This document shows positions 1 to 64,000 of a stretch of 64,000 bases of DNA, in pieces. The notes under the pieces are model-generated. The model was not told where the DNA came from and did no database searches. It worked only from the letters and a program-made list of their open reading frames with translations. How positions within the stretch are numbered: the first letter of the stretch is position 1; each line of letters opens with the position of its first letter. This DNA comes from Phycisphaerae bacterium (GTDB taxonomy: Bacteria; Planctomycetota; Phycisphaerae; Phycisphaerales; SM1A02). The stretch spans positions 1-64,000 of the forward strand of contig JAEUIU010000058.1 in NCBI GenBank assembly GCA_016795065.1, in the 5' to 3' direction. Made by a program: the position numbers and the translations under genes.

Positions 1-1182
1 GAGGCGACGGCGGATCTCCTGCCGCGCATCCTCCGCGGATCCGCCAGCCTTCAGCAGGTTCGCCGCCAGGAATGGCGACAGGGCACGGCCCCGATCGCCC
101 GGGCGATTTTCGAGGGCGATCCCTTTCACCTTCCCAAGACCGAGACGCTCGAGCCCCCGGTGCTCTTCGTGAACAGCCACGTCACGTCGACCTTGACGAG
201 GGTGCGGACGCTTCGCTGGGAGACGCCGCAGGACATCGCTCCGGACATCACGCTTCGTTTCCTAAATGCCGGTCACGTGCTCGGTGCGGCGAGCGCCGAA
301 CTCACCTGTGGATCGGGCATCGACGAGTGCGTCGTGGTTTGCTCCGGCGACCTTGGGCCGCAACAGAACAGTCTGCTGGAATCGCCGGCTTCGCCGTTGC
401 GGGCGGACATCGTCGTGATCGAATCGACCAACGGCTTCGCTCCCAAGCACGGGCGCGTGAACGCCGAGGAACAGCTTGAGGCGATCCTCGCCGAGGCGGG
501 CCCGCGCGACGAGCGCATTCTCGTGCCGACCTTTGCGATCGGCCGGGCCCAACAGATTCTCCTTCGGCTCGGACACCTCGCCCGACGCAACGCGTTGCAC
601 GGGCTTGGGGTCTACCTCGACAGCGCGATGGCCGTGCGTGTCGCCGACCGCTTTCATCATCATCTCGATCACCTCGCCCCAGACGTCGCCGAGATGTTCG
701 CGCAAGGGATTTCGCCGCTGGAGTTCCCGTCGCTCCATCGGCTCACCACACGGAAACAGTCCCTCACGCTCACCGACATGCGACGCGGAAGCATCATCCT
801 GGCCGGGGCCGGCTTTTGTGATGCGGGACCGATTCTCCATCACCTCACCGCCGGGGTCGACCGCGAGGACTGTCGCGTGATCCTGGCCGGCTACCACCCG
901 CCGGGGTCCATCGGCGACGGTCTCCGCCGCGGGGCGAAACTGGTGGAGATCAACGGCAAGATCATCGAGGTCCAGTGCCGCGTCAGCGAGGTCGAGGGGC
1001 TGAGCGGCCACGGCGGCCGCGATGACCTGCTGGCCTGGCTGGCGGGCATCGGCCAGCGCCCGACGCGAGTGCTCCTCAATCACGGCACCGAGGCGTCACG
1101 GCTGGCCCTCGAGCACGCCATCCAGGAGCGGCTCGGCTTCTCCTGTGTGCGACCGCTGCCGGGCGAGCCGTACAGCCTCTGA
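1..1182 (+). CDS. MBL-fold beta-CASP/RMMBL nuclease, 5' end outside window
   Basis: The frame is open from the first base, so start codon and N terminus lie upstream; 393 residues are visible. It is the second half of a metallo-beta-lactamase fold with beta-CASP and RMMBL parts, the family of CPSF-like and RNase J-like zinc nucleases acting on RNA or, in some lineages, DNA. Visible markers are AGHVLGA from residue 90, SGDLG at 115, ESTNG at 141 where the family usually has ESTYG, PTFAIGRAQ at 176 (beta-CASP), and near the C terminus SGHGG and NHGTE (RMMBL). The HxHxDH zinc motif must be in the missing part. A methionine-type start at 160 is an internal GTG, not the true start. Substrate cannot be told from sequence. 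It is followed 31 bp later by an unrelated membrane protein. Confidence 0.85.
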   Translation, partial: EATADLLPRILRGSASLQQVRRQEWRQGTAPIARAIFEGDPFHLPKTETLEPPVLFVNSHVTSTLTRVRTLRWETPQDIAPDITLRFLNAGHVLGAASAELTCGSGIDECVVVCSGDLGPQQNSLLESPASPLRADIVVIESTNGFAPKHGRVNAEEQLEAILAEAGPRDERILVPTFAIGRAQQILLRLGHLARRNALHGLGVYLDSAMAVRVADRFHHHLDHLAPDVAEMFAQGISPLEFPSLHRLTTRKQSLTLTDMRRGSIILAGAGFCDAGPILHHLTAGVDREDCRVILAGYHPPGSIGDGLRRGAKLVEINGKIIEVQCRVSEVEGLSGHGGRDDLLAWLAGIGQRPTRVLLNHGTEASRLALEHAIQERLGFSCVRPLPGEPYSL

Positions 1183-1202
1183 GCGGTTTCGCCGGGAGCG
1201 CC

Positions 1203-1208
1203 CATAAT
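1203..1208 (+). promoter_or_regulatory. -10-like element of a probable leaderless promoter (CATAAT)
   Basis: CATAAT sits 5 bp before the ATG at 1214 and there is no Shine-Dalgarno between them. A transcript from it would begin at or next to the start codon. No clear -35 is seen. It is one of a series of such elements in this window. Confidence 0.4.
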
Positions 1209-1213
1209 GGGGC

Positions 1214-2530
1214 ATGCTCGCAGCCTGCCTCGTTCTCGCCGCGCTCCTCCTGGTGAACGGCATTTTGGCAATGTCGGAGCTGGCGATCATGACATCGCGG
1301 GCCTCACGCCTTGAGCGCGATGCCCGTCGCGGAAGCAAGGGGGCCGCCTCGGCCCTTGCCCTCGCCCGGGAGCCGACCCGCTTCCTCTCGACCGTGCAGG
1401 TCGGCATCACCCTGATCGGGATCTTCTCGGGCGCGTTCGGCGAGAAGGCCCTGGCCGCGCCGCTGCGCGAGATGTTAGGGACGTTCGAATCGATCAAGCC
1501 GATTGCCGACGAAATCTCCCTCGCGATCGTCGTCACCCTGATCACCTACGTCTCGCTTGTCTTCGGCGAACTAGTGCCGAAGCGGATCGCGATGGCCTAT
1601 CCCGAGAGCTCGGCCGCGATCATCGCCCAACCGCTTCAGCTCCTCTCGACGCTTGGGGCCATTCCCGTACGGCTCCTGAGCGCGTCGACCGATCTGGTCC
1701 TGCGACTGCTGCAGATCCGCCAGAAGCGCGATGACGTCAGCGAAGAGGACGTGAAGGCCCTGGTGGACCGGGCCGCGACCTCAGGGGCGCTCGAACCGGC
1801 CGAGCACGAGCTGTTCCAGCGGGCACTTGCCATCGGGGACCGCAAGGCGAAGGCCCTGATGGTGCCGCGCAACGATGTCGTCTGGATCGGCGAGTCGATG
1901 ACCACCGACGAGGTGCGCATCCTGCTCGGAACAAGTCCCTATTCGCACTTCCCGATCTGCCGCGACAGCTTCGACCAGTTGGTCGGCGTCGTCCACATCA
2001 AGGACCTCATCGCCTACGGCCTGCTCGGCGGCTCGAACTTCGTCGTCGCGACCGTCGCCCAACCGCCGATCTTCGTGCCCGATACGGCGCCGGCCCTCAA
2101 GATCCTCGAGATCTTTCAGGCGGAGCGCACCCACATCGCTTTCGTCGTGGACGAATACGGGTCGGTCGAGGGCATCGTCACCCTCAACGACATCATGCGC
2201 ACGCTGGTCGGCGACGTCGGCCGCCGCGGCGAGGACGCCGCCCCGCAGGCCGTCCGCCGCGCCGACGGATCGTGGCTCGTCGACAGCATGCTGCCCGTCA
2301 CCGATCTCATCAGGATTGCCGGACTACAGCTCGAGCACGACCACGCCCAGAGCGACGTCTCGACCGTCGGCGGCCTGGTCATCCACCTCGCGGGTCGCAT
2401 CCCCGAGGTCGGGGCGATCGTCTCGTGGGAAGGCCTGCGTTTCGAGGTGGTCGACATGGACGGCCACCGCATCGACCAGGTGCTGGTGTCGCGCGAGGCG
2501 ACGGGCGAAAGTGAGTCAGGCGCTGACTAA
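1214..2530 (+). CDS. CNNM/HlyC/CorC-type membrane protein (DUF21 + CBS pair)
   Basis: A 438-residue integral membrane protein of the hemolysin-C/CorC/CNNM family, whose members are linked to Mg/Co efflux or divalent-cation homeostasis; 'hemolysin' is a historical name. Order: DUF21 membrane domain with hydrophobic segments in the first ~150 residues (including ITYVSLVFGELVPKR, a family hallmark), then two CBS domains (about 217-265 and 276-335, with SHFPICR and IAFVVDEYGSVEGIVTLND), then a CorC_HlyC domain (about 345-425). Length and order are normal for the family. The start is set by ATG at 1214 just behind a CATAAT element. It converges on the superoxide dismutase gene with 8 bp between stops. 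Confidence 0.9.
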   Translation: MLAACLVLAALLLVNGILAMSELAIMTSRASRLERDARRGSKGAASALALAREPTRFLSTVQVGITLIGIFSGAFGEKALAAPLREMLGTFESIKPIADEISLAIVVTLITYVSLVFGELVPKRIAMAYPESSAAIIAQPLQLLSTLGAIPVRLLSASTDLVLRLLQIRQKRDDVSEEDVKALVDRAATSGALEPAEHELFQRALAIGDRKAKALMVPRNDVVWIGESMTTDEVRILLGTSPYSHFPICRDSFDQLVGVVHIKDLIAYGLLGGSNFVVATVAQPPIFVPDTAPALKILEIFQAERTHIAFVVDEYGSVEGIVTLNDIMRTLVGDVGRRGEDAAPQAVRRADGSWLVDSMLPVTDLIRIAGLQLEHDHAQSDVSTVGGLVIHLAGRIPEVGAIVSWEGLRFEVVDMDGHRIDQVLVSREATGESESGAD

Positions 2531-2538
2531 CGATTCGC

Positions 2539-3360
<822 letters not shown>

Positions 3361-3369
3361 GGCGGGACG

Positions 3370-3375
3370 AGTGTA
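3370..3375 (-). promoter_or_regulatory. -10-like TACACT before the SOD gene
   Basis: On the minus strand TACACT ends 9 bp before the ATG at 3360, with no Shine-Dalgarno in between. It is consistent with a leaderless or near-leaderless transcript and supports the 3360 start over 3381. Confidence 0.4.
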
Positions 3376-3609
3376 GTTCATCGGTTCCGCATAACCACCC
3401 ACCCCACCCCGCCTTCCGCCCCTGAAACTGAAGGCCGAAAGAAATTTGAACAGCCCGCGCCCAGATTCGCGAACCGACCTTCCGTCCCTTCGTAGTGCAC
3501 CCGGAACAACGCCCGGCGGCCTGCCACCACCCGCCCGAAACGAACTCTCTCTCTCAGACCCTCGATTCCTTCCTGACTGACTTTCCCGATGGGACCCGAG
3601 ACACCGGCG

Positions 3610-3635
3610 ATCGCCCGAGCACCCGCTCGGGCGAT
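3610..3635 (+). other. Perfect 11-bp stem-loop
   Basis: ATCGCCCGAGC pairs perfectly with GCTCGGGCGAT around an ACCC loop. The tail (TGTCGTTGTC) is only moderately T-rich, so it is a weak terminator at best; it could be the 3' end of a small RNA read on the plus strand. Confidence 0.4.
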
Positions 3636-3886
3636 TGTCGTTGTCAAGGCCTCCAACGACTGGTGACAATCCCGCAATTCAAAGGCCTCGAACAACCGTG
3701 TCGGGGAGGGAGATGCCCCCAACCCATTCGCATCCGCTGGTTTGGCGAATTCTCCTGAACCGCCGCACACCCTCTGCGTATTCACTGGTGAGGTGAGCGA
3801 ACAGGCCTCGGCTGACCTGAGGATCGCCAACCACCTCTGACCGCATCTTCTCCTCTCTCTCCTGACAGCTCCTCAAAAGCCGACGC

Positions 3887-3920
3887 ACGCCCGGACCACA
3901 GGTTCGGGCGTTGCTGTTTT
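3887..3920 (+). terminator. Candidate intrinsic terminator
   Basis: ACGCCCGGACC and GGTTCGGGCGT form an 11-bp stem (one G-T pair) around ACA, followed on the plus strand by TGCTGTTTT. No protein gene reads into it from the plus side, so if real on this strand it would end a small RNA. Read on the minus strand it lies just downstream of the lipoprotein gene ending at 3944 and is followed by CTTTTG after about 6 bases, so it may terminate that gene instead. Confidence 0.45.
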
Positions 3921-3943
3921 CCGGCGGAGCCTTCGGAAACTGC

Positions 3944-4363
3944 TCAGCGAATCTGGTCGCGCACGCGCACCACCGTCACGCGCCAGGCAGAGGTGCCGCT
4001 CGGACCGGCGATGAAGCGAAGCGAGGACTGCTCGCCCTCGATCTCGTCCTTCGGGGCGTCATAACGCGGGGTGCGGGCCGGCGGGAACCAATACCGCTCG
4101 GTCTCTCCATCGAAGGTGATGAAGAGGTCGGCGCCACTCCACCCCGGCACCAGAATGACCGCTTCGCCGCGCCCGTCAGTCGTGCCGCAGGCGGTGGGAT
4201 GGCTCACATCATGGGCGCCATCGCGGGCCTCGACCGTCGCACCTTCAACTGCGGTTCCGTGCGCGCGATCGTGCACGCTGACCAGGTATGACGCGGTGTG
4301 CCGGTTCGCACAGCCGGTGAGTGTGGCCGCCAAGGCAACGAGAGAGAGCGCAAGGGACTTCAT
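3944..4363 (-). CDS. Small lipoprotein, unknown function
   Basis: A 139-residue predicted lipoprotein: signal MKSLALSLVALAATLTGC with lipobox LTGC (Cys18), so it is probably anchored to a membrane after export. The mature part contains VSVHDRAHGTAVEGATVEA and TDGRGEAVILVPG, which looks like a small beta-sandwich of the carboxypeptidase-regulatory/Ig-like kind, ending in a basic tail. No catalytic motif is visible. A longer upstream reading (to 4537) overlaps the neighbouring transporter gene and lacks a signal peptide, so the ATG at 4363 is chosen; TATCCT lies 9 bp before it. I do not recognise a specific family. Confidence 0.75.
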   Translation of the reverse strand: MKSLALSLVALAATLTGCANRHTASYLVSVHDRAHGTAVEGATVEARDGAHDVSHPTACGTTDGRGEAVILVPGWSGADLFITFDGETERYWFPPARTPRYDAPKDEIEGEQSSLRFIAGPSGTSAWRVTVVRVRDQIR

Positions 4364-4372
4364 CGCATCGAC

Positions 4373-4378
4373 AGGATA
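4373..4378 (-). promoter_or_regulatory. -10-like TATCCT before the lipoprotein gene
   Basis: Minus-strand TATCCT ends 9 bp before ATG 4363; no Shine-Dalgarno intervenes. Member of the leaderless-type series. It lies in the 25-bp gap downstream of the transporter gene. Confidence 0.4.
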
Positions 4379-4388
4379 CCGCAGGCGG

Positions 4389-5765
4389 TCACTCTTCCAC
4401 GAAGTCGAGCGATGTCCCGAACGTCTCCCGAAGAGAAAGGCAGGCCGCAAGGGCGATGGCGAGGACGATCGCTCCCACCACCGCCGCCGCCTGCCAAGTG
4501 CCGAGGTACGGCTCAAGCGAGGTCCATAGGAGGGCACTCCCCGCCGCTCCGATCCATCGCACGAAGTTGGGCGCGGTCGTGGCCGCGGTCGCCCGCAGGT
4601 TGGTGCCGAACTGTTCAGCCGCCATGGTGACGAAGACCGCCCAATAGCCGATCGAGATGCCCAAGGCGAGGAACAGGAGGTTCGAGACGATGAGCGGGCG
4701 CGGCACCAGGACGAATTGAAGCGCCACTGCGATGGCGGTGAGAATATGGAACGTGATAACCGCCCAACGGCGCGAACGTAGCCACTGGCTTAACAGTCCG
4801 CTGCCGAGGTCGCCGATCGCCAGTCCGACATAGCACCACATGATCGCGTCGGCCGGGGCGACGGTGGCTTCGCCTAACTGGAGGTCGCGCCCGATGTCGC
4901 GGGAGTACTTCACCAGGACGCCGACGGCGTACCAGATGGGAAGGCCGATCGCGACCACGGCGAGGTAGCGCCTGAAGCGAGTCCAGGAGCTGACCAGTTT
5001 CCAGAAGTGCCCACGGCCCACGGCCTCAGATCGCACGGCGTTGAAGAGACCGCTCTCGACCACGCCGACGCGCAAGAAGAGAAGGGCCAACCCGAGCCCG
5101 CCCCCGATGAGGTACGCCGTGCGCCAATGGCAATACTTCGAGATCACGGCGGCGAACACCGCACCGAGGACGCCGACGCTGGCCACGATGGTCGTGCCGA
5201 TGCCGCGTTTCTCGCGGCCCATGAGTTCGGCCACGAGCGTGACGCCCGCCCCAAGCTCACCCGCCAGTCCGAATCCGGCGATGAAGCGCAGGACCTCATA
5301 TTGCCGGATGGCGCTTCCGAGCCCGACCGTGTTCAGGAAACCGAGAGCCGAGTTCGGAGGCACGTCCGCGACGAAGGCGTTGAGCAGGTTGGCCGTCGAA
5401 TAGCAGAGGATCGAGCCGAAGAGGACCGAGAGTCGACCCCGAAGGTCACCGATCACCCCCCATACCAATCCGCCAACCATCAGCCCGGTCATCTGAAGAT
5501 AGTTGTCGAGATAGACCCCGAGCTTGAGCCGCTGTTGGTCGTCGGCGAAACCAAGGTCAAGGAGGCTCTTGTCTCGAACGATGGCAAAGAGAAGAAGGTC
5601 GAAGATGTCGACGAAGTAACCCAGCGCCGCGACCGTTACCGCGAGGATGACGGCTCGATTGAGCGTGCGACGGTCAGCGTCACCTGGACCTCCAACCGCA
5701 ACAGGAAGCGGCCCGTTGGGGTGGACGCCCGCCTTGGATTCCCCGCTCGATGAGCCTTCGGACAT
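4389..5765 (-). CDS. MFS transporter
   Basis: A 458-residue inner-membrane secondary transporter of the major facilitator superfamily. After a hydrophilic N-terminal ~35 residues come about 12 hydrophobic segments, beginning RAVILAVTVAALGYFVDIFD. The loop GDLRGRLSVLF between TM2 and TM3 matches the MFS G-D-x-x-G-R motif, and RFIAGFGLAGELGAG in TM4 with GREKRG is the pattern seen in metabolite:H+ symporters. Substrate is not predictable. The longer reading from 5912 is Arg/Ser-rich and unlike membrane protein, so ATG 5765 is used. A divergent pseudopilin gene begins 116 bp away. Confidence 0.85.
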   Translation of the reverse strand: MSEGSSSGESKAGVHPNGPLPVAVGGPGDADRRTLNRAVILAVTVAALGYFVDIFDLLLFAIVRDKSLLDLGFADDQQRLKLGVYLDNYLQMTGLMVGGLVWGVIGDLRGRLSVLFGSILCYSTANLLNAFVADVPPNSALGFLNTVGLGSAIRQYEVLRFIAGFGLAGELGAGVTLVAELMGREKRGIGTTIVASVGVLGAVFAAVISKYCHWRTAYLIGGGLGLALLFLRVGVVESGLFNAVRSEAVGRGHFWKLVSSWTRFRRYLAVVAIGLPIWYAVGVLVKYSRDIGRDLQLGEATVAPADAIMWCYVGLAIGDLGSGLLSQWLRSRRWAVITFHILTAIAVALQFVLVPRPLIVSNLLFLALGISIGYWAVFVTMAAEQFGTNLRATAATTAPNFVRWIGAAGSALLWTSLEPYLGTWQAAAVVGAIVLAIALAACLSLRETFGTSLDFVEE

Positions 5766-5881
5766 GGGCGGCAGTGTGAGGGAACGCGAGCGTCGAGGCA
5801 AGGGAGCTCCCGATGCGGAGCCGAGGATTTGCCGCGCGCGTTGGCGGCATCGTCCAGTACCATCGCGTGCGGAGGTCTTGC

Positions 5882-6718
5882 ATGATTCGAAACGGCGCCG
5901 CCGACCGCGCACGCGGGGGCTTCACGATGGTCGAACTGTTGGTCGTCATTGCGATCATCGTTTTGATCATTTCGCTTCTCTTCGTCGTGGGGCAGCCCCT
6001 TCGTCAGACATCGCTGCGCACGAAGTGTCTTGTCCATCAGCGCACCATCGCCTTGGCCTGCCAGGTGTACGCGACCGACAACAACGGTCGCTATGCCAGC
6101 CCGCGCACTGACACGCTCGCCCCCGAGGGCGGCATGGGCAAGGTCCCGCACTGCTGGGTGAACTGCACTCAGACGGCCGGCACGCTCATCAACAACGTCG
6201 AACAGAAAGGCTCGATGGAAAAGGGTGCGCTGTGGGCCTACATGAACAACAACTACGAGGCCTATCGGTCACCGCTCGACCCGACCAACCGGGTCCGTTC
6301 CTATTCGCTCAGCTCCTATGTCGGTGTCGGCGGTTGCGACCCAAATCCATCGAACAAGAAATGTGACGACCTCTACACCTACGGCTTCAAGACGATGAGT
6401 AGCTCGATGGTGCGGCAGCCATCAGCGTCGATGATGGTGATTGCCGAAGAGGACGCCCCGGGCTACAACCGTCACGGCTGGGTGCTTGAGTGCTTCAACT
6501 CGCCGAGCACCTACCGGTGGGTCGACCTCCCCTCGTTCTGGGACGGCAACCGCATCAACATCGCGATGATGGACGGCTCAACCAAGAGCCTGAATATCCT
6601 CTCTCCCAAGCTCATCAAGGCGATGCAGTCCTTCGGCAACAACTATGTCGAGCCGTCACCTGCACCGGCCTACCGCGTGATGCGCCAGTACATGCTGCCA
6701 GGCAGCGTGCCATTCTGA
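5882..6718 (+). CDS. Prepilin-type (type II pseudopilin-like) secreted protein
   Basis: 278 residues. The N terminus has a class III prepilin signal: basic leader, then GFTMVELLVVIAIIVLII, cleaved after Gly13 by a prepilin peptidase, with Glu at +5 and a hydrophobic assembly helix. The rest is a secreted domain with cysteine pairs and, near the C terminus, INIAMMDGSTKSL, the DG segment typical of the planctomycete DUF1559-like group that is massively expanded in this phylum. Role of the family is unknown; pseudopilus or surface-fibre component is inference. GGAGG at 5871-5875 fixes the start at ATG 5882. No type II secretion genes are adjacent. Confidence 0.85.
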   Translation: MIRNGAADRARGGFTMVELLVVIAIIVLIISLLFVVGQPLRQTSLRTKCLVHQRTIALACQVYATDNNGRYASPRTDTLAPEGGMGKVPHCWVNCTQTAGTLINNVEQKGSMEKGALWAYMNNNYEAYRSPLDPTNRVRSYSLSSYVGVGGCDPNPSNKKCDDLYTYGFKTMSSSMVRQPSASMMVIAEEDAPGYNRHGWVLECFNSPSTYRWVDLPSFWDGNRINIAMMDGSTKSLNILSPKLIKAMQSFGNNYVEPSPAPAYRVMRQYMLPGSVPF

Positions 6719-6755
6719 GTGGTCACGAGAGCTCGCGGTCAGTTCCCATGCGCCA

Positions 6756-7181
6756 TTAGCCGTCGGGAAACGCCTTGAGCTGCTCTTCGTTGTAGATCTG
6801 TTGCAGGACTTCAGGCGCTTCGTTCGGGAAGTTCGCCTCGATGAATGCGTTGCACTCAGCCGCCAGCCGATCGGTTTCGCCTCGCAACGCGCCGTGCCGA
6901 TCGAGGTCCTCCGGTGAGAGCGGCCGCGAGCCGTTGGCGGTTGCCTTCTGATAGAAATCACCGAGACGCTTGGTCGCGTCGAACTGGGCACGCAAGAGCA
7001 TTCGGTACGCTTCGAACTGCGGCTCCTGGGCTCTGGCCTTTGCTTCGGGAGGGATCGGACGCAAAGGCGGAGCAAGCTCTTCGGCCTGGCCCGGACCATC
7101 GCCGCATCCGCCAAGGACAAGGCACATCGTCCCCATGGTCATCGCCACCCCGACCGCCATCCGAATTCCGTTGCGTTGCAT
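6756..7181 (-). CDS. Small lipoprotein, helical
   Basis: 141 residues. Signal peptide MAVGVAMTMGTMCLVLGGC (from Met8) with lipobox LGGC; a start at Met8 is possible but Met1 is preceded at 6 bp by TATCGT. The mature part is hydrophilic and mostly helical, rich in Glu, Ala and Arg, for example RMLLRAQFDATKRLGDFYQK. No known domain recognised. It stands alone between convergent and co-directional neighbours, 68 bp downstream of the astB reading direction start region is unrelated. Function unknown. Confidence 0.7.
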   Translation of the reverse strand: MQRNGIRMAVGVAMTMGTMCLVLGGCGDGPGQAEELAPPLRPIPPEAKARAQEPQFEAYRMLLRAQFDATKRLGDFYQKATANGSRPLSPEDLDRHGALRGETDRLAAECNAFIEANFPNEAPEVLQQIYNEEQLKAFPDG

Positions 7182-7187
7182 GACCAG

Positions 7188-7193
7188 ACGATA
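7188..7193 (-). promoter_or_regulatory. -10-like TATCGT before the helical lipoprotein
   Basis: Minus-strand TATCGT ends 6 bp before ATG 7181 with no Shine-Dalgarno between; leaderless-type arrangement. Confidence 0.4.
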
Positions 7194-7249
7194 ACGATTC
7201 GTCCGCGAAAACCGAAGATATCTCGCTCAGGTCTTCGCCGACCGGATCG

Positions 7250-8644
7250 TCATCGCTGGAAATCGTAAATCGACCCGAGCCCGAGGATACGGGTGAGTTC
7301 GTCCAACGCCGTGCGCGACTCCTCGAGCAGCCGCGGGTCGGCGAGTTCGCTCGGCCTCAGCTCGGTTCGATAGTGTCGATCCGCCCAGGCATCGAGCTGG
7401 CGGTGGAGATCGGGTGAGTAGAACGCACTCCTGTTGGCTGTGGCAATTTCCGAGTCGGTGAGCTGCACGCGAAGCCTCAGACAGGCAGGGCCTCCGCCGT
7501 TTCGCATGCTCTCCCGAAGATGCATGAAATGCACAGCACGAATCGGATTCGTCGGATCCGACACGATGCGGTCCAGTGCCGCCGAAACGGCCGGCTCCTC
7601 CTGCGACTCGGTCGGGGCGACGATGACCATGCCGCCGCCGCTGGACTCGGGAATCGACAGGAGCTGCGAATTGAAGAGGTATGACTTCACCGCCTGCTCG
7701 ACACCCACATCGCTCGCCCGCACGGTCACGACCACGAGATGGGGGACGCGCTGGCGAAGGGCCTCGATGGTGCCGGCCTGATCGGCGAAGGCGAGCTCGT
7801 GGGCAAGCAGCACATTGCCGTTGCCGACACTGATCACGTCATTGTGAAAAACGCCTGCGTCGATCGACTCGGATCGCTGTCGGGCGAACACGCAGGAGGC
7901 CGGATCCAGCCGATGCAATCGGGCGACGGCCTGCGACGCCAAGAGCGTCTGCCGGGCCGGGAACCGCTTCGGCATCTCGCTCTCGCGCTCGCTTCGGCCG
8001 TAGACGAAGAAATGCACGCCGCGCCCGCCGTGACCGACGAGCCGCGTGTGATTCGCCGCTCCCTCATCACCGAAGGCATCGGCCGAGGGAAGCGGCGCGT
8101 GATGGACGAAGCGTTCTGGATCCCGGAAGATCGCCTGGAGGGCGCGCCCGGTCACGCTCGGCTCGATCGAGCGGTGGAACATCGACCGCAGGTTGGCGGG
8201 CGTGAAGTGCACCTTGCCGTCGGCCGCATCGCAGGAGGGCGCGACGGTCGCGGCGTTCGCGGTCCACATCGCCGATGCGCTACAGGTCCGGGCGAGGAGG
8301 AGGAAATCCTCGGCCGCGGCCTTCGCGATCACCTCCGCGTCACTCCCGCCAAAGCCAAGCGACCTCAGTGTCGGCAGGTGAGGCCGCTCATGCGGCGGAA
8401 GAAACCCCTGCGGAATGCCCAACGACGCGACGAACGCCGCCTTGGCGATTCCCTGTTTCACTGCCTCGCGCGGCGCCGAGACACTGCCTTCATTGGACGT
8501 GCTGGCGACGTTGCCGAATGAGAGGCCGGCATAGTTGTGCGTCGGACCGACGATGCCGTCGAAGTTCGCCTCGCTGAGCGTCGGACGCGCACTTTCCGAT
8601 GTGGACCCAGCTTTGGTCAGGGGTTCAGGCGTGGACTCAGGCAT
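7250..8644 (-). CDS. astB: N-succinylarginine dihydrolase
   Basis: Hydrolyses N2-succinylarginine to N2-succinylornithine, 2 NH3 and CO2, second step of the arginine succinyltransferase (AST) pathway; cytoplasmic. 464 residues, close to the E. coli enzyme. Hallmarks: ANFDGIVGPTHNYAGLSFG at the N terminus, PPHERP, GDEGAANHTRL, GVFHNDVI (catalytic His region) and NGGGPACLRLR with the catalytic Cys at about 388. A GAGGAGA Shine-Dalgarno precedes ATG 8644. The other AST genes are not in the window; the gene lies 64 bp downstream of an aldo/keto reductase on the same strand and may share its transcript. Confidence 0.95.
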   Translation of the reverse strand: MPESTPEPLTKAGSTSESARPTLSEANFDGIVGPTHNYAGLSFGNVASTSNEGSVSAPREAVKQGIAKAAFVASLGIPQGFLPPHERPHLPTLRSLGFGGSDAEVIAKAAAEDFLLLARTCSASAMWTANAATVAPSCDAADGKVHFTPANLRSMFHRSIEPSVTGRALQAIFRDPERFVHHAPLPSADAFGDEGAANHTRLVGHGGRGVHFFVYGRSERESEMPKRFPARQTLLASQAVARLHRLDPASCVFARQRSESIDAGVFHNDVISVGNGNVLLAHELAFADQAGTIEALRQRVPHLVVVTVRASDVGVEQAVKSYLFNSQLLSIPESSGGGMVIVAPTESQEEPAVSAALDRIVSDPTNPIRAVHFMHLRESMRNGGGPACLRLRVQLTDSEIATANRSAFYSPDLHRQLDAWADRHYRTELRPSELADPRLLEESRTALDELTRILGLGSIYDFQR

Positions 8645-8708
8645 GGGTCTCCTCGGATCTCTGCATCGACCTCAGCATCGGCAGGAAGTCTAACGGTTTG
8701 CCCGCCCA

Positions 8709-9647
8709 TCACGTCAGCGCCGACCATTCGCCGCCGCCCGCCCGGGCTTTCGCGAACGACGAGCGAATCGCGTCCACCACATGATGCGGAAGCGGACCGC
8801 GCGACGCGTTCGCGAGGTTCTCCAGGGCCCGATCAATCGACGTCCCACCGACGATGGCGGTGTGGACGTGGGGAAACGAGAGCGTGAAGCGAATCGCCAG
8901 TTCGGACCATCCGCTCACGTCGGGCGCGACGCGGGCCAGGTCAAGACCCATCGCCGCGAAACGCTTTCGATAAGGATCGACGTAATTGTGATAGCGCTCA
9001 TAATGCTGGTCGCGCGGGCGCCAGCATCCGTTGGCGATCGAACGCTTGGTCAGCACCGCAACGCCGTGCTTTGCCGCGGCAGGCAGGACCTGCTCGGTGT
9101 TCACCTGGTCGACCAGACTCAGGCTCGTTTGGAGCACGCTGATGCCCGGCTGTTGGACCGCCCAAAGCGCCGCCGCGTTGTCCCCGGAGTACCCCGCGAA
9201 CCGGATCTTTCCCGCCGACCTCGCCTCCTGGAGCGCCTCGAATGGCCAGCCCTCACGAATGACGTCGAGCGGGAGGGAGTGAATCAGCATCACGTCGATG
9301 ACGTCGGTATTGAGTCGCCGAAGCGAACGGTCGATCTGGGCGGAGAGCTCTTCCTTGCGCGTCGCCTGCACCCATCCCTTTTCGGTTGAGTCGGCGCCGC
9401 ACTTCGAGACGAGGATGAACTCGTCGCGCCGGCCACCGAGGGTCGCGCCGATGGTCTCCTCGGCCCCCATGTAGGCGGCGGCGGTGTCAACGACATTCAC
9501 GCCCTCATCGAGCAGGCGGTTCATCAACCGGCCAGCCGATTCCCGCTCGGAGGCAAGCAGCCCGACCGGAGCCGAGCCGAATGCGACGGGAGAGACCGAA
9601 AGACCGGTGGTTCCGAATGGGCGGCGATGGGTGGCGGCAAGAAGCAT
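8709..9647 (-). CDS. Aldo/keto reductase
   Basis: 312 residues, NAD(P)H-dependent (beta/alpha)8 oxidoreductase. Near the N terminus RPFGTTGLSVSPVAFG is the family opening; VNVVDTAAAYMGAEETIG carries the catalytic Asp and Tyr, LVSKCG the Lys and VMLIHS the His. The C-terminal half has HTAIVGGTS, the usual cofactor-binding end. Substrate unknown. Start is uncertain: ATG 9647 gives the usual N terminus, but ATG 9704 is also possible, with GAGGA upstream and 19 more residues; the latter would overlap the divergent gene start by two bases. Confidence 0.85.
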   Translation of the reverse strand: MLLAATHRRPFGTTGLSVSPVAFGSAPVGLLASERESAGRLMNRLLDEGVNVVDTAAAYMGAEETIGATLGGRRDEFILVSKCGADSTEKGWVQATRKEELSAQIDRSLRRLNTDVIDVMLIHSLPLDVIREGWPFEALQEARSAGKIRFAGYSGDNAAALWAVQQPGISVLQTSLSLVDQVNTEQVLPAAAKHGVAVLTKRSIANGCWRPRDQHYERYHNYVDPYRKRFAAMGLDLARVAPDVSGWSELAIRFTLSFPHVHTAIVGGTSIDRALENLANASRGPLPHHVVDAIRSSFAKARAGGGEWSALT

Positions 9648-9689
9648 GAGTTGACCGGGGGAAGCCTTGGAGCAACGACGACGGCCCCG

Positions 9690-9695
9690 TATCTT
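9690..9695 (+). promoter_or_regulatory. -10-like TATCTT with TTGGAG at 17 bp
   Basis: TATCTT ends 7 bp before ATG 9703; TTGGAG at 9667-9672 is spaced 17 bp upstream and is one of the few plausible -35 boxes in the series. No Shine-Dalgarno precedes the start. Confidence 0.45.
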
Positions 9696-9702
9696 CGTCG
9701 CC

Positions 9703-12510
9703 ATGGCGCGTTCCTCAAGTCAGGCATGGATTGTGGCGGGGCTGTTGACAAGTGCGGTCGCCGGCCCGGCCATCGCCCGGCAGGAGGTCTCGCCGGACGC
9801 GCTCGCCGCCACCGACGTCGTTTGGGCGTCGCCAAGTCGCGACGAACACGGTTCGATGCCGATCGGCAACGGCGACCTCGCGGCCAACGTGTGGTGGAAT
9901 GAGCGCGGCGAGCTTTGGATGTACCTGTCGAAGTCGGACGCCTGGGACGACAACGGCCGCCTGCTCAAGCTGGGACGGATCGCGATCGCACTTGAGCCGG
10001 CGATGACGCCCGAGAGCTTTCGACAGCGGCTCGACCTGAGCGAGGGCGAGATCGAGTGCTCGATCGGACCCGAGGGTCGCGCGGTCGAGTTCCACGTGCG
10101 CGCCGACGCCCACCGGCCTGTGATCGTCATCGAGATCGAGACGCCCGAGCCGGCCACGGCCCGGGTTTCGCTTGAGCATTGGCGCAACGCCGCGCGCGAC
10201 GTGAAGGAACTGAGTTGGAGCGACGTCTACTGCTCCGATCACAACGCCCCGGGTGTGCAGCCCACGATCACCGGCGCCGACATTGTGCCGCCGATCGAAG
10301 CCGGGCCGTTGGGGGCGGAACTCCTTTGGTACCACTTCAACGACCGCACCCCGATTCCGGCCACGTTTGCGTTGCAGGGACTTGGCTCGCTTCTTCCCGG
10401 CTATCGCGACCCGATTCTGCATCGCGCCTTCGGTTGCCTCGTCACGGGCCCGACTCTGGAGGCCCGCGGCGAACGGGCTCTCGGTTCGGCACAGCCTTCC
10501 CGACGGCATCGCATCGAGGTGTGGGCGGCAACGCAACAGGCAACGGACGCCGAGAGTTTCACAACGACGCTTCGAAGCCTCGCCCGAAGCGCTGCCGCGG
10601 ATTCGCCAGAGCGTTGCGCCGAAGCGCACCGCCGATGGTGGGACGCGTTCTGGGGTCGCTCCTGGATACGCGTCAGTGAGAGCTGCCTCGCCCGCACCTT
10701 CCGCCTGCCAGACAACCGACACCCGGTGCGCATCGGGCTTGACTCGCAGGGAGGCAATCGCTTCCGCGGGAGAATCGACAACGTGCTGGTCTACAGCCGC
10801 CCGCTCGGCGCCGAGGAGATCGCCGCGATGACGAATGGCCGGGCCCCAGCGGATGCCGTCCTGGCTTGGGCCACCGGCGGACCCGAGGAGGTACCCGACT
10901 CGGTCACGCTCGATGGTTCCACCGGTGTCAGTGTTGCCGCCTGGATCACGCCCGAGACCCAAGACGCCGGCGGCGGACGGATCGTCGATAAGGCGACGGT
11001 CGGATCCGCCGACGGATGGCTACTGGATACCTATCCAGGCAACTCGCTTCGATTCAGCGCGGGTAGCGTCGCTGCGACGCTCGACGCTCACCTCACTCCC
11101 GGAAAGCGCGTCTTCGTCGTTGGAACCTACGACGCCCGCGACGGGCGCCGGCGAATCTACATCGACGGCGAACGAGTCGCTGAATCGGCGGCCGAACCAC
11201 CCGCCTCGGAGACCGTGAATCGGGCCTACGCGCTGCAACGCTACATCACGGCCTGCGCGGGCCGGGGAGGGTCGCCGATCAAGTTCAACGGCTCGCTCTT
11301 CACCGTTCCCCGCAACGGCCACGATGAGGGTGATCCCGACTATCGCAAGTGGGGGCCGGGGTACTGGTTCCAGAACACGCGCTTGGCCTATTGGCCGCTT
11401 CTGGCCAGCGGGGACGTCGATCTCACCGACGCCTTCTTTGCCATGTATCGCGACGCGCTGCCGCTGGCGATCGCCCGGTCCCGAACGGTCGAAGGGGATC
11501 GAGTCGCGCCGGGCGGCGCCGCCTTCCATGAGACGATCGCCTTCTGGGGACTGCCCGACAACTCGACGTTCGGGTGGAAGCGCGACGGCGCGACGGCCGG
11601 CGAAGTGCTCAATCCCTACATTCGCCATTACCGCAGCGGATCGATCGAACTGCTAGGTATGGCGATCGAGCGGTACGAATACCGTCCTGACGAGGAATTC
11701 GCCCATTCGACGATCCTTCCGCTCGCCGATGCGTTCCTCACCTTCTACGCGAGCTTCTATCCGCGCAACCCCGATGGAACGATTCGCTTCGAGCCGGCCG
11801 CGTCGCTCGAGACTTGGCACGATGCCACCGATCCGCTTCCGGAAATCGCCGGCCTGCGCTGGGTGATTCCGAAGCTGCTCGCCCTCGGGCCGACGTTGGT
11901 CGATGATGGCCGTCGGTCGGTTTGGACGGCGCTGTTGCGCGCCCTTCCGCCCATCCCGCGAGGCGGGGATCCCGCAGGCCCGGTCCTTCGGCCGGCAGCG
12001 CGATACGGCTCCCTTGCCAACATCGAGAACCCCGAGCTCTACGCGATCTTCCCCTATCGCCTCTTTGGCGTGGGGAAGCCGGAGCTGGATATGGCCCGTC
12101 GAACCTATGACCTTCGCGCCAATCGGACCAATGTCGGTTGGTGCCAGGACTCGATCCAGGCGGCGCATCTGGGACTCGCCGAAGAAGCCGCGTCGCTGGT
12201 GACTCGGCGAGCCGCACAGAAGGACGCGAAGAGCCGCTTCCCCGCATTCTGGGGGCCGAATTTCGACTGGGTGCCCGATCAGGACCACGGTTCGAACATC
12301 CTTACCACGATGCAGTCGATGCTGATGCAGTGCGATGGAAAGCGGATCCTCTTGCTTCCCGCGTGGCCGCGCGGATGGGACTGCGAGTTCCGCCTGCACG
12401 CTCCGGGCAATACGGTGCTCACCGGATCGGTGCGCGATGGGCATGTTGCGGCGCTCCGCGTGTCGCCACCGGAGCGGCTCGAGGACGTCACCATCCTGCG
12501 GGCGGATTGA
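9703..12510 (+). CDS. Secreted DUF5703 glycoside-hydrolase-like protein with inserted LamG module
   Basis: 935 residues with signal peptide (to about residue 25). The N-terminal part (SPSRDEHGSMPIGNGDLAAN, YLSKSDAWDDNGRLLKLGR) is the DUF5703 beta-sandwich; the C-terminal part is an (alpha/alpha)6 barrel related to GH65/GH95-type enzymes (CAGRGGSPIKFNGSLFTV, YWFQNTRLAYWPLLASGD, LLLPAWPRGW). These are exported glycan-degrading candidates; activity is inferred from fold only. Odd: between GRSWIRVSE (~326) and NRAYALQRYI (~507) sits a LamG/concanavalin-like insert whose last strands (RFRGRIDNVLVYSRPLGAEE) precede its first strands (DGSTGVSVAAWITPE, IYIDGERVAES). The gene precedes a discoidin protein and a transglutaminase-like protein on the same strand. 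Confidence 0.8.
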   Translation: MARSSSQAWIVAGLLTSAVAGPAIARQEVSPDALAATDVVWASPSRDEHGSMPIGNGDLAANVWWNERGELWMYLSKSDAWDDNGRLLKLGRIAIALEPAMTPESFRQRLDLSEGEIECSIGPEGRAVEFHVRADAHRPVIVIEIETPEPATARVSLEHWRNAARDVKELSWSDVYCSDHNAPGVQPTITGADIVPPIEAGPLGAELLWYHFNDRTPIPATFALQGLGSLLPGYRDPILHRAFGCLVTGPTLEARGERALGSAQPSRRHRIEVWAATQQATDAESFTTTLRSLARSAAADSPERCAEAHRRWWDAFWGRSWIRVSESCLARTFRLPDNRHPVRIGLDSQGGNRFRGRIDNVLVYSRPLGAEEIAAMTNGRAPADAVLAWATGGPEEVPDSVTLDGSTGVSVAAWITPETQDAGGGRIVDKATVGSADGWLLDTYPGNSLRFSAGSVAATLDAHLTPGKRVFVVGTYDARDGRRRIYIDGERVAESAAEPPASETVNRAYALQRYITACAGRGGSPIKFNGSLFTVPRNGHDEGDPDYRKWGPGYWFQNTRLAYWPLLASGDVDLTDAFFAMYRDALPLAIARSRTVEGDRVAPGGAAFHETIAFWGLPDNSTFGWKRDGATAGEVLNPYIRHYRSGSIELLGMAIERYEYRPDEEFAHSTILPLADAFLTFYASFYPRNPDGTIRFEPAASLETWHDATDPLPEIAGLRWVIPKLLALGPTLVDDGRRSVWTALLRALPPIPRGGDPAGPVLRPAARYGSLANIENPELYAIFPYRLFGVGKPELDMARRTYDLRANRTNVGWCQDSIQAAHLGLAEEAASLVTRRAAQKDAKSRFPAFWGPNFDWVPDQDHGSNILTTMQSMLMQCDGKRILLLPAWPRGWDCEFRLHAPGNTVLTGSVRDGHVAALRVSPPERLEDVTILRAD

Positions 12511-12558
12511 GCCGGCTTGTGACGGGGAGTGTGGCTCACCACCGTCGAGAGCGGTCGC

Positions 12559-12564
12559 TACGCT
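12559..12564 (+). promoter_or_regulatory. -10-like TACGCT before the discoidin gene
   Basis: TACGCT ends 6 bp before ATG 12571, with no Shine-Dalgarno; leaderless-type. It would give the discoidin/transglutaminase pair its own promoter. Confidence 0.4.
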
Positions 12565-12570
12565 CTTGGC

Positions 12571-13065
12571 ATGTTGTTGGCAGCAGCTCTCGCGGTCGCG
12601 GCGCTTCAGTCGGATGCTGACCTGAACGAGAAGGCTCGATTCGGGTCGGTCATATCGGGGGATTCGATCCTGAGGTGCAGTTCCACCTCGCCATGGGACG
12701 AGCCGGAGTTTCATCTCTCGTTGCTTGGCCCTGGACATGATCCCTTCGCGTTCCACACCGCCGAGGAGGATCGCCCTTGGGTCCAGATCGACCTCGGGCG
12801 CGCCCGGCAGGTCACGGGCATAGCGATCGCCAATCGCAGCGACGGAAACGGGGGCAGAACGAGAGGGCTGGCGATCAGCATCTCGACCGACGCGATCGCC
12901 TGGAACGAGGTCGCCTCGGTGTCCGGACCGAAGGCCGACTGGAGCGTCTCGCTTCTCGAAGGCGACCGACCTCGCGAGGCGCGATACGTGCGCATCACTC
13001 TTTCCGAGAGGGGCTACCTCCATCTCAACCGGGTCCGCGTCTACGGTCGGGGAGGTGCGGGATGA
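12571..13065 (+). CDS. Secreted discoidin (F5/8 type C) domain protein
   Basis: 164 residues: a short signal MLLAAALAVAALQ, then one F5/8-C domain covering nearly the whole protein. Domain markers are PWVQIDLGRARQVTGIAIANR, ISISTDAIAWNEVAS and EARYVRITLSERGYLHLNRVRVYG. Such domains bind carbohydrate or other ligands as non-catalytic modules; here it is free-standing. It lies 60 bp after the DUF5703 protein and its TGA overlaps the next ATG (ATGA), so it is translationally coupled to the transglutaminase-like gene. A glycan-binding partner of the upstream hydrolase is inference. Confidence 0.8.
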   Translation: MLLAAALAVAALQSDADLNEKARFGSVISGDSILRCSSTSPWDEPEFHLSLLGPGHDPFAFHTAEEDRPWVQIDLGRARQVTGIAIANRSDGNGGRTRGLAISISTDAIAWNEVASVSGPKADWSVSLLEGDRPREARYVRITLSERGYLHLNRVRVYGRGGAG

Positions 13066-15050
13066 ACGGAGTGTTAGCAGCTCTGATCGCCACGTTGGTG
13101 ACGACCTGCGCTTCGGCCGACCTGCCGAGACTCAACGATGCCCCGGTCGAGGCGGTGGCTGCCCACGCCAGGGATCGGATCTCGCACGGTGAGCTCGCTG
13201 CCCTTGGGGAGGACCTCGCGAAGGAGCTCGCCCCTTTGGCGAAGGAAGGGAGCGCCGAGAGGCTCGCCTCGATCGCCACCCGGCCGCAGGTTGCGTTGGC
13301 TCTCGCCCAGCATGCGTTCCTCGCGATCGGCGGCGCGGGGCTTGACGCGATGAGGACCGAAGAGGGTGGCCCGGACTTCACGCGATGGCTCATCGCCGAC
13401 CGAGAGACGATGGAGGAGTTCCTAACAACCGGCGCGCCGCCGACGAACCCATCGAAGGCGATCGCGATCCTGCATGCGATCTGGATGGCCGACCGCGCGA
13501 TCGAGAGCGGACACCTTCGACGCCTCGCGGTGGCGACGGCACTGGAACACTCGGTGCCGATCAGGCCCTGGTCGGAATGGGACGATTCTGCTGCGAGCAC
13601 GATCGACCCGGTTGCTCGCTACCGCTTTTACCGCGATCTCCACGCGAAAGGCACGCTGTTTCCGGGATTCGAAGCGCTTGCCACCTGGGAGCTGCGCCGC
13701 GTCGTCGACCTACCCCTGTATGACGAGGACATCGCGTGGTTCCACACCTCATTGCCTGGGAAGCTCGCCGACGGCACACCACTGGGCTCGCAGCGGGCGA
13801 TCGGCAATGCGGCGTTCCTCATTCCCTATCGCGACACCAGTCCGACGAACGGCAAGAGCGTGCAGTTAGGCAAGTCGTTCTACGACGACAAGCGGCTCAC
13901 GCCAGCGATCATGCTCGAGTACGGCGGAGTCTGCGGCGCGGTGTCGAAGTTCGGCAGCTTCGCGGCGCGGGCCTTCGGCGTTCCGGCCCAGCCGCTCGGG
14001 CAGGAGGGACACTGCGCCTTCTGCTGGAGGCATGAGGACAACGATTGGCGAACTGGCAACTGCGGCAGCGAGGATGACTGGGAAGTCTCGAACCTGCACG
14101 GACTCTGGGGGACGTGGACCGCACGCGGCACGGCGATACCGCTCATGGCATCGCTCCATGCGACGCCGGCGTTTCTCCAGTCCCGGCGCGCATGGCAATT
14201 GTCGAGGTTCGTCGAGTCAGACCCGCGGCGACGACTCGCCCGCGAACTGGAACTTGCCGAGCTCTGCCCTAACAACGTCGAGACCTTCCGTTCGATCGGC
14301 GAGTGGATGCTCGCCTGGGACGAGGCGAGGCCCGACGACCTGCGTCGATTCGCCCGGGGCGTTTTGCGCGGCATGCCCACTGCGCCGCAGATGGCACTCG
14401 ACATCCTGACGAGAGTCGAGGGCGGCAAGGCATTCGCGGCGATGACGACGAAGGACCGCGCCCGATACATCGAGGAGTTGGTCGAGGGTTTCGTCGAAGG
14501 GGCCGGCAAGGCTCCGGCGTTCCCCGGTGGGGAGCGAGGCCTCGGACTGGCATTTCGGGAGACCCTCGGCCGCGGGATCTGGCTGACCATAGGAAAGGTC
14601 AGTTCGTTGGGCGACTGGCCGTACCTCGCCCATCTCGCGATCCTGGACGGAACGCACCGGGCGTTTCAGGACTGGTTGACCTCGAGCAAGCCCGCTGACC
14701 GGGAGCGTGTTGCTGATTTTCTTGCCAAGGTCGCCAGCGAGACTCGCCAGCCGCGATTGGCCGAGCAGGCACTCCCGCGCCTCGTGGAACTCTGCGAAAG
14801 GGACGAACGCCTGCGCGGCCGCACCCAAACCGCCGCCGATCGGATTGCGGCCGCCTACGCCAAGTCCGGACAACCGAACGATGTCCTCCGCGTCTACCGA
14901 TCGATGATCCTCGCCGGCGAACGCCTCGCCCATCGGCCGTGGATCGGGGGTTTCACCGAACGGGCCCTTGCCGCCCGAGGGCTAGCCGGCAAGGCGGATC
15001 CGTCCGCGTCCTCAAGCAACAGCGAAACGAAAAAGCCCCGGACCAAATGA
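13062..15050 (+). CDS. Secreted transglutaminase-like protein with long helical tail
   Basis: 662 residues starting at the ATG overlapping the discoidin stop, with signal peptide MNGVLAALIATLVTTCASA. Central part resembles a transglutaminase-like cysteine-protease fold: YGGVCGAVSKFGSFAARAFG with Cys291 at a helix start, then QPLGQEGHCAFCWR with His317, and a following Asp/Asn region. The C-terminal ~250 residues are helical and TPR-like (FRSIGEWMLAWDEARP, RVYRSMILAGERLAHR). The last codons lie inside the terminator of the tRNA-Ala gene on the other strand. Function unknown; protein cross-linking, amidase or protease chemistry is possible. No close named family recognised. Confidence 0.7.
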   Translation: MNGVLAALIATLVTTCASADLPRLNDAPVEAVAAHARDRISHGELAALGEDLAKELAPLAKEGSAERLASIATRPQVALALAQHAFLAIGGAGLDAMRTEEGGPDFTRWLIADRETMEEFLTTGAPPTNPSKAIAILHAIWMADRAIESGHLRRLAVATALEHSVPIRPWSEWDDSAASTIDPVARYRFYRDLHAKGTLFPGFEALATWELRRVVDLPLYDEDIAWFHTSLPGKLADGTPLGSQRAIGNAAFLIPYRDTSPTNGKSVQLGKSFYDDKRLTPAIMLEYGGVCGAVSKFGSFAARAFGVPAQPLGQEGHCAFCWRHEDNDWRTGNCGSEDDWEVSNLHGLWGTWTARGTAIPLMASLHATPAFLQSRRAWQLSRFVESDPRRRLARELELAELCPNNVETFRSIGEWMLAWDEARPDDLRRFARGVLRGMPTAPQMALDILTRVEGGKAFAAMTTKDRARYIEELVEGFVEGAGKAPAFPGGERGLGLAFRETLGRGIWLTIGKVSSLGDWPYLAHLAILDGTHRAFQDWLTSSKPADRERVADFLAKVASETRQPRLAEQALPRLVELCERDERLRGRTQTAADRIAAAYAKSGQPNDVLRVYRSMILAGERLAHRPWIGGFTERALAARGLAGKADPSASSSNSETKKPRTK

Positions 15051-15062
15051 CGGTGCCGGGGC
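15030..15062 (-). terminator. Intrinsic terminator of the tRNA-Ala gene, inside the upstream gene's 3' end
   Basis: On the minus strand GCCCCGG (15062-15056) pairs with CCGGGGC (15041-15035), followed by TTTTT (15034-15030). It starts 8 bp after the tRNA 3' end. The same bases encode the last residues (KPRTK) and stop of the plus-strand transglutaminase-like gene, and on the plus strand the hairpin is followed by only GTTT. Confidence 0.85.
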
Positions 15063-15069
15063 GTTTGAG

Positions 15070-15142
15070 TGGACCTGATCGGGCTCGAACCGACGACCTC
15101 TTCCATGCCATGGAAGCGCTCTCCCAATTGAGCTACAGGCCC
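15070..15142 (-). tRNA. tRNA-Ala (anticodon GGC)
   Basis: 73 nt, 5' end at 15142. Acceptor GGGCCTG pairs with CAGGTCC; D arm GCTC..GAGC; anticodon stem CTTCC/GGAAG around ATGGCAT gives GGC; T arm has GGTTCGAGCCC. Discriminator A. CCA is not encoded. A good terminator follows. Confidence 0.97.
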
Positions 15143-15337
15143 TCACCTAATGAGTTGTGTCGCGCCGGAGGCCGTCGCGAAGGGGGAAGAGTAGCCGAGG
15201 CCTCACGAAGCGGCAAGCGGTGGGCTTGGAGGCACCCCGACCGATTGCTTATCGACCCGTGTGGCCGCTGCGCCTGCTCGACATCAGCCACCCGGAGGTC
15301 TGACGGTGCGGCTGAGGAGAAGAACAACCCCGTGGCG

Positions 15338-15679
15338 TCAGCGGGTCGCGCCGACCAAGGAGTCGATTGCCTTCGTGAACTCGTCTCGCTTCACGTTGCC
15401 GACCCACTTCTTCACGACTTGCCCGTTCTGAAGCAAGATCACGGTCGGGATCGCGGTGATCTGGTACGTCATCGCGGTCTTCTGGTGCTTGTCGGTGTCA
15501 ACCTTGCCGACTTTCACCTTGCCCTGATAGGTCTTGGCGAGGTCATCGATGGTTGGGGCAAGCGCCCGGCAGGGCATGCACCACTCAGCCCAGAAATCAA
15601 CGAGAACGGGGGTCGTGGCCTTCAGGGCCTCGGCTTCGAAATTGGCGTCCGTGAACTCAACAGTGGCGGCACCGGCCAT
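15338..15679 (-). CDS. trxA: Thioredoxin with WCMPC active site
   Basis: 113 residues, a single thioredoxin domain for general disulfide reduction in the cytoplasm. EFTDANFEAEALKATTPVLV opens the fold, the redox motif is W33-C34-M35-P36-C37, cis-Pro is in ITAIPTV, and GNVKRDEFTKAIDSLV is the last helix. Classical thioredoxins have WCGPC; Met between the cysteines should change redox potential. GGAGA lies shortly before ATG 15679; the longer reading to 15808 is not thioredoxin-like. A TACGAT element at 15742-15747 and an inverted repeat at 15754-15778 lie upstream. Confidence 0.92.
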   Translation of the reverse strand: MAGAATVEFTDANFEAEALKATTPVLVDFWAEWCMPCRALAPTIDDLAKTYQGKVKVGKVDTDKHQKTAMTYQITAIPTVILLQNGQVVKKWVGNVKRDEFTKAIDSLVGATR

Positions 15680-15741
15680 GGGGAAGTCTCCGAGAATGAC
15701 TGGCAAGGTCGCGAAAGGTGACAGTGCGGGGGAAAGCGAGG

Positions 15742-15747
15742 ATCGTA
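15742..15747 (-). promoter_or_regulatory. -10-like TACGAT for thioredoxin
   Basis: Minus-strand TACGAT about 60 bp upstream of the thioredoxin ATG; unlike the leaderless cases this leaves a leader with a Shine-Dalgarno. The expected -35 position falls in the inverted repeat 15754-15778. Confidence 0.35.
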
Positions 15748-15753
15748 GCACTC

Positions 15754-15778
15754 TCCGCGGGAAGACTCTCCCCGCGGA
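15754..15778. promoter_or_regulatory. Perfect inverted repeat upstream of thioredoxin (candidate operator)
   Basis: TCCGCGGG, nine bases, CCCGCGGA: an 8-bp perfect inverted repeat overlapping the -35 side of the thioredoxin promoter. It could be a repressor or activator site, or simply a hairpin. No dedicated regulator gene is adjacent. Confidence 0.35.
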
Positions 15779-15929
15779 AGCGATCCGGCTTGGAGGTTGA
15801 TGACCCAATTTGGCGTCAGGTAACGCCCAAACGGGGTGTCCGGGGCCATGTGGCGTTGGTGATCACTCCCAACGGTCCGGTTCCCGTACGATCTCTGCCC
15901 CGCCAGAATCGCCTTTTTGACCCCCTCCC

Positions 15930-17006
15930 ATGCACGACATCGCAATCATCGGCGCAGGAAAGATCGGCCGGATGGCCACCCACATGCTCGCTACCTGCGG
16001 CGACTACAACGTCCGGGTTGGAGACTCCATCGCCGCCAGCGTCGAGCACGTGCAGAAGGCCTACCCCCAGATCCAGGGAAGTGCCTTCGACTTCGTCGAC
16101 GTCAAGGCTCTCGATACCTTCCTGAAGGGGACCCGCGCAGTCATCAGCTGTGCCCCCTTCCACTGCAACCCGCTCATCGCCGAGCGGGCCCGCGCCCACA
16201 AGGTGCACTACCTCGATCTCACCGAGGATGTCGCCGTCACGAAGCGGGTCATGGAGCTTTCCCACGGCGCTGAAACCGCGTTCGTGCCCCAGTGCGGCCT
16301 CGCCCCCGGTTTCATCACCATCGTGGCGACCCATCTCATCCGCCCGATGACCGACGTCACCGACCTTCGCCTTCGCGTCGGGGCCCTTCCGCGATACCCG
16401 GACAACCAGCTCCGCTACAACCTGACCTGGTCGACCGAAGGACTCATCAACGAGTACTGCAACCCGTGCGAGTCGCTGATGGACGGTCGGCTCACCTCCA
16501 TCCCGCCGATGGAGCACCTTGAGTCGCTGGTCATCGATGGTGTCGAGTATGAGGCCTTCAACACCTCGGGCGGATTGGGCTCGCTTGCCGACACGCTGCG
16601 GGGCCGGGTCCGGAACGTGAACTACAAGACGATCCGCTACCCGGGCCACAACAAGTTGATGAAATTCCTGCTCGACGATCTCCAGATGCGCGATCATCGT
16701 GAGGAGCTCGGCCGGATCTTCGAGCGGTCGCTCCCGACGACCTACCAGGACCAGATCGTCATTTTCGTTTCGGCGACTGGCCAATACCGCGGCCGGCTCA
16801 CCGAGCGCACCTACGCGAAGACGGTCTTCCACAAGTACATCGACAACGAGAACTGGTCAGGCATCCAGATCACGACCGCCGCCGGCGTTTGCGCGGTTTT
16901 GGATCTGCTCATCGAAGGCAAGATCCCGTCGCGCGGCTTCGTGAAGATGGAACAGATCAGCTACGACGACTTCATCGCTAACCGGTTCGGCAAGTATTAC
17001 GCCTAA
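15930..17006 (+). CDS. Saccharopine dehydrogenase / lysine 6-dehydrogenase family oxidoreductase
   Basis: 358 residues. N-terminal Rossmann domain: MHDIAIIGAGKIGRMATHML (GxGxxG), DSIAA at the end of strand 2 and ISCAPFHCNPLIAE, then YLDLTEDV and FVPQCGLAPGF, which are characteristic of the saccharopine-dehydrogenase-like family that includes lysine 6-dehydrogenase and homospermidine synthase relatives. Probably NAD(P)-dependent, acting on an amino acid such as lysine or a saccharopine-like compound; exact substrate is not clear. TACGAT at 15886-15891 is a candidate -10 and leaves a leader of about 30 nt. Its stop overlaps the stop of folP on the other strand by four bases. Confidence 0.8.
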   Translation: MHDIAIIGAGKIGRMATHMLATCGDYNVRVGDSIAASVEHVQKAYPQIQGSAFDFVDVKALDTFLKGTRAVISCAPFHCNPLIAERARAHKVHYLDLTEDVAVTKRVMELSHGAETAFVPQCGLAPGFITIVATHLIRPMTDVTDLRLRVGALPRYPDNQLRYNLTWSTEGLINEYCNPCESLMDGRLTSIPPMEHLESLVIDGVEYEAFNTSGGLGSLADTLRGRVRNVNYKTIRYPGHNKLMKFLLDDLQMRDHREELGRIFERSLPTTYQDQIVIFVSATGQYRGRLTERTYAKTVFHKYIDNENWSGIQITTAAGVCAVLDLLIEGKIPSRGFVKMEQISYDDFIANRFGKYYA

Positions 17007-17923
17007 TCGTGTTCGGCCTGACCGTCATGAGCAGTCGCAGCGATCGCCGCCGACGCGACGCCTAACGCCTCGCGCGCCGCGGCGACGTCGTGGGTCCGGA
17101 TGATGCGGGCACCGCCGGACCATGCGATGGCTGCGGCCACCGCACTGCCGACGACCCGACGTGCGGGCTCGGCGACGCCCGAGGCACGGCCGATGAAACT
17201 CTTGCGACTCGCACCGATGAGGAGGGCGTAACCGAGGTCGGCCAGCTCGCCGGAGCGGGCGATGAGGGCCCAGTTCTGCTCGACGGTCTTGCCGAATCCA
17301 AGCCCGGGATCGAGGGCGATCGACTCCCGCGCGATGCCCGCCGATAGGGCCCGATGAGCGGCCGCGAGAAGGTCATCTCGCACCGCTTCCACGATGTCCC
17401 CGCTGATCGGTGCGACTTGGAGTTCGGTGCTGTACCGATCGCGATCGGGCGGTGCGATGCGGTGCATGAGGACGATGCCGCAGCCGCGGTCGGCAACCAG
17501 GGCCAGCATCGCCTCGTCCTCCTCGGCGGCGGAGACGTCATTCACCGCGTCGGCGCCGGCGTCGAGTGCAGCGCGGGCGACCGCGGCAAGCGTCGTGTCG
17601 ATCGAGATCGGGATGTCGCTCGCCCTGCGGATCGCCTCGATCGCCGGCACGACTCGCCTGATCTGTTCATCGGCCGAAACTCGCTCGGCGCCGGGTCGCG
17701 TGGACTCGCCGCCGACATCGATGATCGCCGCACCCTCTTCCGCCAACACAAGGGCGTGGCTCGCCGCCGTGTGGGCGTCCGTGAAGTCCCCGCCGTCAGA
17801 GAACGAATCGGGCGTGACGTTGACGATGCCCATGATCGCCCAAGGCTCGAGCGGCAATCGGCGCCCTCGAGCCAAGAGCCACGAAGCGGCGCCCGACGTC
17901 GATCCTTCAGCTCCGTCGCTCAC
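17003..17923 (-). CDS. folP: Dihydropteroate synthase
   Basis: 306 residues; condenses 6-hydroxymethyl-dihydropterin pyrophosphate with p-aminobenzoate to dihydropteroate in folate synthesis; cytoplasmic TIM barrel and sulfonamide target. Both signatures are present: IMGIVNVTPDSFSDGG (pterin and pyrophosphate loop) and AAIIDVGGESTRPGAE, with DPGLGFGKT, GASRKSFIGR and IIRTHDV further on. The start is GTG at 17923, inside GTGA formed with the stop of the upstream gene, so translation is coupled to a predicted secreted protein. Length is at the upper end for the family because of about 25 extra N-terminal residues. Confidence 0.95.
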   Translation of the reverse strand: MSDGAEGSTSGAASWLLARGRRLPLEPWAIMGIVNVTPDSFSDGGDFTDAHTAASHALVLAEEGAAIIDVGGESTRPGAERVSADEQIRRVVPAIEAIRRASDIPISIDTTLAAVARAALDAGADAVNDVSAAEEDEAMLALVADRGCGIVLMHRIAPPDRDRYSTELQVAPISGDIVEAVRDDLLAAAHRALSAGIARESIALDPGLGFGKTVEQNWALIARSGELADLGYALLIGASRKSFIGRASGVAEPARRVVGSAVAAAIAWSGGARIIRTHDVAAAREALGVASAAIAATAHDGQAEHD

Positions 17924-19761
17924 GGTCGCTCCTTCGACGGTGACTCCTTCGCAGGAGCGTCACTGCCGGACGGCGTCGCCGCCGGCTTCGATGCGGGGCG
18001 CGATCGCTGCCCACCCATCACCTGGGACTTGACGCCGTCAAACGCGACGCCAAGGACACCGCTCGGAATCACCGTCGCGGACTCGATCGCTCCAGAGTCG
18101 ACTTCGAGGGCGAACGCGACCGGCTCGACCGATGTTGGGATGTCCGGGGCCTGCATCTGATCGCCACCGGGAACGAGGGTCAGCACTTGCTTGAAGAGCT
18201 TCCCGAATTGCCCGACACCGATGTACAGCTCGACATCCGCGCGTCCCTTGTCGGGCCGATCGATGAGCCACTCACGGTAAGCGCCAATCACGGGGTCCCC
18301 GGAGAGCGAGGGAGCTCCTGACGCGGTTTTCGTCGCCCGATCAAGGACATCGGCACGCTGGCTGAAGGTCATTGTCACGCCGTCCTGCTGGCGTTTGACG
18401 AAGCCCACGAGCCCTCGGCTGCCGTAGATCCCTTGGGTGATCATCCGGCGCATCGATAGGTCGACCGGATTCGTGTCCTTGGAGGAGACCACCGTCTCGG
18501 CGACCTCGAATGCGTCGGCGACGTCACCCGACTTGAGGGTGCGATCGGCTTCCCAGGTCGGTTCGCGACGCAGGCCGCCTTGCTCGCCCTTGAGGGAGAG
18601 AATCGCCTCGCGCAGGCCGTCGCGGACAAGATCGGGCTGGGCGGTCTCGAGGAAGAGGACGCTGTCGTTGAGAAGACCGCCGGCGGCGAGGGCGAGCTTG
18701 CTCGGGAAGATCCCGAGCTGAATCGCCCGCACCGAATCTTTGGCCTTCGAGAGCCAGGTCGGAAGGCCGGGGGTTCCGGGCAACTTCGCGAGAAGCGCCT
18801 CAAGTGCACTGCCGCCGCCGAGACCGTCGATATCGATTCGGCCGGCAGCATAGAAGGGTTGCTTCGGCACGCGATCGAAGCGCGGCTCGCGGTCCTTGCC
18901 GCCCGCAGTGAGTCCCGCCAGCTCGCTGCCATCCGCGAACTTCGCGAATGTGCGCACGCCAAGGCCAAGCGGATCCACATCGATGGCGAGAAGCCCGTCG
19001 TCGAGCCCCTCAAGGAGCCTTGTTGCGGTGGCCCGCATCTCGTTCGCCTGAGCGGCAAACGGCGCGTCGCTAGGCATCTCATTCGCCGCTCGCTCGGACG
19101 CCGTCCGAAGCGCCGGTCGGATTGCATCGGATCCGGCCCATGCGACGAGATCTCCCTTGCCCAACAGGATCGTGCCCCGTTCACCGAGTCGTGAACGAAT
19201 CGTTAGGCCAATGCCCTCGCCCGGGGCGTATCCGCGGACGGTCTCGGGGTCTGGGGCCAGGTGCGCGTGACGCTCGCCGGCCCGCCCGTAGACGAGTTGG
19301 CCGTCGGCGGTTCGGTAGGCGTCCGGCGCGATCTCCGGGGCCTTCGTCAGGTTGCCGTCGAGGAACGCCTTCGGGTCGGTTGCGGGAAGGCTCAGGAGCA
19401 TGCGGGCGGGTCCGCCTTCGGTAGCCCCGCGGAAGACCGAGAGGACCAGCGGCGCCTTGTCGTCGAACGAGGCGGACATGCCGAAGTAGGCCTTGGCCTG
19501 GTCAATTGGTCGACCGCCCAACGACGCCTCAGGCCGATTCATCCGCTCGAGGCACTGCTGGAGGTCATCGCTGGCCCGCTTCGGGTTAGGCACGACGACG
19601 AAGGCGATGGCGTCCTTGGGAATGAGCGCCAGCGCCGCATCGAGCGGATCGGCCTTGGTTGTGGCCGCTGGCGCGGGCGTTGCCTGCGGGGCGGCGAGCG
19701 TGGTCGGGACCAGTCCGACGGCGATCATGGTGGCAGCGACAATGGCGACGGGACGGGGCAT
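17920..19761 (-). CDS. Secreted protein of unknown function, coupled to folP
   Basis: 613 residues with signal peptide MPRPVAIVAATMIAVGLVPTTLA and a Pro/Ala/Thr-rich linker. The mature part (DAALALIPKDAIAFVVVPNPKRASDDLQQCL, GQLVYGRAGERHAHLAPDPE, LLEGLDDGLLAIDVDPLGLG) resembles a group of planctomycete/myxobacterial secreted proteins similar to DUF3352, with repeated alpha/beta elements; no catalytic motif is seen. The C terminus is a polar tail. The longer reading to 20097 runs antisense through the divergent membrane gene and is rejected; ATG 19761 has GGAGAA before it. Its stop overlaps the folP start (GTGA). Function unknown. Confidence 0.75.
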   Translation of the reverse strand: MPRPVAIVAATMIAVGLVPTTLAAPQATPAPAATTKADPLDAALALIPKDAIAFVVVPNPKRASDDLQQCLERMNRPEASLGGRPIDQAKAYFGMSASFDDKAPLVLSVFRGATEGGPARMLLSLPATDPKAFLDGNLTKAPEIAPDAYRTADGQLVYGRAGERHAHLAPDPETVRGYAPGEGIGLTIRSRLGERGTILLGKGDLVAWAGSDAIRPALRTASERAANEMPSDAPFAAQANEMRATATRLLEGLDDGLLAIDVDPLGLGVRTFAKFADGSELAGLTAGGKDREPRFDRVPKQPFYAAGRIDIDGLGGGSALEALLAKLPGTPGLPTWLSKAKDSVRAIQLGIFPSKLALAAGGLLNDSVLFLETAQPDLVRDGLREAILSLKGEQGGLRREPTWEADRTLKSGDVADAFEVAETVVSSKDTNPVDLSMRRMITQGIYGSRGLVGFVKRQQDGVTMTFSQRADVLDRATKTASGAPSLSGDPVIGAYREWLIDRPDKGRADVELYIGVGQFGKLFKQVLTLVPGGDQMQAPDIPTSVEPVAFALEVDSGAIESATVIPSGVLGVAFDGVKSQVMGGQRSRPASKPAATPSGSDAPAKESPSKERP

Positions 19762-19784
19762 CAGGGTTCTCCGGATCGAGCCCA

Positions 19785-19790
19785 TACTGT
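19785..19790 (+). promoter_or_regulatory. -10-like TACTGT, overlapped by TACAGT on the other strand
   Basis: TACTGT ends 8 bp before GTG 19799 (plus strand). The overlapping bases read TACAGT on the minus strand, 26 bp before the ATG at 19761, so one 10-bp core (ATACTGTAC) could serve both divergent genes. Confidence 0.4.
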
Positions 19791-19798
19791 ACGGAGTC

Positions 19799-20995
19799 GT
19801 GTCCGCCCCGCTCTTCGCATCCATCGCACTCCCGACCGAGCTGTTGCTCGGACTCCTGGCGGTCGCGGGCATCGCGGTGATCAGCGCCGAGTGCCTGCGT
19901 CGAATCGGGTTGTCCGGGGCGCCGATGGCAGCGGGTGTACTCGTCGGCATCCTGCTCGGCCCGGGAGTGGCCGGGCGAATCATCCCCGACCGATGGACAT
20001 CGACCTTTGAGGGCCCGCCGACACTGCTCGCCGCGGCGACGGCGGCCTCGCGCGAACGGGATGCGCTCCTCTTCGCGCTGGGCGACCCGTCAGTCATCGG
20101 AGCCGACTCGAGCGAGGCGCTCGCAACGCTCGAACGTGCGGCCCGCGAGGCCGATGCGGCCTGGAGCCTTGCAAGGGAACGTCATCGCAATGCGGGAGGC
20201 TTCGTCCTCCTCGGATTGGCCGCGATCGTCCTGCTGGCGTCGGGCGGTGCGACCTCGGTGCGGGCACCGGTCCGCCGGCACCAGCGCACCGAGGCGTTCG
20301 TCCATGCCCTTTGGTGGTGCGCCGCGGGCGTCGGCGGCGCGGCCCTGCTGCTTTGGGTGCGCGGCGATGCGCTCCTAACAACTGGTTCATGCCTGATCGG
20401 GGCAGCGGCCTGTTGCGGCCCATGGTGCATCGGACGGGAGGATCGCCTACTTGCCGAAGGTGTCGTGCCTGAGGGCGGTCCGCTTCTGGAGCAGAGCGGG
20501 AGGATCGCCAACATCCTTGCCCTGACCCTCGCCGCGGCGGCGCTCCTGCTTCGGGAGGAGCTTCCTCACCGTGCTGCGTGCCTGATCGTGCTGTGCCTTC
20601 TTCCCATCGGGTGGCTGGTGCGGATGCGCCTCGCCTCCGTCGCCGAGCGTGTCGCCCTTCCGGCACTCGTCGCGATCCTTTGCCTCTCGGTCGAGCCCTT
20701 CCGTGACATTGGCTTCCTACTCCCGTTGGCGATGTACGTCGTGCTGGAGGACGCGCGCTGGATCGGCGGCTGGATCGGCCTGAGGTTGAGCGAACGAGCG
20801 GGACTGACGGACGCCGCCCGGATCACCTTCGCCTCGCTCACCGTCGAGCCGCTCATCGTCGTTTTCGTGGCGGTGGGCACGGTGACCGGATCGCTCTCGC
20901 CCGAACTTGCCGGGTCGGCGCTCTTGGGTGCAACCGGGATCGCGATCCTGTCGAAGGCCCGTCGGCAAGTCGCCCTTCATCTTGCGGACGCTTAG
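19799..20995 (+). CDS. Multi-pass membrane protein, N terminus like CPA2 antiporters
   Basis: 398 residues with about 8-10 hydrophobic segments. The first 45 residues (ELLLGLLAVAGIAVISAECL, then GVLVGILLGPGVAGRI) resemble the first helices of CPA2/KefB-type cation:proton antiporters, but the conserved ion-site regions of a full antiporter are not evident: a soluble helical stretch with ALGDPSVIGADSSEALATLE follows, then a second membrane half. Start is GTG 19799; earlier candidates lie within the antisense gene. GGAG is 2 bp from the start, too close for a normal ribosome site. It could be a degenerate antiporter or a planctomycete-specific membrane protein. Confidence 0.65.
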   Translation: MSAPLFASIALPTELLLGLLAVAGIAVISAECLRRIGLSGAPMAAGVLVGILLGPGVAGRIIPDRWTSTFEGPPTLLAAATAASRERDALLFALGDPSVIGADSSEALATLERAAREADAAWSLARERHRNAGGFVLLGLAAIVLLASGGATSVRAPVRRHQRTEAFVHALWWCAAGVGGAALLLWVRGDALLTTGSCLIGAAACCGPWCIGREDRLLAEGVVPEGGPLLEQSGRIANILALTLAAAALLLREELPHRAACLIVLCLLPIGWLVRMRLASVAERVALPALVAILCLSVEPFRDIGFLLPLAMYVVLEDARWIGGWIGLRLSERAGLTDAARITFASLTVEPLIVVFVAVGTVTGSLSPELAGSALLGATGIAILSKARRQVALHLADA

Positions 20996-21024
20996 GCCGT
21001 ACGCTGTCGGAACAGGAGACTGAC

Positions 21025-21690
21025 ATGACTCGACTCACGACGTTCGTCGCCGGCGCCATTCTCACCGCACTCGGATTGGGCGCGGCCGTCTCGATGCCCG
21101 AAGACGCGAAGGCCGCCGCCAGGTGGAAGGACACCAGCTTCTATTCGCTCACGACGAAGTCACTTGCCGGTGAGCCGGTTGACCTAAAGGCCTACGAGGG
21201 GAAGGTGACGCTGGTCGTGAACGTCGCCAGCGCCTGCGGTCTCACCCCGCAGTACGAGGGGCTGGAGAAGCTTCATCGCGAACTGAAGGACAAGGATCTG
21301 GTCATCATCGGCTTCCCGAGTAACGACTTCGGCGGACAGGAGCCGGGGACGCCAGAGGAGATTCGGACCTTCTGCACGACCAAGTACGACGTGACCTTTC
21401 CGCTGATGGAGAAGGTCCAGACCAAAGCCGGAGACGGGCAAAGCGAGATGTACCAGTTCCTCGGCACGCGCACCGGCAAGTTGCCAGGATGGAACTTCGC
21501 GAAACACCTCATCGGCCGCGACGGGCAGACCATCACGTTCTTTGATTCGAAGGTGAAGCCCGACGCCAAGGAGTTGCGTGAGGCGATCGAGAAGGCTCTG
21601 GCATCGAAGGCGCCTGCAAAGCGCGAGGGCAAGGACGAAAAGAAGGACGCCGGGAAGGGTCCGGCCGACGGCAAGAGAACCAGCCCGTAG
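21025..21690 (+). CDS. Exported glutathione-peroxidase-family peroxidase
   Basis: 221 residues with an N-terminal signal (about 1-30), so it acts outside the cytoplasm. Thiol peroxidase reducing H2O2 or lipid hydroperoxides, in bacteria usually with thioredoxin. Active-site tetrad: Cys71 in NVASACGLTPQY, Gln105 in FGGQEPGT, Trp156-Asn157 in WNFAK. The resolving Cys (TFCTTKYDVTFP, Cys117) is kept; the Cys of FPCNQF is Ser here (FPSNDF). A Lys/Ala-rich tail follows the domain. GGAG precedes ATG 21025 and TACGCT at 21000-21005 is a candidate -10. Confidence 0.9.
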   Translation: MTRLTTFVAGAILTALGLGAAVSMPEDAKAAARWKDTSFYSLTTKSLAGEPVDLKAYEGKVTLVVNVASACGLTPQYEGLEKLHRELKDKDLVIIGFPSNDFGGQEPGTPEEIRTFCTTKYDVTFPLMEKVQTKAGDGQSEMYQFLGTRTGKLPGWNFAKHLIGRDGQTITFFDSKVKPDAKELREAIEKALASKAPAKREGKDEKKDAGKGPADGKRTSP

Positions 21691-21709
21691 ATCGCGGGAA
21701 CAAGAGGCG

Positions 21710-22360
21710 CTACGCGCTTCGAGCGTCATGGATCAGTTCGACGAGGAGACTCCGGAGGGCCTCGGCCCGCTCCGGTTCGGGGCAGGCGATGTGCAGCTCG
21801 ATCCGAAGCCCTGGGCTGGGCCGCGCCCAGGCGAGTGTGATGCGGAGGAGTTCTCGCTTCAGGTCGTGACGCAGCGAAACCTCCGTGACCTCGTGCAAGG
21901 GAAAGTGCGGCCATGTCGGGCTGTCGCTCGTCACTCGAACCACGCCTTGACTCAGTTCCCAGTTCAACGCCTTGTGGGGGGAGCGGATCCTCGACCGTAC
22001 GAGGAAGAAGAGGAGCGCCGCGGCGAGGATGGCAATGAGGAATAGGGCTGGCGCGACCGCATAGCCGGCACCGCCTGCCGAGAGCGAGACGAATCCCTGG
22101 CGAAGAGCCGAGGCCGAGGTCAGGAAAAGCAGCCCATAGCCAATGGGAACCCCGACGTTCACCCCGTACCAGGGCCGTGGTTGCGAACCAGCGCCCCGCG
22201 GACCAGATTCGGGACTTGGACCGTGACCCGAAAGAACCCACGTCGAAGCCACCGATGCGCATTCGGGGCATCGGGCCTGCGAGACGTCAAGGCGATAGCC
22301 ACAGCCATCGCAGCGCCGAGCGCAGGCGTCGGGCGGGGAGGGCTGCAGGCGCTCGCTCAT
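21710..22360 (-). CDS. Zinc-ribbon membrane protein, unknown function
   Basis: 216 residues. N terminus CDGCGYRLDVSQARCPEC is a four-Cys zinc ribbon; two hydrophobic segments follow (about 70-92 and 98-122), then a cytoplasmic domain with WELSQGVVRVTSDSPTWPHF and HEVTEVSLRHDLKRELLRI, a PH-like beta pattern. This architecture is common among planctomycete proteins of unknown role. The ATG at 22360 has no Shine-Dalgarno but CACGAT lies 6 bp upstream. It converges on the glutathione peroxidase gene with 19 bp between stops. Confidence 0.7.
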   Translation of the reverse strand: MSERLQPSPPDACARRCDGCGYRLDVSQARCPECASVASTWVLSGHGPSPESGPRGAGSQPRPWYGVNVGVPIGYGLLFLTSASALRQGFVSLSAGGAGYAVAPALFLIAILAAALLFFLVRSRIRSPHKALNWELSQGVVRVTSDSPTWPHFPLHEVTEVSLRHDLKRELLRITLAWARPSPGLRIELHIACPEPERAEALRSLLVELIHDARSA

Positions 22361-22469
22361 GGCGGAATCGTGTCCGCGACGGGCAGCGTCGGTCAATCCC
22401 CTACCGCCGACGAAAACTGCCCGCCCATGCAATCCGGGCAAGCCACACGGACCGACCTCGCCCCTTCCG

Positions 22470-24305
22470 TCACTCCACCGTGACCGACTTGGCCAAGTTC
22501 CGCGGCTTGTCCACGTCCTTGCCGCGCATGACCGCGGCGTGGTAGGCAAGAAGCTGGAGCGGGACCACGGTGAGCATCGGCTGGAGCGGCTCCGGAACGT
22601 CGGGCACCCAGAAGACCTCCTGCACATGCTTCCGGATGCTCTCGTCTCCCTCGGTCGCCACAGCGATGACGTGGCCTCCACGGGAACGGACCTCCTCGAT
22701 GTTCGAGAGGACCTTCTCGTACTGGCTGTTGCGTGTCGCGAGGAAAACCACGGGCATGCCGTTGTCGATGAGGGCAATCGGGCCGTGCTTCATCTCCGCC
22801 GCAGGCATGCCTTCGGCGTGGATGTAGCTGATTTCCTTGAGTTTCAGGGCTCCTTCGAGGGCGACCGGGTAGTTGTAGCCGCGGCCGAGGAAGAGCCAGT
22901 TCTCGCGGTCGATGTACTTCGCGGTGGCCTTCTTGATCTCGTCGCTTTGCTGGAGGACCTTCTCGATATGGTCGGGAATGCGATGCATCGCCTCTAACAG
23001 TTCGCGCACGTAGTCGGCGGAGAGGAACCGGCGGCGCCCGATGAAAAGGGCGAGCATCGTCGCGACGGCGACCTGGCCGAGGAAGGCCTTGGTGCTGGCG
23101 ACGCCGATCTCGGGACCGACGCGGAGGTAGATGCCGGCGTCGGTCTCGCGCGAGATCGAACTGCCGACGACGTTCACGAGGCCGAGGGCCAGCGCTCCGC
23201 GCTGCTTCGCCTCCTGAAGTGCCGCGAGCGTGTCGGCCGTCTCGCCGGACTGGCTAATCGCAACGACGACCGTTCCTTCCTCGACCATCGGATTGCGGTA
23301 GCGGAATTCGCTGGCGAAATCGACGTCGGTCGGGATCTTGGCAAGGTCCTCCATCACGTACTCGGCGACCATGCCGGCATGAAGTGCGGTCCCCTGCCCA
23401 ACGAACACGATGCGGCGGGCCCGGGCCAGTTCGCGGGCAAAGGTGCTCACGCCACCGAGGACGATCTGCCCGGCGCGAAGATCGATGCGGCCCTTCATTG
23501 ACATGCGCAGTGCGTGGGGCTGCTCGTAGATCTCCTTGAGCATGTAGTGGTCGAACGTGCCCAGCTCGATCTGCCCGAGGTCGTATTCGAGCTCGCGCAC
23601 CTCAGCGGTGACCGGGACATTGTCGACGGTGTTGGTCTGGAAACTGTCGCGGGTGAGCTTCGCGACCGTGTAGTCCTGGAGCGTGAACGCCTGCGTGGTG
23701 TGGGCGACGATGGCGCTCTGGTCGCTGGCGACGATGTACTCGTCCTTGCCGACGCCGACCATGAGCGGACTGCCCTTGCGGGCGACCACGAGCACGTCCG
23801 GCTCCTTGTTGCAGACGACGGCGATCGCATAGGCGCCGGTCACCTCGCGCAGCGCCGCTTGCACGGCCTTCTCAAGGTCACCTCGGTAGAGTTCGCCGAT
23901 GAGATGGGCGAGCACCTCGGTGTCGGTTTCGCTCGAGAAGGAGTGCCCCTTCTCCTCGAGGTACTTCTTCAGGACCGAGTAGTTCTCGATGATGCCGTTG
24001 TGGATGAGGGCGATGCCGTGACCGAGCTTCGGGTCATCGCAGTGCGGGTGGGCGTTTCGGTCGGTCACACCACCATGGGTGGCCCAGCGGGTATGGGCGA
24101 TGCCGAGGGATCCCTCGAATCCTCCCTGCCGATCGACCAGTTCCTCAAGGACGCTGACGCGACCCACCGCTTTGGCGACCTTGATCGACCCGTTCAGGAT
24201 CGCGATACCGGCTGAGTCATACCCTCGATATTCGAGACGCTTGAGACCTTCCAGCAAGATGGGCTTGGCCTGCTTGCGTCCGATGTAGGCGACGATTCCG
24301 CACAT
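22470..24305 (-). CDS. glmS: Glutamine-fructose-6-phosphate aminotransferase (isomerizing)
   Basis: 611 residues; makes glucosamine-6-phosphate from fructose-6-phosphate and glutamine, first step to UDP-GlcNAc for peptidoglycan and lipid A. N-terminal class II glutaminase with catalytic Cys2 (MCGIVAYIGRKQAKPILLEG) and THGGVTDRNAHPH; then two SIS sugar-isomerase domains with AISQSGETADTLAAL and the C-terminal DVDKPRNLAKSVTVE typical of the family. Full length. The 290-bp upstream region is rich in hairpins (24363-24513). A GAGGAG lies 10 bp before the ATG. Confidence 0.97.
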   Translation of the reverse strand: MCGIVAYIGRKQAKPILLEGLKRLEYRGYDSAGIAILNGSIKVAKAVGRVSVLEELVDRQGGFEGSLGIAHTRWATHGGVTDRNAHPHCDDPKLGHGIALIHNGIIENYSVLKKYLEEKGHSFSSETDTEVLAHLIGELYRGDLEKAVQAALREVTGAYAIAVVCNKEPDVLVVARKGSPLMVGVGKDEYIVASDQSAIVAHTTQAFTLQDYTVAKLTRDSFQTNTVDNVPVTAEVRELEYDLGQIELGTFDHYMLKEIYEQPHALRMSMKGRIDLRAGQIVLGGVSTFARELARARRIVFVGQGTALHAGMVAEYVMEDLAKIPTDVDFASEFRYRNPMVEEGTVVVAISQSGETADTLAALQEAKQRGALALGLVNVVGSSISRETDAGIYLRVGPEIGVASTKAFLGQVAVATMLALFIGRRRFLSADYVRELLEAMHRIPDHIEKVLQQSDEIKKATAKYIDRENWLFLGRGYNYPVALEGALKLKEISYIHAEGMPAAEMKHGPIALIDNGMPVVFLATRNSQYEKVLSNIEEVRSRGGHVIAVATEGDESIRKHVQEVFWVPDVPEPLQPMLTVVPLQLLAYHAAVMRGKDVDKPRNLAKSVTVE

Positions 24306-24362
24306 ACCGCGTCAACTCCTCGGTGAGATCTGATTCCGTTCGTCCATGACATCGCGATGGCC

Positions 24363-24513
24363 GGGGTGACCCCGAGCATCCTGCGAGTCGCCAGAGTGAC
24401 CGCCGCGAGGGCGGTACCTGAACGCCGGACGTCCCTCCATCGGCCATCCGCGATCCTCGGCGGAAGCCGGAACCCCCTAAACGCCGGTGAACCGCTCCCG
24501 GCTGTGAGGGGGG
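24363..24513 (-). promoter_or_regulatory. Hairpin-rich upstream region of glmS
   Basis: Perfect stems: GGGG/CCCC at 24363-24373, ACCGCC/GGCGGT at 24399-24415, and a nested pair CCCCCT/AGGGGG (24473-24478 with 24507-24512) enclosing GCCGG/CCGGC (24483-24487 with 24498-24502). They would lie in a glmS leader if its promoter is near the rarA end of the gap. No glmS ribozyme core is recognised. Confidence 0.3.
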
Positions 24514-24581
24514 CATCGTACGGAGGACACCCGATGTAGGTTCGCCGTCCGGTAAGAGTTCGGGACGAATGGTCGAGTGAG

Positions 24582-24587
24582 TACGAT
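24582..24587 (+). promoter_or_regulatory. -10-like TACGAT before rarA
   Basis: TACGAT ends 8 bp before the GTG at 24596; no Shine-Dalgarno between them and no clear -35. Leaderless-type. Confidence 0.45.
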
Positions 24588-24595
24588 CGGTTGCC

Positions 24596-26092
24596 GTGCC
24601 CGGCCCCCGTTCAACTTCTTCCAGCCCCAACGTTTCATCGGCGGACGACCTCTGGTCGGACACCCGGGGTGATCGGAGAAAGGCCGCCGAGCCCCTGGCC
24701 TCGCGACTACGGCCAACCACCCTTGAGGAGTTCGTCGGTCAGACCCATTTCCTTGGGCCTAGAAAGCTGTTGCGGCGGATGCTCGATGCCGATGCGATGA
24801 CGTCGCTCCTTTTCGCTGGGCCGCCCGGAACCGGAAAGACCACCCTCGCCGAACTTATCGCCGGTCGCTCCAAGAGTCACTTTGAGAGGGCCAATGCTGC
24901 ATCCATTGGGGTGCGCGAGATTCGGGAGATCGTCGAAAGCGCGAAGCGCCGGCTCGGCGACAGCGGGCGACGAACGATCCTGTTCCTGGACGAGATCCAC
25001 CGCTTCTCGAAGTCGCAGCAGGACGTGCTGTTGGGAGACGTCGAACGGGGGACGGTGATTCTCGTCGGTGCGACCACCGAAAATCCCTACTACGCCGTCA
25101 ACTCGGCCTTGGTAAGCCGCTCGACCGTGTTCACCTTCCAGCCGCTCAGTGAGGAGGAGATTGCGTCAGTGGTCCGACGTGCGGCGACGCATCCGGCTGG
25201 ACTCGGCGGGCTGAACGTCACGGTCAGCGAGGAGGCGATACGCCATTGGGCGAGAATCTCCGACGGCGACGCCAGACGGGCGCTCGGCGCTTTGGAGGTC
25301 GCTGCACTTTCGCTTCTCACGGAACGGCGAAGGACGTCAAGCCCGGAGCCGATGGTCATCAGCCTGGCGGTTGCCGAAGAGTCCATCCAGGCCAAGGCGT
25401 TGGTCTACGACGGCAGCGGCGATCAGCACTACGACCTGGCAAGTGCGTTCATCAAGTCGATGCGCGGGAGCGACCCCGATGCAGCAACGTATTGGCTCGC
25501 CCGCATGCTCGCGGCAGGTGAAGATCCGCGCTTCATTGCCCGGCGCATAGCGATCTTCGCCAGCGAGGACATCGGCAACGCCGATCCGCAGGCCGCCATC
25601 CTGGCCGCGGCGACTTGGCAGAACGTCGAGCGGATCGGCATGCCGGAGGCCCAGTTGAATCTCGCCCAAGCGGCTATTTACATGGCGTGTGCGCCAAAGT
25701 CGGGGGCCTCGAGCGCGGCGATTTGGACGGCAATGGAAGACGTGCGCGAAGGTCGGACGGTCCCTGTCCCCATGCACCTGCTCGACCAAACGAAGCGAAG
25801 CATGACCCGCTTCGCCGACGACGGTTCGACCATCGATCCACGCGCGGTGGAATACCGGAATCCCCATGGGGAGGAGGGCGGAATCGGTCGGCAGGAGTAC
25901 CTGCCTCGCGACTATCTGGGCGTCAGCAAGAACTACTATCAGCCGACGACTCGGGGGTTCGAGGCCGGATTGCGCGACCGGCTCGAGAAGGCGAAGGCGA
26001 TTCGCCGGAAGGGCAAGAGTGGCGGCTCCGGTTCAGAACGGTCCGAGGAGCCGGGCGCCAGGTCTGTTAGGGACGGAGGCGAGCAACAATGA
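24596..26092 (+). CDS. rarA: Replication-associated recombination protein A (AAA+ ATPase)
   Basis: 498 residues; homologue of RarA/MgsA/Mgs1/WRNIP1, clamp-loader-like AAA+ ATPase acting at stalled replication forks. PLASRLRPTTLEEFVGQ opens the domain, Walker A GPPGTGKTT at 75-83, Walker B LFLDEIHRF near 130, sensor 1 GATTENP, then SRSTVFTFQPL; C-terminal tetramerisation part with ASAFIKSMRGSDPDAA and GYFxYLPxGxxxR-like QEYLPRDYLG. Start is GTG 24596, 8 bp after TACGAT. A Ser-rich leader and Arg/Gly/Ser-rich tail flank the domain. Its stop overlaps the next start (ATGA). Confidence 0.95.
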   Translation: MPGPRSTSSSPNVSSADDLWSDTRGDRRKAAEPLASRLRPTTLEEFVGQTHFLGPRKLLRRMLDADAMTSLLFAGPPGTGKTTLAELIAGRSKSHFERANAASIGVREIREIVESAKRRLGDSGRRTILFLDEIHRFSKSQQDVLLGDVERGTVILVGATTENPYYAVNSALVSRSTVFTFQPLSEEEIASVVRRAATHPAGLGGLNVTVSEEAIRHWARISDGDARRALGALEVAALSLLTERRRTSSPEPMVISLAVAEESIQAKALVYDGSGDQHYDLASAFIKSMRGSDPDAATYWLARMLAAGEDPRFIARRIAIFASEDIGNADPQAAILAAATWQNVERIGMPEAQLNLAQAAIYMACAPKSGASSAAIWTAMEDVREGRTVPVPMHLLDQTKRSMTRFADDGSTIDPRAVEYRNPHGEEGGIGRQEYLPRDYLGVSKNYYQPTTRGFEAGLRDRLEKAKAIRRKGKSGGSGSERSEEPGARSVRDGGEQQ

Positions 26093-26709
26093 ACCCAGAC
26101 GAACCCACGGCGCGTGAGCCTGACGTCGACGCCGAGGCCGCGATCAGTGCGGAGAAGGCCTCGATGCGGAAAGAGATGCAGGCCAAGTTGAGGGGCGTGG
26201 TTGAGGTCGAGTGCCGACGCGCTTCCCGGCTCGCCTGTGACCGGCTGCTTGAGCTGGACGAGGTCCGGGATGCCGGGACCGTGCTCTTCTATATGGCGAT
26301 GCGGAACGAACTCGATCCGCAGCGGGCGATGGAGGCATGCCTGAGCGAGGGTATCACCGTGGCGGTGCCGCGAATCGACCCGGAGACCCGCGAGCTCGAG
26401 GCCATAGAGATCGAATCGCTCAGTGAGCGACACTTTGAGCGGGACCGGATGGGGATTCCGACGCCGCGCGGCGGTCGCCTGGTCAGGGCGACGGAAATCG
26501 ATGCCGTGGTCGCACCCGGCTTGGCGTTCGACCGGGAGGGAGGCCGACTTGGTCGCGGCGCCGGGTATTACGATCGACTGCTGGTGCGGGTGTCGGAGCA
26601 TTGCTCAACCGTGGGATTCGCCTACGGTTTCCAACTTGTGACCCGCGTTCCGACCTCCCGCCACGACCGACGAGTTCGACGGATCGTGACCGAAATGGAG
26701 ACGGCCTGA
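26089..26709 (+). CDS. ygfA: 5-formyltetrahydrofolate cyclo-ligase family protein
   Basis: 206 residues; ATP-dependent conversion of 5-formyl-THF to 5,10-methenyl-THF in one-carbon metabolism. The signature GRGAGYYDRLL with preceding APGLAFDREGGRLG is clear; near the N terminus SMRKEMQAKLR matches the usual R-x-x-x-R helix, and FYMAMRNELDPQRAME and VAVPRIDP follow. Coupled to rarA by an ATGA overlap. In proteobacteria the ygfA homologue is next to the 6S RNA gene ssrS; here a structured 330-bp gap follows. Confidence 0.9.
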   Translation: MNPDEPTAREPDVDAEAAISAEKASMRKEMQAKLRGVVEVECRRASRLACDRLLELDEVRDAGTVLFYMAMRNELDPQRAMEACLSEGITVAVPRIDPETRELEAIEIESLSERHFERDRMGIPTPRGGRLVRATEIDAVVAPGLAFDREGGRLGRGAGYYDRLLVRVSEHCSTVGFAYGFQLVTRVPTSRHDRRVRRIVTEMETA

Positions 26710-27041
26710 CCTGCTCGGGAATAGGCTTCCGTCTCGGGGTCCAGAGTGGGTTGCTGGCGTCTGCGGGTGGTCCCCTTGTAGCCGAAGGACCTCCCAAACC
26801 CCGTCCCACTCGAATGCTCCCGAACGGCGACCTCATCGAGACCTGCGGATTCTCGCGTGGGCCGTCGAATTGCCGAAGAGTCCCAATCGAGGGGCATGGC
26901 AGCCTGAACCATGCTTGGTCGAGATCCAGATCGTCAGGATTGGGTCGCGACCAGCGGTCCATCCGAACGCTCCTCGGATTCAATGACCGTCTGAACCGAA
27001 CGACTTTGTCCTCCTTTCACCGCTGACCGGAAACCCAAACG
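26710..27041. other. Gene-free stretch with several nested stems
   Basis: No credible protein. Visible pairings: TCGGGA/TCCCGA (26715-26720 with 26818-26823), GAGTGGG/CCCACTC (26744-26750 with 26805-26811), GGGTGGTCC/GGACCTCCC (26765-26773 with 26787-26795, one mismatch), CCCAATC/GATTGGG (26882-26888 with 26938-26944) enclosing GCATGG/CCATGC (26894-26899 with 26909-26914), and a hairpin at 26955-26989. Confidence 0.6.
26713..26990 (+). ncRNA. Candidate structured RNA (6S-like position)
   Basis: The first ~110 nt fold as a long irregular rod of three stacked stems separated by internal loops, the general look of 6S RNA, and the position beside ygfA matches proteobacterial ssrS. The second half adds ATCCGA/TCGGAT nested in CGGTC/GACCG (26955-26989). 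I could not match conserved 6S sequence blocks, so identity and boundaries are open; a long leader of the L,D-transpeptidase gene is the alternative. Confidence 0.25.
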
Positions 27042-28514
27042 ATGGCCCTTGCCAGCCAGTCCGTCCGCACCAACGACCGCCGCCGCATCACCTTCTCCCA
27101 GAGGCGCCTCATCAATCCAAAGTCGATCGCTCTGGCGAGCGTTGCGGCTCTGGGACTGGTGCTCGTCTGGTGGGGCGCCTCGTGGCTCTTCGGGAGCAGC
27201 AACGACGAGCCGGAAGGCTTGACTGCAGACGAGACGCTCGGAGCAATTGCAGATGGTTCGCTCTCGATCGCCCCCGCCGATCAGGTGAAGGGGCCTGGCG
27301 TGCCTGCGAGTGCACTGCGTTCGGCCGAGTCAGATACAAAGCCGAAGAACGAGGCGACGCCCTCGATTCGGTCCCTGGTTGCGGATGATCGAAAGGCGGG
27401 CGAGGCCGCCGCGAACGTACCCACCATCGAGATGGGCGGAAGAGCGGCTCGATCCCAGGATGCGACGAGTCGCGACTCGGCGACCCCTGCTGCAAATAGC
27501 CGCGTTGGGCTTCAAACAGGCACCACTCCCCCGTCAACCCCACCGAGCGCACCTCCGGTACCTCCAGGGAATGACTCAAGCCGCGACCCCCAAGGGACGC
27601 CAGGTACCGGTGACGCCAAGAGGGAGTCGAGTCCCAGCGGTTCACCCCCCGCGACTCAGACGAAGCCCGGGCAGGCCCCGCCGACCGGACCCACGGAGAG
27701 GACATCGCCCGAGTCGGATCGTGCCCTTTCGTCGGCGGGGGTGACCAATGCTGACCTCACCCAGGCGCTGCGACTGCAGACGAGCGATCCGATCCAAGCA
27801 CGAGTCCTGGCCACCCGCGCGCTCGCGAGTCCGCAGCTTTCTGCGGGGGATCGAGAGCGCGGCTACGAGCTTGTGAACGCATTGTGGCGGTCGCTCTTCT
27901 TGAGCTCCAACATCAACCCCAACGACGCGTTCATGCGGGTTCACACCATCCAGCCGGGCGAGAGCCTTGCGAAGGTCGTGCGAAGTCAGGGCCTCGCGTG
28001 CGAGACGCTCCTCCTGAAGCGGATCAATGGAATCAAGGACGAGCGACGAATCCAGATCGGACAACGGCTACGGGTGCCCAAGGGTGCCTTCCACGCGGAA
28101 GTCATCAAGAGTGAGTTCCGCCTGAACCTCTTCATGGATGCTGGAAGCGGTTCGAGCGATCGCGTGATGGTGGCGAGCTTCCGTTGCGGCATCGGCGAAA
28201 GCAACGGTACTCCGACCGGGCAGTTCAAGGTCCGTCCGAAGTCCAAGCTCATCGATCCCGAGTGGACGCACCCGAAGACCGGCCAGCACTTCGGCAGCCA
28301 TGATCCGATGAACCCGATCGGAGAACATTGGATCGGCATCATGGGCGTCGAAGCAGCGAACCAGAACTTCTTGGGATACGGGATTCACGGCACGATCGAG
28401 CCCGACTCGATCGGTCGTGACAAGTCTCTAGGATGTGTGCGCCTTTTGGCTGATGACGTAGCCTTTGTGTACGAGTGCCTGGTTGATCCCCAGAGCACAA
28501 TCCTGATCAAGTGA
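27042..28514 (+). CDS. LysM-L,D-transpeptidase (YkuD), membrane-anchored
   Basis: 490 residues; predicted peptidoglycan cross-linking or anchoring enzyme in the periplasm. Short cytoplasmic N terminus, one TM (about 28-50), a long Ser/Pro/Thr/Gly-rich linker (about 60-235), a helical part, a LysM domain (about 303-352, HTIQPGESLAKVVRSQGL..IQIGQRLRVPKG), and a YkuD domain to the end. Catalytic HxnSxGCxR: His449 in GIHGT and Cys465 in KSLGCVRL, preceded by PTGQFKV and MGVEAANQNFLGYG. The gene is followed 6 bp later by pdxA. Confidence 0.93.
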   Translation: MALASQSVRTNDRRRITFSQRRLINPKSIALASVAALGLVLVWWGASWLFGSSNDEPEGLTADETLGAIADGSLSIAPADQVKGPGVPASALRSAESDTKPKNEATPSIRSLVADDRKAGEAAANVPTIEMGGRAARSQDATSRDSATPAANSRVGLQTGTTPPSTPPSAPPVPPGNDSSRDPQGTPGTGDAKRESSPSGSPPATQTKPGQAPPTGPTERTSPESDRALSSAGVTNADLTQALRLQTSDPIQARVLATRALASPQLSAGDRERGYELVNALWRSLFLSSNINPNDAFMRVHTIQPGESLAKVVRSQGLACETLLLKRINGIKDERRIQIGQRLRVPKGAFHAEVIKSEFRLNLFMDAGSGSSDRVMVASFRCGIGESNGTPTGQFKVRPKSKLIDPEWTHPKTGQHFGSHDPMNPIGEHWIGIMGVEAANQNFLGYGIHGTIEPDSIGRDKSLGCVRLLADDVAFVYECLVDPQSTILIK

Positions 28515-28520
28515 CGCTCC

Positions 28521-29594
28521 ATGCCCCAGCCCCGCAACAGTCCGCCCATCATTGGCATCACGATGGGGGATCCTGCGGGAATTGGGCCTGAGGTGACGAT
28601 CAAGGCACTCGCTGACGTAGCCCTTCGGCGCAGCGCCCGCTTCGTCATTTATGGGCAGAATGACCTGCTGACCTACGCTGCGGACCGAGCGGCGATCCAC
28701 CCGTACTGGTTCCGAGTGGCGGCCGCGTCGGAGCGCGCAGGACAGCCCTTCACCGGCGACGTGACGGTGCTCGACTACCCGGGCGAGGACCTGACGCGCC
28801 CGGGACCGGCGGCACCGTCGCGCTCCGGCGGCTTGGCAAGCAAGCAGTTCGTCGAGGACGCCATCACCGACGCGCTGCGGGACGCCAGCGACCCACGGCA
28901 TATCGACGCCATTGTCACCGGACCGATCTCGAAGGAGAGCTGGTCGTTGGCGAACTTCCGCTGGCCCGGACACACGGAACTGTTCGCCGCGAGAACCAAG
29001 GCAAAGCGGCACGCGATGATGTTCGTCTCCCCGAGGCTGACGGTCGCGTTGGCAACGGCGCATGTCGCGCTGATGGACATCAGAAATGTGCTGACGATTG
29101 GTCGTGTGTTCGACCCGATCGACCTGGGCGCGCAACTTTGCCGTCGGCTCGGCAAGGCGAAACCGACCGTCGCCGTTTGCGGTCTGAATCCCCACGCGGG
29201 CGAGAACGGGCTCTTCGGCGATGAGGAAGAGCGGATCATCCGGCCGGCGATCGAAGTGGCCCGTCGACACGGAATCGATGCACGCGGACCCTATCCGGGG
29301 GACACGGTGTTCATTGATGCCGCCGCGGGGAAGTTCGACCTCGTTCTTGCGATGTACCACGATCAGGGTCTGATTCCGGTGAAGCTCCTTGGTTGGGATA
29401 GGGCGGTCAACGTGACCGTCGGCCTTCCTATCGTGCGAACGAGTCCCGATCACGGGACGGCCTTCAACATCGCCGGCACCAACAGCGCCAGCGAAGGTTC
29501 CATGCGAGCAGCCATCGAGCTCGCCGTGCGGATGGCATCACTCGAACCAGCCTCGCCCGCCGAGCCGTCGCTCGACGGCCCTCCGCTTGAGTGA
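28521..29594 (+). CDS. pdxA: 4-hydroxythreonine-4-phosphate dehydrogenase
   Basis: 357 residues; NAD-dependent oxidation of 4-hydroxy-L-threonine phosphate in DXP-independent-input vitamin B6 synthesis (the PdxA/PdxJ route). GITMGDPAGIGPEVTIKAL opens the protein, VTGPISKESW, GHTELFAARTKAKRH, GLNPHAGENGLFGDEE and YHDQGLIPVKLLGWD are metal and substrate segments of the family. Standard length plus a short polar tail. Downstream of the L,D-transpeptidase with 6 bp spacing, so probably one transcript; there is no functional link I can name. Confidence 0.96.
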   Translation: MPQPRNSPPIIGITMGDPAGIGPEVTIKALADVALRRSARFVIYGQNDLLTYAADRAAIHPYWFRVAAASERAGQPFTGDVTVLDYPGEDLTRPGPAAPSRSGGLASKQFVEDAITDALRDASDPRHIDAIVTGPISKESWSLANFRWPGHTELFAARTKAKRHAMMFVSPRLTVALATAHVALMDIRNVLTIGRVFDPIDLGAQLCRRLGKAKPTVAVCGLNPHAGENGLFGDEEERIIRPAIEVARRHGIDARGPYPGDTVFIDAAAGKFDLVLAMYHDQGLIPVKLLGWDRAVNVTVGLPIVRTSPDHGTAFNIAGTNSASEGSMRAAIELAVRMASLEPASPAEPSLDGPPLE

Positions 29595-30395
29595 TGCCAA
29601 TCCGAGCAGAACGCCGCGAGTTGCGACGTCCATACAAGACTGCCCCGCCAGACGAAGTCTGCGCCGAAATGGCGCTGCAACCAGATCGAACTGGTAGACG
29701 AGGCCTGCATACGCTCTCGCTCGCCTCGGGCGCCTGAGCCATGGCGGCACCTGTCGCTATCGCTGCTTCAGGGGCCGATGTGACCCAGACGTCCCGATGC
29801 GGAGCGCGGAAGGGACCGCGCTGGGAAAGTGATTCGATGAGCTGCTGACGGCAGAAGCCCGCCGGGCGTCAGCGCGGCCACGGCGGACAGCCATCCGAGG
29901 GCATACATGCGAGACTGAGGCGCCGCGCAAAGCTCGATTGACACGGGCAACGCGCGTTTCCCATCGGACTTCACTCCTCGTGCAATCGACTGTCGATGAG
30001 GCCGGTCAATGAGAGGGCCCTCCAGACGCAGTTCGACGCACTTTCTCGGCTCCAGATCGCCTTTGGATGAGCGGTCTACTTCAATTCGTGGGTACCTCCG
30101 TTCAACCCGATCCTTGCCTCGGTTCGGCCGTGCCATCGACGCCGATGTCCAACCCGGGACTGGGCGTGGCGAGCATCCTGCCCACCACCGGACACCGGAC
30201 GTCGATGGCACCGCGCACCGAAAGTGGCTCTGTGAGTCAACGTCAGCGTGGCGGAGGACGACCCCCTTGTGCGACGGGACGCGGGACCGAACGGTGGTAC
30301 TTCCCTCCGCTACCACCGAGCACGGCAACCCTCACCGCGCGTCTCCGCGCCCCGTCGCGGGGGCACTCCGACAGTGATCCTCCGATCGCCGCCCG
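29595..30395. other. 800-bp gene-free stretch
   Basis: Both strands give only short or compositionally odd frames (Arg/Ser/Pro-rich, no domain), the longest being 186 codons on the minus strand at 29768-30328. I see no tRNA, no RNase P or tmRNA signature, and no clear terminator or repeat. It may be decayed coding sequence or unknown RNA. Confidence 0.6.
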
Positions 30396-31046
30396 TTAGG
30401 CGGGATCCTCTCCCTCTCCCCTGCGTCGACGCCGACCGACCAGGCCCGCAGCGCCCAGCAGGGCAATCACGCCTGGGGCAGGGACGGCGCTACCGCTGAC
30501 CATGAGATTGTCGAAGCGGACCGTCCCGGAACCGCTGCTGGCGCCGTCGAAGACCAGACGAAGGGAAGCGATCCCGTTCTCGAGGCCATTCAGTGAGCTC
30601 AGGTCAAACGTGTGGGTGGTCCAGGCGGTCGTCGACGGGTTGAACGCCGAAACCAACGTCCATGCACCATTCACCAACGCCTCAAGCCGGTCGTTGCCGA
30701 ATCCCGTGGTGCTGCGCCGGGCGGCGAACGACACCGTAAGGTCGCCAAATCCCACCGTGGACAACGAGATCTCGGCGATCGCGCCGTTGTGACTCGACCC
30801 CGTCAGGCCGAGTGAATCACCCGCCACGATCCCGTCCGGCGCATTCACATCGGTACCACCGAAGGACGTCAAGCCCGTCCCGAAGGACGTGCAGTTCACC
30901 GTCCCGGTTCCCGTCGACGCGGCCACGATCGCCCCGTTCGCCGGATCAAACCCGTTGAAGTGCCAATAGGAGACCACATCCGCCTGCGCACAGTTCGTCG
31001 CCAGCACCAGCGCTGCGCACGACACAACCATCGGCCATTGCCGCAT
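30396..31046 (-). CDS. PEP-CTERM-type exported protein
   Basis: 216 residues: signal peptide (to about ALVLATNCAQA), a mature Gly/Ser/Thr-rich beta domain (DVVSYWHFNGFDPANGAIVA, GSSHNGAIAEISLSTVGFGD, VSFAARRSTTGFGNDRLEAL), and a C-terminal sorting tail VPAPGVIALLGAAGLVGRRRR: P-x-P-G motif, TM helix, Arg cluster. PEP-CTERM tails are processed by exosortase; none is in the window. A G-rich GGGGGAAGG lies shortly before the ATG. Role likely extracellular or envelope; choice of ligand unknown. Confidence 0.85.
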   Translation of the reverse strand: MRQWPMVVSCAALVLATNCAQADVVSYWHFNGFDPANGAIVAASTGTGTVNCTSFGTGLTSFGGTDVNAPDGIVAGDSLGLTGSSHNGAIAEISLSTVGFGDLTVSFAARRSTTGFGNDRLEALVNGAWTLVSAFNPSTTAWTTHTFDLSSLNGLENGIASLRLVFDGASSGSGTVRFDNLMVSGSAVPAPGVIALLGAAGLVGRRRRRGEGEDPA

Positions 31047-31217
31047 ACCTTCCCCCTTTCAAGGAGCAAATCAAGTCTCTTGCGTCGCGTCGCGCCTGGA
31101 GCGCCGAGCGACGTTCGTGCGTTCCTTCGCACGACCGCCGCACTCTACCGGCGCGCGAAAGCACTTCTCCATTTCTGGCCGCTTTTTCCAGCACTTTTCT
31201 GTGATGTGGACAACGCG

Positions 31218-32279
31218 TCAGCGGATGCTGAACAACAAGCCCATCGCGGTGTGTGCGCCCTTCGGATCGATCAGCCACAGCCAGTCGGAGAAGAGGAACT
31301 CCAGCCGCTCTGACAGGAGCGTGATGCGACCCATCACCGTGAAGGCGAAGGCCGCGCCGAAGCTGACCATCAGGAACCAGACGCCGAGCCGAGCGAACTT
31401 GCCGATCGTCCCGCGGTGCTCAACGGAGAAGAAGAAGTAGGTGAGGACGCTGAGTAGTCCCACGATCAGCACGAAGTTGCCGATGGATGTTCCCAACTCG
31501 AATCGCCCTTGGGCATCGGTTGCGTACAGCGGAAGCACCGAACCGGAAAGCATGGACAGGAAGTCGGCCTGCACGTGCGAGACCAGCTTCATTCCCGCGG
31601 TTGTGCCGATCACGAACGCCAGCGGCCACGCCGCGATCCATCCGCCCTTCGGCGAGAGGCGGAGAAGGAGCATCACGGCGAATGTCAGCGGCACAAGGGT
31701 GACGAACCAGAAATCGCTCGCCTCGCCCGTCGTCCCCGGCATCGCCCAGGACTGCACGAACTTCGGGAAGAGCGGCTGGATCAGGTTTGGCACCAACGTC
31801 GCCCAGAAGGCGTTGAGCATCCAATACGCGGCGGACACGCCAACGATCACCGACTCGGCGAACTTGTATACCGGGTTGTCGCGCCAAAGAAAGGACAAGA
31901 CAGCAAGCGTGAAGAATGCCGCGACCCAGATGCCCAGCGTGTGCTTCAGGCTCAGCCGGTAGGACGGGTCGCCCTGCATCTCGTCCCATGCCTTCGCCGG
32001 CGTCACCTGCGACTCCTCGATCCAGGAGACTTCGGGAGTCGTCGTGCGCGAAACGTTAGGCCTGTCGAGCTCCGGCCCCCCAGCCTCGACCCACTTCGTC
32101 TCGGTGGGCTCGTTCGCATCGGCGCCGATCGGCGGCCCCACGGTCACCTCGACCCGACGCACGGGCTCGTCATGAACGTAGGCAAGACCGAATCCCTTCG
32201 GTCGGACCACGAGATTCGTGGCCAGTCCCGCCGCCCCCAGCAGGAACACCACTAGCCACACCATCGTCGAACGGCTCAT
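31218..32279 (-). CDS. Membrane protein, last gene of the MutL/DUF6754 operon
   Basis: 353 residues. N-terminal TM (VWLVVFLLGAAGLATNLVV), an exported-looking polar part (about 28-110, Pro/Glu/Thr-rich), then about six TMs (GIWVAAFFTLAVLSFLW, IVGVSAAYWMLNAFWATLVP, FVTLVPLTFAVMLLLRL, WPLAFVIGTTAGMKLV, IGNFVLIVGLLSVLTYFFF, FLMVSFGAAFAFTVMGRI). The C-terminal LFSDWLWLIDPKGAHT is striking. No family recognised. Its ATG overlaps the stop of the upstream gene (ATGA), so it is the sixth and last gene of the operon and probably part of the same membrane complex. Confidence 0.75.
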   Translation of the reverse strand: MSRSTMVWLVVFLLGAAGLATNLVVRPKGFGLAYVHDEPVRRVEVTVGPPIGADANEPTETKWVEAGGPELDRPNVSRTTTPEVSWIEESQVTPAKAWDEMQGDPSYRLSLKHTLGIWVAAFFTLAVLSFLWRDNPVYKFAESVIVGVSAAYWMLNAFWATLVPNLIQPLFPKFVQSWAMPGTTGEASDFWFVTLVPLTFAVMLLLRLSPKGGWIAAWPLAFVIGTTAGMKLVSHVQADFLSMLSGSVLPLYATDAQGRFELGTSIGNFVLIVGLLSVLTYFFFSVEHRGTIGKFARLGVWFLMVSFGAAFAFTVMGRITLLSERLEFLFSDWLWLIDPKGAHTAMGLLFSIR

Positions 32280-33145
32280 CGTCGTCCCTCCCGCCGGGCC
32301 TTGCGTTGCATGAAGAAGATTGCGTTGCCCAGGAGAATCAGCGACACCATCAGCATGTGGGCGACAAGCTGCGGTCCCATCCTCCGCTGCCCTTCACCCA
32401 ACTCGGGAACGGGCTTTCCGTTCACGGGATACTGCTCGTTCACGATCGTCTCGTATTCCGCGGCCCCCTTGATGGCACCGAGCATGCCAGCAATCTGATT
32501 CGGTATGTACGGATACAGGCTCACTGACTGCACGCCCGTCGTGCCCGTGATCATGCGGGTCCTCGGGAAGGGGGTACTGAAATACTGCACCCATTCCTTG
32601 GAGCCGGGATAGCCGGCGCTGATCGTGATCAGCAAGTCCATCGCCTGAAGATTGTTCACGCCCTCCATCATCGGAATCGCCTCGAGTGGCGTTCCCTTGA
32701 TGTCCGTCTTGTACTGCTGGCGAAGGTCGGTCGCCGCGATCTTGATGACACCTTCGTTTCCCGATTGATAGCCGAGCTCAACGTAGTCCTCGCCATACGC
32801 CGCATCGGGCCGATACTTCAGGAGGACCGTGGCGATGGTCTCGGTGCAGATCGTCTTGCCGGGCGCCCAAAGGGCCATGAAGTAGAGCTTGTGTCGTTTC
32901 CGCGCACAGTGATAGACGAGCGCGTTGGACATCGGCTGGAGCTCGCCGGAACTCGCCGGGTCGTAGTCGAAGCTGAACACGACCTTTGACCCGTCGGGCA
33001 GCCGATCAATCGCATCGAAGGCCGACTGGGCCAGCGGACTTGGCTTGTACGAGAGGGGCAGCGGAAACAGGATCGGAATGGCAACGGCAAGCCCCATGAG
33101 GAGGAATGCCACGCGCCGATCGAGCTGTTCAAGGAACTTCAGCAT
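32276..33145 (-). CDS. Membrane protein with large extracytoplasmic domain (MutL/DUF6754 operon)
   Basis: 289 residues: one N-terminal TM (VAFLLMGLAVAIPILFPLPL), a ~220-residue domain between membrane segments, and a C-terminal TM (LVAHMLMVSLILLGNAIFFM) with a basic tail. The domain has DRLPDGSKVVFSFDYDPAS, YHCARKRHKLYFMALW and YGEDYVELGYQSGNEGVIK, an alpha/beta pattern with no motif I recognise. Longer reading to 33508 overlaps the upstream gene and is rejected. Start ATG 33145; 11 bp after the upstream gene and 4-bp overlap with the next. Confidence 0.72.
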   Translation of the reverse strand: MLKFLEQLDRRVAFLLMGLAVAIPILFPLPLSYKPSPLAQSAFDAIDRLPDGSKVVFSFDYDPASSGELQPMSNALVYHCARKRHKLYFMALWAPGKTICTETIATVLLKYRPDAAYGEDYVELGYQSGNEGVIKIAATDLRQQYKTDIKGTPLEAIPMMEGVNNLQAMDLLITISAGYPGSKEWVQYFSTPFPRTRMITGTTGVQSVSLYPYIPNQIAGMLGAIKGAAEYETIVNEQYPVNGKPVPELGEGQRRMGPQLVAHMLMVSLILLGNAIFFMQRKARREGRR

Positions 33146-33156
33146 GGTGGCTCCGG

Positions 33157-33846
33157 TCAGGTGCGGCCGAGGTAGGGACGATCGATCCCGAGGAGGACCC
33201 GCAGGCTTGTTGCGGCAACACCGATCGCGATGCCGATCGTGATCGCCCGCCACGCACCGGTGCTGAGATAGGTCATCAGGTTGGCGACGATCGAGTCGAG
33301 CCTGAGGAATGCAAGCGACTCGGGCAGCGCATCGGTGATGCGTGCGATGGCCGTGTTGCCGACCAGCACCAGGAACGCGGTGCCGAGCAGCAGGATCGCC
33401 TCGACGTTCTTGGCCCGGAATGCCCGGAACGCGGCGCTGGCGACATAGAACGCCAGCGACGCGAACATCGTGGCCGTGATCGGCGAGAAGATGTACTCGT
33501 ACATCCATCCGAAGGGCGAGGACGGCGCGTCATGCGGACCCGCCCACGGATGAAGCGGGTACTGTGCCTGCGGATGCACGCCGATCTTGAGGAGACCGAA
33601 CGCGAGCATCGCGAAGAACGCGGCAAGCGTGACGATCGCGTATCCATATCCTTTCCGTCGGGCCGAGATCGTCTCAAGCTGCACCTTCACGAGATTGCCG
33701 CCACCGAGAATGAAGGCGACGCCCGCGAGGATGTTGAACCATACGACCGCCGTCTCACCCCATGATTGGGTGGCGGGTATGAAGAAGGCGATCACCAGGA
33801 CGAATCCTACTGTCGCGGCGATGAGCGTCGGTACGGCGCGCTTCAT
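33157..33846 (-). CDS. Six-TM membrane protein (MutL/DUF6754 operon)
   Basis: 229 residues with about six TMs: TLIAATVGFVLVIAFFIPA, WFNILAGVAFILGGGNLVK, IVTLAAFFAMLAFGLLKIG, ITATMFASLAFYVASAAF, AILLLGTAFLVLVGNTAI and ITIGIAIGVAATSLRVLLG. A loop HPQAQYPLHPWAGPHDAPSS between TM3 and TM4 is rich in Pro and His. No family recognised. It lies 36 bp after the DUF6754 gene and 11 bp before the next, on the same strand. Confidence 0.72.
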   Translation of the reverse strand: MKRAVPTLIAATVGFVLVIAFFIPATQSWGETAVVWFNILAGVAFILGGGNLVKVQLETISARRKGYGYAIVTLAAFFAMLAFGLLKIGVHPQAQYPLHPWAGPHDAPSSPFGWMYEYIFSPITATMFASLAFYVASAAFRAFRAKNVEAILLLGTAFLVLVGNTAIARITDALPESLAFLRLDSIVANLMTYLSTGAWRAITIGIAIGVAATSLRVLLGIDRPYLGRT

Positions 33847-33882
33847 GGAATCGGTACTCGTTGGTGATCCGAGGGAATGGGT

Positions 33883-35214
33883 TCAGCTTGCAAGGATTGA
33901 GTTCGCGAGATAGTCCGACGCGGCCTTCGGCATGGAGAGACCGAGCCCGCCAAGCGTCGAGAGGATGACGCCGGCAACGATGACGACCATCGCGATGAGC
34001 TTCGACACGTCCTGCCCGAAGAGGCTCCCCAACTGGGTCGGCTCGCCGGCGAGATAGGCGCTCGCGGCGAAGAACTCCTCGCCGATGAGCGTGTAGTCAC
34101 AGGCGGCAACGAAGAACGGAAGCTGCGAGCTCTCCGCGGTACCGGCGATCTGGATCGCATTGATCGCGTTCCCGTTTTCCGAAAGCAGCAGCGATTCCGC
34201 GTAGAACTGCCCCATGTAGATGCAGGTCGCGGGCTTCTCGCGCACCATCCGACCGGCCACGTAGGCGACGTAGCCGAACTGTTCGTCGGTGATGTATCGG
34301 ATCGTGTCGGGGTTGTACGCGTCGTGCCGGCCGGCTTCGAAGTAAGCGGTCTGAACGACGTCTCGCGCCGCGGTCATCACCAGCGAACGTGCGGTCGGCA
34401 CCTCTATTTTCGCGTCGTACTCCGCGGCGATCTTGGCGACGCGCCCAAGAATCGTGACGCCGGCGACGGTCTGTACGTTGTCCATGTCCTGCACGCCGGC
34501 GATGTACAGAACGGGCCGTCCCATCTCGGTCGCGCGACCCACGGCCTCATCGATGGCGTCCAGACCGGCGATGCGGCGCACCTTGATCGGGCGTCCAGCC
34601 CTGGCGAGCAGAATGCAGCCGATGATGATCGCACACAGGCCGATCAGGAGCGGGAAGAACCACGCCCGCGTTCCGAGGAAGATCTCGATGGTGGCCGCTG
34701 CGCTTCCCGCCTCGGCCGCTGGGCTCTCGTTGCCGTCAGCATCAAAGGATCGCACCCGAAACGCGATCGCTCGGCCGCTCTCGACCGGTGCCGCGACATA
34801 GCGCAGGGCGTTCGCGGCGGCAGTCCCGACGGCCACTTCATCGGGCATGCCTTCGGCGCCAGCACGCTCGGCAGCGGCTGTGGCGGCAGCGGTCGCCAGT
34901 TCAATCCGATCGCTTGCGCTGGTGTTCGATTCGTAGGCTGCCTTCCACGCGACATCGGCCGCGGCAACACGCCTGTCCCGCAGGGCCCGCTTCTGCTCCT
35001 CGGTCGAGAGCAACCGGTAGACGCGGTAACCCGCGATGTTCGTCGCGCTCTCGGGTGCTCTCCAGGTGATCTCAATAGCGGTTCCGTCATCCCAGGGAAG
35101 GTCATGCGCCGACGCCTCCACGGGCGGCGGCGGAGCGGCATGGGTGCGCACGGCGCCGACAACAAGCATGGCGCACGACACGAGAGCGAACCGGACTATT
35201 GGTGCGCGCATCAT
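33883..35214 (-). CDS. DUF6754-type membrane protein with fibronectin-III-like N domain
   Basis: 443 residues: signal peptide, an FN3-like extracytoplasmic domain (about 35-170, EITWRAPESATNIAGYRVYR, IAFRVRSFDADGNESPAAE), a TM (FFPLLIGLCAIIIGCILLARA), then a ~200-residue cytoplasmic domain matching what I recall as DUF6754 (VLYIAGVQDMDNVQTVAGV, DEQFGYVAYVAGRMVREKPA, YTLIGEEFFAASAYLAGEP) and a C-terminal TM (LIAMVVIVAGVILSTLGGLG). Function undescribed. ATG 35214 shares its A with the upstream stop (TGATG); GTG 35217 is an alternative. Confidence 0.8.
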   Translation of the reverse strand: MMRAPIVRFALVSCAMLVVGAVRTHAAPPPPVEASAHDLPWDDGTAIEITWRAPESATNIAGYRVYRLLSTEEQKRALRDRRVAAADVAWKAAYESNTSASDRIELATAAATAAAERAGAEGMPDEVAVGTAAANALRYVAAPVESGRAIAFRVRSFDADGNESPAAEAGSAAATIEIFLGTRAWFFPLLIGLCAIIIGCILLARAGRPIKVRRIAGLDAIDEAVGRATEMGRPVLYIAGVQDMDNVQTVAGVTILGRVAKIAAEYDAKIEVPTARSLVMTAARDVVQTAYFEAGRHDAYNPDTIRYITDEQFGYVAYVAGRMVREKPATCIYMGQFYAESLLLSENGNAINAIQIAGTAESSQLPFFVAACDYTLIGEEFFAASAYLAGEPTQLGSLFGQDVSKLIAMVVIVAGVILSTLGGLGLSMPKAASDYLANSILAS

Positions 35215-36341
35215 CACTCCTCGATCAGTTCGACGTTGGCGCGGGGCACGACGACAGACTCACCACCCTCAAGCCTCACCTCAAGCACGCGTGCCTTCGA
35301 GCCGGATCCGAGGACCGCCGGCTCGTGGGGCAGCGCCGTCACGGCGCCGATCCGGCCGAAGTGCGGGTCGCGAATGACCCGGACCGCCGTGCCGATCGAC
35401 AGTTCACCACCGGTCTCGACGCGGTGAGCGCCTGCCCGCTCTGCGCCGTCACCGAGCGCGACCATGATCTCGGGCCGAAGGACGCCCGCCCTGATCTGGG
35501 TGGAGCCGTTCACCGACGCTTCCTGCCCCACGTGCGACGCGAGCAGGTCGTGCGTGCGGGTTGCCATCGCGATGTCACCGAACCCCTCTGTGATGATGAA
35601 CGTCAGGCCGACGCGTTCACTCCCGGTGATCGCAACGCCAAGGTCGTAGCCAAGGAAGTCCCTGAGGTCCTGGTCGTCGATCCCGCCGGAGATCACCGCG
35701 GACGCCCCGACTTCCTTCGCCCTGCGGATCGCGTCGGCGGTCATCCGTGCTCCGCCAACGACCACGGCGCCGCGCATCTCCGTCGTGATCATCGATGCCT
35801 CGAGCCGCATGTCGGGCCGGTCGCAGGCCATTCGGATCGGGCCGAACGCCTCGCCGCCGATGCCGAAGATCCCTTGCACGAGCATGACCTCGTTCTCGAT
35901 CAACGCACCCTCGCGCGGCAACACGTCGATCACCCTTCCGGGCATGTACGCGAGCACCTCGACGGGTTGTTGCGGTCCGCGCAGGATCATCTGGCCCGTC
36001 GCCTCGGAGATCGATTCAATCGTGCCGCCGGATGGCGAGACGGCGTCCTTCCGCATCATGCCGAAGATGCCCCGACTCCGGGCCACCGTCTCGCCGGCCC
36101 GCACCTCGTCGCCGGCCCGCTTCAGCATCAGGGCGGGAACGTCGCCAGCCGGAACGCCTAACAGATTGGCCAGGTTCACCGGCATGATTTCACCGTCGGT
36201 GTACGTGCGGGCGACGACCTGCGTCGCCTCAACTCGATCGCCAACGCGAACCGTCACCTCTCCCGCCACCGGAAGCGAGCGCCGCACGCGATGCAGCGTG
36301 CGGGCGGTGACCTTCAGTCCGGGGGTGTAGGCCTTTGCCAT
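35214..36341 (-). CDS. Soluble KOW-tailed, barrel-sandwich-like protein (MutL/DUF6754 operon)
   Basis: 375 residues, no TM or signal. N-terminal half has two barrel-sandwich-hybrid-like segments (LPVAGEVTVRVGDRVEATQV and LKRAGDEVRAGETVARSRG followed by SPSGGTIESISE), recalling lipoyl/RnfC-type or polymerase beta'-type modules. Middle part: GGEAFGPIRMACDRPD, an ISGGIDDQDLRDFLGYDLG segment. The C terminus GTAVRVIRDPHFGRIGAVTAL with VVVPRANVELIEE is a KOW-like domain. It follows the ATPase by 50 bp and overlaps the DUF6754 gene. Adaptor between ATPase and membrane parts is my inference. Confidence 0.7.
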   Translation of the reverse strand: MAKAYTPGLKVTARTLHRVRRSLPVAGEVTVRVGDRVEATQVVARTYTDGEIMPVNLANLLGVPAGDVPALMLKRAGDEVRAGETVARSRGIFGMMRKDAVSPSGGTIESISEATGQMILRGPQQPVEVLAYMPGRVIDVLPREGALIENEVMLVQGIFGIGGEAFGPIRMACDRPDMRLEASMITTEMRGAVVVGGARMTADAIRRAKEVGASAVISGGIDDQDLRDFLGYDLGVAITGSERVGLTFIITEGFGDIAMATRTHDLLASHVGQEASVNGSTQIRAGVLRPEIMVALGDGAERAGAHRVETGGELSIGTAVRVIRDPHFGRIGAVTALPHEPAVLGSGSKARVLEVRLEGGESVVVPRANVELIEE

Positions 36342-36391
36342 GGAAGCGGTGGAGGAGTGAGCGGGCGGCGGGAAGCGTCGTGAACGAATCG

Positions 36392-38239
36392 TTAGGGGTA
36401 GAGCTCGAGATCAGCGACCCAGCGGGTCATGCGGGCACGGCAATCGGCGCGGTCCTCGGGAAGTTCAAGCGGCCGACCTCGGGCGTCCAAGATGATGCCC
36501 ACCGTCCCGCCGCGGATCGTCCGGCGAACCGGCTTCCCGGGCCCCGCCCCGACGTCGAAATGCCGGTCAGGCACGATCTCGGCCTCGGCGGTCTGGCCTT
36601 CGGTGAGTCGAATCAGCTTGAGGTCGCCGACGTGCATCTCGCCGGCCAGCGCCGCCCCGACGGAGGGCGTGAACCGATAGGCGAAGCAGGGTTTGCCGGG
36701 CCTGCCGTGGCCCTTCGCGGCGATGCACGTTCCGAGCAGGATCAGGCAATCCCGCTCAAAGACCTCCATCGCGGCCCTTGGATGCACGCTGGCGAGCACA
36801 CCCAGATGCGGCATCATGAAGATTGAGTCCTTCGCGAGCGTCGTGAACCCCTCGGGCTCGAAGGCATCGATCAGCATCGCGGCGGTCTGCTCCATGCGCG
36901 GAGCGTGCGACAACACGCCGCCCGACGCAACAAGCAGATCGAGTTTCATGTTGTCGACGATCGAGTGCGAGGCCGATCCTTGGGCGAAGAGGTCGCCGAC
37001 CGTGCGCTGCTGCTGAACGCCCTTGAGGGTGGTCGCGAACTCCTTGTGCTGGAGATACGCAAGCCGCAGCGCCTCGCGCGACACCGCCTGCTCGAAGACC
37101 AGAGCCTCGAGCGTCTGCGGAATCGTCGTCGGGCGGATCATCTTGTTCTTGACGCGGTTCCGGAGCTCGCGCTCGTCCATGTCCAGATGGACCCAGCGGA
37201 GCACCTTGGGCATCGTCGCCTCGGCGCAGACGTTGGAGATCGAATAGCTCATCCCGAGGTTGGCGCTCACCGTCCGGTTGAAGACACCGCCGAAGACGCT
37301 GAAGACGTCGGTGGTCGCACCCCCGATGTCGACGCCCACGGCGTTGATCCGGTCACGCTCGGCGATGCGCTGGAGGATGTCGCCGACCGCGCCGGGTGTC
37401 GGCATGATCGGCGCGTCGGCCCACGAGATCAGCTTGTCGTAGCCCGGCGCGTGGGCCATCACGTGCTCAAGGAAAACGTCGTGGATCTTGTCGCGCGCGG
37501 GGCCGAGATTCTCCTGCTCGAGCACCGGGCGAAGGTTGTCGACGACCGCCAGGTCGAACCCGTCGCGGAAGATCTCGCGGATCCTCGGGGCGGCGTCGCG
37601 GTTGCCGGCGAAAATGATCGGAAGGTGATACTCGCCGCCGAAGCGCGGTCGGGGCTTGGCGGGAGCGATCAGCTCGGCGATCTGGATGACCTGATGGGTG
37701 TTGCCGCCATCGGTCCCGCCCGAGATCAGCACCATGTCAGGACGCAGCTCGCGAATGCGCTGGATCTGTTCGTGCGGCTTTCGCTTGTCGTTGGCCGCGA
37801 TCGTGTCCATCACAATGGCGCCGGCCCCAAGAGCCGCACGCTTCGCACTGGCCGCGGTCATCTGGGCGACGACGCCTGCGACCATCATCTGAAGTCCGCC
37901 GCCGGCGGAACTCGTCGAGATGTAGATGTCGCATCCTTCGGTCTCGGTCGCGGGCCGGATGATGTTCCCGGCGTCGTCGATGAAGCGGCGCCCCGCGAGC
38001 TCACCGATTTCGGTGAGGGCGTTGACGACGCCGACTGTGACGTCGGCGAAGGGCTCCTCGACGGTCGTCGGGGCCTCACCTCGCTGGGTCTGGCGGTACT
38101 CGTTCCCAACCTTCTCGATCAGGATCGCCTTGGTTGTCGTGCTTCCGCAGTCGGTGGCGAGAATCCAACGAATCCGGTCGGGATCGATCGCCGGCTTGCT
38201 TGCCGGATCCGTGTGCGTTGGGGAACTCCCGTCCATCAT
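36392..38239 (-). CDS. Glutamate mutase L (MutL)-family actin-fold ATPase
   Basis: 615 residues. ASKHA/HSP70-actin fold with phosphate-1 loop LATDCGSTTTKA (Asp30), LISGGTDGGNT at 171-181, phosphate-2 loop VGVDIGGATTDVFS (Asp304) and adenosine motif LLVASGGVLSHAP near 455. The family is named for the chaperone-like partner of B12-dependent glutamate mutase, but no mutase subunit or B12-binding protein is in this window; instead it heads an operon of membrane proteins. Key nucleotide residues look intact. ATG 38239 or 38236; TACCCT lies 10 bp upstream. Likely cytoplasmic energy or switch component of the complex (inference). Confidence 0.85.
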   Translation of the reverse strand: MMDGSSPTHTDPASKPAIDPDRIRWILATDCGSTTTKAILIEKVGNEYRQTQRGEAPTTVEEPFADVTVGVVNALTEIGELAGRRFIDDAGNIIRPATETEGCDIYISTSSAGGGLQMMVAGVVAQMTAASAKRAALGAGAIVMDTIAANDKRKPHEQIQRIRELRPDMVLISGGTDGGNTHQVIQIAELIAPAKPRPRFGGEYHLPIIFAGNRDAAPRIREIFRDGFDLAVVDNLRPVLEQENLGPARDKIHDVFLEHVMAHAPGYDKLISWADAPIMPTPGAVGDILQRIAERDRINAVGVDIGGATTDVFSVFGGVFNRTVSANLGMSYSISNVCAEATMPKVLRWVHLDMDERELRNRVKNKMIRPTTIPQTLEALVFEQAVSREALRLAYLQHKEFATTLKGVQQQRTVGDLFAQGSASHSIVDNMKLDLLVASGGVLSHAPRMEQTAAMLIDAFEPEGFTTLAKDSIFMMPHLGVLASVHPRAAMEVFERDCLILLGTCIAAKGHGRPGKPCFAYRFTPSVGAALAGEMHVGDLKLIRLTEGQTAEAEIVPDRHFDVGAGPGKPVRRTIRGGTVGIILDARGRPLELPEDRADCRARMTRWVADLELYP

Positions 38240-38249
38240 GCGGACGCTC

Positions 38250-38282
38250 AGGGTAACGCAATCGTGCGTGCAACGGTACCCT
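38250..38282. promoter_or_regulatory. Divergent promoter region between ATPase operon and small-gene pair
   Basis: In the 51-bp gap TACCCT occurs on both strands: minus 38250-38255, 10 bp before ATG 38239, and plus 38277-38282, 8 bp before GTG 38291. The symmetric arrangement suggests co-control of both directions. No Shine-Dalgarno precedes either start. Confidence 0.4.
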
Positions 38283-38290
38283 CACCGCTC

Positions 38291-38728
38291 GTGAACGCCC
38301 CCGTGCCAGCATCACTTGCCTGGACCTCCTGGCCCGCGCGCGAGCGCCCACTGGCGGCATTGCTCGGACTTGGCGTCGTGCTCGGCTTCGGCGCGGTGGG
38401 GGCAAACATGTTTGATCACTGGGGTGTCGGCCTCGGGTGTTCCGTCGCACTGCTGGCCTCCCTTCAGCGCTTCTATTTTCCGGTCCGCTGCGAGATCGAC
38501 CGGTCGCAGGCGCGCGTGCAAACGCTCCTGGGCGCGCGAACCATGCCGCTGGATACGGTGCGCCGCGTGAGCCAAGACGGGAAAGCGATCCTGCTTTCCT
38601 CGCGGTCAACCCCGAGTTCGCTCGACCTCATTCGAGGGCTCATGCTCCCGCTCCCGGCAAAGGGCTCGGACCTTGTCGTCAGGGAGGTTCTCGAGCGGAT
38701 TCGCCGGGGCACGGGGAGCGACCGATGA
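38291..38728 (+). CDS. Small membrane protein, divergent from the MutL operon
   Basis: 145 residues from GTG 38291. Two TMs (PLAALLGLGVVLGFGAVGAN and VGLGCSVALLASLQRFYF) then a C-terminal cytoplasmic PH-like domain: CEIDRSQARVQTLLGARTMP, VRRVSQDGKAILLSSRS. Such 2-TM plus PH-like architecture is common for small accessory membrane proteins. TACCCT is 8 bp upstream. Its stop overlaps the next ATG (ATGA). Unknown function; association with the divergent ATPase operon is suggested by the shared 51-bp promoter gap. Confidence 0.7.
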   Translation: MNAPVPASLAWTSWPARERPLAALLGLGVVLGFGAVGANMFDHWGVGLGCSVALLASLQRFYFPVRCEIDRSQARVQTLLGARTMPLDTVRRVSQDGKAILLSSRSTPSSLDLIRGLMLPLPAKGSDLVVREVLERIRRGTGSDR

Positions 38729-39123
38729 GCGATCCCCAGCGACCCTTCCTGGCGCGGTTGCGAGATGGCCTGCGTCACGCGTTCGGGATCGAGGGCCGGG
38801 CCGCGGCGATTCCCAGCGAGGCCGAGCGCGAAATCATCGAGCGCATCCTTGGGGCCGTTGTCCGGAGGGGGCTCACGGGACCGACGATTCTCTTCCTCGA
38901 CTCGATGCGGTCACTGAATTTCGTTTCGGCCCAGGCCATTCACTACTTCACGCCCATCGTCGGCATGATCGTCGACCGCGACGCCCTTCATACGTTCGCC
39001 CGCTACCTCGAGCGCCGCGGCTCGGTCGAGTGGCTTTGCGGCCGGCTCGAGGCAATGGAAGCCGAGGGCTCGCCGAAGGGCTCACTCCGAGGCGACGGGG
39101 ATGCGGAACGCACAGACCTCTGA
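38725..39123 (+). CDS. Small conserved-looking protein, partner of the membrane gene
   Basis: 132 residues, soluble, mostly helical. Distinct core: TGPTILFLDSMRSLNFVSAQ followed by IHYFTPIVGMIVDRDALHTF; the FLDSMRxLNFVxxQ stretch looks like a conserved signature that I associate with small planctomycete/Chloroflexi proteins, but I know no function. Coupled to the preceding gene (ATGA). Its last 42 bases overlap the 3' end of the chemoreceptor gene on the opposite strand. Confidence 0.65.
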   Translation: MSDPQRPFLARLRDGLRHAFGIEGRAAAIPSEAEREIIERILGAVVRRGLTGPTILFLDSMRSLNFVSAQAIHYFTPIVGMIVDRDALHTFARYLERRGSVEWLCGRLEAMEAEGSPKGSLRGDGDAERTDL

Positions 39124-41133
39124 GTGAAGGGCACTGGTCGCACCTTCGATCGATCGGGCTGTTGCCGAGAGTCGGGCAAGCCCATCAATCGCGGCCCGAG
39201 CCGACTGCTGAATCTGGGAGGTCGCATCGCTAATCTGGACCGCACCGGCCGACTGGCTGGCCATGCCTTCGGTGACGGCCCGGAATCGCTCGGTGTTCTC
39301 CGCGACCTGACCGATGATCGCACCCATCTGGCGCGACGTTTCGTTCACATCCTCGACGCTGCGGCGCACCTTTTCGGCGAAGCGGTCCATCTCCATGACG
39401 CCGGCCGAGACTGCTGACTGCATCTCCTCAACGAGGCTTGCGATGTCGAGGGTCGACGCCGCGGTCTGGTCGGCGAGCCTGCGGATCTCGCGGGCGACGA
39501 CGAGGAATCCGCGCCCCTGCTCGCCAGTCTTCTCGGCCTCGATCGCCGCGTTCACGGAGAGGAGGTTTGTCTGGTCGGCGACCTTGGTGATCGTGGTGAC
39601 CACCGCGTTGATTGCGACTGCGCGCTCGTTGATGGTGGCGAGCTTCCCCGCGACCGAGACGGTCGCGCCATCGAGCTCGCGCATCGAACCGTCGACCGCA
39701 GCGAGCTGCTCGCGACCGCGCTTGGCCAGATCGGCCGTCGCGGCTGCGTTCGCCTGAACGGATTCCATCGTCCGGGCAAGTTCGACGCCCGTGGCGCTAA
39801 TCTGCTTCGCGGCGGCGGCGACCTCGGTGGTCGTGTTGCCCAGCGGCGTCGCGGCGTTCTTCTGTGTGGCAGTGCTCTTGCCGAGCTCGACGACGCTCGC
39901 GTCCAGGGTACGTCCTGCGGAATGCACGCGGGCGATGAGGACGCTGAGCCGTTCGGCCATCACACCTAACGTTTCGAGCAGCGCGCCCGCCTCGTCCTTG
40001 TGGCCGTCGGTCGAGAGTCGCACGGTCAGATCGCCTTGGGCAATCCGTTCCGCCGCCCGTACCGCCCGGTCGATTCGCCGTCGCACCGAGACGGCGAGCA
40101 CGATGAGGAGCGTCGCCAACAGCACCAGGCCCAGCACTGCGAAGATGAGGTTCTGGAGGACGGTGACAAACGCCGGTCGCATGATCTCGCTCACCGGCTT
40201 CAGGAGCACGATGCGCCAGCCACCGGTCGGACTCGACGCGGTGGCGAGGTAGGTCGCCTCGCCCGAGACCGGATCGATGTCGGTGAGGACGCCGGTGCGG
40301 GCCGCGTCGCCGATCAGCGGAACGAGAATCGGGGCATACGGTGTGTTCGTGATCAGTGTGCCCGAGCGAATCTCGGTGGCCGCTCCGGCGGCCAGCTTCG
40401 CGTCGAGACTGGTCGTGATGATCGCACCGCTAGGGGCGATCGCAAAGATGTCGATGTCAAGCTCGGTCGCGAGCGAGCGGAGCGACGCGTCGATATCGCT
40501 GATCGCGTATTCGGCGCCGGCGACGCCGATCGCCTTTCCGTCGATCACGATCGGGAATCCAATCTCAATCACAAGCTGGCCGTCGCGAAGCAGCGGATTA
40601 CTGAACTGATGCTCGAACGTCCCGCGCTCGCGATGGGCCGCGATCGATCGATCGACCGCCTCACTGCGCATGAGCGCCTCACAGGCTGCAAGCGTTGGAC
40701 GGCCGCCACGCTTCGGATCGCGGGAGACGCGCGGCACGAACCGCCCGTCGCAGACCAACGCACGAAGCTCTGGCGACATGCCTTCCGCCGGAAGACGTTC
40801 ACCGTCGATGGCAAGCCAGATTGCGCTCACGACGGATTCCCGTTCGAGCACCTGACCCAACACGCTGACGGCCTCAGCCGGATGTTCCCAATCGCCTGCC
40901 GAGACCACCTCGGCGAGAATCCGGGCGGTCCTGGCCGCATCGTTCATGCGGTCCTCGGAACGACCCGCAGCAAGCTTGGCCGCGCTGGTGAGCTGCTGCT
41001 CGACCATGGTCTGAAGCGTTCGGTACTTCTCAAGCAGTCCAAGGACGACGAGGGAGCCGACCAGGACCAGCGTCGGGAGAACGCCGAAGAGCACCAAACG
41101 ACCGGCAAGGCTGTGGTGAAAGCGAACGCGCAT
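39082..41133 (-). CDS. Methyl-accepting chemotaxis protein
   Basis: 683 residues from ATG 41133. TM1 (VLFGVLPTLVLVGSLVVLGL), a ~270-residue dCache-like sensor, TM2 (LIFAVLGLVLLATLLIVLAV), HAMP (RRRIDRAVRAAERIAQGDLT), and a signalling coiled coil whose tip reads NLLSVNAAIEAEKTGEQGRG then FLVVAREIRRLADQTAAST. The tip differs from the commoner LALNAAIEAARAGE, a variant seen in several non-enteric bacteria. Ligand unknown. The GTG at 41322 would add 63 polar residues and nearly abut the divergent gene; I prefer 41133. No other che genes are present. Confidence 0.88.
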   Translation of the reverse strand: MRVRFHHSLAGRLVLFGVLPTLVLVGSLVVLGLLEKYRTLQTMVEQQLTSAAKLAAGRSEDRMNDAARTARILAEVVSAGDWEHPAEAVSVLGQVLERESVVSAIWLAIDGERLPAEGMSPELRALVCDGRFVPRVSRDPKRGGRPTLAACEALMRSEAVDRSIAAHRERGTFEHQFSNPLLRDGQLVIEIGFPIVIDGKAIGVAGAEYAISDIDASLRSLATELDIDIFAIAPSGAIITTSLDAKLAAGAATEIRSGTLITNTPYAPILVPLIGDAARTGVLTDIDPVSGEATYLATASSPTGGWRIVLLKPVSEIMRPAFVTVLQNLIFAVLGLVLLATLLIVLAVSVRRRIDRAVRAAERIAQGDLTVRLSTDGHKDEAGALLETLGVMAERLSVLIARVHSAGRTLDASVVELGKSTATQKNAATPLGNTTTEVAAAAKQISATGVELARTMESVQANAAATADLAKRGREQLAAVDGSMRELDGATVSVAGKLATINERAVAINAVVTTITKVADQTNLLSVNAAIEAEKTGEQGRGFLVVAREIRRLADQTAASTLDIASLVEEMQSAVSAGVMEMDRFAEKVRRSVEDVNETSRQMGAIIGQVAENTERFRAVTEGMASQSAGAVQISDATSQIQQSARAAIDGLARLSATARSIEGATSALHSEVCAFRIPVASE

Positions 41134-41312
41134 GGGGAAGCAGGTGGCGACCGTGCCCGGCGACAACGCGGGCGGAGACCCCGATTCATCGGCATCCGGA
41201 GGCCTCGAATCCGGTCCGGTATCGCCGAATCCCGTCAGCCAAGCGAGGAAGGCCAAGAGGGCCCGGTCCGACCGCCGGGCGATTCCCGCAACCTTCCCCG
41301 TGGCGGGAGCGG

Positions 41313-41318
41313 TATCGT
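41313..41318 (+). promoter_or_regulatory. -10-like TATCGT and strong RBS for the dioxygenase gene
   Basis: TATCGT at 41313-41318 and AAGGAGG at 41329-41335, 4 bp before ATG 41340: a conventional leadered start, in contrast to the leaderless-type units. Confidence 0.45.
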
Positions 41319-41339
41319 GCACCGAGCCAAGGAGGTCTC

Positions 41340-41972
41340 ATGACCACGCTCCGATCCGCTAGCACCCCCGGCGCTACACCCAGCAGCAGCCCCAACGGCG
41401 GGCCCATCACCAATCCGGACACGCCGACCGAGCCCAACGGGTTCGAGCCGGACGGCTCGGTGACCTCGCCCTTCCACCTGCTCTCGTGGATCCAGCGGAA
41501 CCGGCACCTGATGAAGCCGCCGGTGGGAAACAAGTACCTCTACAGCGGCAAGGACTTCTTCGTGATGATCATCGGCGGGCCGAACGCCCGCAACGATTTC
41601 CATCAGGTCAACTCGGAGGAGTTCTTCTATCAGATCAAAGGCGACATCATCGTGAAGACGATCGAGGGTGGCCGGGTGATCGATCACCACGTCCGCGAAG
41701 GCGAGGTCTTCTTCATTCCGCCAAACGTGGCCCACTCGCCGCGCCGCGGTCCGGACACATTGGGCCTGGTCGTCGAGCGCACCCGTCCCGCCGGCGAGAC
41801 CGAGCACCAGATGTTCTTCTGCCCGCAGTGCGAGAACCTCGTCTATGACAAGGTCTTCGACTGCAAGGACATCGTCGAGCACTTTGCCCGCTCGATGGAG
41901 GAGTTCTGGGCCGACCCCAGCCTCTGCACCTGCAAGCGATGCGGCTACCGGATCACCAAGCCGCAGGCCTAA
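41340..41972 (+). CDS. nbaC: 3-hydroxyanthranilate 3,4-dioxygenase
   Basis: 210 residues; ring-opens 3-hydroxyanthranilate to 2-amino-3-carboxymuconate semialdehyde with Fe(II) and O2. Cupin iron ligands in the family spacing: His88 (NDFHQ), Glu94, His132 (AHSP); substrate Arg84 and Arg136; plus the rubredoxin-like second metal site Cys161-x2-Cys164 and Cys198-x2-Cys201 found in bacterial enzymes. The first ~37 residues are a Ser/Pro/Thr extension not seen in the shorter bacterial form I know. AGGAGG fixes the start. The rest of the pathway is 4-10 kb downstream. Confidence 0.94.
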   Translation: MTTLRSASTPGATPSSSPNGGPITNPDTPTEPNGFEPDGSVTSPFHLLSWIQRNRHLMKPPVGNKYLYSGKDFFVMIIGGPNARNDFHQVNSEEFFYQIKGDIIVKTIEGGRVIDHHVREGEVFFIPPNVAHSPRRGPDTLGLVVERTRPAGETEHQMFFCPQCENLVYDKVFDCKDIVEHFARSMEEFWADPSLCTCKRCGYRITKPQA

Positions 41973-42008
41973 CGCCTCGTTCAACCCAGCGGAAGCGAAA
42001 CCGCACGG

Positions 42009-43172
42009 ATGCGGATCACCGTCGTCATTGGCCCCTTCTTTCCCATGCCTCCCGCGCCGACGGGGGCAATCGAGAAGGTCTGGCATCGGCTCGCCGAGGC
42101 ATTCGCGGCTCGCGGCCACACCGTGACCGTTTTGTGCCCACGATCGGGACGCGACGCCAATGACGAAACGATTCGAGGCGTTCGCTATGTTCGCTTCCGG
42201 CGATGGCAGCGCACGGGCTCGACAAAGCTCGATCTCGTGAAGGACTTCATTCATTCGCTTCGGACAATGGCCACGCTACCGCAGGCCGACGTGACGGTGA
42301 CCAATTGCTTCTGGCTGCCGGCGCTTCTCCGGCTGGCCCGCCGAGCCCGGGTCGGTGCCCTGAACGTCCACGCCCAACGCTTCCCCAAGGGGCAGTTCTC
42401 CCTGTATCGCGGGGCGGATCGGGTCTCGACCGTTTCCGAGGCGATCGCGTCGGCGATCCGCGAGCAGACCCCGGCTCTCGCCCCGGTCATTCGCGTCATA
42501 CCGAACCCGGTCGACATCGCGGTCTTCACCCCTGAGGGTCCAACGCGGCGGACCGCAGGCACCCGCACGATCCTCTTCACCGGCCGGATCCATCCTGAGA
42601 AGGGACTGGACATTCTGGTGCGGGCATACGTTCTCATCCGCCGCGAACGACCTGACGTGCGACTCTGCCTTGTCGGGCCAAGCGAGGTCCCCCGTGGGGG
42701 TGGCGGCCCGCAGTTCGTCGAGCGGCTGACATCGCTTGCAGGCGAGGCACCGATTGAGTTCCGTCCCAACATCGCGGATCCCGCCGAGCTCGCCCTCACA
42801 CTTCGCTCATGCGACGTCTACTGCTATCCAAGCGTCGCCTATTTCGGCGAGGCCTCACCGGTGGCGCCGCTTGAGGCGATGGCTTGCGGGGCCGTCACCG
42901 TCGTCAGCGACCTGCCCCAGTTCGGCGGTTACGTCGAGGAGGGAGTGACCGGGCTCACTTTTTCGCGTGAGGCGCATGACGCGGATGCCCGGCTCGCCGC
43001 TTGCCTCGCCTCGGTCCTTGACGATCAGCAGCTTGCCGAACGACTTCGGACGGCCGGTGTCGAACGGGCCCGTTCGCTCTCGGTCGATCGCGTGGCCGAG
43101 ATGCACTTGGAAGATTTCGAAGGGCTGATCGCGAACCGCACTCGCGGCACGCCGCAGGGAGGACCGTCATGA
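42009..43172 (+). CDS. Glycosyltransferase, GT4-like
   Basis: 387 residues with two Rossmann-like halves (GT-B). N half: RITVVIGPFFPMPPAPTGAI and AEAFAARGHTVTVLCPR; C half: TILFTGRIHPEKGLDILVRA, VRLCLVGPSE, EFRPNIADPAEL, and SVAYFGEASPVAPLEAMACG with the E-x7-E region of retaining GT4 enzymes. Donor and acceptor are unknown; probably envelope polysaccharide synthesis. Starts 36 bp after the dioxygenase; its stop overlaps the next ATG, pairing it with a sugar O-acyltransferase. Confidence 0.88.
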   Translation: MRITVVIGPFFPMPPAPTGAIEKVWHRLAEAFAARGHTVTVLCPRSGRDANDETIRGVRYVRFRRWQRTGSTKLDLVKDFIHSLRTMATLPQADVTVTNCFWLPALLRLARRARVGALNVHAQRFPKGQFSLYRGADRVSTVSEAIASAIREQTPALAPVIRVIPNPVDIAVFTPEGPTRRTAGTRTILFTGRIHPEKGLDILVRAYVLIRRERPDVRLCLVGPSEVPRGGGGPQFVERLTSLAGEAPIEFRPNIADPAELALTLRSCDVYCYPSVAYFGEASPVAPLEAMACGAVTVVSDLPQFGGYVEEGVTGLTFSREAHDADARLAACLASVLDDQQLAERLRTAGVERARSLSVDRVAEMHLEDFEGLIANRTRGTPQGGPS

Positions 43173-43738
43173 GCGACACCGTCCCGCGGCTCGAGACGAA
43201 ATCGCAGGCCGACGCCTACTCCTCGCCCTGGACCGTCGGGACGCGCCTCGGCGGCGCGCTCTGGGCGATCGTGTGGCTCCTCCTCTTTAGGCCCACACCA
43301 AAGCCGCTGTCGCCGTGGCGGGTTCTCCTCCTCCGCCTCTTCGGAGCCCGCGTCACCGGCACGCCATTCGTCGCCAGCTCGGTGCGGATCAAGTTCCCTT
43401 GGAACCTGACGCTCGAAGACCGCGCCTGTCTCGGTCCCGACGCCGAGGTCTACAACCTGGGCCCCTGCATCCTGCGGGCCCGTTCGACGGTCACACAGCG
43501 AGTCTACCTCTGCGGCGGGTCACACGACCTCTCGATTCGCGCGTTGCCGCTGATCACCGGGACGATCGAGATCGGCGCCGATGCGTTCGTCGGCGCGCAG
43601 GCCCTCGTCCTTCCCGGACTGCGAATCGGCGAAGGCGCGGTCGTCGGCGCGGGCAGCGTCGTCACCAAGGATGTCGAGCCGTGGACGATCGTGGCGGGAA
43701 ATCCGGCCCGCGAAATCGGCAAGCGGATAATGGGCTGA
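43169..43738 (+). CDS. Hexapeptide-repeat acetyltransferase, WcaF-like
   Basis: 189 residues. Left-handed beta-helix O-acetyltransferase related to colanic-acid WcaF/WcaB: RVLLLRLFGARVTGTPFVAS, PDAEVYNLGPCILRARSTVT, LPLITGTIEIGADAFVGAQA, LPGLRIGEGAVVGAGSVVTK, VAGNPAREIGKR. Uses acetyl-CoA to modify a sugar, probably on the same polysaccharide as the preceding glycosyltransferase, to which it is coupled (ATGA). Converges on kup with 7 bp between stops. Confidence 0.9.
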   Translation: MSDTVPRLETKSQADAYSSPWTVGTRLGGALWAIVWLLLFRPTPKPLSPWRVLLLRLFGARVTGTPFVASSVRIKFPWNLTLEDRACLGPDAEVYNLGPCILRARSTVTQRVYLCGGSHDLSIRALPLITGTIEIGADAFVGAQALVLPGLRIGEGAVVGAGSVVTKDVEPWTIVAGNPAREIGKRIMG

Positions 43739-43745
43739 CAGCCCG

Positions 43746-45674
43746 TCAGAGCGATATCTGCGAACCGAAGTCGACCACCCGCTCCGGCGGCAGGCTGAAT
43801 GCACGCGTGGTGTCGACCGTGTTGCGAGCAAGGGCCGCGTAGAGAAGTTTCTGCCAGCGCGGCATCTTCGCCTTGCCGGTCGGGACGATCTCGACGCGCC
43901 GTGAGAAGAACGTCGTCGTCTCGGGGTCGTAGTCGAGACCCTGCGTCTTGGCCCGCTCAAGAATGCGCGGGACGTTAGGCGTCTGCATGAAGCCGCATCG
44001 CGCCGTCACCTTCCACAGGCCGTCGGGCAGCCATTCGACCTGCACGCTGCGCTGCGGCGAGACGAAGGGCGCGTTCACCGGCTGGATCGAAAGGAGAATC
44101 ACCCGCTCGTGCAGCACGTGGGCGTGCTCGACGAAGAACGCGAGGGCGTGGGGCGTGTTGTAGTTGGTCGCAAGAAACACCGCCGTGCCCGGGACGCGCG
44201 GAATGTCGCGGGCCCAGATCTCGCCGATGAACTCGTAGATCGAGGTGCTTTCCTCGGCGATGCGCCGGCCGAGGAGGTAGCTTCCCTGCACCCAGGTCGA
44301 GAGGACGACGAAGACCAGGAAGGCAACGATGAGCGTGAACCAGCCGCCGCTGAGGATCTTCATCGCATTCGACGCGAAGAAGAGAAGGTCGATGGCCAGG
44401 GCAAGCGTGATGATCGGCAAGAGCAGGCGTCGCTTCCATCGCCAGAGGCGCCGGGCAACGAAGGCGAAGAGGATCGTGGTGATGCCCATCTGGGCCGTCA
44501 CCGCGATGCCGTAGGCGCCCGCAAGTTGACTCGAGCTTGGGAAGATCGCCACGGTCAAGAGGCAGCCCATCAGCATGAGCCAGTTGGCGGTCGGAACGTA
44601 GATCTGGCCCTTGTGCTCGCCCGAGGTATGCACCACCTGAAGGCGGGGCAGATAGCCGAGCCGAATCGCCTGCTGGGCCAGCGAGAAGACGCCGGAGATC
44701 ATGGCCTGGCTGGCGATGACGGTCGCGACCGTTGCGAGGGCGACCATCGGGAGTTGAAGGAAGCCGGGCACCATCGCGTAGAACGGATTCGCAACCGCAG
44801 TGGGGTCGCTCAGGACCAGCGCGCCCTGCCCGAAGTAGTTGAGCGCCAGCGCCGGGGCGGCAAAGGTGTACCAACTCAGCCGAATTGGCCTGATGCCGAA
44901 GTGCCCCATGTCGGCGTAGAGAGCCTCGCCACCCGTGATGACCAGCACGACCGAACCCAACAGCATGAACGCGTGCACCGGGTCGTGCAGGAACATCGCG
45001 ATGGAGTAGTAGGGATTGATCGCAAGAAGCGTGTGCGGCTCGCGCAGGATGCCCGCGATGCCGAGGATCGCGAGGACAAGGAACCAGACCAGCATCACCG
45101 GCCCGAAGACGACGCCGATGCGGCCGGTACCGAACTGCTGCACCGCGAAAAGGACGCAGAGGATCACTACGGTGGCGGGCAACACGAGCGCGGTGAGCTT
45201 GTCGCTCACCACAGTCAGCCCTTCCATCGCCGAGAGCACCGAGATCGACGGCGTGATGATGCCGTCGCCGTACAGCAGGCCTGCCCCGAGCATCGCCAGC
45301 AGGACGGCGACCTTGTGGACTCGGCTCAGCCGGGATGAGAGGCTGCGCGGAACCAGCGAGAGGAGCGCGAAGATGCCGCCCTCGCCGCGATTGGCGGCGC
45401 GGGTGATGACCAGGAGGTACTTGGCGCTCACCACGAGCGTCATCGACCAGAAGACCAGGGAGAGGACCCCGAGCACCTCGTCGCGCGCCAACTGCCGGAA
45501 GGCGGGCTGGCCGGCTGGGTCGGTCACCGCCGCGAGGTGCTGAAACGACTCCTTGAGCGCATACAGCGGACTGGTGCCGATGTCGCCGTACACGACCCCC
45601 AACGCGCCGAGTGCCAGCGCAAGTGTTGTCTTCAGCGGAACCCGCGACCCGTGCGGGGCTTGATGGGTGGACAT
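43746..45674 (-). CDS. kup: KUP-family potassium uptake protein
   Basis: 642 residues; K+:H+ symporter of the inner membrane. The opening LKTTLALALGALGVVYGDIGTSPLYALKESF is diagnostic; around 12 TMs follow (LLVITRAANRGEGGIFALLSL, YGDGIITPSISVLSAMEGL, LYADMGHFG), then a C-terminal cytoplasmic region of about 180 residues ending in the basic RVEIVPTGKAKMPRWQKLLY. Start ATG 45674 matches the family; 45812 would add a 46-residue nonsense-like stretch. Divergent from ACMSD with 204 bp between starts. Confidence 0.95.
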   Translation of the reverse strand: MSTHQAPHGSRVPLKTTLALALGALGVVYGDIGTSPLYALKESFQHLAAVTDPAGQPAFRQLARDEVLGVLSLVFWSMTLVVSAKYLLVITRAANRGEGGIFALLSLVPRSLSSRLSRVHKVAVLLAMLGAGLLYGDGIITPSISVLSAMEGLTVVSDKLTALVLPATVVILCVLFAVQQFGTGRIGVVFGPVMLVWFLVLAILGIAGILREPHTLLAINPYYSIAMFLHDPVHAFMLLGSVVLVITGGEALYADMGHFGIRPIRLSWYTFAAPALALNYFGQGALVLSDPTAVANPFYAMVPGFLQLPMVALATVATVIASQAMISGVFSLAQQAIRLGYLPRLQVVHTSGEHKGQIYVPTANWLMLMGCLLTVAIFPSSSQLAGAYGIAVTAQMGITTILFAFVARRLWRWKRRLLLPIITLALAIDLLFFASNAMKILSGGWFTLIVAFLVFVVLSTWVQGSYLLGRRIAEESTSIYEFIGEIWARDIPRVPGTAVFLATNYNTPHALAFFVEHAHVLHERVILLSIQPVNAPFVSPQRSVQVEWLPDGLWKVTARCGFMQTPNVPRILERAKTQGLDYDPETTTFFSRRVEIVPTGKAKMPRWQKLLYAALARNTVDTTRAFSLPPERVVDFGSQISL

Positions 45675-45864
45675 GGCCGTCTGGTGGCGATCGGTGGGAT
45701 CGTCGATGGACCGTTGCCGCGGGGCGAGGACGCCGAAGGCCGCTGCGGGTCGAATGGGGAATCCTAACCGGACGCCCGCCACACCATGCCTGTCGCCCTG
45801 AGGCCCGACCAAGCGAACGGGGCGATCACCGGTGGTAACCCGCGTGCAAACAACCTCTCACCGC

Positions 45865-45870
45865 TACGAT
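45865..45870 (+). promoter_or_regulatory. -10-like TACGAT heading the kynurenine operon
   Basis: TACGAT ends 8 bp before ATG 45879, no Shine-Dalgarno; leaderless-type. It probably drives the five-gene run 45879-51000. Confidence 0.45.
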
Positions 45871-45878
45871 GTCGGTCG

Positions 45879-46910
45879 ATGCCGTCCGGGAAGATCGATC
45901 TGCACACCCACATCCTTCCCGAACGTTGGCCAAACCTCCGCCAACGCTACGGCTACGGCGGATGGCTTGCCTTGGACCACCATGGCCCCTGTTGCGCCCG
46001 CATGCAGGTGGACGGCCGGTTCTTCCGGGAGATTCAATCCAACTGCTGGGACCCGACGGCCCGGATCGCCGACTGCGATCGAACCGGCGTGGCGATGCAG
46101 GTCCTCTCGACGGTGCCTGTCCTCTTCTCCTATTGGGCCAAGGCAACGGACGCGCTGGACTTCTCCCGTCTCCTGAACGACCACATCGCCGACGTCTGCC
46201 GACAACGGCCCGATCGATTCATCGGGCTGGGCACCGTGCCGCTCCAGGATCCGCAAGCGGCGATCGGCGAACTCGAGCGCTGCATGGGCGAACTGGGCAT
46301 GCGCGGCGTCGAGATCGGTTCGCACGTCAACCACTGGAACCTCAACGCTCCGGAGTTGTTTCCGTTCTTTCAGCGATGTGAGCAGCTCGGTGCAGCGGTG
46401 TTCATTCATCCTTGGGACATGATGGGCCAGGACGTCATGCAGAAGTACTGGCTTCCGTGGCTGGTCGGCATGCCTGCGGAGACCGCTCGCGCCGCGTGCT
46501 CCATCGTTTTCGGCGGCGTGCTCGCACGACTGCCGCGGCTGCGCGTCTGTCTCTCGCATGGCGGGGGCAGCTTTCCCTTCACGCTTGGCCGCATCGAGCA
46601 CGGCTTTCGCGAACGGCCGGACCTCTGTGCGGTCGACAATGCCGTCTCGCCGCGCGAGACCCTTCCGCGACTCTGGTTCGACTCGCTCGTGCATGACGCC
46701 GACGCGCTGCGGTTTCTCCTTCGCCTAGTCGGTGCCGAGCGCATCGCCCTCGGCAGCGACTACCCGTTTCCGCTCGGCGAGCATGAGCCGGGTCGGCTGA
46801 TCGAGTCGATGACCGACCTCGACGCTCGGACGCGCGAGCGGCTGCTCTCCGGCACGGCCCGCGAGTTTCTCGGCCTGGCCGCAGCCAGCGGACTTTCGGG
46901 GGGATTCTGA
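45879..46910 (+). CDS. 2-amino-3-carboxymuconate-6-semialdehyde decarboxylase
   Basis: 343 residues; ACMSD-type metal-dependent amidohydrolase that decarboxylates 2-amino-3-carboxymuconate semialdehyde and so diverts it from quinolinate/NAD formation. KIDLHTHILPERWPNLRQRY (His9, His11), NCWDPTARIADCDRTGV, STVPVLFSYWAK, VEIGSHVNHWNLNA, FIHPWDMMG, LSHGGGSFPFTLGRIEHGF and LGSDYPFPLGE follow the animal and Pseudomonas enzymes almost segment by segment. The longer reading to 45786 is not supported. Followed after 1 bp by kynU. Confidence 0.95.
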   Translation: MPSGKIDLHTHILPERWPNLRQRYGYGGWLALDHHGPCCARMQVDGRFFREIQSNCWDPTARIADCDRTGVAMQVLSTVPVLFSYWAKATDALDFSRLLNDHIADVCRQRPDRFIGLGTVPLQDPQAAIGELERCMGELGMRGVEIGSHVNHWNLNAPELFPFFQRCEQLGAAVFIHPWDMMGQDVMQKYWLPWLVGMPAETARAACSIVFGGVLARLPRLRVCLSHGGGSFPFTLGRIEHGFRERPDLCAVDNAVSPRETLPRLWFDSLVHDADALRFLLRLVGAERIALGSDYPFPLGEHEPGRLIESMTDLDARTRERLLSGTAREFLGLAAASGLSGGF

Positions 46911-46911
46911 C

Positions 46912-48231
46912 ATGACGACGCTGACAGCTCTCGGTGACGTGACCGCACGCGACTTCTCACTCGACGAGTCGTTCGCCCGTCATCTCGATTCGATCGATGA
47001 GTTGCGTCACCTGCGCGGGGCCTTCGCCATCCCGCCGACCGAGCGGGGCGACGATTCGATCTACCTCTGCGGGAACTCGCTCGGCCTGATGCCGAAGCGA
47101 ACCCGCGAACTCATGACGCAGGAGTTGGAGGACTGGGCCCGGCTCGGCGTCGAGGGCCACCTGCACGCGAAGACGCCGTGGTACTCCTATCACGAGGCTT
47201 TCCGTGAAACTGGCGCGCGGCTCGTCGGAGCGCGCCCCGGTGAGGTTGTGATGATGAACTCGCTGACGGTGAACCTGCACCTGATGATGGTCTCGTTCTT
47301 CCGTCCGAGCGGCCGGCGGACGAAGATCCTCATCGAGGACAGCGCTTTCCCAAGCGACACCTATGCGGTTAAGACGCACCTTGCGACCCACGGCCTCGAT
47401 TGGCGCAAGCATCTTTTGCTTGCCAAGCCGCGGCCCGGAGAGCACACGCTGCGCACCGACGATGTCGTTGAACTCATCGCGACGCATGCCGATGAGCTGG
47501 CCCTGGTCCTCTTCGGCGGTGTGCATTTCCTCTCCGGTCAGGCCCTCGACATCGAGCGGATCACGAAGGCGACCCACGCGGCCGGAGCGCGGGCGGGATG
47601 GGACCTCGCCCACGCCGCCGGAAATCTCGAGTTGAAACTGCACGACTGGAACGTCGACTTCGCCTGTTGGTGTTCGTACAAGTACCTCAACAGCGGACCG
47701 GGAGCGATCGCCGGGACGTTCGTCCACGAGCGGCACGGCGGCGATGCGACGCTCCCCCGTTACGCGGGCTGGTGGGGCAACGATCCGTCCACCCGATTCC
47801 AGATGCAACTGATTCCCGACTTCGTTCCGCGCGCCGGAGCGGATGGCTGGCAGGTCTCGAATCCGCCGATCATGGCGATGGTCCCGCTGCGGGCGTCGCT
47901 GGAACTCTTCGATTCGGTCGGCATGCCCGCGCTCCGTCGCAAGAGCCGGGTGCTGACCGGCTACCTCGCCTGGCTGCTGCGCGAGCTCGTGCCGCACGCC
48001 GGAGCGTGGGAGGTCATCACGCCCTCCGACGCCGAATCGCGGGGGTGCCAGCTCTCGATTCTCTTGCATGACCGCCCGCGGGACCGCTTTCGCGCCCTCA
48101 CCGAACGGGGCGTGATCTGCGACTTCCGCGAGCCCAACGTGATTCGCATCGCCCCCACCCCGATGTACAACACGTTCCTCGACGTCCACCGTTTCGCCCA
48201 CGTGATGGCCACGCTCTCCGATCGCTCCTGA
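46912..48231 (+). CDS. kynU: Kynureninase
   Basis: 439 residues; PLP enzyme cleaving (3-hydroxy)kynurenine to (3-hydroxy)anthranilate and alanine; cytoplasmic. IYLCGNSLGLMPKRTRE, LMTQELEDWARLGVEGH, MNSLTVNLHLMMVSF and EDSAFPSDTYAV are family segments; the PLP lysine is in FACWCSYKYLNSGPGAIAG; ARYAGWWGND-like RYAGWWGNDPSTRFQM follows. Starts 1 bp after the ACMSD stop. In this context it supplies 3-hydroxyanthranilate to the dioxygenase. Confidence 0.96.
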   Translation: MTTLTALGDVTARDFSLDESFARHLDSIDELRHLRGAFAIPPTERGDDSIYLCGNSLGLMPKRTRELMTQELEDWARLGVEGHLHAKTPWYSYHEAFRETGARLVGARPGEVVMMNSLTVNLHLMMVSFFRPSGRRTKILIEDSAFPSDTYAVKTHLATHGLDWRKHLLLAKPRPGEHTLRTDDVVELIATHADELALVLFGGVHFLSGQALDIERITKATHAAGARAGWDLAHAAGNLELKLHDWNVDFACWCSYKYLNSGPGAIAGTFVHERHGGDATLPRYAGWWGNDPSTRFQMQLIPDFVPRAGADGWQVSNPPIMAMVPLRASLELFDSVGMPALRRKSRVLTGYLAWLLRELVPHAGAWEVITPSDAESRGCQLSILLHDRPRDRFRALTERGVICDFREPNVIRIAPTPMYNTFLDVHRFAHVMATLSDRS

Positions 48232-48243
48232 GATCCCCTCGAC

Positions 48244-49575
48244 ATGCCACGCCGAGTCCTCATCGTCGGTGCCGGTCTGGGAGGTTCGCTCCTGGCCCTC
48301 TACCTCGCCCGGGCCGGGCACGAGGTGCTCATCGTCGAGCGACGCGGCGACCCGCGGGCCCGCAACTACATCGGCGGCCGCTCGATCAACCTCGCCATTT
48401 CCGCTCGCGGCATTCATGCCCTCGATCGGGCCGGCCTGACCGACGAACTCCTCTCCCAAGGCGTTCGCATGCCCGGTCGGATGATCCACCCGATCTCGGG
48501 CTCGCCGGTGTTCCAGGCGTATTCGCGCGATCCAAGTCACGCGATCAACTCCGTCAGCCGATCGCGGCTCAACCTTCTCCTGCTGAATGCAGCGTGTGCC
48601 GAGCGTCACGTGACGGCTCGCTTCGATCTGCGCTGCGTTGATGTCGACTTCCAAACGCCCACCGCGACGTTCGCCCGCGACGACGGCTCGATCGAGCGGT
48701 TTGATGCCGATCTCATCGTCGGCGCGGACGGCGCCTTCTCAGCGGTGCGCGGGGCGATGCAGAAGACCGACCGCTTTGACTACAGCCAGACCTACCTGGG
48801 GCACGGGTACAAGGAGCTGACGATTCCGCCGCTGCCCGACGGGTCGTTCGCGATGGAGCGGAACGCATTGCACATCTGGCCGCGCGGCGGATCGATGATG
48901 ATCGCGCTGCCCAATCCCGATGCATCGTTCACATGCACGCTGTTCTGGCCTTGGGAGGGCGAGGGCAGTTTCGCCCAGATTCATGGCGACGAGAAGGTCA
49001 GCCGACATTTCGAAACGGTCTACCCCGACGCGGTTCCGCTGATGCCGACACTGCTGGATGACTTTGCCGAGAACCCGGTCGGTGCGCTTGTGACCGTGCG
49101 CTCATCGCCATGGCACGTGAACGGGAAGGTGGCCCTGCTCGGCGACGCGGCCCACGCGGTGGTGCCGTTCTACGGGCAGGGAGCGAACGCGAGCTTCGAG
49201 GATTGCGAGGCGCTCGTCGATGCCCTGACCGCCCACCCGAAGGACCTGGCTGGTGCGCTGGATCATTACCAGGCGATGCGCATCCGCAACGCCAACGCCA
49301 TCGCCGACATGGCCCTCGAGAACTTCATCGAGATGCGCGACAAGACGGCGTCTCCGGCGTTTCGGATGCGGAAGCGGTTCGAGCACGCCCTGCATGGCAT
49401 GTTCCCCTCGTGGTACGTGCCGCTGTACGACATGGTCAGTTTCAGCACGATCCCCTACGCCGAGGCCCGTGAGCGGGCGGCAAGGGCAAATCGCACGGTG
49501 CTCGCCGTCGCGGGAGGCGCCGCGGCGCTCGCGGCGGTCGGAGCGATCAGCGCCGCGGTGGCGCTCTCGTCGTGA
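48244..49575 (+). CDS. kmo: Kynurenine 3-monooxygenase
   Basis: 443 residues; FAD monooxygenase that hydroxylates L-kynurenine using NADPH and O2. RVLIVGAGLGGSLLALYLAR (GxGxxG) with GGRSINLAISARGIHALDRA, typical of KMO; second FAD site ALLGDAAHAVVPFYGQGAN; FEDCEALVDAL. A C-terminal hydrophobic helix (VLAVAGGAAALAAVGAIS) suggests membrane attachment as in eukaryotic KMO. Located 12 bp after kynU. Confidence 0.95.
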   Translation: MPRRVLIVGAGLGGSLLALYLARAGHEVLIVERRGDPRARNYIGGRSINLAISARGIHALDRAGLTDELLSQGVRMPGRMIHPISGSPVFQAYSRDPSHAINSVSRSRLNLLLLNAACAERHVTARFDLRCVDVDFQTPTATFARDDGSIERFDADLIVGADGAFSAVRGAMQKTDRFDYSQTYLGHGYKELTIPPLPDGSFAMERNALHIWPRGGSMMIALPNPDASFTCTLFWPWEGEGSFAQIHGDEKVSRHFETVYPDAVPLMPTLLDDFAENPVGALVTVRSSPWHVNGKVALLGDAAHAVVPFYGQGANASFEDCEALVDALTAHPKDLAGALDHYQAMRIRNANAIADMALENFIEMRDKTASPAFRMRKRFEHALHGMFPSWYVPLYDMVSFSTIPYAEARERAARANRTVLAVAGGAAALAAVGAISAAVALSS

Positions 49576-49606
49576 CATCACACCGGACCGCAAGAGGGAG
49601 ACCTGC

Positions 49607-50380
49607 ATGAGCAACACCAGCGATGTCGCGGAGACTTGGGGCCGTCCGTATTGCGCCAACTGCGGTCATGACCTGACCGGACTGGTCGACAGCGCGAAAT
49701 GCTCGGAATGCGGAAGGCCGCTGGTCGAGATCCTGGTGCGCGAGGCGAACAAGAATCTGCGCTTTAAGCGCTATGCGTCGAAAGCGAAGCTCTTTGGACT
49801 TCCGGCCATCGCGGTGTCCAAAGGCATCGGCCCGGACGGCAAGCCGGGCCACGCCCGAGGCTGGATCGCCATCGGGGACAAGGCGACCGGTGTCGTAGCG
49901 TTAGGTGGTCTCGCGCGGGGAATCTTGGCGATCGGCGGCACCTCGATCGGTCTCTTCTCCTTCGGCGGCATGAGCATCGGACTCTTGACCTCGTTCGGCG
50001 GACTTTCGATTGCGCCGCTCGGCCTGGCCATCGGCGGCATGTCGATCGGAGCATTGGCCTGGGGTGGCATGACGGCTGGTTTCGCAGCGGTCGGAGGCAG
50101 CGCTTACTCCTTTTACCACTGGGCACCGTCGGGCATTGGCGTGCATCGCGTCTTGGTGCGCGGCGGTAGCGGGGATCCGGCGGCCATGGCGTTCTTCGAT
50201 TCGATCTCGCTTCTCTTCGGGCCGCCAAGCGGACGCCTCTCCTTCCTGCGTCCGCTCGCGTGGACCGTCACGATCCTCGTGTCGGTCGGAGCGGCCCTCG
50301 CCGCACCGGCGATCATGCGTTGGGCGCGCGAGGCCGACGACGAAAGCGCGAAGGGCGGACACGCGGGTGAGGGACGATGA
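49607..50380 (+). CDS. Zinc-ribbon protein with glycine-rich GG-x-SIG repeats
   Basis: 257 residues inside the kynurenine operon. N terminus: CANCGHDLTGLVDSAKCSEC zinc ribbon. Then a soluble basic stretch and a Gly-rich hydrophobic region with imperfect units such as LAIGGTSIGLFSFGGMSIGL and LAIGGMSIGALAWGGM, about 100 residues, then a last TM (LAWTVTILVSVGAALAAPAI). I do not recognise a function; such glycine-patterned domains occur in planctomycete membrane proteins. GGGAG precedes ATG 49607, and its stop overlaps kynB start (ATGA), so it is truly in the operon. Confidence 0.7.
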   Translation: MSNTSDVAETWGRPYCANCGHDLTGLVDSAKCSECGRPLVEILVREANKNLRFKRYASKAKLFGLPAIAVSKGIGPDGKPGHARGWIAIGDKATGVVALGGLARGILAIGGTSIGLFSFGGMSIGLLTSFGGLSIAPLGLAIGGMSIGALAWGGMTAGFAAVGGSAYSFYHWAPSGIGVHRVLVRGGSGDPAAMAFFDSISLLFGPPSGRLSFLRPLAWTVTILVSVGAALAAPAIMRWAREADDESAKGGHAGEGR

Positions 50381-51000
50381 GCGAACTGCTTGACATCACC
50401 CCGCCGATCACCACGCGACTCGCGGTCTGGCCGGGTGACACGCCGCCGACGCGCGAAGTGTTATGTGAGATCGAGCGGGGAGCGACGGTGACGCTCTCAA
50501 CGCTTCGGGCGACCGTGCATCTCGGGGCTCATGCCGACGGTCCCAATCACTACGGGGCCAGGGCGCCGTCGATCGAACGGCAGCCGCTTGAGCGCTATCT
50601 CGGCCTGTGCGAGGTCGTGCGGGCCCGCATCGGGCGCGGCGGGCGCGTGACCATGCACGATCTCGCCCGTCGCCCGACGGCGCCGAGGGTCCTGATCGCC
50701 ACCGAGACCTTCCCGGACCCCGAACAGTGGAGCGAGGATTTCGCGGCCCTCGATCCGGCTCTCGTCGACGCCTTTGCCGACCAGGGAGTGATGACGATCG
50801 GCATCGACACCCCGAGCGTCGACCTCTTCTCATCGAAGGACCTTCCCGCCCACAAGCGGTTCCTCGCCCGCGACGTTGCGATCCTCGAGGGGCTGAGACT
50901 CGGTCACGTACCGGACGGCATCTACGAACTCATCGCCCTTCCGTTGCCGCTGGTCGGTTTCGACGCCAGTCCAGTGCGGGCGGTGTTGCGGACGCTCTGA
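50377..51000 (+). CDS. kynB: Kynurenine formamidase
   Basis: 207 residues; cyclase-family metal hydrolase converting N-formylkynurenine to kynurenine. The metal motif is HLGAHADGPNHY (His48, His52, Asp54, His58), with PPITTRLAVWPGDTPPTREV before it and MTIGIDTPSVDLFSSKDLPA, HKRFLARDVAILEGLRL after it, in the KynB order. Last gene of the plus-strand run, coupled to the zinc-ribbon gene. Converges on the RidA-like gene. Confidence 0.95.
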   Translation: MSELLDITPPITTRLAVWPGDTPPTREVLCEIERGATVTLSTLRATVHLGAHADGPNHYGARAPSIERQPLERYLGLCEVVRARIGRGGRVTMHDLARRPTAPRVLIATETFPDPEQWSEDFAALDPALVDAFADQGVMTIGIDTPSVDLFSSKDLPAHKRFLARDVAILEGLRLGHVPDGIYELIALPLPLVGFDASPVRAVLRTL

Positions 51001-51019
51001 GGCTCCCGCGGGATCGCCT

Positions 51020-51448
51020 TCACTCCGCGACGGCGATCGCCTTGACCTCGACGGCGATCGGGGTCGGCAAGGCATTGATCTCGATCGTCGTCCGGGTCGG
51101 GTTCGGATTTCCCGGACCGGCGAAGTACTCCGCGTAGATCCGGTTGTAGACCGCAAAATCGGCCTTCATGTCGGTCAGGAAGATGGTGACGTCGGCGATC
51201 GAGGTCCACGGGATCCCGGCGTCGGCACAGACCGTCTTCAGGTTGTCGAAGCACGAACGGCACTGGGCCTCGATGTCCTTCTCGACGACGGTTCCGTCCG
51301 GACCGAGCCGGACGCCCGGAATCTCCTTGGTTCCCCGCCGGCGGGGCCCGACCCCGGAGAAGAAGATCAGGGATCCCACGCGCTTGGCATGCGGATAGGG
51401 TCCGACCGGTTCCGGGGCCCGGTTCGAGTGAACGTCGTGCTTCGTCAT
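51020..51448 (-). CDS. RidA-fold protein, probable 2-aminomuconate deaminase
   Basis: 142 residues of the YjgF/YER057c/RidA family. PEPVGPYPHAKRVGSLIFFS and SRR-like GPRRRGTK near the N terminus, ADVTIFLTDMKADFAVYNRI and GPGNPNPTRTTIEINALPTP match the AmnD/NbaF 2-aminomuconate deaminases more than ordinary RidA enamine hydrolases. In the kynurenine or nitrobenzoate routes the enzyme removes ammonia from 2-aminomuconate. The neighbouring genes support this role. Start ATG 51448, 24 bp from the divergent asd start. Confidence 0.85.
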   Translation of the reverse strand: MTKHDVHSNRAPEPVGPYPHAKRVGSLIFFSGVGPRRRGTKEIPGVRLGPDGTVVEKDIEAQCRSCFDNLKTVCADAGIPWTSIADVTIFLTDMKADFAVYNRIYAEYFAGPGNPNPTRTTIEINALPTPIAVEVKAIAVAE

Positions 51449-51455
51449 GACCGGT

Positions 51456-51465
51456 TTTGTACAGT
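51456..51465. promoter_or_regulatory. Shared divergent leaderless-type promoter core
   Basis: In the 24-bp gap, TACAGT (plus, 51460-51465) is 7 bp from ATG 51473 and TACAAA (minus, 51461-51456) is 7 bp from ATG 51448. Both use the palindrome TGTACA, so RNA polymerase could bind only one way at a time. Confidence 0.45.
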
Positions 51466-51472
51466 CTTCACA

Positions 51473-52531
51473 ATGATCCCGTCGGACCCCGTCATTGCCA
51501 TCGTCGGCGCCACTGGCGCCGTGGGCGAGGAATTCCTCTCGATTCTCGCCTCCCGTCGCTTCCCGCACCGCCAGCTTCGCCTCTTCGCAAGCAAGCGCTC
51601 AGCGGGCACCGTGGTCGACTTCCAGGGTCGCAAACTGCTCGTCGAGGAGTTGAACGAGGACAGCTTCGACGGCGTGCACATCGCGCTCTTCAGCGCGGGC
51701 AAGAACGTCAGCAAGCAGTACGGGCCGATCGCCGTGCAGGCCGGTTGCATGGTCGTCGACAACTCGTCGTGCTTCCGCATGGATCCCGACGTCCCGTTGG
51801 TCGTTCCGGAGGTGAATGGGGATGTGCTCGCCTCCATCACGAAGCCATGCATCATCGCCAACCCAAACTGCTCGACCATCATTGCCCTGATGGCCGTCTC
51901 GCCGCTCCATCGTGCGGTGGGCATCGAGCGCATGGTGGTGGCGACCTACCAGGCCGCAAGCGGCGCGGGTGCCGCGGCGATGCGCGAGCTCGAGACGCAG
52001 GCCCGCGAGTTCGTGGCCGGTTTCGCGTACACGACCGCGATCTTCGGCCGACAGTACCTCTTCAACGTCTTCAGCCACAACTCAGCGATCGGCCCGGACG
52101 GCTATAACGAGGAGGAAAGGAAGCTCCTCCTTGAGACGCGGAAGATCTGGAACGACCAGAAGGTGCGCGTGACGGCGACCTGCGTGCGCGTGCCGACGCT
52201 GCGGGCACACTGCGAGGCGATCAACCTGACGTTCCGGGACTCGTTGAGCGAGGCGGATGCGCGGACGATCCTCGCCAAGGCGCCGGGGATCCGGATCGTC
52301 GATGACCGGGCCGCGAACCGGTTCCCCGAACCGATCGAGGCATCGGGGATCGATGACGTTCTTGTCGGCCGCATTCGGGCGGATATCAGCCAGGAACCCG
52401 GCAAGGGACTCGACCTTTTCGTCTCGGGCGACCAGATCCGCAAGGGCGCGGCGCTCAATGCGATCCAGATCGCGGAGCGGTTTGTCCCCGCGGCAGCAGG
52501 CGTGCGGGCCGGCTCGGCCGCCCGAACCTGA
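51473..52531 (+). CDS. asd: Aspartate-semialdehyde dehydrogenase
   Basis: 352 residues; NADPH-dependent reduction of aspartyl phosphate to aspartate semialdehyde, for lysine/diaminopimelate, threonine and methionine. IAIVGATGAVGEEFLSIL binds the cofactor, catalytic Cys133 is in NPNCSTIIALM, VATYQAASGAGAAAMRE follows, and the catalytic His is in RVPTLRAHCEAINL. Ends in an Ala/Gly-rich tail. Starts 24 bp from the divergent RidA gene; a strong terminator follows. Confidence 0.95.
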   Translation: MIPSDPVIAIVGATGAVGEEFLSILASRRFPHRQLRLFASKRSAGTVVDFQGRKLLVEELNEDSFDGVHIALFSAGKNVSKQYGPIAVQAGCMVVDNSSCFRMDPDVPLVVPEVNGDVLASITKPCIIANPNCSTIIALMAVSPLHRAVGIERMVVATYQAASGAGAAAMRELETQAREFVAGFAYTTAIFGRQYLFNVFSHNSAIGPDGYNEEERKLLLETRKIWNDQKVRVTATCVRVPTLRAHCEAINLTFRDSLSEADARTILAKAPGIRIVDDRAANRFPEPIEASGIDDVLVGRIRADISQEPGKGLDLFVSGDQIRKGAALNAIQIAERFVPAAAGVRAGSAART

Positions 52532-52563
52532 GTCGCAACAACGCCACCCGAGACCGTTGGAGC

Positions 52564-52594
52564 ACCGCGAGGACCGCCTCGCGGTTTTTCTTTT
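52564..52594 (+). terminator. Intrinsic terminator after asd
   Basis: Perfect 9-bp stem ACCGCGAGG/CCTCGCGGT with ACCG loop, then TTTTTCTTTT. Strong. Confidence 0.9.
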
Positions 52595-52613
52595 GCCTTG
52601 ACCGGAACCGGCC

Positions 52614-52636
52614 GATACTCTGTGTCGCATAGTATC
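52614..52636. promoter_or_regulatory. Inverted repeat, candidate PadR operator
   Basis: GATACT, 11 bases, AGTATC: perfect 6-bp arms about 50 bp before the PadR start. TTGACC (52598) or TTGCCT (52593) are candidate -35 boxes, TACTCT at 52616-52621 a -10. PadR repressors often bind such AT-containing palindromes in their own promoter. Confidence 0.5.
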
Positions 52637-52686
52637 TGTCCTGACCTACCTGATCGCCAGGATGGCCAGTGCCACTGGAGGTTCGC

Positions 52687-53064
52687 ATGCGAATCGAGAC
52701 TGAACTCATGCGGGGCGCTGGCCCCGTTGCCGTACTCAAGCTCCTCGAGCGGAAAGAGATGTACGGGTACGAGCTGGTTGAAGAGCTCGGCAAGCGGAGC
52801 GAGGGACTCCTCGAGATGGGGCAGTCGACGCTCTATCCGATGCTCTACAACCTCGAGGCGAAGAAGCTGATCGCGAGCCGGTGGCAGGAGGCCGATCCGC
52901 GGCCGCGGAAGTACTACCGGCTGACCGACAAGGGAAAGAAGAAGCTTGTCGAGGCCACAAAGGAGTGGCAGACGATCGCCAAGGCGATGGGTGCCCTCGG
53001 CGTGCTGAGCGGAAGGCTGCTTGGCGCCGAATCGCCACGCCTCGCCGGAGGCGGTGCGGCATGA
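52687..53064 (+). CDS. PadR-family transcriptional regulator
   Basis: 125 residues; winged-helix repressor, small-molecule or membrane-stress responsive. RGAGPVAVLKLLERKEMYGY and ELVEELGKRSEGLLEMGQST then LYPMLYNLEAKKLIASRWQE are the PadR wHTH; RKYYRLTDKGKKKLVEATKE is the wing and linker helix. GGAGG 5 bp before ATG 52687 decides against the upstream GTG at 52669. Coupled (ATGA) to a small protein and then a HAAS-like membrane protein, the typical PadR/HAAS arrangement. Confidence 0.93.
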   Translation: MRIETELMRGAGPVAVLKLLERKEMYGYELVEELGKRSEGLLEMGQSTLYPMLYNLEAKKLIASRWQEADPRPRKYYRLTDKGKKKLVEATKEWQTIAKAMGALGVLSGRLLGAESPRLAGGGAA

Positions 53065-53372
53065 GCATCCCTCCATCCGAGCGCCCCGACGATGGCGCGG
53101 TCTCGGTCACGCTTCCGGCGGGCACTTCGAGGGTGCCCACGGGCGGCTCGTGGCTCGCGATCGTGAGTGCATCGGGTCTACCGGACGAGATCCAGTCGCT
53201 GATCCGGCGCGCGAGCCGGGTATGGGCTTGGCTTCGCGCTGCACTTCCCGATAGCCTCATCCGCAACGCACCTCTGGAGCTCGGCATGTCGCAACATCTG
53301 TCGCGCAACCTTCATCGAAAACCGCGAACGAAGCGGCACCTGGCATCGACGAGTGGCGGAGATCCCACATGA
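53061..53372 (+). CDS. Small unknown protein in the PadR operon
   Basis: 103 residues, starting at the ATG overlapping the PadR stop and ending at a stop overlapping the next ATG. Sequence: VSVTLPAGTSRVPTGGSWLA, PDEIQSLIRRASRVWAWLRA, then a basic Arg/His/Lys tail. No TM, no recognised domain. Its coding status rests on the double ATGA coupling. It could be a protein that passes a signal between PadR and the membrane component. Confidence 0.5.
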   Translation: MSIPPSERPDDGAVSVTLPAGTSRVPTGGSWLAIVSASGLPDEIQSLIRRASRVWAWLRAALPDSLIRNAPLELGMSQHLSRNLHRKPRTKRHLASTSGGDPT

Positions 53373-55255
53373 CGCTCGACAGGCATTCGCCTCGCCGGCT
53401 ATCCGTCTCGTTGCGTGACCGGTCGCCCCTGCTCCGGATGCTGCGTGGGGTTCCTCTTCGCTGGGAGTCGCAACCTCAGACGTCGTGGCGCGAGATGATT
53501 CTGGCGTGCGATGCGCCACCCGCGGTCCGGGTCCTCATCGAGCGAGTCGTTCGGCGCGCCGGAGGCAGCGGAGCGGAGCGGGCCGAGACGGCACGTGAAC
53601 TCCTCTCGCACTTTGCGGAGGCACTCTCCGCTGGCACTTCGCCGGATGCGGCGATCGCCAGCTTTGGCGATGAGCGCCGGGCGGCGCGCCTCCTGCGACG
53701 GGCGATTCGACGAAAGCGAGGCCCGCTTTGGAAGTCGTGGTGGTGGACGTCGCGCTCGCTCGGAACGGTTGCGCTGGTTGGGACCGTCGGCTACGTCGTT
53801 CTCGCGGCCAGATACTGGCTCGTCGAACCAACCGTGAGCGTGAACTATGTCGCGAGACTCAACTCGCTGATGGGCGTTCCGTCTGCGGAAGAGGAGGGCT
53901 GGCCGCTCTATCGCGATGCGCTCATGCGCCTGAACCCCCTGGAGCGTGAACTCAACCGTGCATTCGAAGCGAAACCCGGCGACCTTTCCCCTCCGAAGTC
54001 CGTGCCACTCATGGAGACCACGCCTGGCACGGAGGCGTGGGACGCGGCGGAACGGGCGCTCTCCGAAATTGGCCCCCAACTGGAACAGATCCGCGCGGCG
54101 GCGGCGCGACCGAAGCTCGGGGTTCGAGTCGGAGCGTTCTCGTCAGAGGACATGGACCTCTACTCGATGGACGGACGCTCGGGGATAGCCTCGAAATGGG
54201 GTGCGAAGTCCGCAGCCGAATCATCGCTCGTGCTGACGGTGCTCCCCCATCTCGCCGAGTTGCAGCGGGCCGCTCGCTGGCTCGCATGCGACGCTCGACA
54301 TCGTGCCAACCGCGGCGAGCTAGACGAGGCGATACGCGACATTGGATCGATCATCGAAATGGCCCGGCAGGTCGATCGGCCCCTCTTGGTCGATCAGCTT
54401 GTTTCTCTTGCCTTCGTAGCGATGGCGTCCGAGACGTCGGCAGCGCTCGTCACCATTGCGCCCGAGCGATGGACGACGGCTCACCTCGCACGACTTTCGG
54501 ATCTGCTGGGACGAATTGATGATGATTCACTGCGCATATCCTTCGCGGGCGAGAGGCTCTGCTTCGAGGATGTGCTTCAGCGCTGCTTCTCGGATGATGG
54601 CGCCGGGAGCGGGCACCTTGTTGCGACATCTGCCGAGTTGCCCTTTGCATCGTCCCATGAGGATGCCAGGCCGCTTCTGGCCACCCTGGCTTTGCCCGCC
54701 GCCGCTCTGGTTGGTCCCTCTCGCGCAGAGGCTCGGGAGATCCGGGCGGCGGCCCTCGATCGTGCGGAGCGGATCCAATCGACGCCTTCCTGGAAGTGGG
54801 CACCCATGCTGCTGCCCGACCCGCCACGTCACGATGGGGATACCCTCCGCGGCGTTTCCGGCCCCGGTTGGCTGGACGATTGGCTAGGCGGCGAGAGCGC
54901 GGTCCGCGCTGCGACCACCTTCGCCAAAGTGCGCCTGCGGCTTGATCTCTGCAGAGTCGGAATCTCACTCCATCGCCATCGGACCGAAACGGGATCGTGG
55001 CCGGCAGCGCTCGATTCACTCGTACCTGTTTACCTATCCGAACTGCCCGCTGATCCATTCACGGGGGAACCGCTTCGCTACGAACTCAGGGCGGGAGAAC
55101 CAGTCCTGTGGAGCGTCGGTCCGGACCTCTCCGATGATGGGCTCGCTCATCCCTGGCCCACGCAGACCCTTTTCGACATGATGGGGCGACCTGCTGAATG
55201 GGGTGGCTTGTGGCCAAAGCCACCAGGAGACATTCAGGTGTGGCCGTTTCGGTGA
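53369..55255 (+). CDS. HAAS-like membrane protein with large extracytoplasmic helical domain
   Basis: 628 residues. N-terminal cytoplasmic helical part with RAETARELLSHFAEALSAG and DAAIASFGDERRAARLL, similar to HAAS domains found beside PadR regulators; one TM (GTVALVGTVGYVVLAARYWL, about 130-150); then an exported mostly helical domain containing TVLPHLAELQRAARWLACDA and MARQVDRPLLVDQLVSL, and a C-terminal ELPADPFTGEPLRYEL, SVGPDLSDD segment recurrent in planctomycete secreted proteins. Coupled to the upstream small gene. Presumed sensor or effector of the PadR system. Domain names are by resemblance. Confidence 0.7.
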   Translation: MTLDRHSPRRLSVSLRDRSPLLRMLRGVPLRWESQPQTSWREMILACDAPPAVRVLIERVVRRAGGSGAERAETARELLSHFAEALSAGTSPDAAIASFGDERRAARLLRRAIRRKRGPLWKSWWWTSRSLGTVALVGTVGYVVLAARYWLVEPTVSVNYVARLNSLMGVPSAEEEGWPLYRDALMRLNPLERELNRAFEAKPGDLSPPKSVPLMETTPGTEAWDAAERALSEIGPQLEQIRAAAARPKLGVRVGAFSSEDMDLYSMDGRSGIASKWGAKSAAESSLVLTVLPHLAELQRAARWLACDARHRANRGELDEAIRDIGSIIEMARQVDRPLLVDQLVSLAFVAMASETSAALVTIAPERWTTAHLARLSDLLGRIDDDSLRISFAGERLCFEDVLQRCFSDDGAGSGHLVATSAELPFASSHEDARPLLATLALPAAALVGPSRAEAREIRAAALDRAERIQSTPSWKWAPMLLPDPPRHDGDTLRGVSGPGWLDDWLGGESAVRAATTFAKVRLRLDLCRVGISLHRHRTETGSWPAALDSLVPVYLSELPADPFTGEPLRYELRAGEPVLWSVGPDLSDDGLAHPWPTQTLFDMMGRPAEWGGLWPKPPGDIQVWPFR

Positions 55256-55398
55256 AGACCGCGGACACATGACGTGCGGTGTTTGGGATCACGGGCAACC
55301 CGGTAGGCTGTGGGATGGGCACAGAATCGTGTCGAGCTGCCAACGCTATGGGCACCGAGATCCGATCGGTGCGAACATGACCGCGGAGCCTTCTTCCC

Positions 55399-57564
55399 AT
55401 GCGAACTCTGATTCGGCTGTTGGTCATCGCACTCGCCGCACTCGTGGTTCAACGCGGAGTCGGCGGATCGCCCCCGAATGACCCTCCCAAGGCGATTGAC
55501 TCGTACGCCAAGGCATTCGACTGGTGGAAAGCGCAAGCGACGGGTGATCAGCCATCGATCTCGGCGCGGGAACTGGAGATTCTCGGTTCGGAGTTGGAGG
55601 GGGCGCCGACGGCTGAAGTGCGGGCAGCGCTGGCGAAGGTGCAGCCGTACCTTGATCTGGTGCGGGCGGGCGGGCGAACCGCTGAGTACGGACTTGAGCT
55701 GGATCGGAGCCAAGGGTTCGGCCTCCTCATGCCACATCTGCAGGCGCTTCGCAACGCGGCGCGGGTGCTTCGCCTCGATGCGGAGGTGCGTCTGGCCGAC
55801 GGTGACGCGCGCGGCGCGACGGACTCACTTCTCGCGATCACGGGCTTCGCAACACACGCCCGGCAGGATGCCGTGCTGATCTCGAGCCTCGTCAGCGGGG
55901 CGCTCCTAACCCTGAACGACGCGGCGATCGACCGAGCCATGAGCGTTGGGGCACTCGACGCTGAACGCGCGGGCCAACTGGCGGATGCGCTTGCCGCACT
56001 TCGGGGACCCGATCCGCTTGCCATCACCGACGCGGTCAAGTCCGAAGCAGGCCTGGTGCGAGCCTCCCTGGAGCAATGGCTCAAGGACGGGGAACCGATC
56101 GAGGCGCTGGTCGGCGCCGCTCCCGGCTCCATCAACGCCAACGAACTCACTCCCGAACGGGTCGACGCGGATGTCACGACGCTGGAGAAGATGTACGGCG
56201 AAGCGGCGGAAGCTGCGAGCAATCCCGACCGAGAGGCGGGACGAGCAGCCCTGGCCGCGTTGGAGGCGAGGGCAGCGAACGGTGAGGCGGGGTTGCTTGG
56301 TCGGCTGCTGATGCCCTCCCTTCTTCGATGCGCGGACTCCTCGTGGCGCGTCTCGGACATGCTCGACAAGCGCTGGGAGATGCTGAATGCGATTCGCCTG
56401 GGCAAGGCTTCGCCGATGAAGTTTGCCAACGCGGCGTTTGCGTACTTGAGGATCGCTGCCCTGATGGACACGCTCGGCCGCGACGAGCAGGAGGCCATGG
56501 AAGCCGCCCGCCTCGCTGGGGCTGCCCTCGATCCCGAAGCGCGACAACGTGCCCGCCGAACACTGGCTTCGCTCCGAGGCCGACTCCGCGAGGCTTTCGC
56601 GGAAGCGGCGGAGCGAGAGCGATGTGACTTCTCGGTCAGTCGCGAACCACGACCGTCGCTGATTGCGAGTTACCTACCCGGCTTGCGCGGTGGGCTTCGG
56701 GCCCTCGGTGCTGACGCCGCGCTTGGTCCAGACGAAGCCCAGGCCTCAGGGACAGAGGCAGATTCGCACGAGACCGCGCCCAGCAGCGATCGGAACCTGG
56801 TTCCTTCTGGAGCCTCTCGGCAGCCCCCTTTCGTGGAAGAGGAGGCGGTTGCAGCGTCCCTCAGAGCGGCGAGGCATCTCGCCATGGATCCCGGCATCGG
56901 CCATTCGGTGTTTGCGGCGTCCATCCTTTCCGAAGCCGCGGCCAACCTCAGCGACGCCACCGCCGCTGGACGACTCGACGCCGCCGCGATCGTTCGACTT
57001 CGTGCGGTCGCTGTGACCGTTGACCGTGGCGACCCCGCCGGCTTCACCAAGTCCATGGAAGCGGATCGAGAACTGGCCGCCGCAAGGCTGACGGTCAACG
57101 GGGATCGTGACAAGGCGATGGTGTTGAACACCCTCAAGAAGCGCGGCGACGGATTTACGTATTTCCTTCTCCTTGAGCAGGTGCGTGTGGCGAGCCCCCA
57201 CGAAGATGCGTCCGACGAGGCGATCGCCGCCAGCATGGCGCGATGGCGCGACCTCGCGATGCACCACGCTCCCCTCCTCGGTGTCGGCGACCTTGTCCCA
57301 CACAAGATTGCGGTGGACGCGTGCAACCGAATCGTTTCTCGCCTGAGGCCTGCAGATCCGGCCAAGCCTGACAGTCGTGATTGGTACGAGTACGTCACCT
57401 CCTTTTCCTGGACGCAGGCTATCGACCTCGCAGCTTGGCGCGAGGCCGCCTCGGATGCACTAGGTGTCATGGACAAGTTGCTTCCGAAACCGGAAGAGAA
57501 TCGACTGGGGCCAAGTGAAGGCGCGGCGGCCCCCACGCAGGCCCCGAAGGAAGCCGCCCCCTGA
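55399..57564 (+). CDS. Secreted helical protein, partial paralogue of the upstream gene
   Basis: 721 residues with signal peptide (IRLLVIALAALVVQRGVGGS). Almost entirely Ala/Arg/Leu helices with no TM after the signal. The segment LLMPHLQALRNAARVLRLDA and FATHARQDAVLISSLVS aligns with the corresponding segment of the upstream gene product (TVLPHLAELQRAARWLACDA), so the two share a helical module. A Ser/Glu-rich linker separates a second helical half (VAASLRAARHLAMDPGIGHS). Function unknown; 143 bp after the HAAS-like gene, possibly same unit. Confidence 0.65.
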   Translation: MRTLIRLLVIALAALVVQRGVGGSPPNDPPKAIDSYAKAFDWWKAQATGDQPSISARELEILGSELEGAPTAEVRAALAKVQPYLDLVRAGGRTAEYGLELDRSQGFGLLMPHLQALRNAARVLRLDAEVRLADGDARGATDSLLAITGFATHARQDAVLISSLVSGALLTLNDAAIDRAMSVGALDAERAGQLADALAALRGPDPLAITDAVKSEAGLVRASLEQWLKDGEPIEALVGAAPGSINANELTPERVDADVTTLEKMYGEAAEAASNPDREAGRAALAALEARAANGEAGLLGRLLMPSLLRCADSSWRVSDMLDKRWEMLNAIRLGKASPMKFANAAFAYLRIAALMDTLGRDEQEAMEAARLAGAALDPEARQRARRTLASLRGRLREAFAEAAERERCDFSVSREPRPSLIASYLPGLRGGLRALGADAALGPDEAQASGTEADSHETAPSSDRNLVPSGASRQPPFVEEEAVAASLRAARHLAMDPGIGHSVFAASILSEAAANLSDATAAGRLDAAAIVRLRAVAVTVDRGDPAGFTKSMEADRELAAARLTVNGDRDKAMVLNTLKKRGDGFTYFLLLEQVRVASPHEDASDEAIAASMARWRDLAMHHAPLLGVGDLVPHKIAVDACNRIVSRLRPADPAKPDSRDWYEYVTSFSWTQAIDLAAWREAASDALGVMDKLLPKPEENRLGPSEGAAAPTQAPKEAAP

Positions 57565-57630
57565 GTTTCAAGCGGGACTGCTCCGGCGGCTGACTTGGCG
57601 TTGACGACCATTCAACGCGCACAGACCGGC

Positions 57631-58437
57631 TCAGTCCGGACAAGCCCCCCACGAGCCTAAGAGCACCGCGAGGTCTGCTCCGTCGATCGCTCCATCGTCG
57701 GTCAGGTCGGCAGAACAGTCGGAGCAGGTTGCCCCCCATGCCCCGAGGACGACCGCCAAATCGGCGCCATCCACCGAACCGCTTCCGTCGAGGTCCGCTG
57801 GGCATTCGGAAATCGGCGACCAGAGGATGTCCAGGCAGATCGTCCCGACGCTCCCCGCGTCGATCGCGACGGCATCGGTGATTTCGAGGCTCCAGAGTCC
57901 GTCGGGAGCCAACCCCTGGAAGACCGCAAGCGACTGGACTGGTCGCCTTGCCCCGGCGATGGCGATACCGACCGTTTCGCAAGAGCTTTCACCATCGAAC
58001 GTGGCCGCATCGTCAAAGGTCACATCAAGATCGTGACCCCCGCATCCCCACGGCCCCGGGAACCCGATGCTCGGGATGCCGGGTTGATCGAGAAGGATCG
58101 CTTCGGCTCCGCTGGGGTGGCGCAGGACCATGTGCAAGTCACCCACCCAAGGATGGGTCGCCGCCACTGAGACCCGCACCGAGGTGATCGCTGAACCACC
58201 CGGCGCGTCCGTCACGAGAATCGTCTTTGTGAGGCTGCCTGCACCATCCGGAATCGACTGAGGTGTTGCGTTGCAGAAGACCTCTGCTCGGGCTAGCGAA
58301 CCGGCGCTGGCGGCGAAGACGCTGGCTGCTATGACCGCGACATTCCCGAGGGAGACGAGCAGGATCCCCCGATGCTCCGGGGTGTCATCGATCGAGCATC
58401 GAATGCGGGACCATCGTGGGCGTGGTGTGTCGATCAT
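57631..58437 (-). CDS. Secreted P-domain protein with dockerin-like tail
   Basis: 268 residues. Long n-region then signal helix (LVSLGNVAVIAASVFAASAG), a proprotein-convertase P/Homo-B-like domain (VRVSVAATHPWVGDLHMVLR, LAVFQGLAPDGLWSLEITDA) and two Ca-binding dockerin-like repeats (CPADLDGSGSVDGADLA and CSADLTDDGAIDGADLA, each ending LGAWGA or LGSWGA). Such tails are common on Phycisphaerae secreted proteins. Its ATG overlaps the stop of the lipase-like gene (ATGA). Confidence 0.8.
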   Translation of the reverse strand: MIDTPRPRWSRIRCSIDDTPEHRGILLVSLGNVAVIAASVFAASAGSLARAEVFCNATPQSIPDGAGSLTKTILVTDAPGGSAITSVRVSVAATHPWVGDLHMVLRHPSGAEAILLDQPGIPSIGFPGPWGCGGHDLDVTFDDAATFDGESSCETVGIAIAGARRPVQSLAVFQGLAPDGLWSLEITDAVAIDAGSVGTICLDILWSPISECPADLDGSGSVDGADLAVVLGAWGATCSDCSADLTDDGAIDGADLAVLLGSWGACPD

Positions 58438-60416
58438 CGCGCTGCGCTCCCGTTCATCTGTGCGTTGCGTGTCGCGTCAGTGCACTGCGGAGGATCTTCC
58501 ATGTCGGCGACATGGCACCAACCATCCGTGTGCCCCATGTTGTTTGCCCCTGGAAGCTGCCCCTTGGACTTCTCGATGACGCCGTCGTCAGGGTTGCTTA
58601 GGAAGAGATCAGACACGAAATCGCAGTAGTCGTAACTGAAGGGATAGTCCTTGTAGGAGGTCGTCCAGTACCAGACCTTCGCCCGAGCCCAACTCGGGAT
58701 GTTGGCCAGCCATGCGGTGGCCCCATCGGGGCTCATGTCGTTCACAGGTCCGCACCCGACACCGAAGATGTCGCCCAAGACCGCGAGGTTTCCGGCGAGC
58801 GGAGTACCCTGATAAGGGCTCCCCACCGATTGGATGAGACGAGGACCGGTCGCCCAGTCGAGTCCACTCCAGTAGAACGTGTAGAGGTGGAGGCTGGCCA
58901 AGCCGCCCTGACTGTGGGCCACGACACCGAAACTCTTGACGTTGCCACCGAACGCTCCGACGAGTTGGGCGAACTCATCGTTGGAGCGAGCCTGATTCGG
59001 ATCCATGAAAGTCGCGACCTGCCCCGTGAAGTGGCTCGGCGGGAACGGCTGACCATCCGAGCAATATCCGTGCACCAGCATCAAGGCGTGACTGCCGAAG
59101 GCGGCGTCGTCCGCAGGGACGCTCGGCTCAACGGACATCCCGAAGGGGTGGCCGCCTCCGCGGCCTTGCAAGAGCGACATCTCGTCCCTGGGATCAAAGG
59201 GGACCGCAGCCGGCGCTTGGCCAAGTGGGATCGTCGCCACCCGATCGATGACCGTGGAGGCGTCCCGACCCATGATTCGAACATCTCGCAATTCGAGCGC
59301 CCCCCCTCGCACCCCTTCGCGAGCGAGCCATCGACGATCAAATGTGACCGCGAGCGCTCCATTCGTCACGGTTCCCATCGAACCGAGCCAACACACCGGC
59401 CTTTCGCCGCTGGCGCTGACCGACCAGATCTCGCCCGCGACAAACGCCTCCTCGCCCTCGGACCCGCCTTCCACAGGGAGCGCCACCCGCGTGCGCTGAA
59501 CATCAAGGTTTGAAGACGTCGCGCGACCTGTCGAACGAACGGTGGAACCGCTCACGACGAACGGGATCTCGAGCGTGCGTAACACCGAACCGTCCAGTCC
59601 TGACGCACCTCGCGCTACGTCGACTCGAAGCCCGGCGCGAACCTCAAGCGTGTGCGGCCCGGGCTCGGACGGCACAAAGGCAACTCCACCCTCAATTGGC
59701 GCCGCGTTCGTGATCGTCCCCGAAGCGCTTCGCACCACAGCCATGACGCCTTCGAGTGGAACCCCTGCATCGAGCAGGAACTCACGTGTGATGCCAACCC
59801 TCGATACCCAGCCCTCGAAGCGTCCCCGCAGAATCATGTGCGGCTCGACCTCACCGGTCGTGCCGGCAAGCAACACCCCGTCCACGCCGCTCTCGGAAGC
59901 CGGGCCCACCACATCAATCCGCCACACCCCAGCGTCGGCGGCAGCTATCTCGATGCGCCGAATCGGGATCGCTTGCCCGGCGTGCAGCAATCCGCCGAGA
60001 TCGCCATCCCGAATGTCAACACCATCTGGTTTGGCGACCGCCTGGCCGACCACAATCGCTCCGCGCGGTGATCGCACCTGCACGTCCCAGGGGCCGGTCG
60101 AGTTCATCGCGACCATCAGCACGAGGCTCTGGTTCTTGGCGGTGCCGACATGGGGTACCGCCGCCTGTGCCACCGCAACGCCACCCTCGCGCGTCGCTTT
60201 GAGTCGGAGGAGTGCATGCCCGGACTCAATCGAGGTTGGATCCGGCAACCGCAACCGGCCGTTTACAAGATCCTCGGGCGGCGCCGACAGCTCCCGGGCC
60301 GCGAGTGCTGGGCGAGACCGGGGTTCCCCCAAAGCCTCGCTGCCAGTCGGCCCGGCCACCACACCGCCCGTGAGGCAGGCGGCAAGCAACGCCAAATAGG
60401 TCCATGTCGTTCTCAT
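58434..60416 (-). CDS. Secreted lipase-like alpha/beta hydrolase
   Basis: 660 residues from ATG 60416, directly behind a GGAGGAG site (the ATG at 60428 lies upstream of that site). Signal peptide, then several beta-rich segments (about 50-420), then a C-terminal alpha/beta hydrolase: HALMLVHGYCSDGQPFPPSH (oxyanion HG), VVAHSQGGLASLHLY with nucleophile Ser, SVGSPYQGTPLAGNLAVLG, NPDDGVIEKSKGQLPGAN with Asp, and NMGHTDGWCHV with the His. Substrate unknown (ester or lipid). Coupled to a P-domain/dockerin protein downstream. Confidence 0.8.
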   Translation of the reverse strand: MRTTWTYLALLAACLTGGVVAGPTGSEALGEPRSRPALAARELSAPPEDLVNGRLRLPDPTSIESGHALLRLKATREGGVAVAQAAVPHVGTAKNQSLVLMVAMNSTGPWDVQVRSPRGAIVVGQAVAKPDGVDIRDGDLGGLLHAGQAIPIRRIEIAAADAGVWRIDVVGPASESGVDGVLLAGTTGEVEPHMILRGRFEGWVSRVGITREFLLDAGVPLEGVMAVVRSASGTITNAAPIEGGVAFVPSEPGPHTLEVRAGLRVDVARGASGLDGSVLRTLEIPFVVSGSTVRSTGRATSSNLDVQRTRVALPVEGGSEGEEAFVAGEIWSVSASGERPVCWLGSMGTVTNGALAVTFDRRWLAREGVRGGALELRDVRIMGRDASTVIDRVATIPLGQAPAAVPFDPRDEMSLLQGRGGGHPFGMSVEPSVPADDAAFGSHALMLVHGYCSDGQPFPPSHFTGQVATFMDPNQARSNDEFAQLVGAFGGNVKSFGVVAHSQGGLASLHLYTFYWSGLDWATGPRLIQSVGSPYQGTPLAGNLAVLGDIFGVGCGPVNDMSPDGATAWLANIPSWARAKVWYWTTSYKDYPFSYDYCDFVSDLFLSNPDDGVIEKSKGQLPGANNMGHTDGWCHVADMEDPPQCTDATRNAQMNGSAAR

Positions 60417-60568
60417 GCTCTCCTCCATCAGTCGAACGGGCCCACACTACCACTGCCCAAACGCACTTCCGGAAAATGCGGGCAAAAATCTTGCGAATCG
60501 TCCAGAGCGGCTCGGATGTGGACTACTCGCTTCCGTTACGGCCCACCTGGGCCCGAACAGGAGTTCCC

Positions 60569-62086
60569 ATGCGAGAACGTTTGCTCAGTCCTCGGCATCA
60601 CCTCGCGCGAATCGCCTCGGCGCGACTCGTCCTCTGGGCGTCGATCGCGTCCGCTTCGGTTCTCGCGTCTCCGCTCCTCATGTCGACAACTTTCGGGCAA
60701 GAGGCCGCGCCGTCCGTGGACCCGAGCGAAACCGCGGCCGAAGTGACCGCCGAGAGCGGAACGATCGCGCACATCCCGTCAGGTGGCTGCATGCGATTGC
60801 CTCGCGGCTGGACGAGTTCGGAGGGTTCCGCAGGCGTCCTCATGCTCGCCCCGTCGTCGGCGGACCAGGCCGCCCATCCCGGCCTCGTTGGCATGTTCGG
60901 CTGCGAACCTTGGGACGTCACTGTGCGACTTGGCGACGAAGCCACCGTTGCTCGACTTCGCGAGCAGTACCTCGCCGTCATGCCCGGGTTCTCGGCTGAT
61001 GGTCCGCCCCGCTCCGAGGGCGACGCGCTGCGCATGGAGTTCAGCAACGCTAACGACTCCGGCGTCGAGGTGCGACTTCATGTCTTCGCACGAGCGATCG
61101 GCGATCGTCTCCTCACCATCGCCGTCGCAGGCCCCGCCTCCGTCATGCGCGATCGCTCCTCCGACTGGGAGTTGATGTTCGCTTCGGCGACAGCGGGCGA
61201 TCAACCTAACACTTCGCCCGCTTCGCTGCGGGCCGACGGGAGGGCTGCCGACACCATGACCGAACTCGTCCACGACCTCGGTGGCTACGCGATTCGATAT
61301 CCAAAGACCTGGTCGCGGACGACCGAGGGATCCGCCGCGCTGCTCACTCCCGACGGCCCGAATGCCGGTTCGCCCATGGCCGAGATGTATGCCATCAACT
61401 CGATGCCGTGGACGGCGGGCCGAACGCTGGATGATCCGGCCACTGCCGAACAGGCGGCGGCCGAATTGTTGGCCGACGCACCGCGTCTTCACCGCGAGGG
61501 GAAGCTCGAACCGCTTCCCGGCGGCGGCGTCCTCATGCGCTGCTCTGGTCGCGGTGATGACGGCGCAGACCTGCGCTTGTCGATCCTGGCCCGCAACGGC
61601 GACCGCCGCGTCGTCGCCATTGTCACCAGCGGTGACGCGACCACCGTCGCCGCGAGGGAAAGGCAGGCGAAGGAACTTCTCGCCACGCTCCGCTTTGTCG
61701 AACCGAAGGACGCCTCGCCGTTGCCGGCACATCTCGATCGAGAGGTGATCGGTCGGTGGAGCAGCGACGAGATCCTCTCCTCCGGCTCGGGATTCGACTC
61801 ATTCGGCACCACCAGTCTGGTCACGCAGCGCATCCTCGACCTCGGCGCCGACGGCACCTTTTCGAGGGGATCGCGGTCGGCCGGCGGCAACGCCGGTGTT
61901 TCCATCGACTCACCCTTTGAGGTGACGGCGCGGGGCACGTGGCGTGTCGAACGAAGCGGAGAGTCGAACTACATCGTCTTCAGCACTAGCGACGGCAGCA
62001 CGGAACGTGCCCGATTCGTCATGCACGAGGGACAGCTCGTCTTCGGTCAATCGGGTTCGCGGAAGTTCTATTCACGCATTCGATAG
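60569..62086 (+). CDS. Secreted protein with duplicated domain and lipocalin-like end
   Basis: 505 residues. AGGAG precedes ATG 60569; signal includes LARIASARLVLWASIASAS. Two copies of a ~140-residue alpha/beta unit: one starting SGGCMRLPRGWTSSEGSAGV, the other starting GGYAIRYPKTWSRTTEGSAA, both ending in a helix before LMFASATAG or LLATLRFVE, resembling PsbP/MOG1-like or DUF1795-type domains. C terminus (VIGRWSSDEILSSG, ILDLGADGTFSRG, GTWRVE) resembles a small lipocalin-like barrel. Function unknown. Converges on arsM with 8 bp between stops. Confidence 0.7.
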   Translation: MRERLLSPRHHLARIASARLVLWASIASASVLASPLLMSTTFGQEAAPSVDPSETAAEVTAESGTIAHIPSGGCMRLPRGWTSSEGSAGVLMLAPSSADQAAHPGLVGMFGCEPWDVTVRLGDEATVARLREQYLAVMPGFSADGPPRSEGDALRMEFSNANDSGVEVRLHVFARAIGDRLLTIAVAGPASVMRDRSSDWELMFASATAGDQPNTSPASLRADGRAADTMTELVHDLGGYAIRYPKTWSRTTEGSAALLTPDGPNAGSPMAEMYAINSMPWTAGRTLDDPATAEQAAAELLADAPRLHREGKLEPLPGGGVLMRCSGRGDDGADLRLSILARNGDRRVVAIVTSGDATTVAARERQAKELLATLRFVEPKDASPLPAHLDREVIGRWSSDEILSSGSGFDSFGTTSLVTQRILDLGADGTFSRGSRSAGGNAGVSIDSPFEVTARGTWRVERSGESNYIVFSTSDGSTERARFVMHEGQLVFGQSGSRKFYSRIR

Positions 62087-62094
62087 CGTCATCA

Positions 62095-63075
62095 TCATGC
62101 GCGCCGTGCCGATACATCGAGGCTGGTGATGAAGTCGCTCGGCTTCGACCCGGCCGGCAGGCTGGCGACGATCCGCCGATAGAGCGGGTCCTCCCAATTT
62201 GTCATCGCATCGATGTACTCGGGCTTGGCTGTTAGGACGATGTCGACAAGGCCTGCGTCCCGCGCATCGCGCCTTGTCTCCTCGACCAGGACAGCGCCCG
62301 CGACGCATCCGACAAGTGCCTCGACGTCGTGGCGTACAGCCTCGGGCAACGGCTTCAGGAGGGCCAAGTCGGAGACCGCCACGCGTCCACCTGGCCGGAG
62401 GACGCGTGCGATCTCACGCCACACCCGCGACTTGTCCGGTGAGAGGTTCAGCACGCAGTTGGAAATGACCACGTCGACGCTCCCATCGGCGAGGGGAAGG
62501 TGCTCGATCTCGCCGAGGCGAAACTCCACGTTGTCCAGGCCGGTGCGCGAGCGGTAGTGGGCTGTGTTCTGGCGGGCCTTCGCAAGCATTTCGGCCGTCA
62601 TGTCGACGCCGATCACGCGACCGGTCGGGCCGACCTTCGCGCCGGCAATGAAGCAATCGAAGCCGCCGCCGGACCCCAGATCGAGAACCACCTCACCAGC
62701 CGCGAGCGACGCGATGGCGGTCGGATTCCCGCACGAGAGGCCCATGTTCGCGCTCTCCGGCGCAGCACTGAGTTCCGTCGCCGAATAGCCGAGAGCCGCC
62801 GCAAGCTGTTCGGGGCTGAACGCGGCCGAGCCGCAGCAGCCACCGCCGCCACAACAGCCACCGGCCGACGCCGTGGTGCTTGCTGACGACGAACTTGCGG
62901 ACCAACCGCCCTCCTGGGCGATCTTCGCGTATCCGGCGCGAACGTTCTCGCGCACATTCTCGGGGCTCGGTTGTGGGCGTTCGCTCTGAGGCGCCCCCTT
63001 GGGTCCACCGCAGCAGCAGTCGCTCGAGCAGCAGCCGGCCTGTTGGTCCGTTCCATTCCTTTGTCGATCGCTCAT
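62095..63075 (-). CDS. arsM: Arsenite S-adenosylmethionine methyltransferase
   Basis: 326 residues; methylates As(III) to volatile or less bound methylarsenicals. SAM motif [27 protein letters not shown], and the three conserved As-binding cysteines: Cys115 (MGLSCGNP), Cys207 ([12 protein letters not shown]) and Cys257 (LVGCVAGAV). Extra Cys clusters precede the domain ([10 protein letters not shown] and CCGGGGCC), which could hand over metalloids. Follows arsR by 7 bp on the minus strand. Start ATG 63075; a longer frame to 63132 overlaps arsR. Confidence 0.95.
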
Positions 63076-63082
63076 GGCTCCA

Positions 63083-63613
63083 TCACTTTCTGCTGTAGAC
63101 GTTTTGAACTCGTTTGGACGGTTCCTTTGCACATGACCCTAACTGGCCACAGCATCCGTCCGACACAAGGCACTCGCCGGGACATGGTTGATGCTCCTCA
63201 ATCGCGTCAGCCAGCGCTCTCAGCATGGTGCATACCTCTGAGAATCGCACCGCATAGGACACCACGCGACCACAACGGGCCTGGGTGAGAACCCCCGCGC
63301 CGGCAAGCTGTTTGAGATGGCGCGAAACGACCGAAAGGTCGACGTCGCAACACTCGGCGACCTCACCGACCGAACAGGGTCGCCCGCACTTCACCAGGCA
63401 TCCAACCAGTCGGGCCCGCGTCGGATCGCAAAGAGCCTTGAAGAGCTCCGGTTTGAGCAGGTCATCCAGCACGCCACAGCAGTTCGCGGCCTGCTTGGGC
63501 GAGGCCGGCCTTGTGGTGCGGCGAGACGCGGGGCCGGTTCTGGCTTTGGCTTTGGCTTTCTCCTTGGCTGCCTTGTGGGCTGAGGAGGGGCTGGCTCTCA
63601 TTTGCGTATCCAT
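63083..63613 (-). CDS. arsR: ArsR-family metalloid-responsive repressor
   Basis: 176 residues from ATG 63613 (ATG 63601 also possible). wHTH with [60 protein letters not shown]. The ECCDVDLS helix carries a cysteine pair in the position of the As-sensing ELCVCDL motif. Lys/Ala-rich N-terminal extension and a Cys-rich tail ([20 protein letters not shown]) are added to the core. Expected to repress its own operon with arsM and to release DNA on arsenite. Confidence 0.93.
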
Positions 63614-63616
63614 GCA

Positions 63617-63644
63617 AGTGTAGCCCAACTCCATCGGACGTCAA
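63617..63644 (-). promoter_or_regulatory. Promoter TTGACG-N16-TACACT of the arsR-arsM operon
   Basis: TTGACG (63644-63639) and TACACT (63622-63617), 16 bp apart. Transcription would start about 63610, at or inside the codons near ATG 63613, so either the message is leaderless or the real start is ATG 63601. Confidence 0.5.
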
Positions 63645-63859
63645 GCCTGCGAGCCGCACCGGCGGCGACGGAACCTGTGCGATTTTCTCCTTTGGGCGTC
63701 CAAGGCCGGGTTTGCGCCGCCTATTCACCCCTGTCCGCATGCCCCGCGCATGCCGCAGGCAGACGGGTGCGAGCCTTGCCGCCGTACCGAGTGGTCGGCG
63801 CAACGACGCACCCGAGCCGCCCGCGAAACTCATTTAGACGGACTCAGAAGGAGCCGACC

Positions 63860-64000
63860 ATGACGACCGGAAGCCTGTCGAAGCTGTTGCTCTGCGCACT
63901 CTTCGGATCGACTGCACTCATCCTGAACGGCCATGCCCTCGCCCAAGGGATTCCGCCGAAGCCGGGGAAGCCCGGCGCACCATCGCTGCCCACTCAGGGC
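63860..64000 (+). CDS. Secreted protein, 3' part outside window
   Basis: 47 codons to the end of the window. GAAGGAG lies 6 bp before ATG 63860. Signal peptide MTTGSLSKLLLCALFGSTAL with a cleavage site near ALA, then a Pro/Gly/Lys-rich start of the mature protein (PPKPGKPGAPSLP). Function cannot be told. Confidence 0.6.
   Translation, partial: MTTGSLSKLLLCALFGSTALILNGHALAQGIPPKPGKPGAPSLPTQG

Follow-up and report, generated by a model that had tools for sequence, protein, structure and literature searches.

A circularly permuted LamG module predicted in the interdomain linker of a putative GH139-type enzyme from a Phycisphaerae bacterium

Introduction

The only solved relatives found by sequence for the enzyme described here, P0001, are 9hmb (E 1e-137) and 9hyq (E 7e-106), structures of the GH139 2-O-methyl-fucosidase family reported in PMC12282258. 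In that paper, the GH139 strand beta17 is described as a small strand that lies between alpha2 and alpha3 and belongs to the C-terminal sheet, and helix alpha3 as located between the N-terminal domain and the toroid; the terms "insert", "DUF5703" and "Planctomyc" do not appear in it.

P0001 is a 935-aa protein encoded by one intact open reading frame, identified from the frame and its translation, at positions 9703-12507 (plus strand) of the window, i.e., the whole stretch of 64,000 nucleotides analysed. The alignments with 9hmb and 9hyq cover residues 39-325 and 502-933 of P0001 and skip the stretch between. This stretch is a LamG domain in permuted order, and below we describe its host enzyme, its location, its relatives in other bacteria, and the role that it may have.

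Results

The GH139-type enzyme and its gene neighbourhood

The N-terminus of P0001 resembles a signal peptide, and its Pfam matches consist of DUF5703_N at residues 40-322 and a Laminin_G_3 match that is split over two stretches. No family was matched in an NCBIfam search, and the GH95 catalytic profile PF22124 scored 21.2 bits, below its cut-off of 27. In a Foldseek search with the AlphaFold model of the full-length protein (pLDDT 87.8, pTM 0.87), the GH139 structures 9hmb (TM 0.86, E 2.5e-62) and 9hyq (TM 0.88, both by target length) ranked ahead of GH95 enzymes. By Pfam and Foldseek, P0001 has the GH139 architecture of DUF5703_N, an (alpha/alpha)6 toroid, and a C-terminal beta domain. All seven GH139 active-site residues that were compared are present, with Q411, N412, E561, N639, E641, W683, and D723 of BT0984 (numbering of PMC12282258) corresponding to Q557, N558, E703, N773, E775, W813, and D855 of P0001. 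They are invariant across 37 aligned homologues, and P0001 is predicted to be active. It is probably a secreted GH139-type (DUF5703) inverting exo-glycosidase with an alpha-L-fucoside-like sugar as substrate, a putative specificity that is drawn from family membership; GH139 activity is inverting and directed at alpha-1,2-linked 2-O-methyl-L-fucose. At the position of BT0984 N729, which is part of the GH139 proton relay, P0001 has D861 (window 12283-12285) and 29 of the 37 aligned sequences have Asp, as reported for D766, the activating Asp of the GH95 enzyme AfcA; base activation in this clade may be of an intermediate kind.

Upstream of the enzyme gene, on the minus strand, are genes encoding a succinylarginine dihydrolase (AstB, window 7253-8644) and an aldo/keto reductase (8712-9704), the listed start of which touches the divergent enzyme gene or runs slightly into it. 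Directly downstream, on the plus strand, are genes for a small F5/8 type C (discoidin) protein (12571-13062) and for a 662-aa protein with no Pfam match (13062-15047). No polysaccharide utilisation cluster was evident among the checked neighbours.

Table 1. Features of the P0001 gene and of its LamG insert, with positions in the window.
Feature	Residues	Window position	Strand	Basis
Whole gene, incl. stop: signal peptide, DUF5703_N, permuted LamG, (alpha/alpha)6 toroid, C-terminal beta domain		9703..12510	+	
DUF5703_N, N-terminal beta-sandwich	40-322	9820..10668	+	PF18961, E 1e-63, profile 1-287/287
Strand at left insert border, putative counterpart of GH139 beta17	321-326	10663..10680	+	DSSP of full-length model; PMC12282258
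C-terminal part of LamG fold, placed first	336-374	10708..10824	+	Laminin_G_3 profile 113-151
Motif RFRGRIDNVLVYSRPLGAEE	353-372	10759-10818	+	
Joining segment, canonical C-terminus to canonical N-terminus	375-395	10825..10887	+	Alignment
N-terminal part of LamG fold, placed second	396-500	10888..11202	+	Laminin_G_3 profile 8-110
Motif GVSVAAWITPE	408-418	10924-10956	+	
Signature of permuted modules, R426-x2-D429-K...G-x2-D437-G...L-x-D442-T...R450	426-450	10978..11052	+	
Motif LRFSAGSV	449-456	11047-11070	+	
Motif RRIYIDGERVAES	483-495	11149-11187	+	
Helix at right insert border (putative GH139 alpha3), containing YALQRY	501-520	11203..11262	+	DSSP of model
Q557-N558, equivalent to Q411 and catalytic base N412 of BT0984	557-558	11371..11376	+	9hyq alignment; 37/37 homologues; PMC12282258
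E703, equivalent to catalytic acid E561 of BT0984	703	11809..11811	+	Alignment with 9hyq and homologues

Location of the insert

The insert spans approximately 10681-11202 (residues ~327-500), and the coordinates given by an earlier, sequence-only reading of this DNA were correct. Alignment with insert-free DUF5703 proteins, a check proposed with that reading, sets the same borders: such homologues exist, align through residue 325, and pick up again at 499-502, with only 7-15 residues between the N-terminal and catalytic parts in most of them and 26 in one (L016). By their order in the chain, the strand and the helix that flank the insert would correspond to GH139 beta17 and alpha3. The insert falls between these two elements, and the joins in insert-free homologues are short; the LamG module thus lies in the interdomain linker ahead of the (alpha/alpha)6 toroid rather than in a barrel loop. 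The sequence-only reading had put it between two conserved barrel segments, whereas comparison with crystal structures of GH139 and with the model of the whole protein puts the site in the linker before the barrel. That reading had also supposed that it is the permutation that makes a loop position possible for the fold. The N- and C-terminal ends of a canonical LamG are close together, so permutation is unnecessary for such a placement.

Permuted order of the LamG halves

Tested alone, residues 325-384 match positions 113-151 of the Laminin_G_3 profile (E 3e-7) and residues 385-505 match positions 8-110 (E 3e-13); since both halves match separately, the match is not due to chance. The two halves are complementary, each part of the profile being used once with none duplicated or missing, and when they are swapped in silico, the two stretches become a single continuous match to positions 8-151 of 151 (78 bits). 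The insert covers the profile over its length, with its strands out of the canonical N-to-C order. A relative with a longer form of the module (L010) likewise gives two stretches in its natural order (best 5-110) and one stretch of 5-151 once swapped, and as a control, the remaining LamG domains of this genome that pass the cut-off each match as a single stretch in normal order. In longer relatives (e.g., L010, L012, L052, and L055), the joining segment retains a complete canonical first strand in the alignment. We also built an independent canonical profile of 204 positions from 17 normal-order planctomycete LamGs, to which 46 of 56 permuted modules align in two stretches, with the C-terminal part first in 46/46 and a constant breakpoint at profile positions ~148-157; the modules are ~30-40% identical.

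The insert of P0001 is a complete LamG in circularly permuted order. The sequence-only reading saw C-terminal strands before N-terminal strands, and the true circular permutation that it offered as one explanation is supported by the profiles, by structure prediction, by a breakpoint conserved in ~60 relatives, and by copies of the module at enzyme ends. An assembly or frameshift artefact can be ruled out, because the frame is unbroken and the arrangement recurs at 57 other loci.

Sandwich closure was judged by pTM, pLDDT, and DSSP. Modelled alone with 48 aligned sequences, the insert was predicted by AlphaFold as one confident domain (pLDDT 91.1, pTM 0.86) with high-confidence strands from both halves. 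Foldseek matched it to pentraxin/LamG folds with a probability of ~1, but with TM of 0.3-0.44, rmsd of 8-17 A, and no significant E-value, a poor superposition of the kind to be expected of a sequential aligner on a permuted fold; a phmmer search of the de-permuted module against the PDB gave no match. In two GH95 proteins (L054 and L055), the module starts immediately after the signal peptide (e.g., with "QVPANSHPVRIGADQ" in L054), and a GH95-like protein (L127) ends with "...LYLNGKLVAESP", exactly at the module breakpoint. As copies start or end at the breakpoint in these three proteins, the breakpoints are real domain ends. The insert is predicted to be a single LamG/pentraxin-like domain rather than two remnants.

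Relatives and host enzymes

We scanned 84,980 species genomes for the insert with the pattern G[GSV][SA]DG[FWL]L[LF]D[TRS], which retrieves motif-bearing modules only, and found 57 related loci, all 57 with the permuted order. The module is within DUF5703 enzymes at 51 of these loci and before GH95-type enzymes at five, three of which were confirmed by Pfam, and one locus is cut by a contig end. GH95 enzymes with the module directly after the signal peptide include, besides the two named above, L074. In a third type of host that has no Pfam catalytic family (L118, L089, L122, and L123), the module is near the C-terminus. These large enzymes (e.g., L118:936-3635) have another conserved region after the permuted LamG; a resemblance to MGH1-like/GH94-like proteins in L028 and L089 is weak and far below cut-offs. 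The bacteria with the permuted module belong to the Planctomycetota, Verrucomicrobiota, Lentisphaerota, Kiritimatiellota, and Armatimonadota. At four loci (L040, L076, L061, and L046), the GH139-type enzyme with the insert shares an open frame with further domains (GH38 mannosidase plus F5/8C, GH106 rhamnosidase, GDSL esterase, or ThuA), fusions that may serve as useful hints to the substrate.

When the de-permuted module was used as the query, all matches other than permuted copies were LamGs in normal order with clearly weaker scores, of which the 17 aligned ones lack the charged signature of the permuted modules; no normal-order relative of the signature-bearing module was seen. Because the same module is found in at least three kinds of enzymes across several phyla, we regard the permuted LamG as a genuine and apparently undescribed variant of a common accessory domain; no paper on a permuted LamG or on "DUF5703" was found in the open-access library searched, a scope that makes this weak evidence of novelty.

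Discussion

Possible function of the module

Compared to canonical LamGs, the permuted modules have added R426, D429, D437, D442, R450, D347, P336, and N338 (P0001 numbering). R426, D429, and R450 are present in 56/56 permuted modules vs. 35%, 0%, and 6%, respectively, of the 17 canonical LamGs, and these three fall outside the retrieval pattern; G434-T443 falls inside it, so that the conservation at residues 434-443 is partly due to selection by the scan. This suggests that R426, D429, and R450 are a candidate ligand or metal site. The module of P0001 itself has lost two common LamG core residues (W469 to R and H471 to F), because of which the window copy could be drifting.

The permutation could also be real and the module a structural clamp or spacer, without a ligand, between the N-terminal domain, the toroid, and the C-terminal domain. 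Its position in the interdomain linker and the full-length pTM of 0.87 are in keeping with such a role, as is the fact that the GH139 linker strand beta17 is within the C-terminal sheet (PMC12282258). However, many close homologues do without the module, and the signature recurs with small changes in the modules of other host enzymes, being retained in N- and C-terminal copies on GH95 and other enzymes and thus independent of GH139 neighbours. The signature would therefore belong to the module as such, for example as a site for a glycan or a metal, and would not reflect an interface with GH139, and we consider a ligand-free clamp unlikely, if still the best placed of the alternatives to an accessory glycan-binding module, which is what the conserved residues would point to.

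Origin and spread

In an enzyme tree computed without the insert columns, the insert carriers do not group as a single clade (p-AU 5e-5) and no fewer than 5-6 changes are required, so either losses or repeated gains are needed; these quick trees contain long branches, including the window's own. For the modules, a tree that keeps all GH139-inserted ones in one clade was not rejected and even scored higher (p-AU 0.58). The simplest reading is one insertion followed by several losses. The insert-free L016 is nested among carriers, and its loop SVPTNAAPARDPAPPSR, which joins sequences resembling both insert ends in L010 and L012, is likely the scar left where the permuted LamG was cleanly deleted.

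Repeated entry of the module into GH139 enzymes at the same linker, with the window copy as a separate, later insertion, would agree with the module of P0001 being nearest to those of other enzyme types (45% to L123, and in the quick module tree), with its enzyme part being nearest to insert-free enzymes (46% to L008), and with the presence of insert-free enzymes in the organism's own family and order (L013, L014, L017, L020, and L023). Yet the AU test lends it no support and L016 resembles a loss, so we hold repeated entry to be improbable, slightly more so than a clamp. That the insert consists of two decayed modules, a C-terminal remnant and the N-terminal remnant of another that became neighbours by accident, as the sequence-only reading allowed, would fit the ~20-residue low-similarity segment between the two stretches and the shortened C-part in some relatives (L083 and L082), but it is rejected as extremely improbable by the recurrence of the same halves, order, and breakpoint in all two-stretch modules, by the complementarity of the halves, by the prediction of one confident fold, and by the terminal copies that begin or end at the same breakpoint, the context that we count as the best counterargument.

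We therefore favour, as quite probable, an explanation in which a true permuted LamG in the GH139 linker had a single origin, was then shuffled, and has an accessory glycan-binding role. One LamG/pentraxin-like sandwich would be plugged into the interdomain linker, with its ancestral termini joined by a short linker and its new termini in the long loop that connects the "YxDGxxV" and "RIGxD" strands. The permutation would have had a single origin, for which the simplest route is a tandem LamG duplication that later lost its outer halves; the module may then have been shuffled in permuted form among related (alpha/alpha)6 enzymes. It may bind a glycan, perhaps via a metal, and hold the exo-enzyme on a polymeric substrate, with the module-specific charged residues that are kept across hosts as the candidate binding site. 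The permutation would determine the rim of the sandwich that is turned to the enzyme and the one that is left free.

A broader proposal, which we offer tentatively and with slightly more doubt than confidence, is that a distinct, gene-encoded permuted-LamG family with its own conserved site for a ligand or metal had a single origin and then spread through (alpha/alpha)6 glycosidases (GH139, GH95, and the unnamed family) of PVC bacteria and Armatimonadota as a plug-in for the linker or either end, the permutation having been selected to turn the binding rim toward the substrate. The occurrence of insert-carrying, insert-free, and scar-bearing homologues of one enzyme makes this aiming role testable by deletion. 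Annotation tools call the module a partial or doubled LamG and thereby hide it; once recognized, it points to an enzyme family without Pfam assignment.

Comparison with known systems

Compared to Laminin_G_3/LamG (PF13385; concanavalin A-like, pentraxin-like), the module has the same core residues (W414, G345, F354, G356, L368, and G489), a similar length, and similar predicted strands, and both of its halves score to the profile; it differs in the order of the halves and in R426, D429, D437, D442, R450, and D347, which are rare or absent in canonical relatives. BT0984 (9hyq) and SDT91673.1 of Verrucomicrobium (9hmb) share with P0001 the same three domains (27-32% identity, TM 0.86-0.88 by target) and the active-site residues, whereas neither of these solved enzymes has the LamG insert. 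The GH95 enzymes L054, L055, and L074 have the same permuted module, breakpoint, and signature, although they belong to a different enzyme family and carry the module at the N-terminus rather than as an insertion. It is uncommon for a natural, gene-encoded circular permutation to be conserved across phyla and to be shuffled between enzymes. The legume lectin concanavalin A is naturally circularly permuted through post-translational peptide ligation, and it too is a sandwich of this broad fold class in permuted form, but it is a plant lectin, whereas the permuted LamG described here is a gene-encoded enzyme module.
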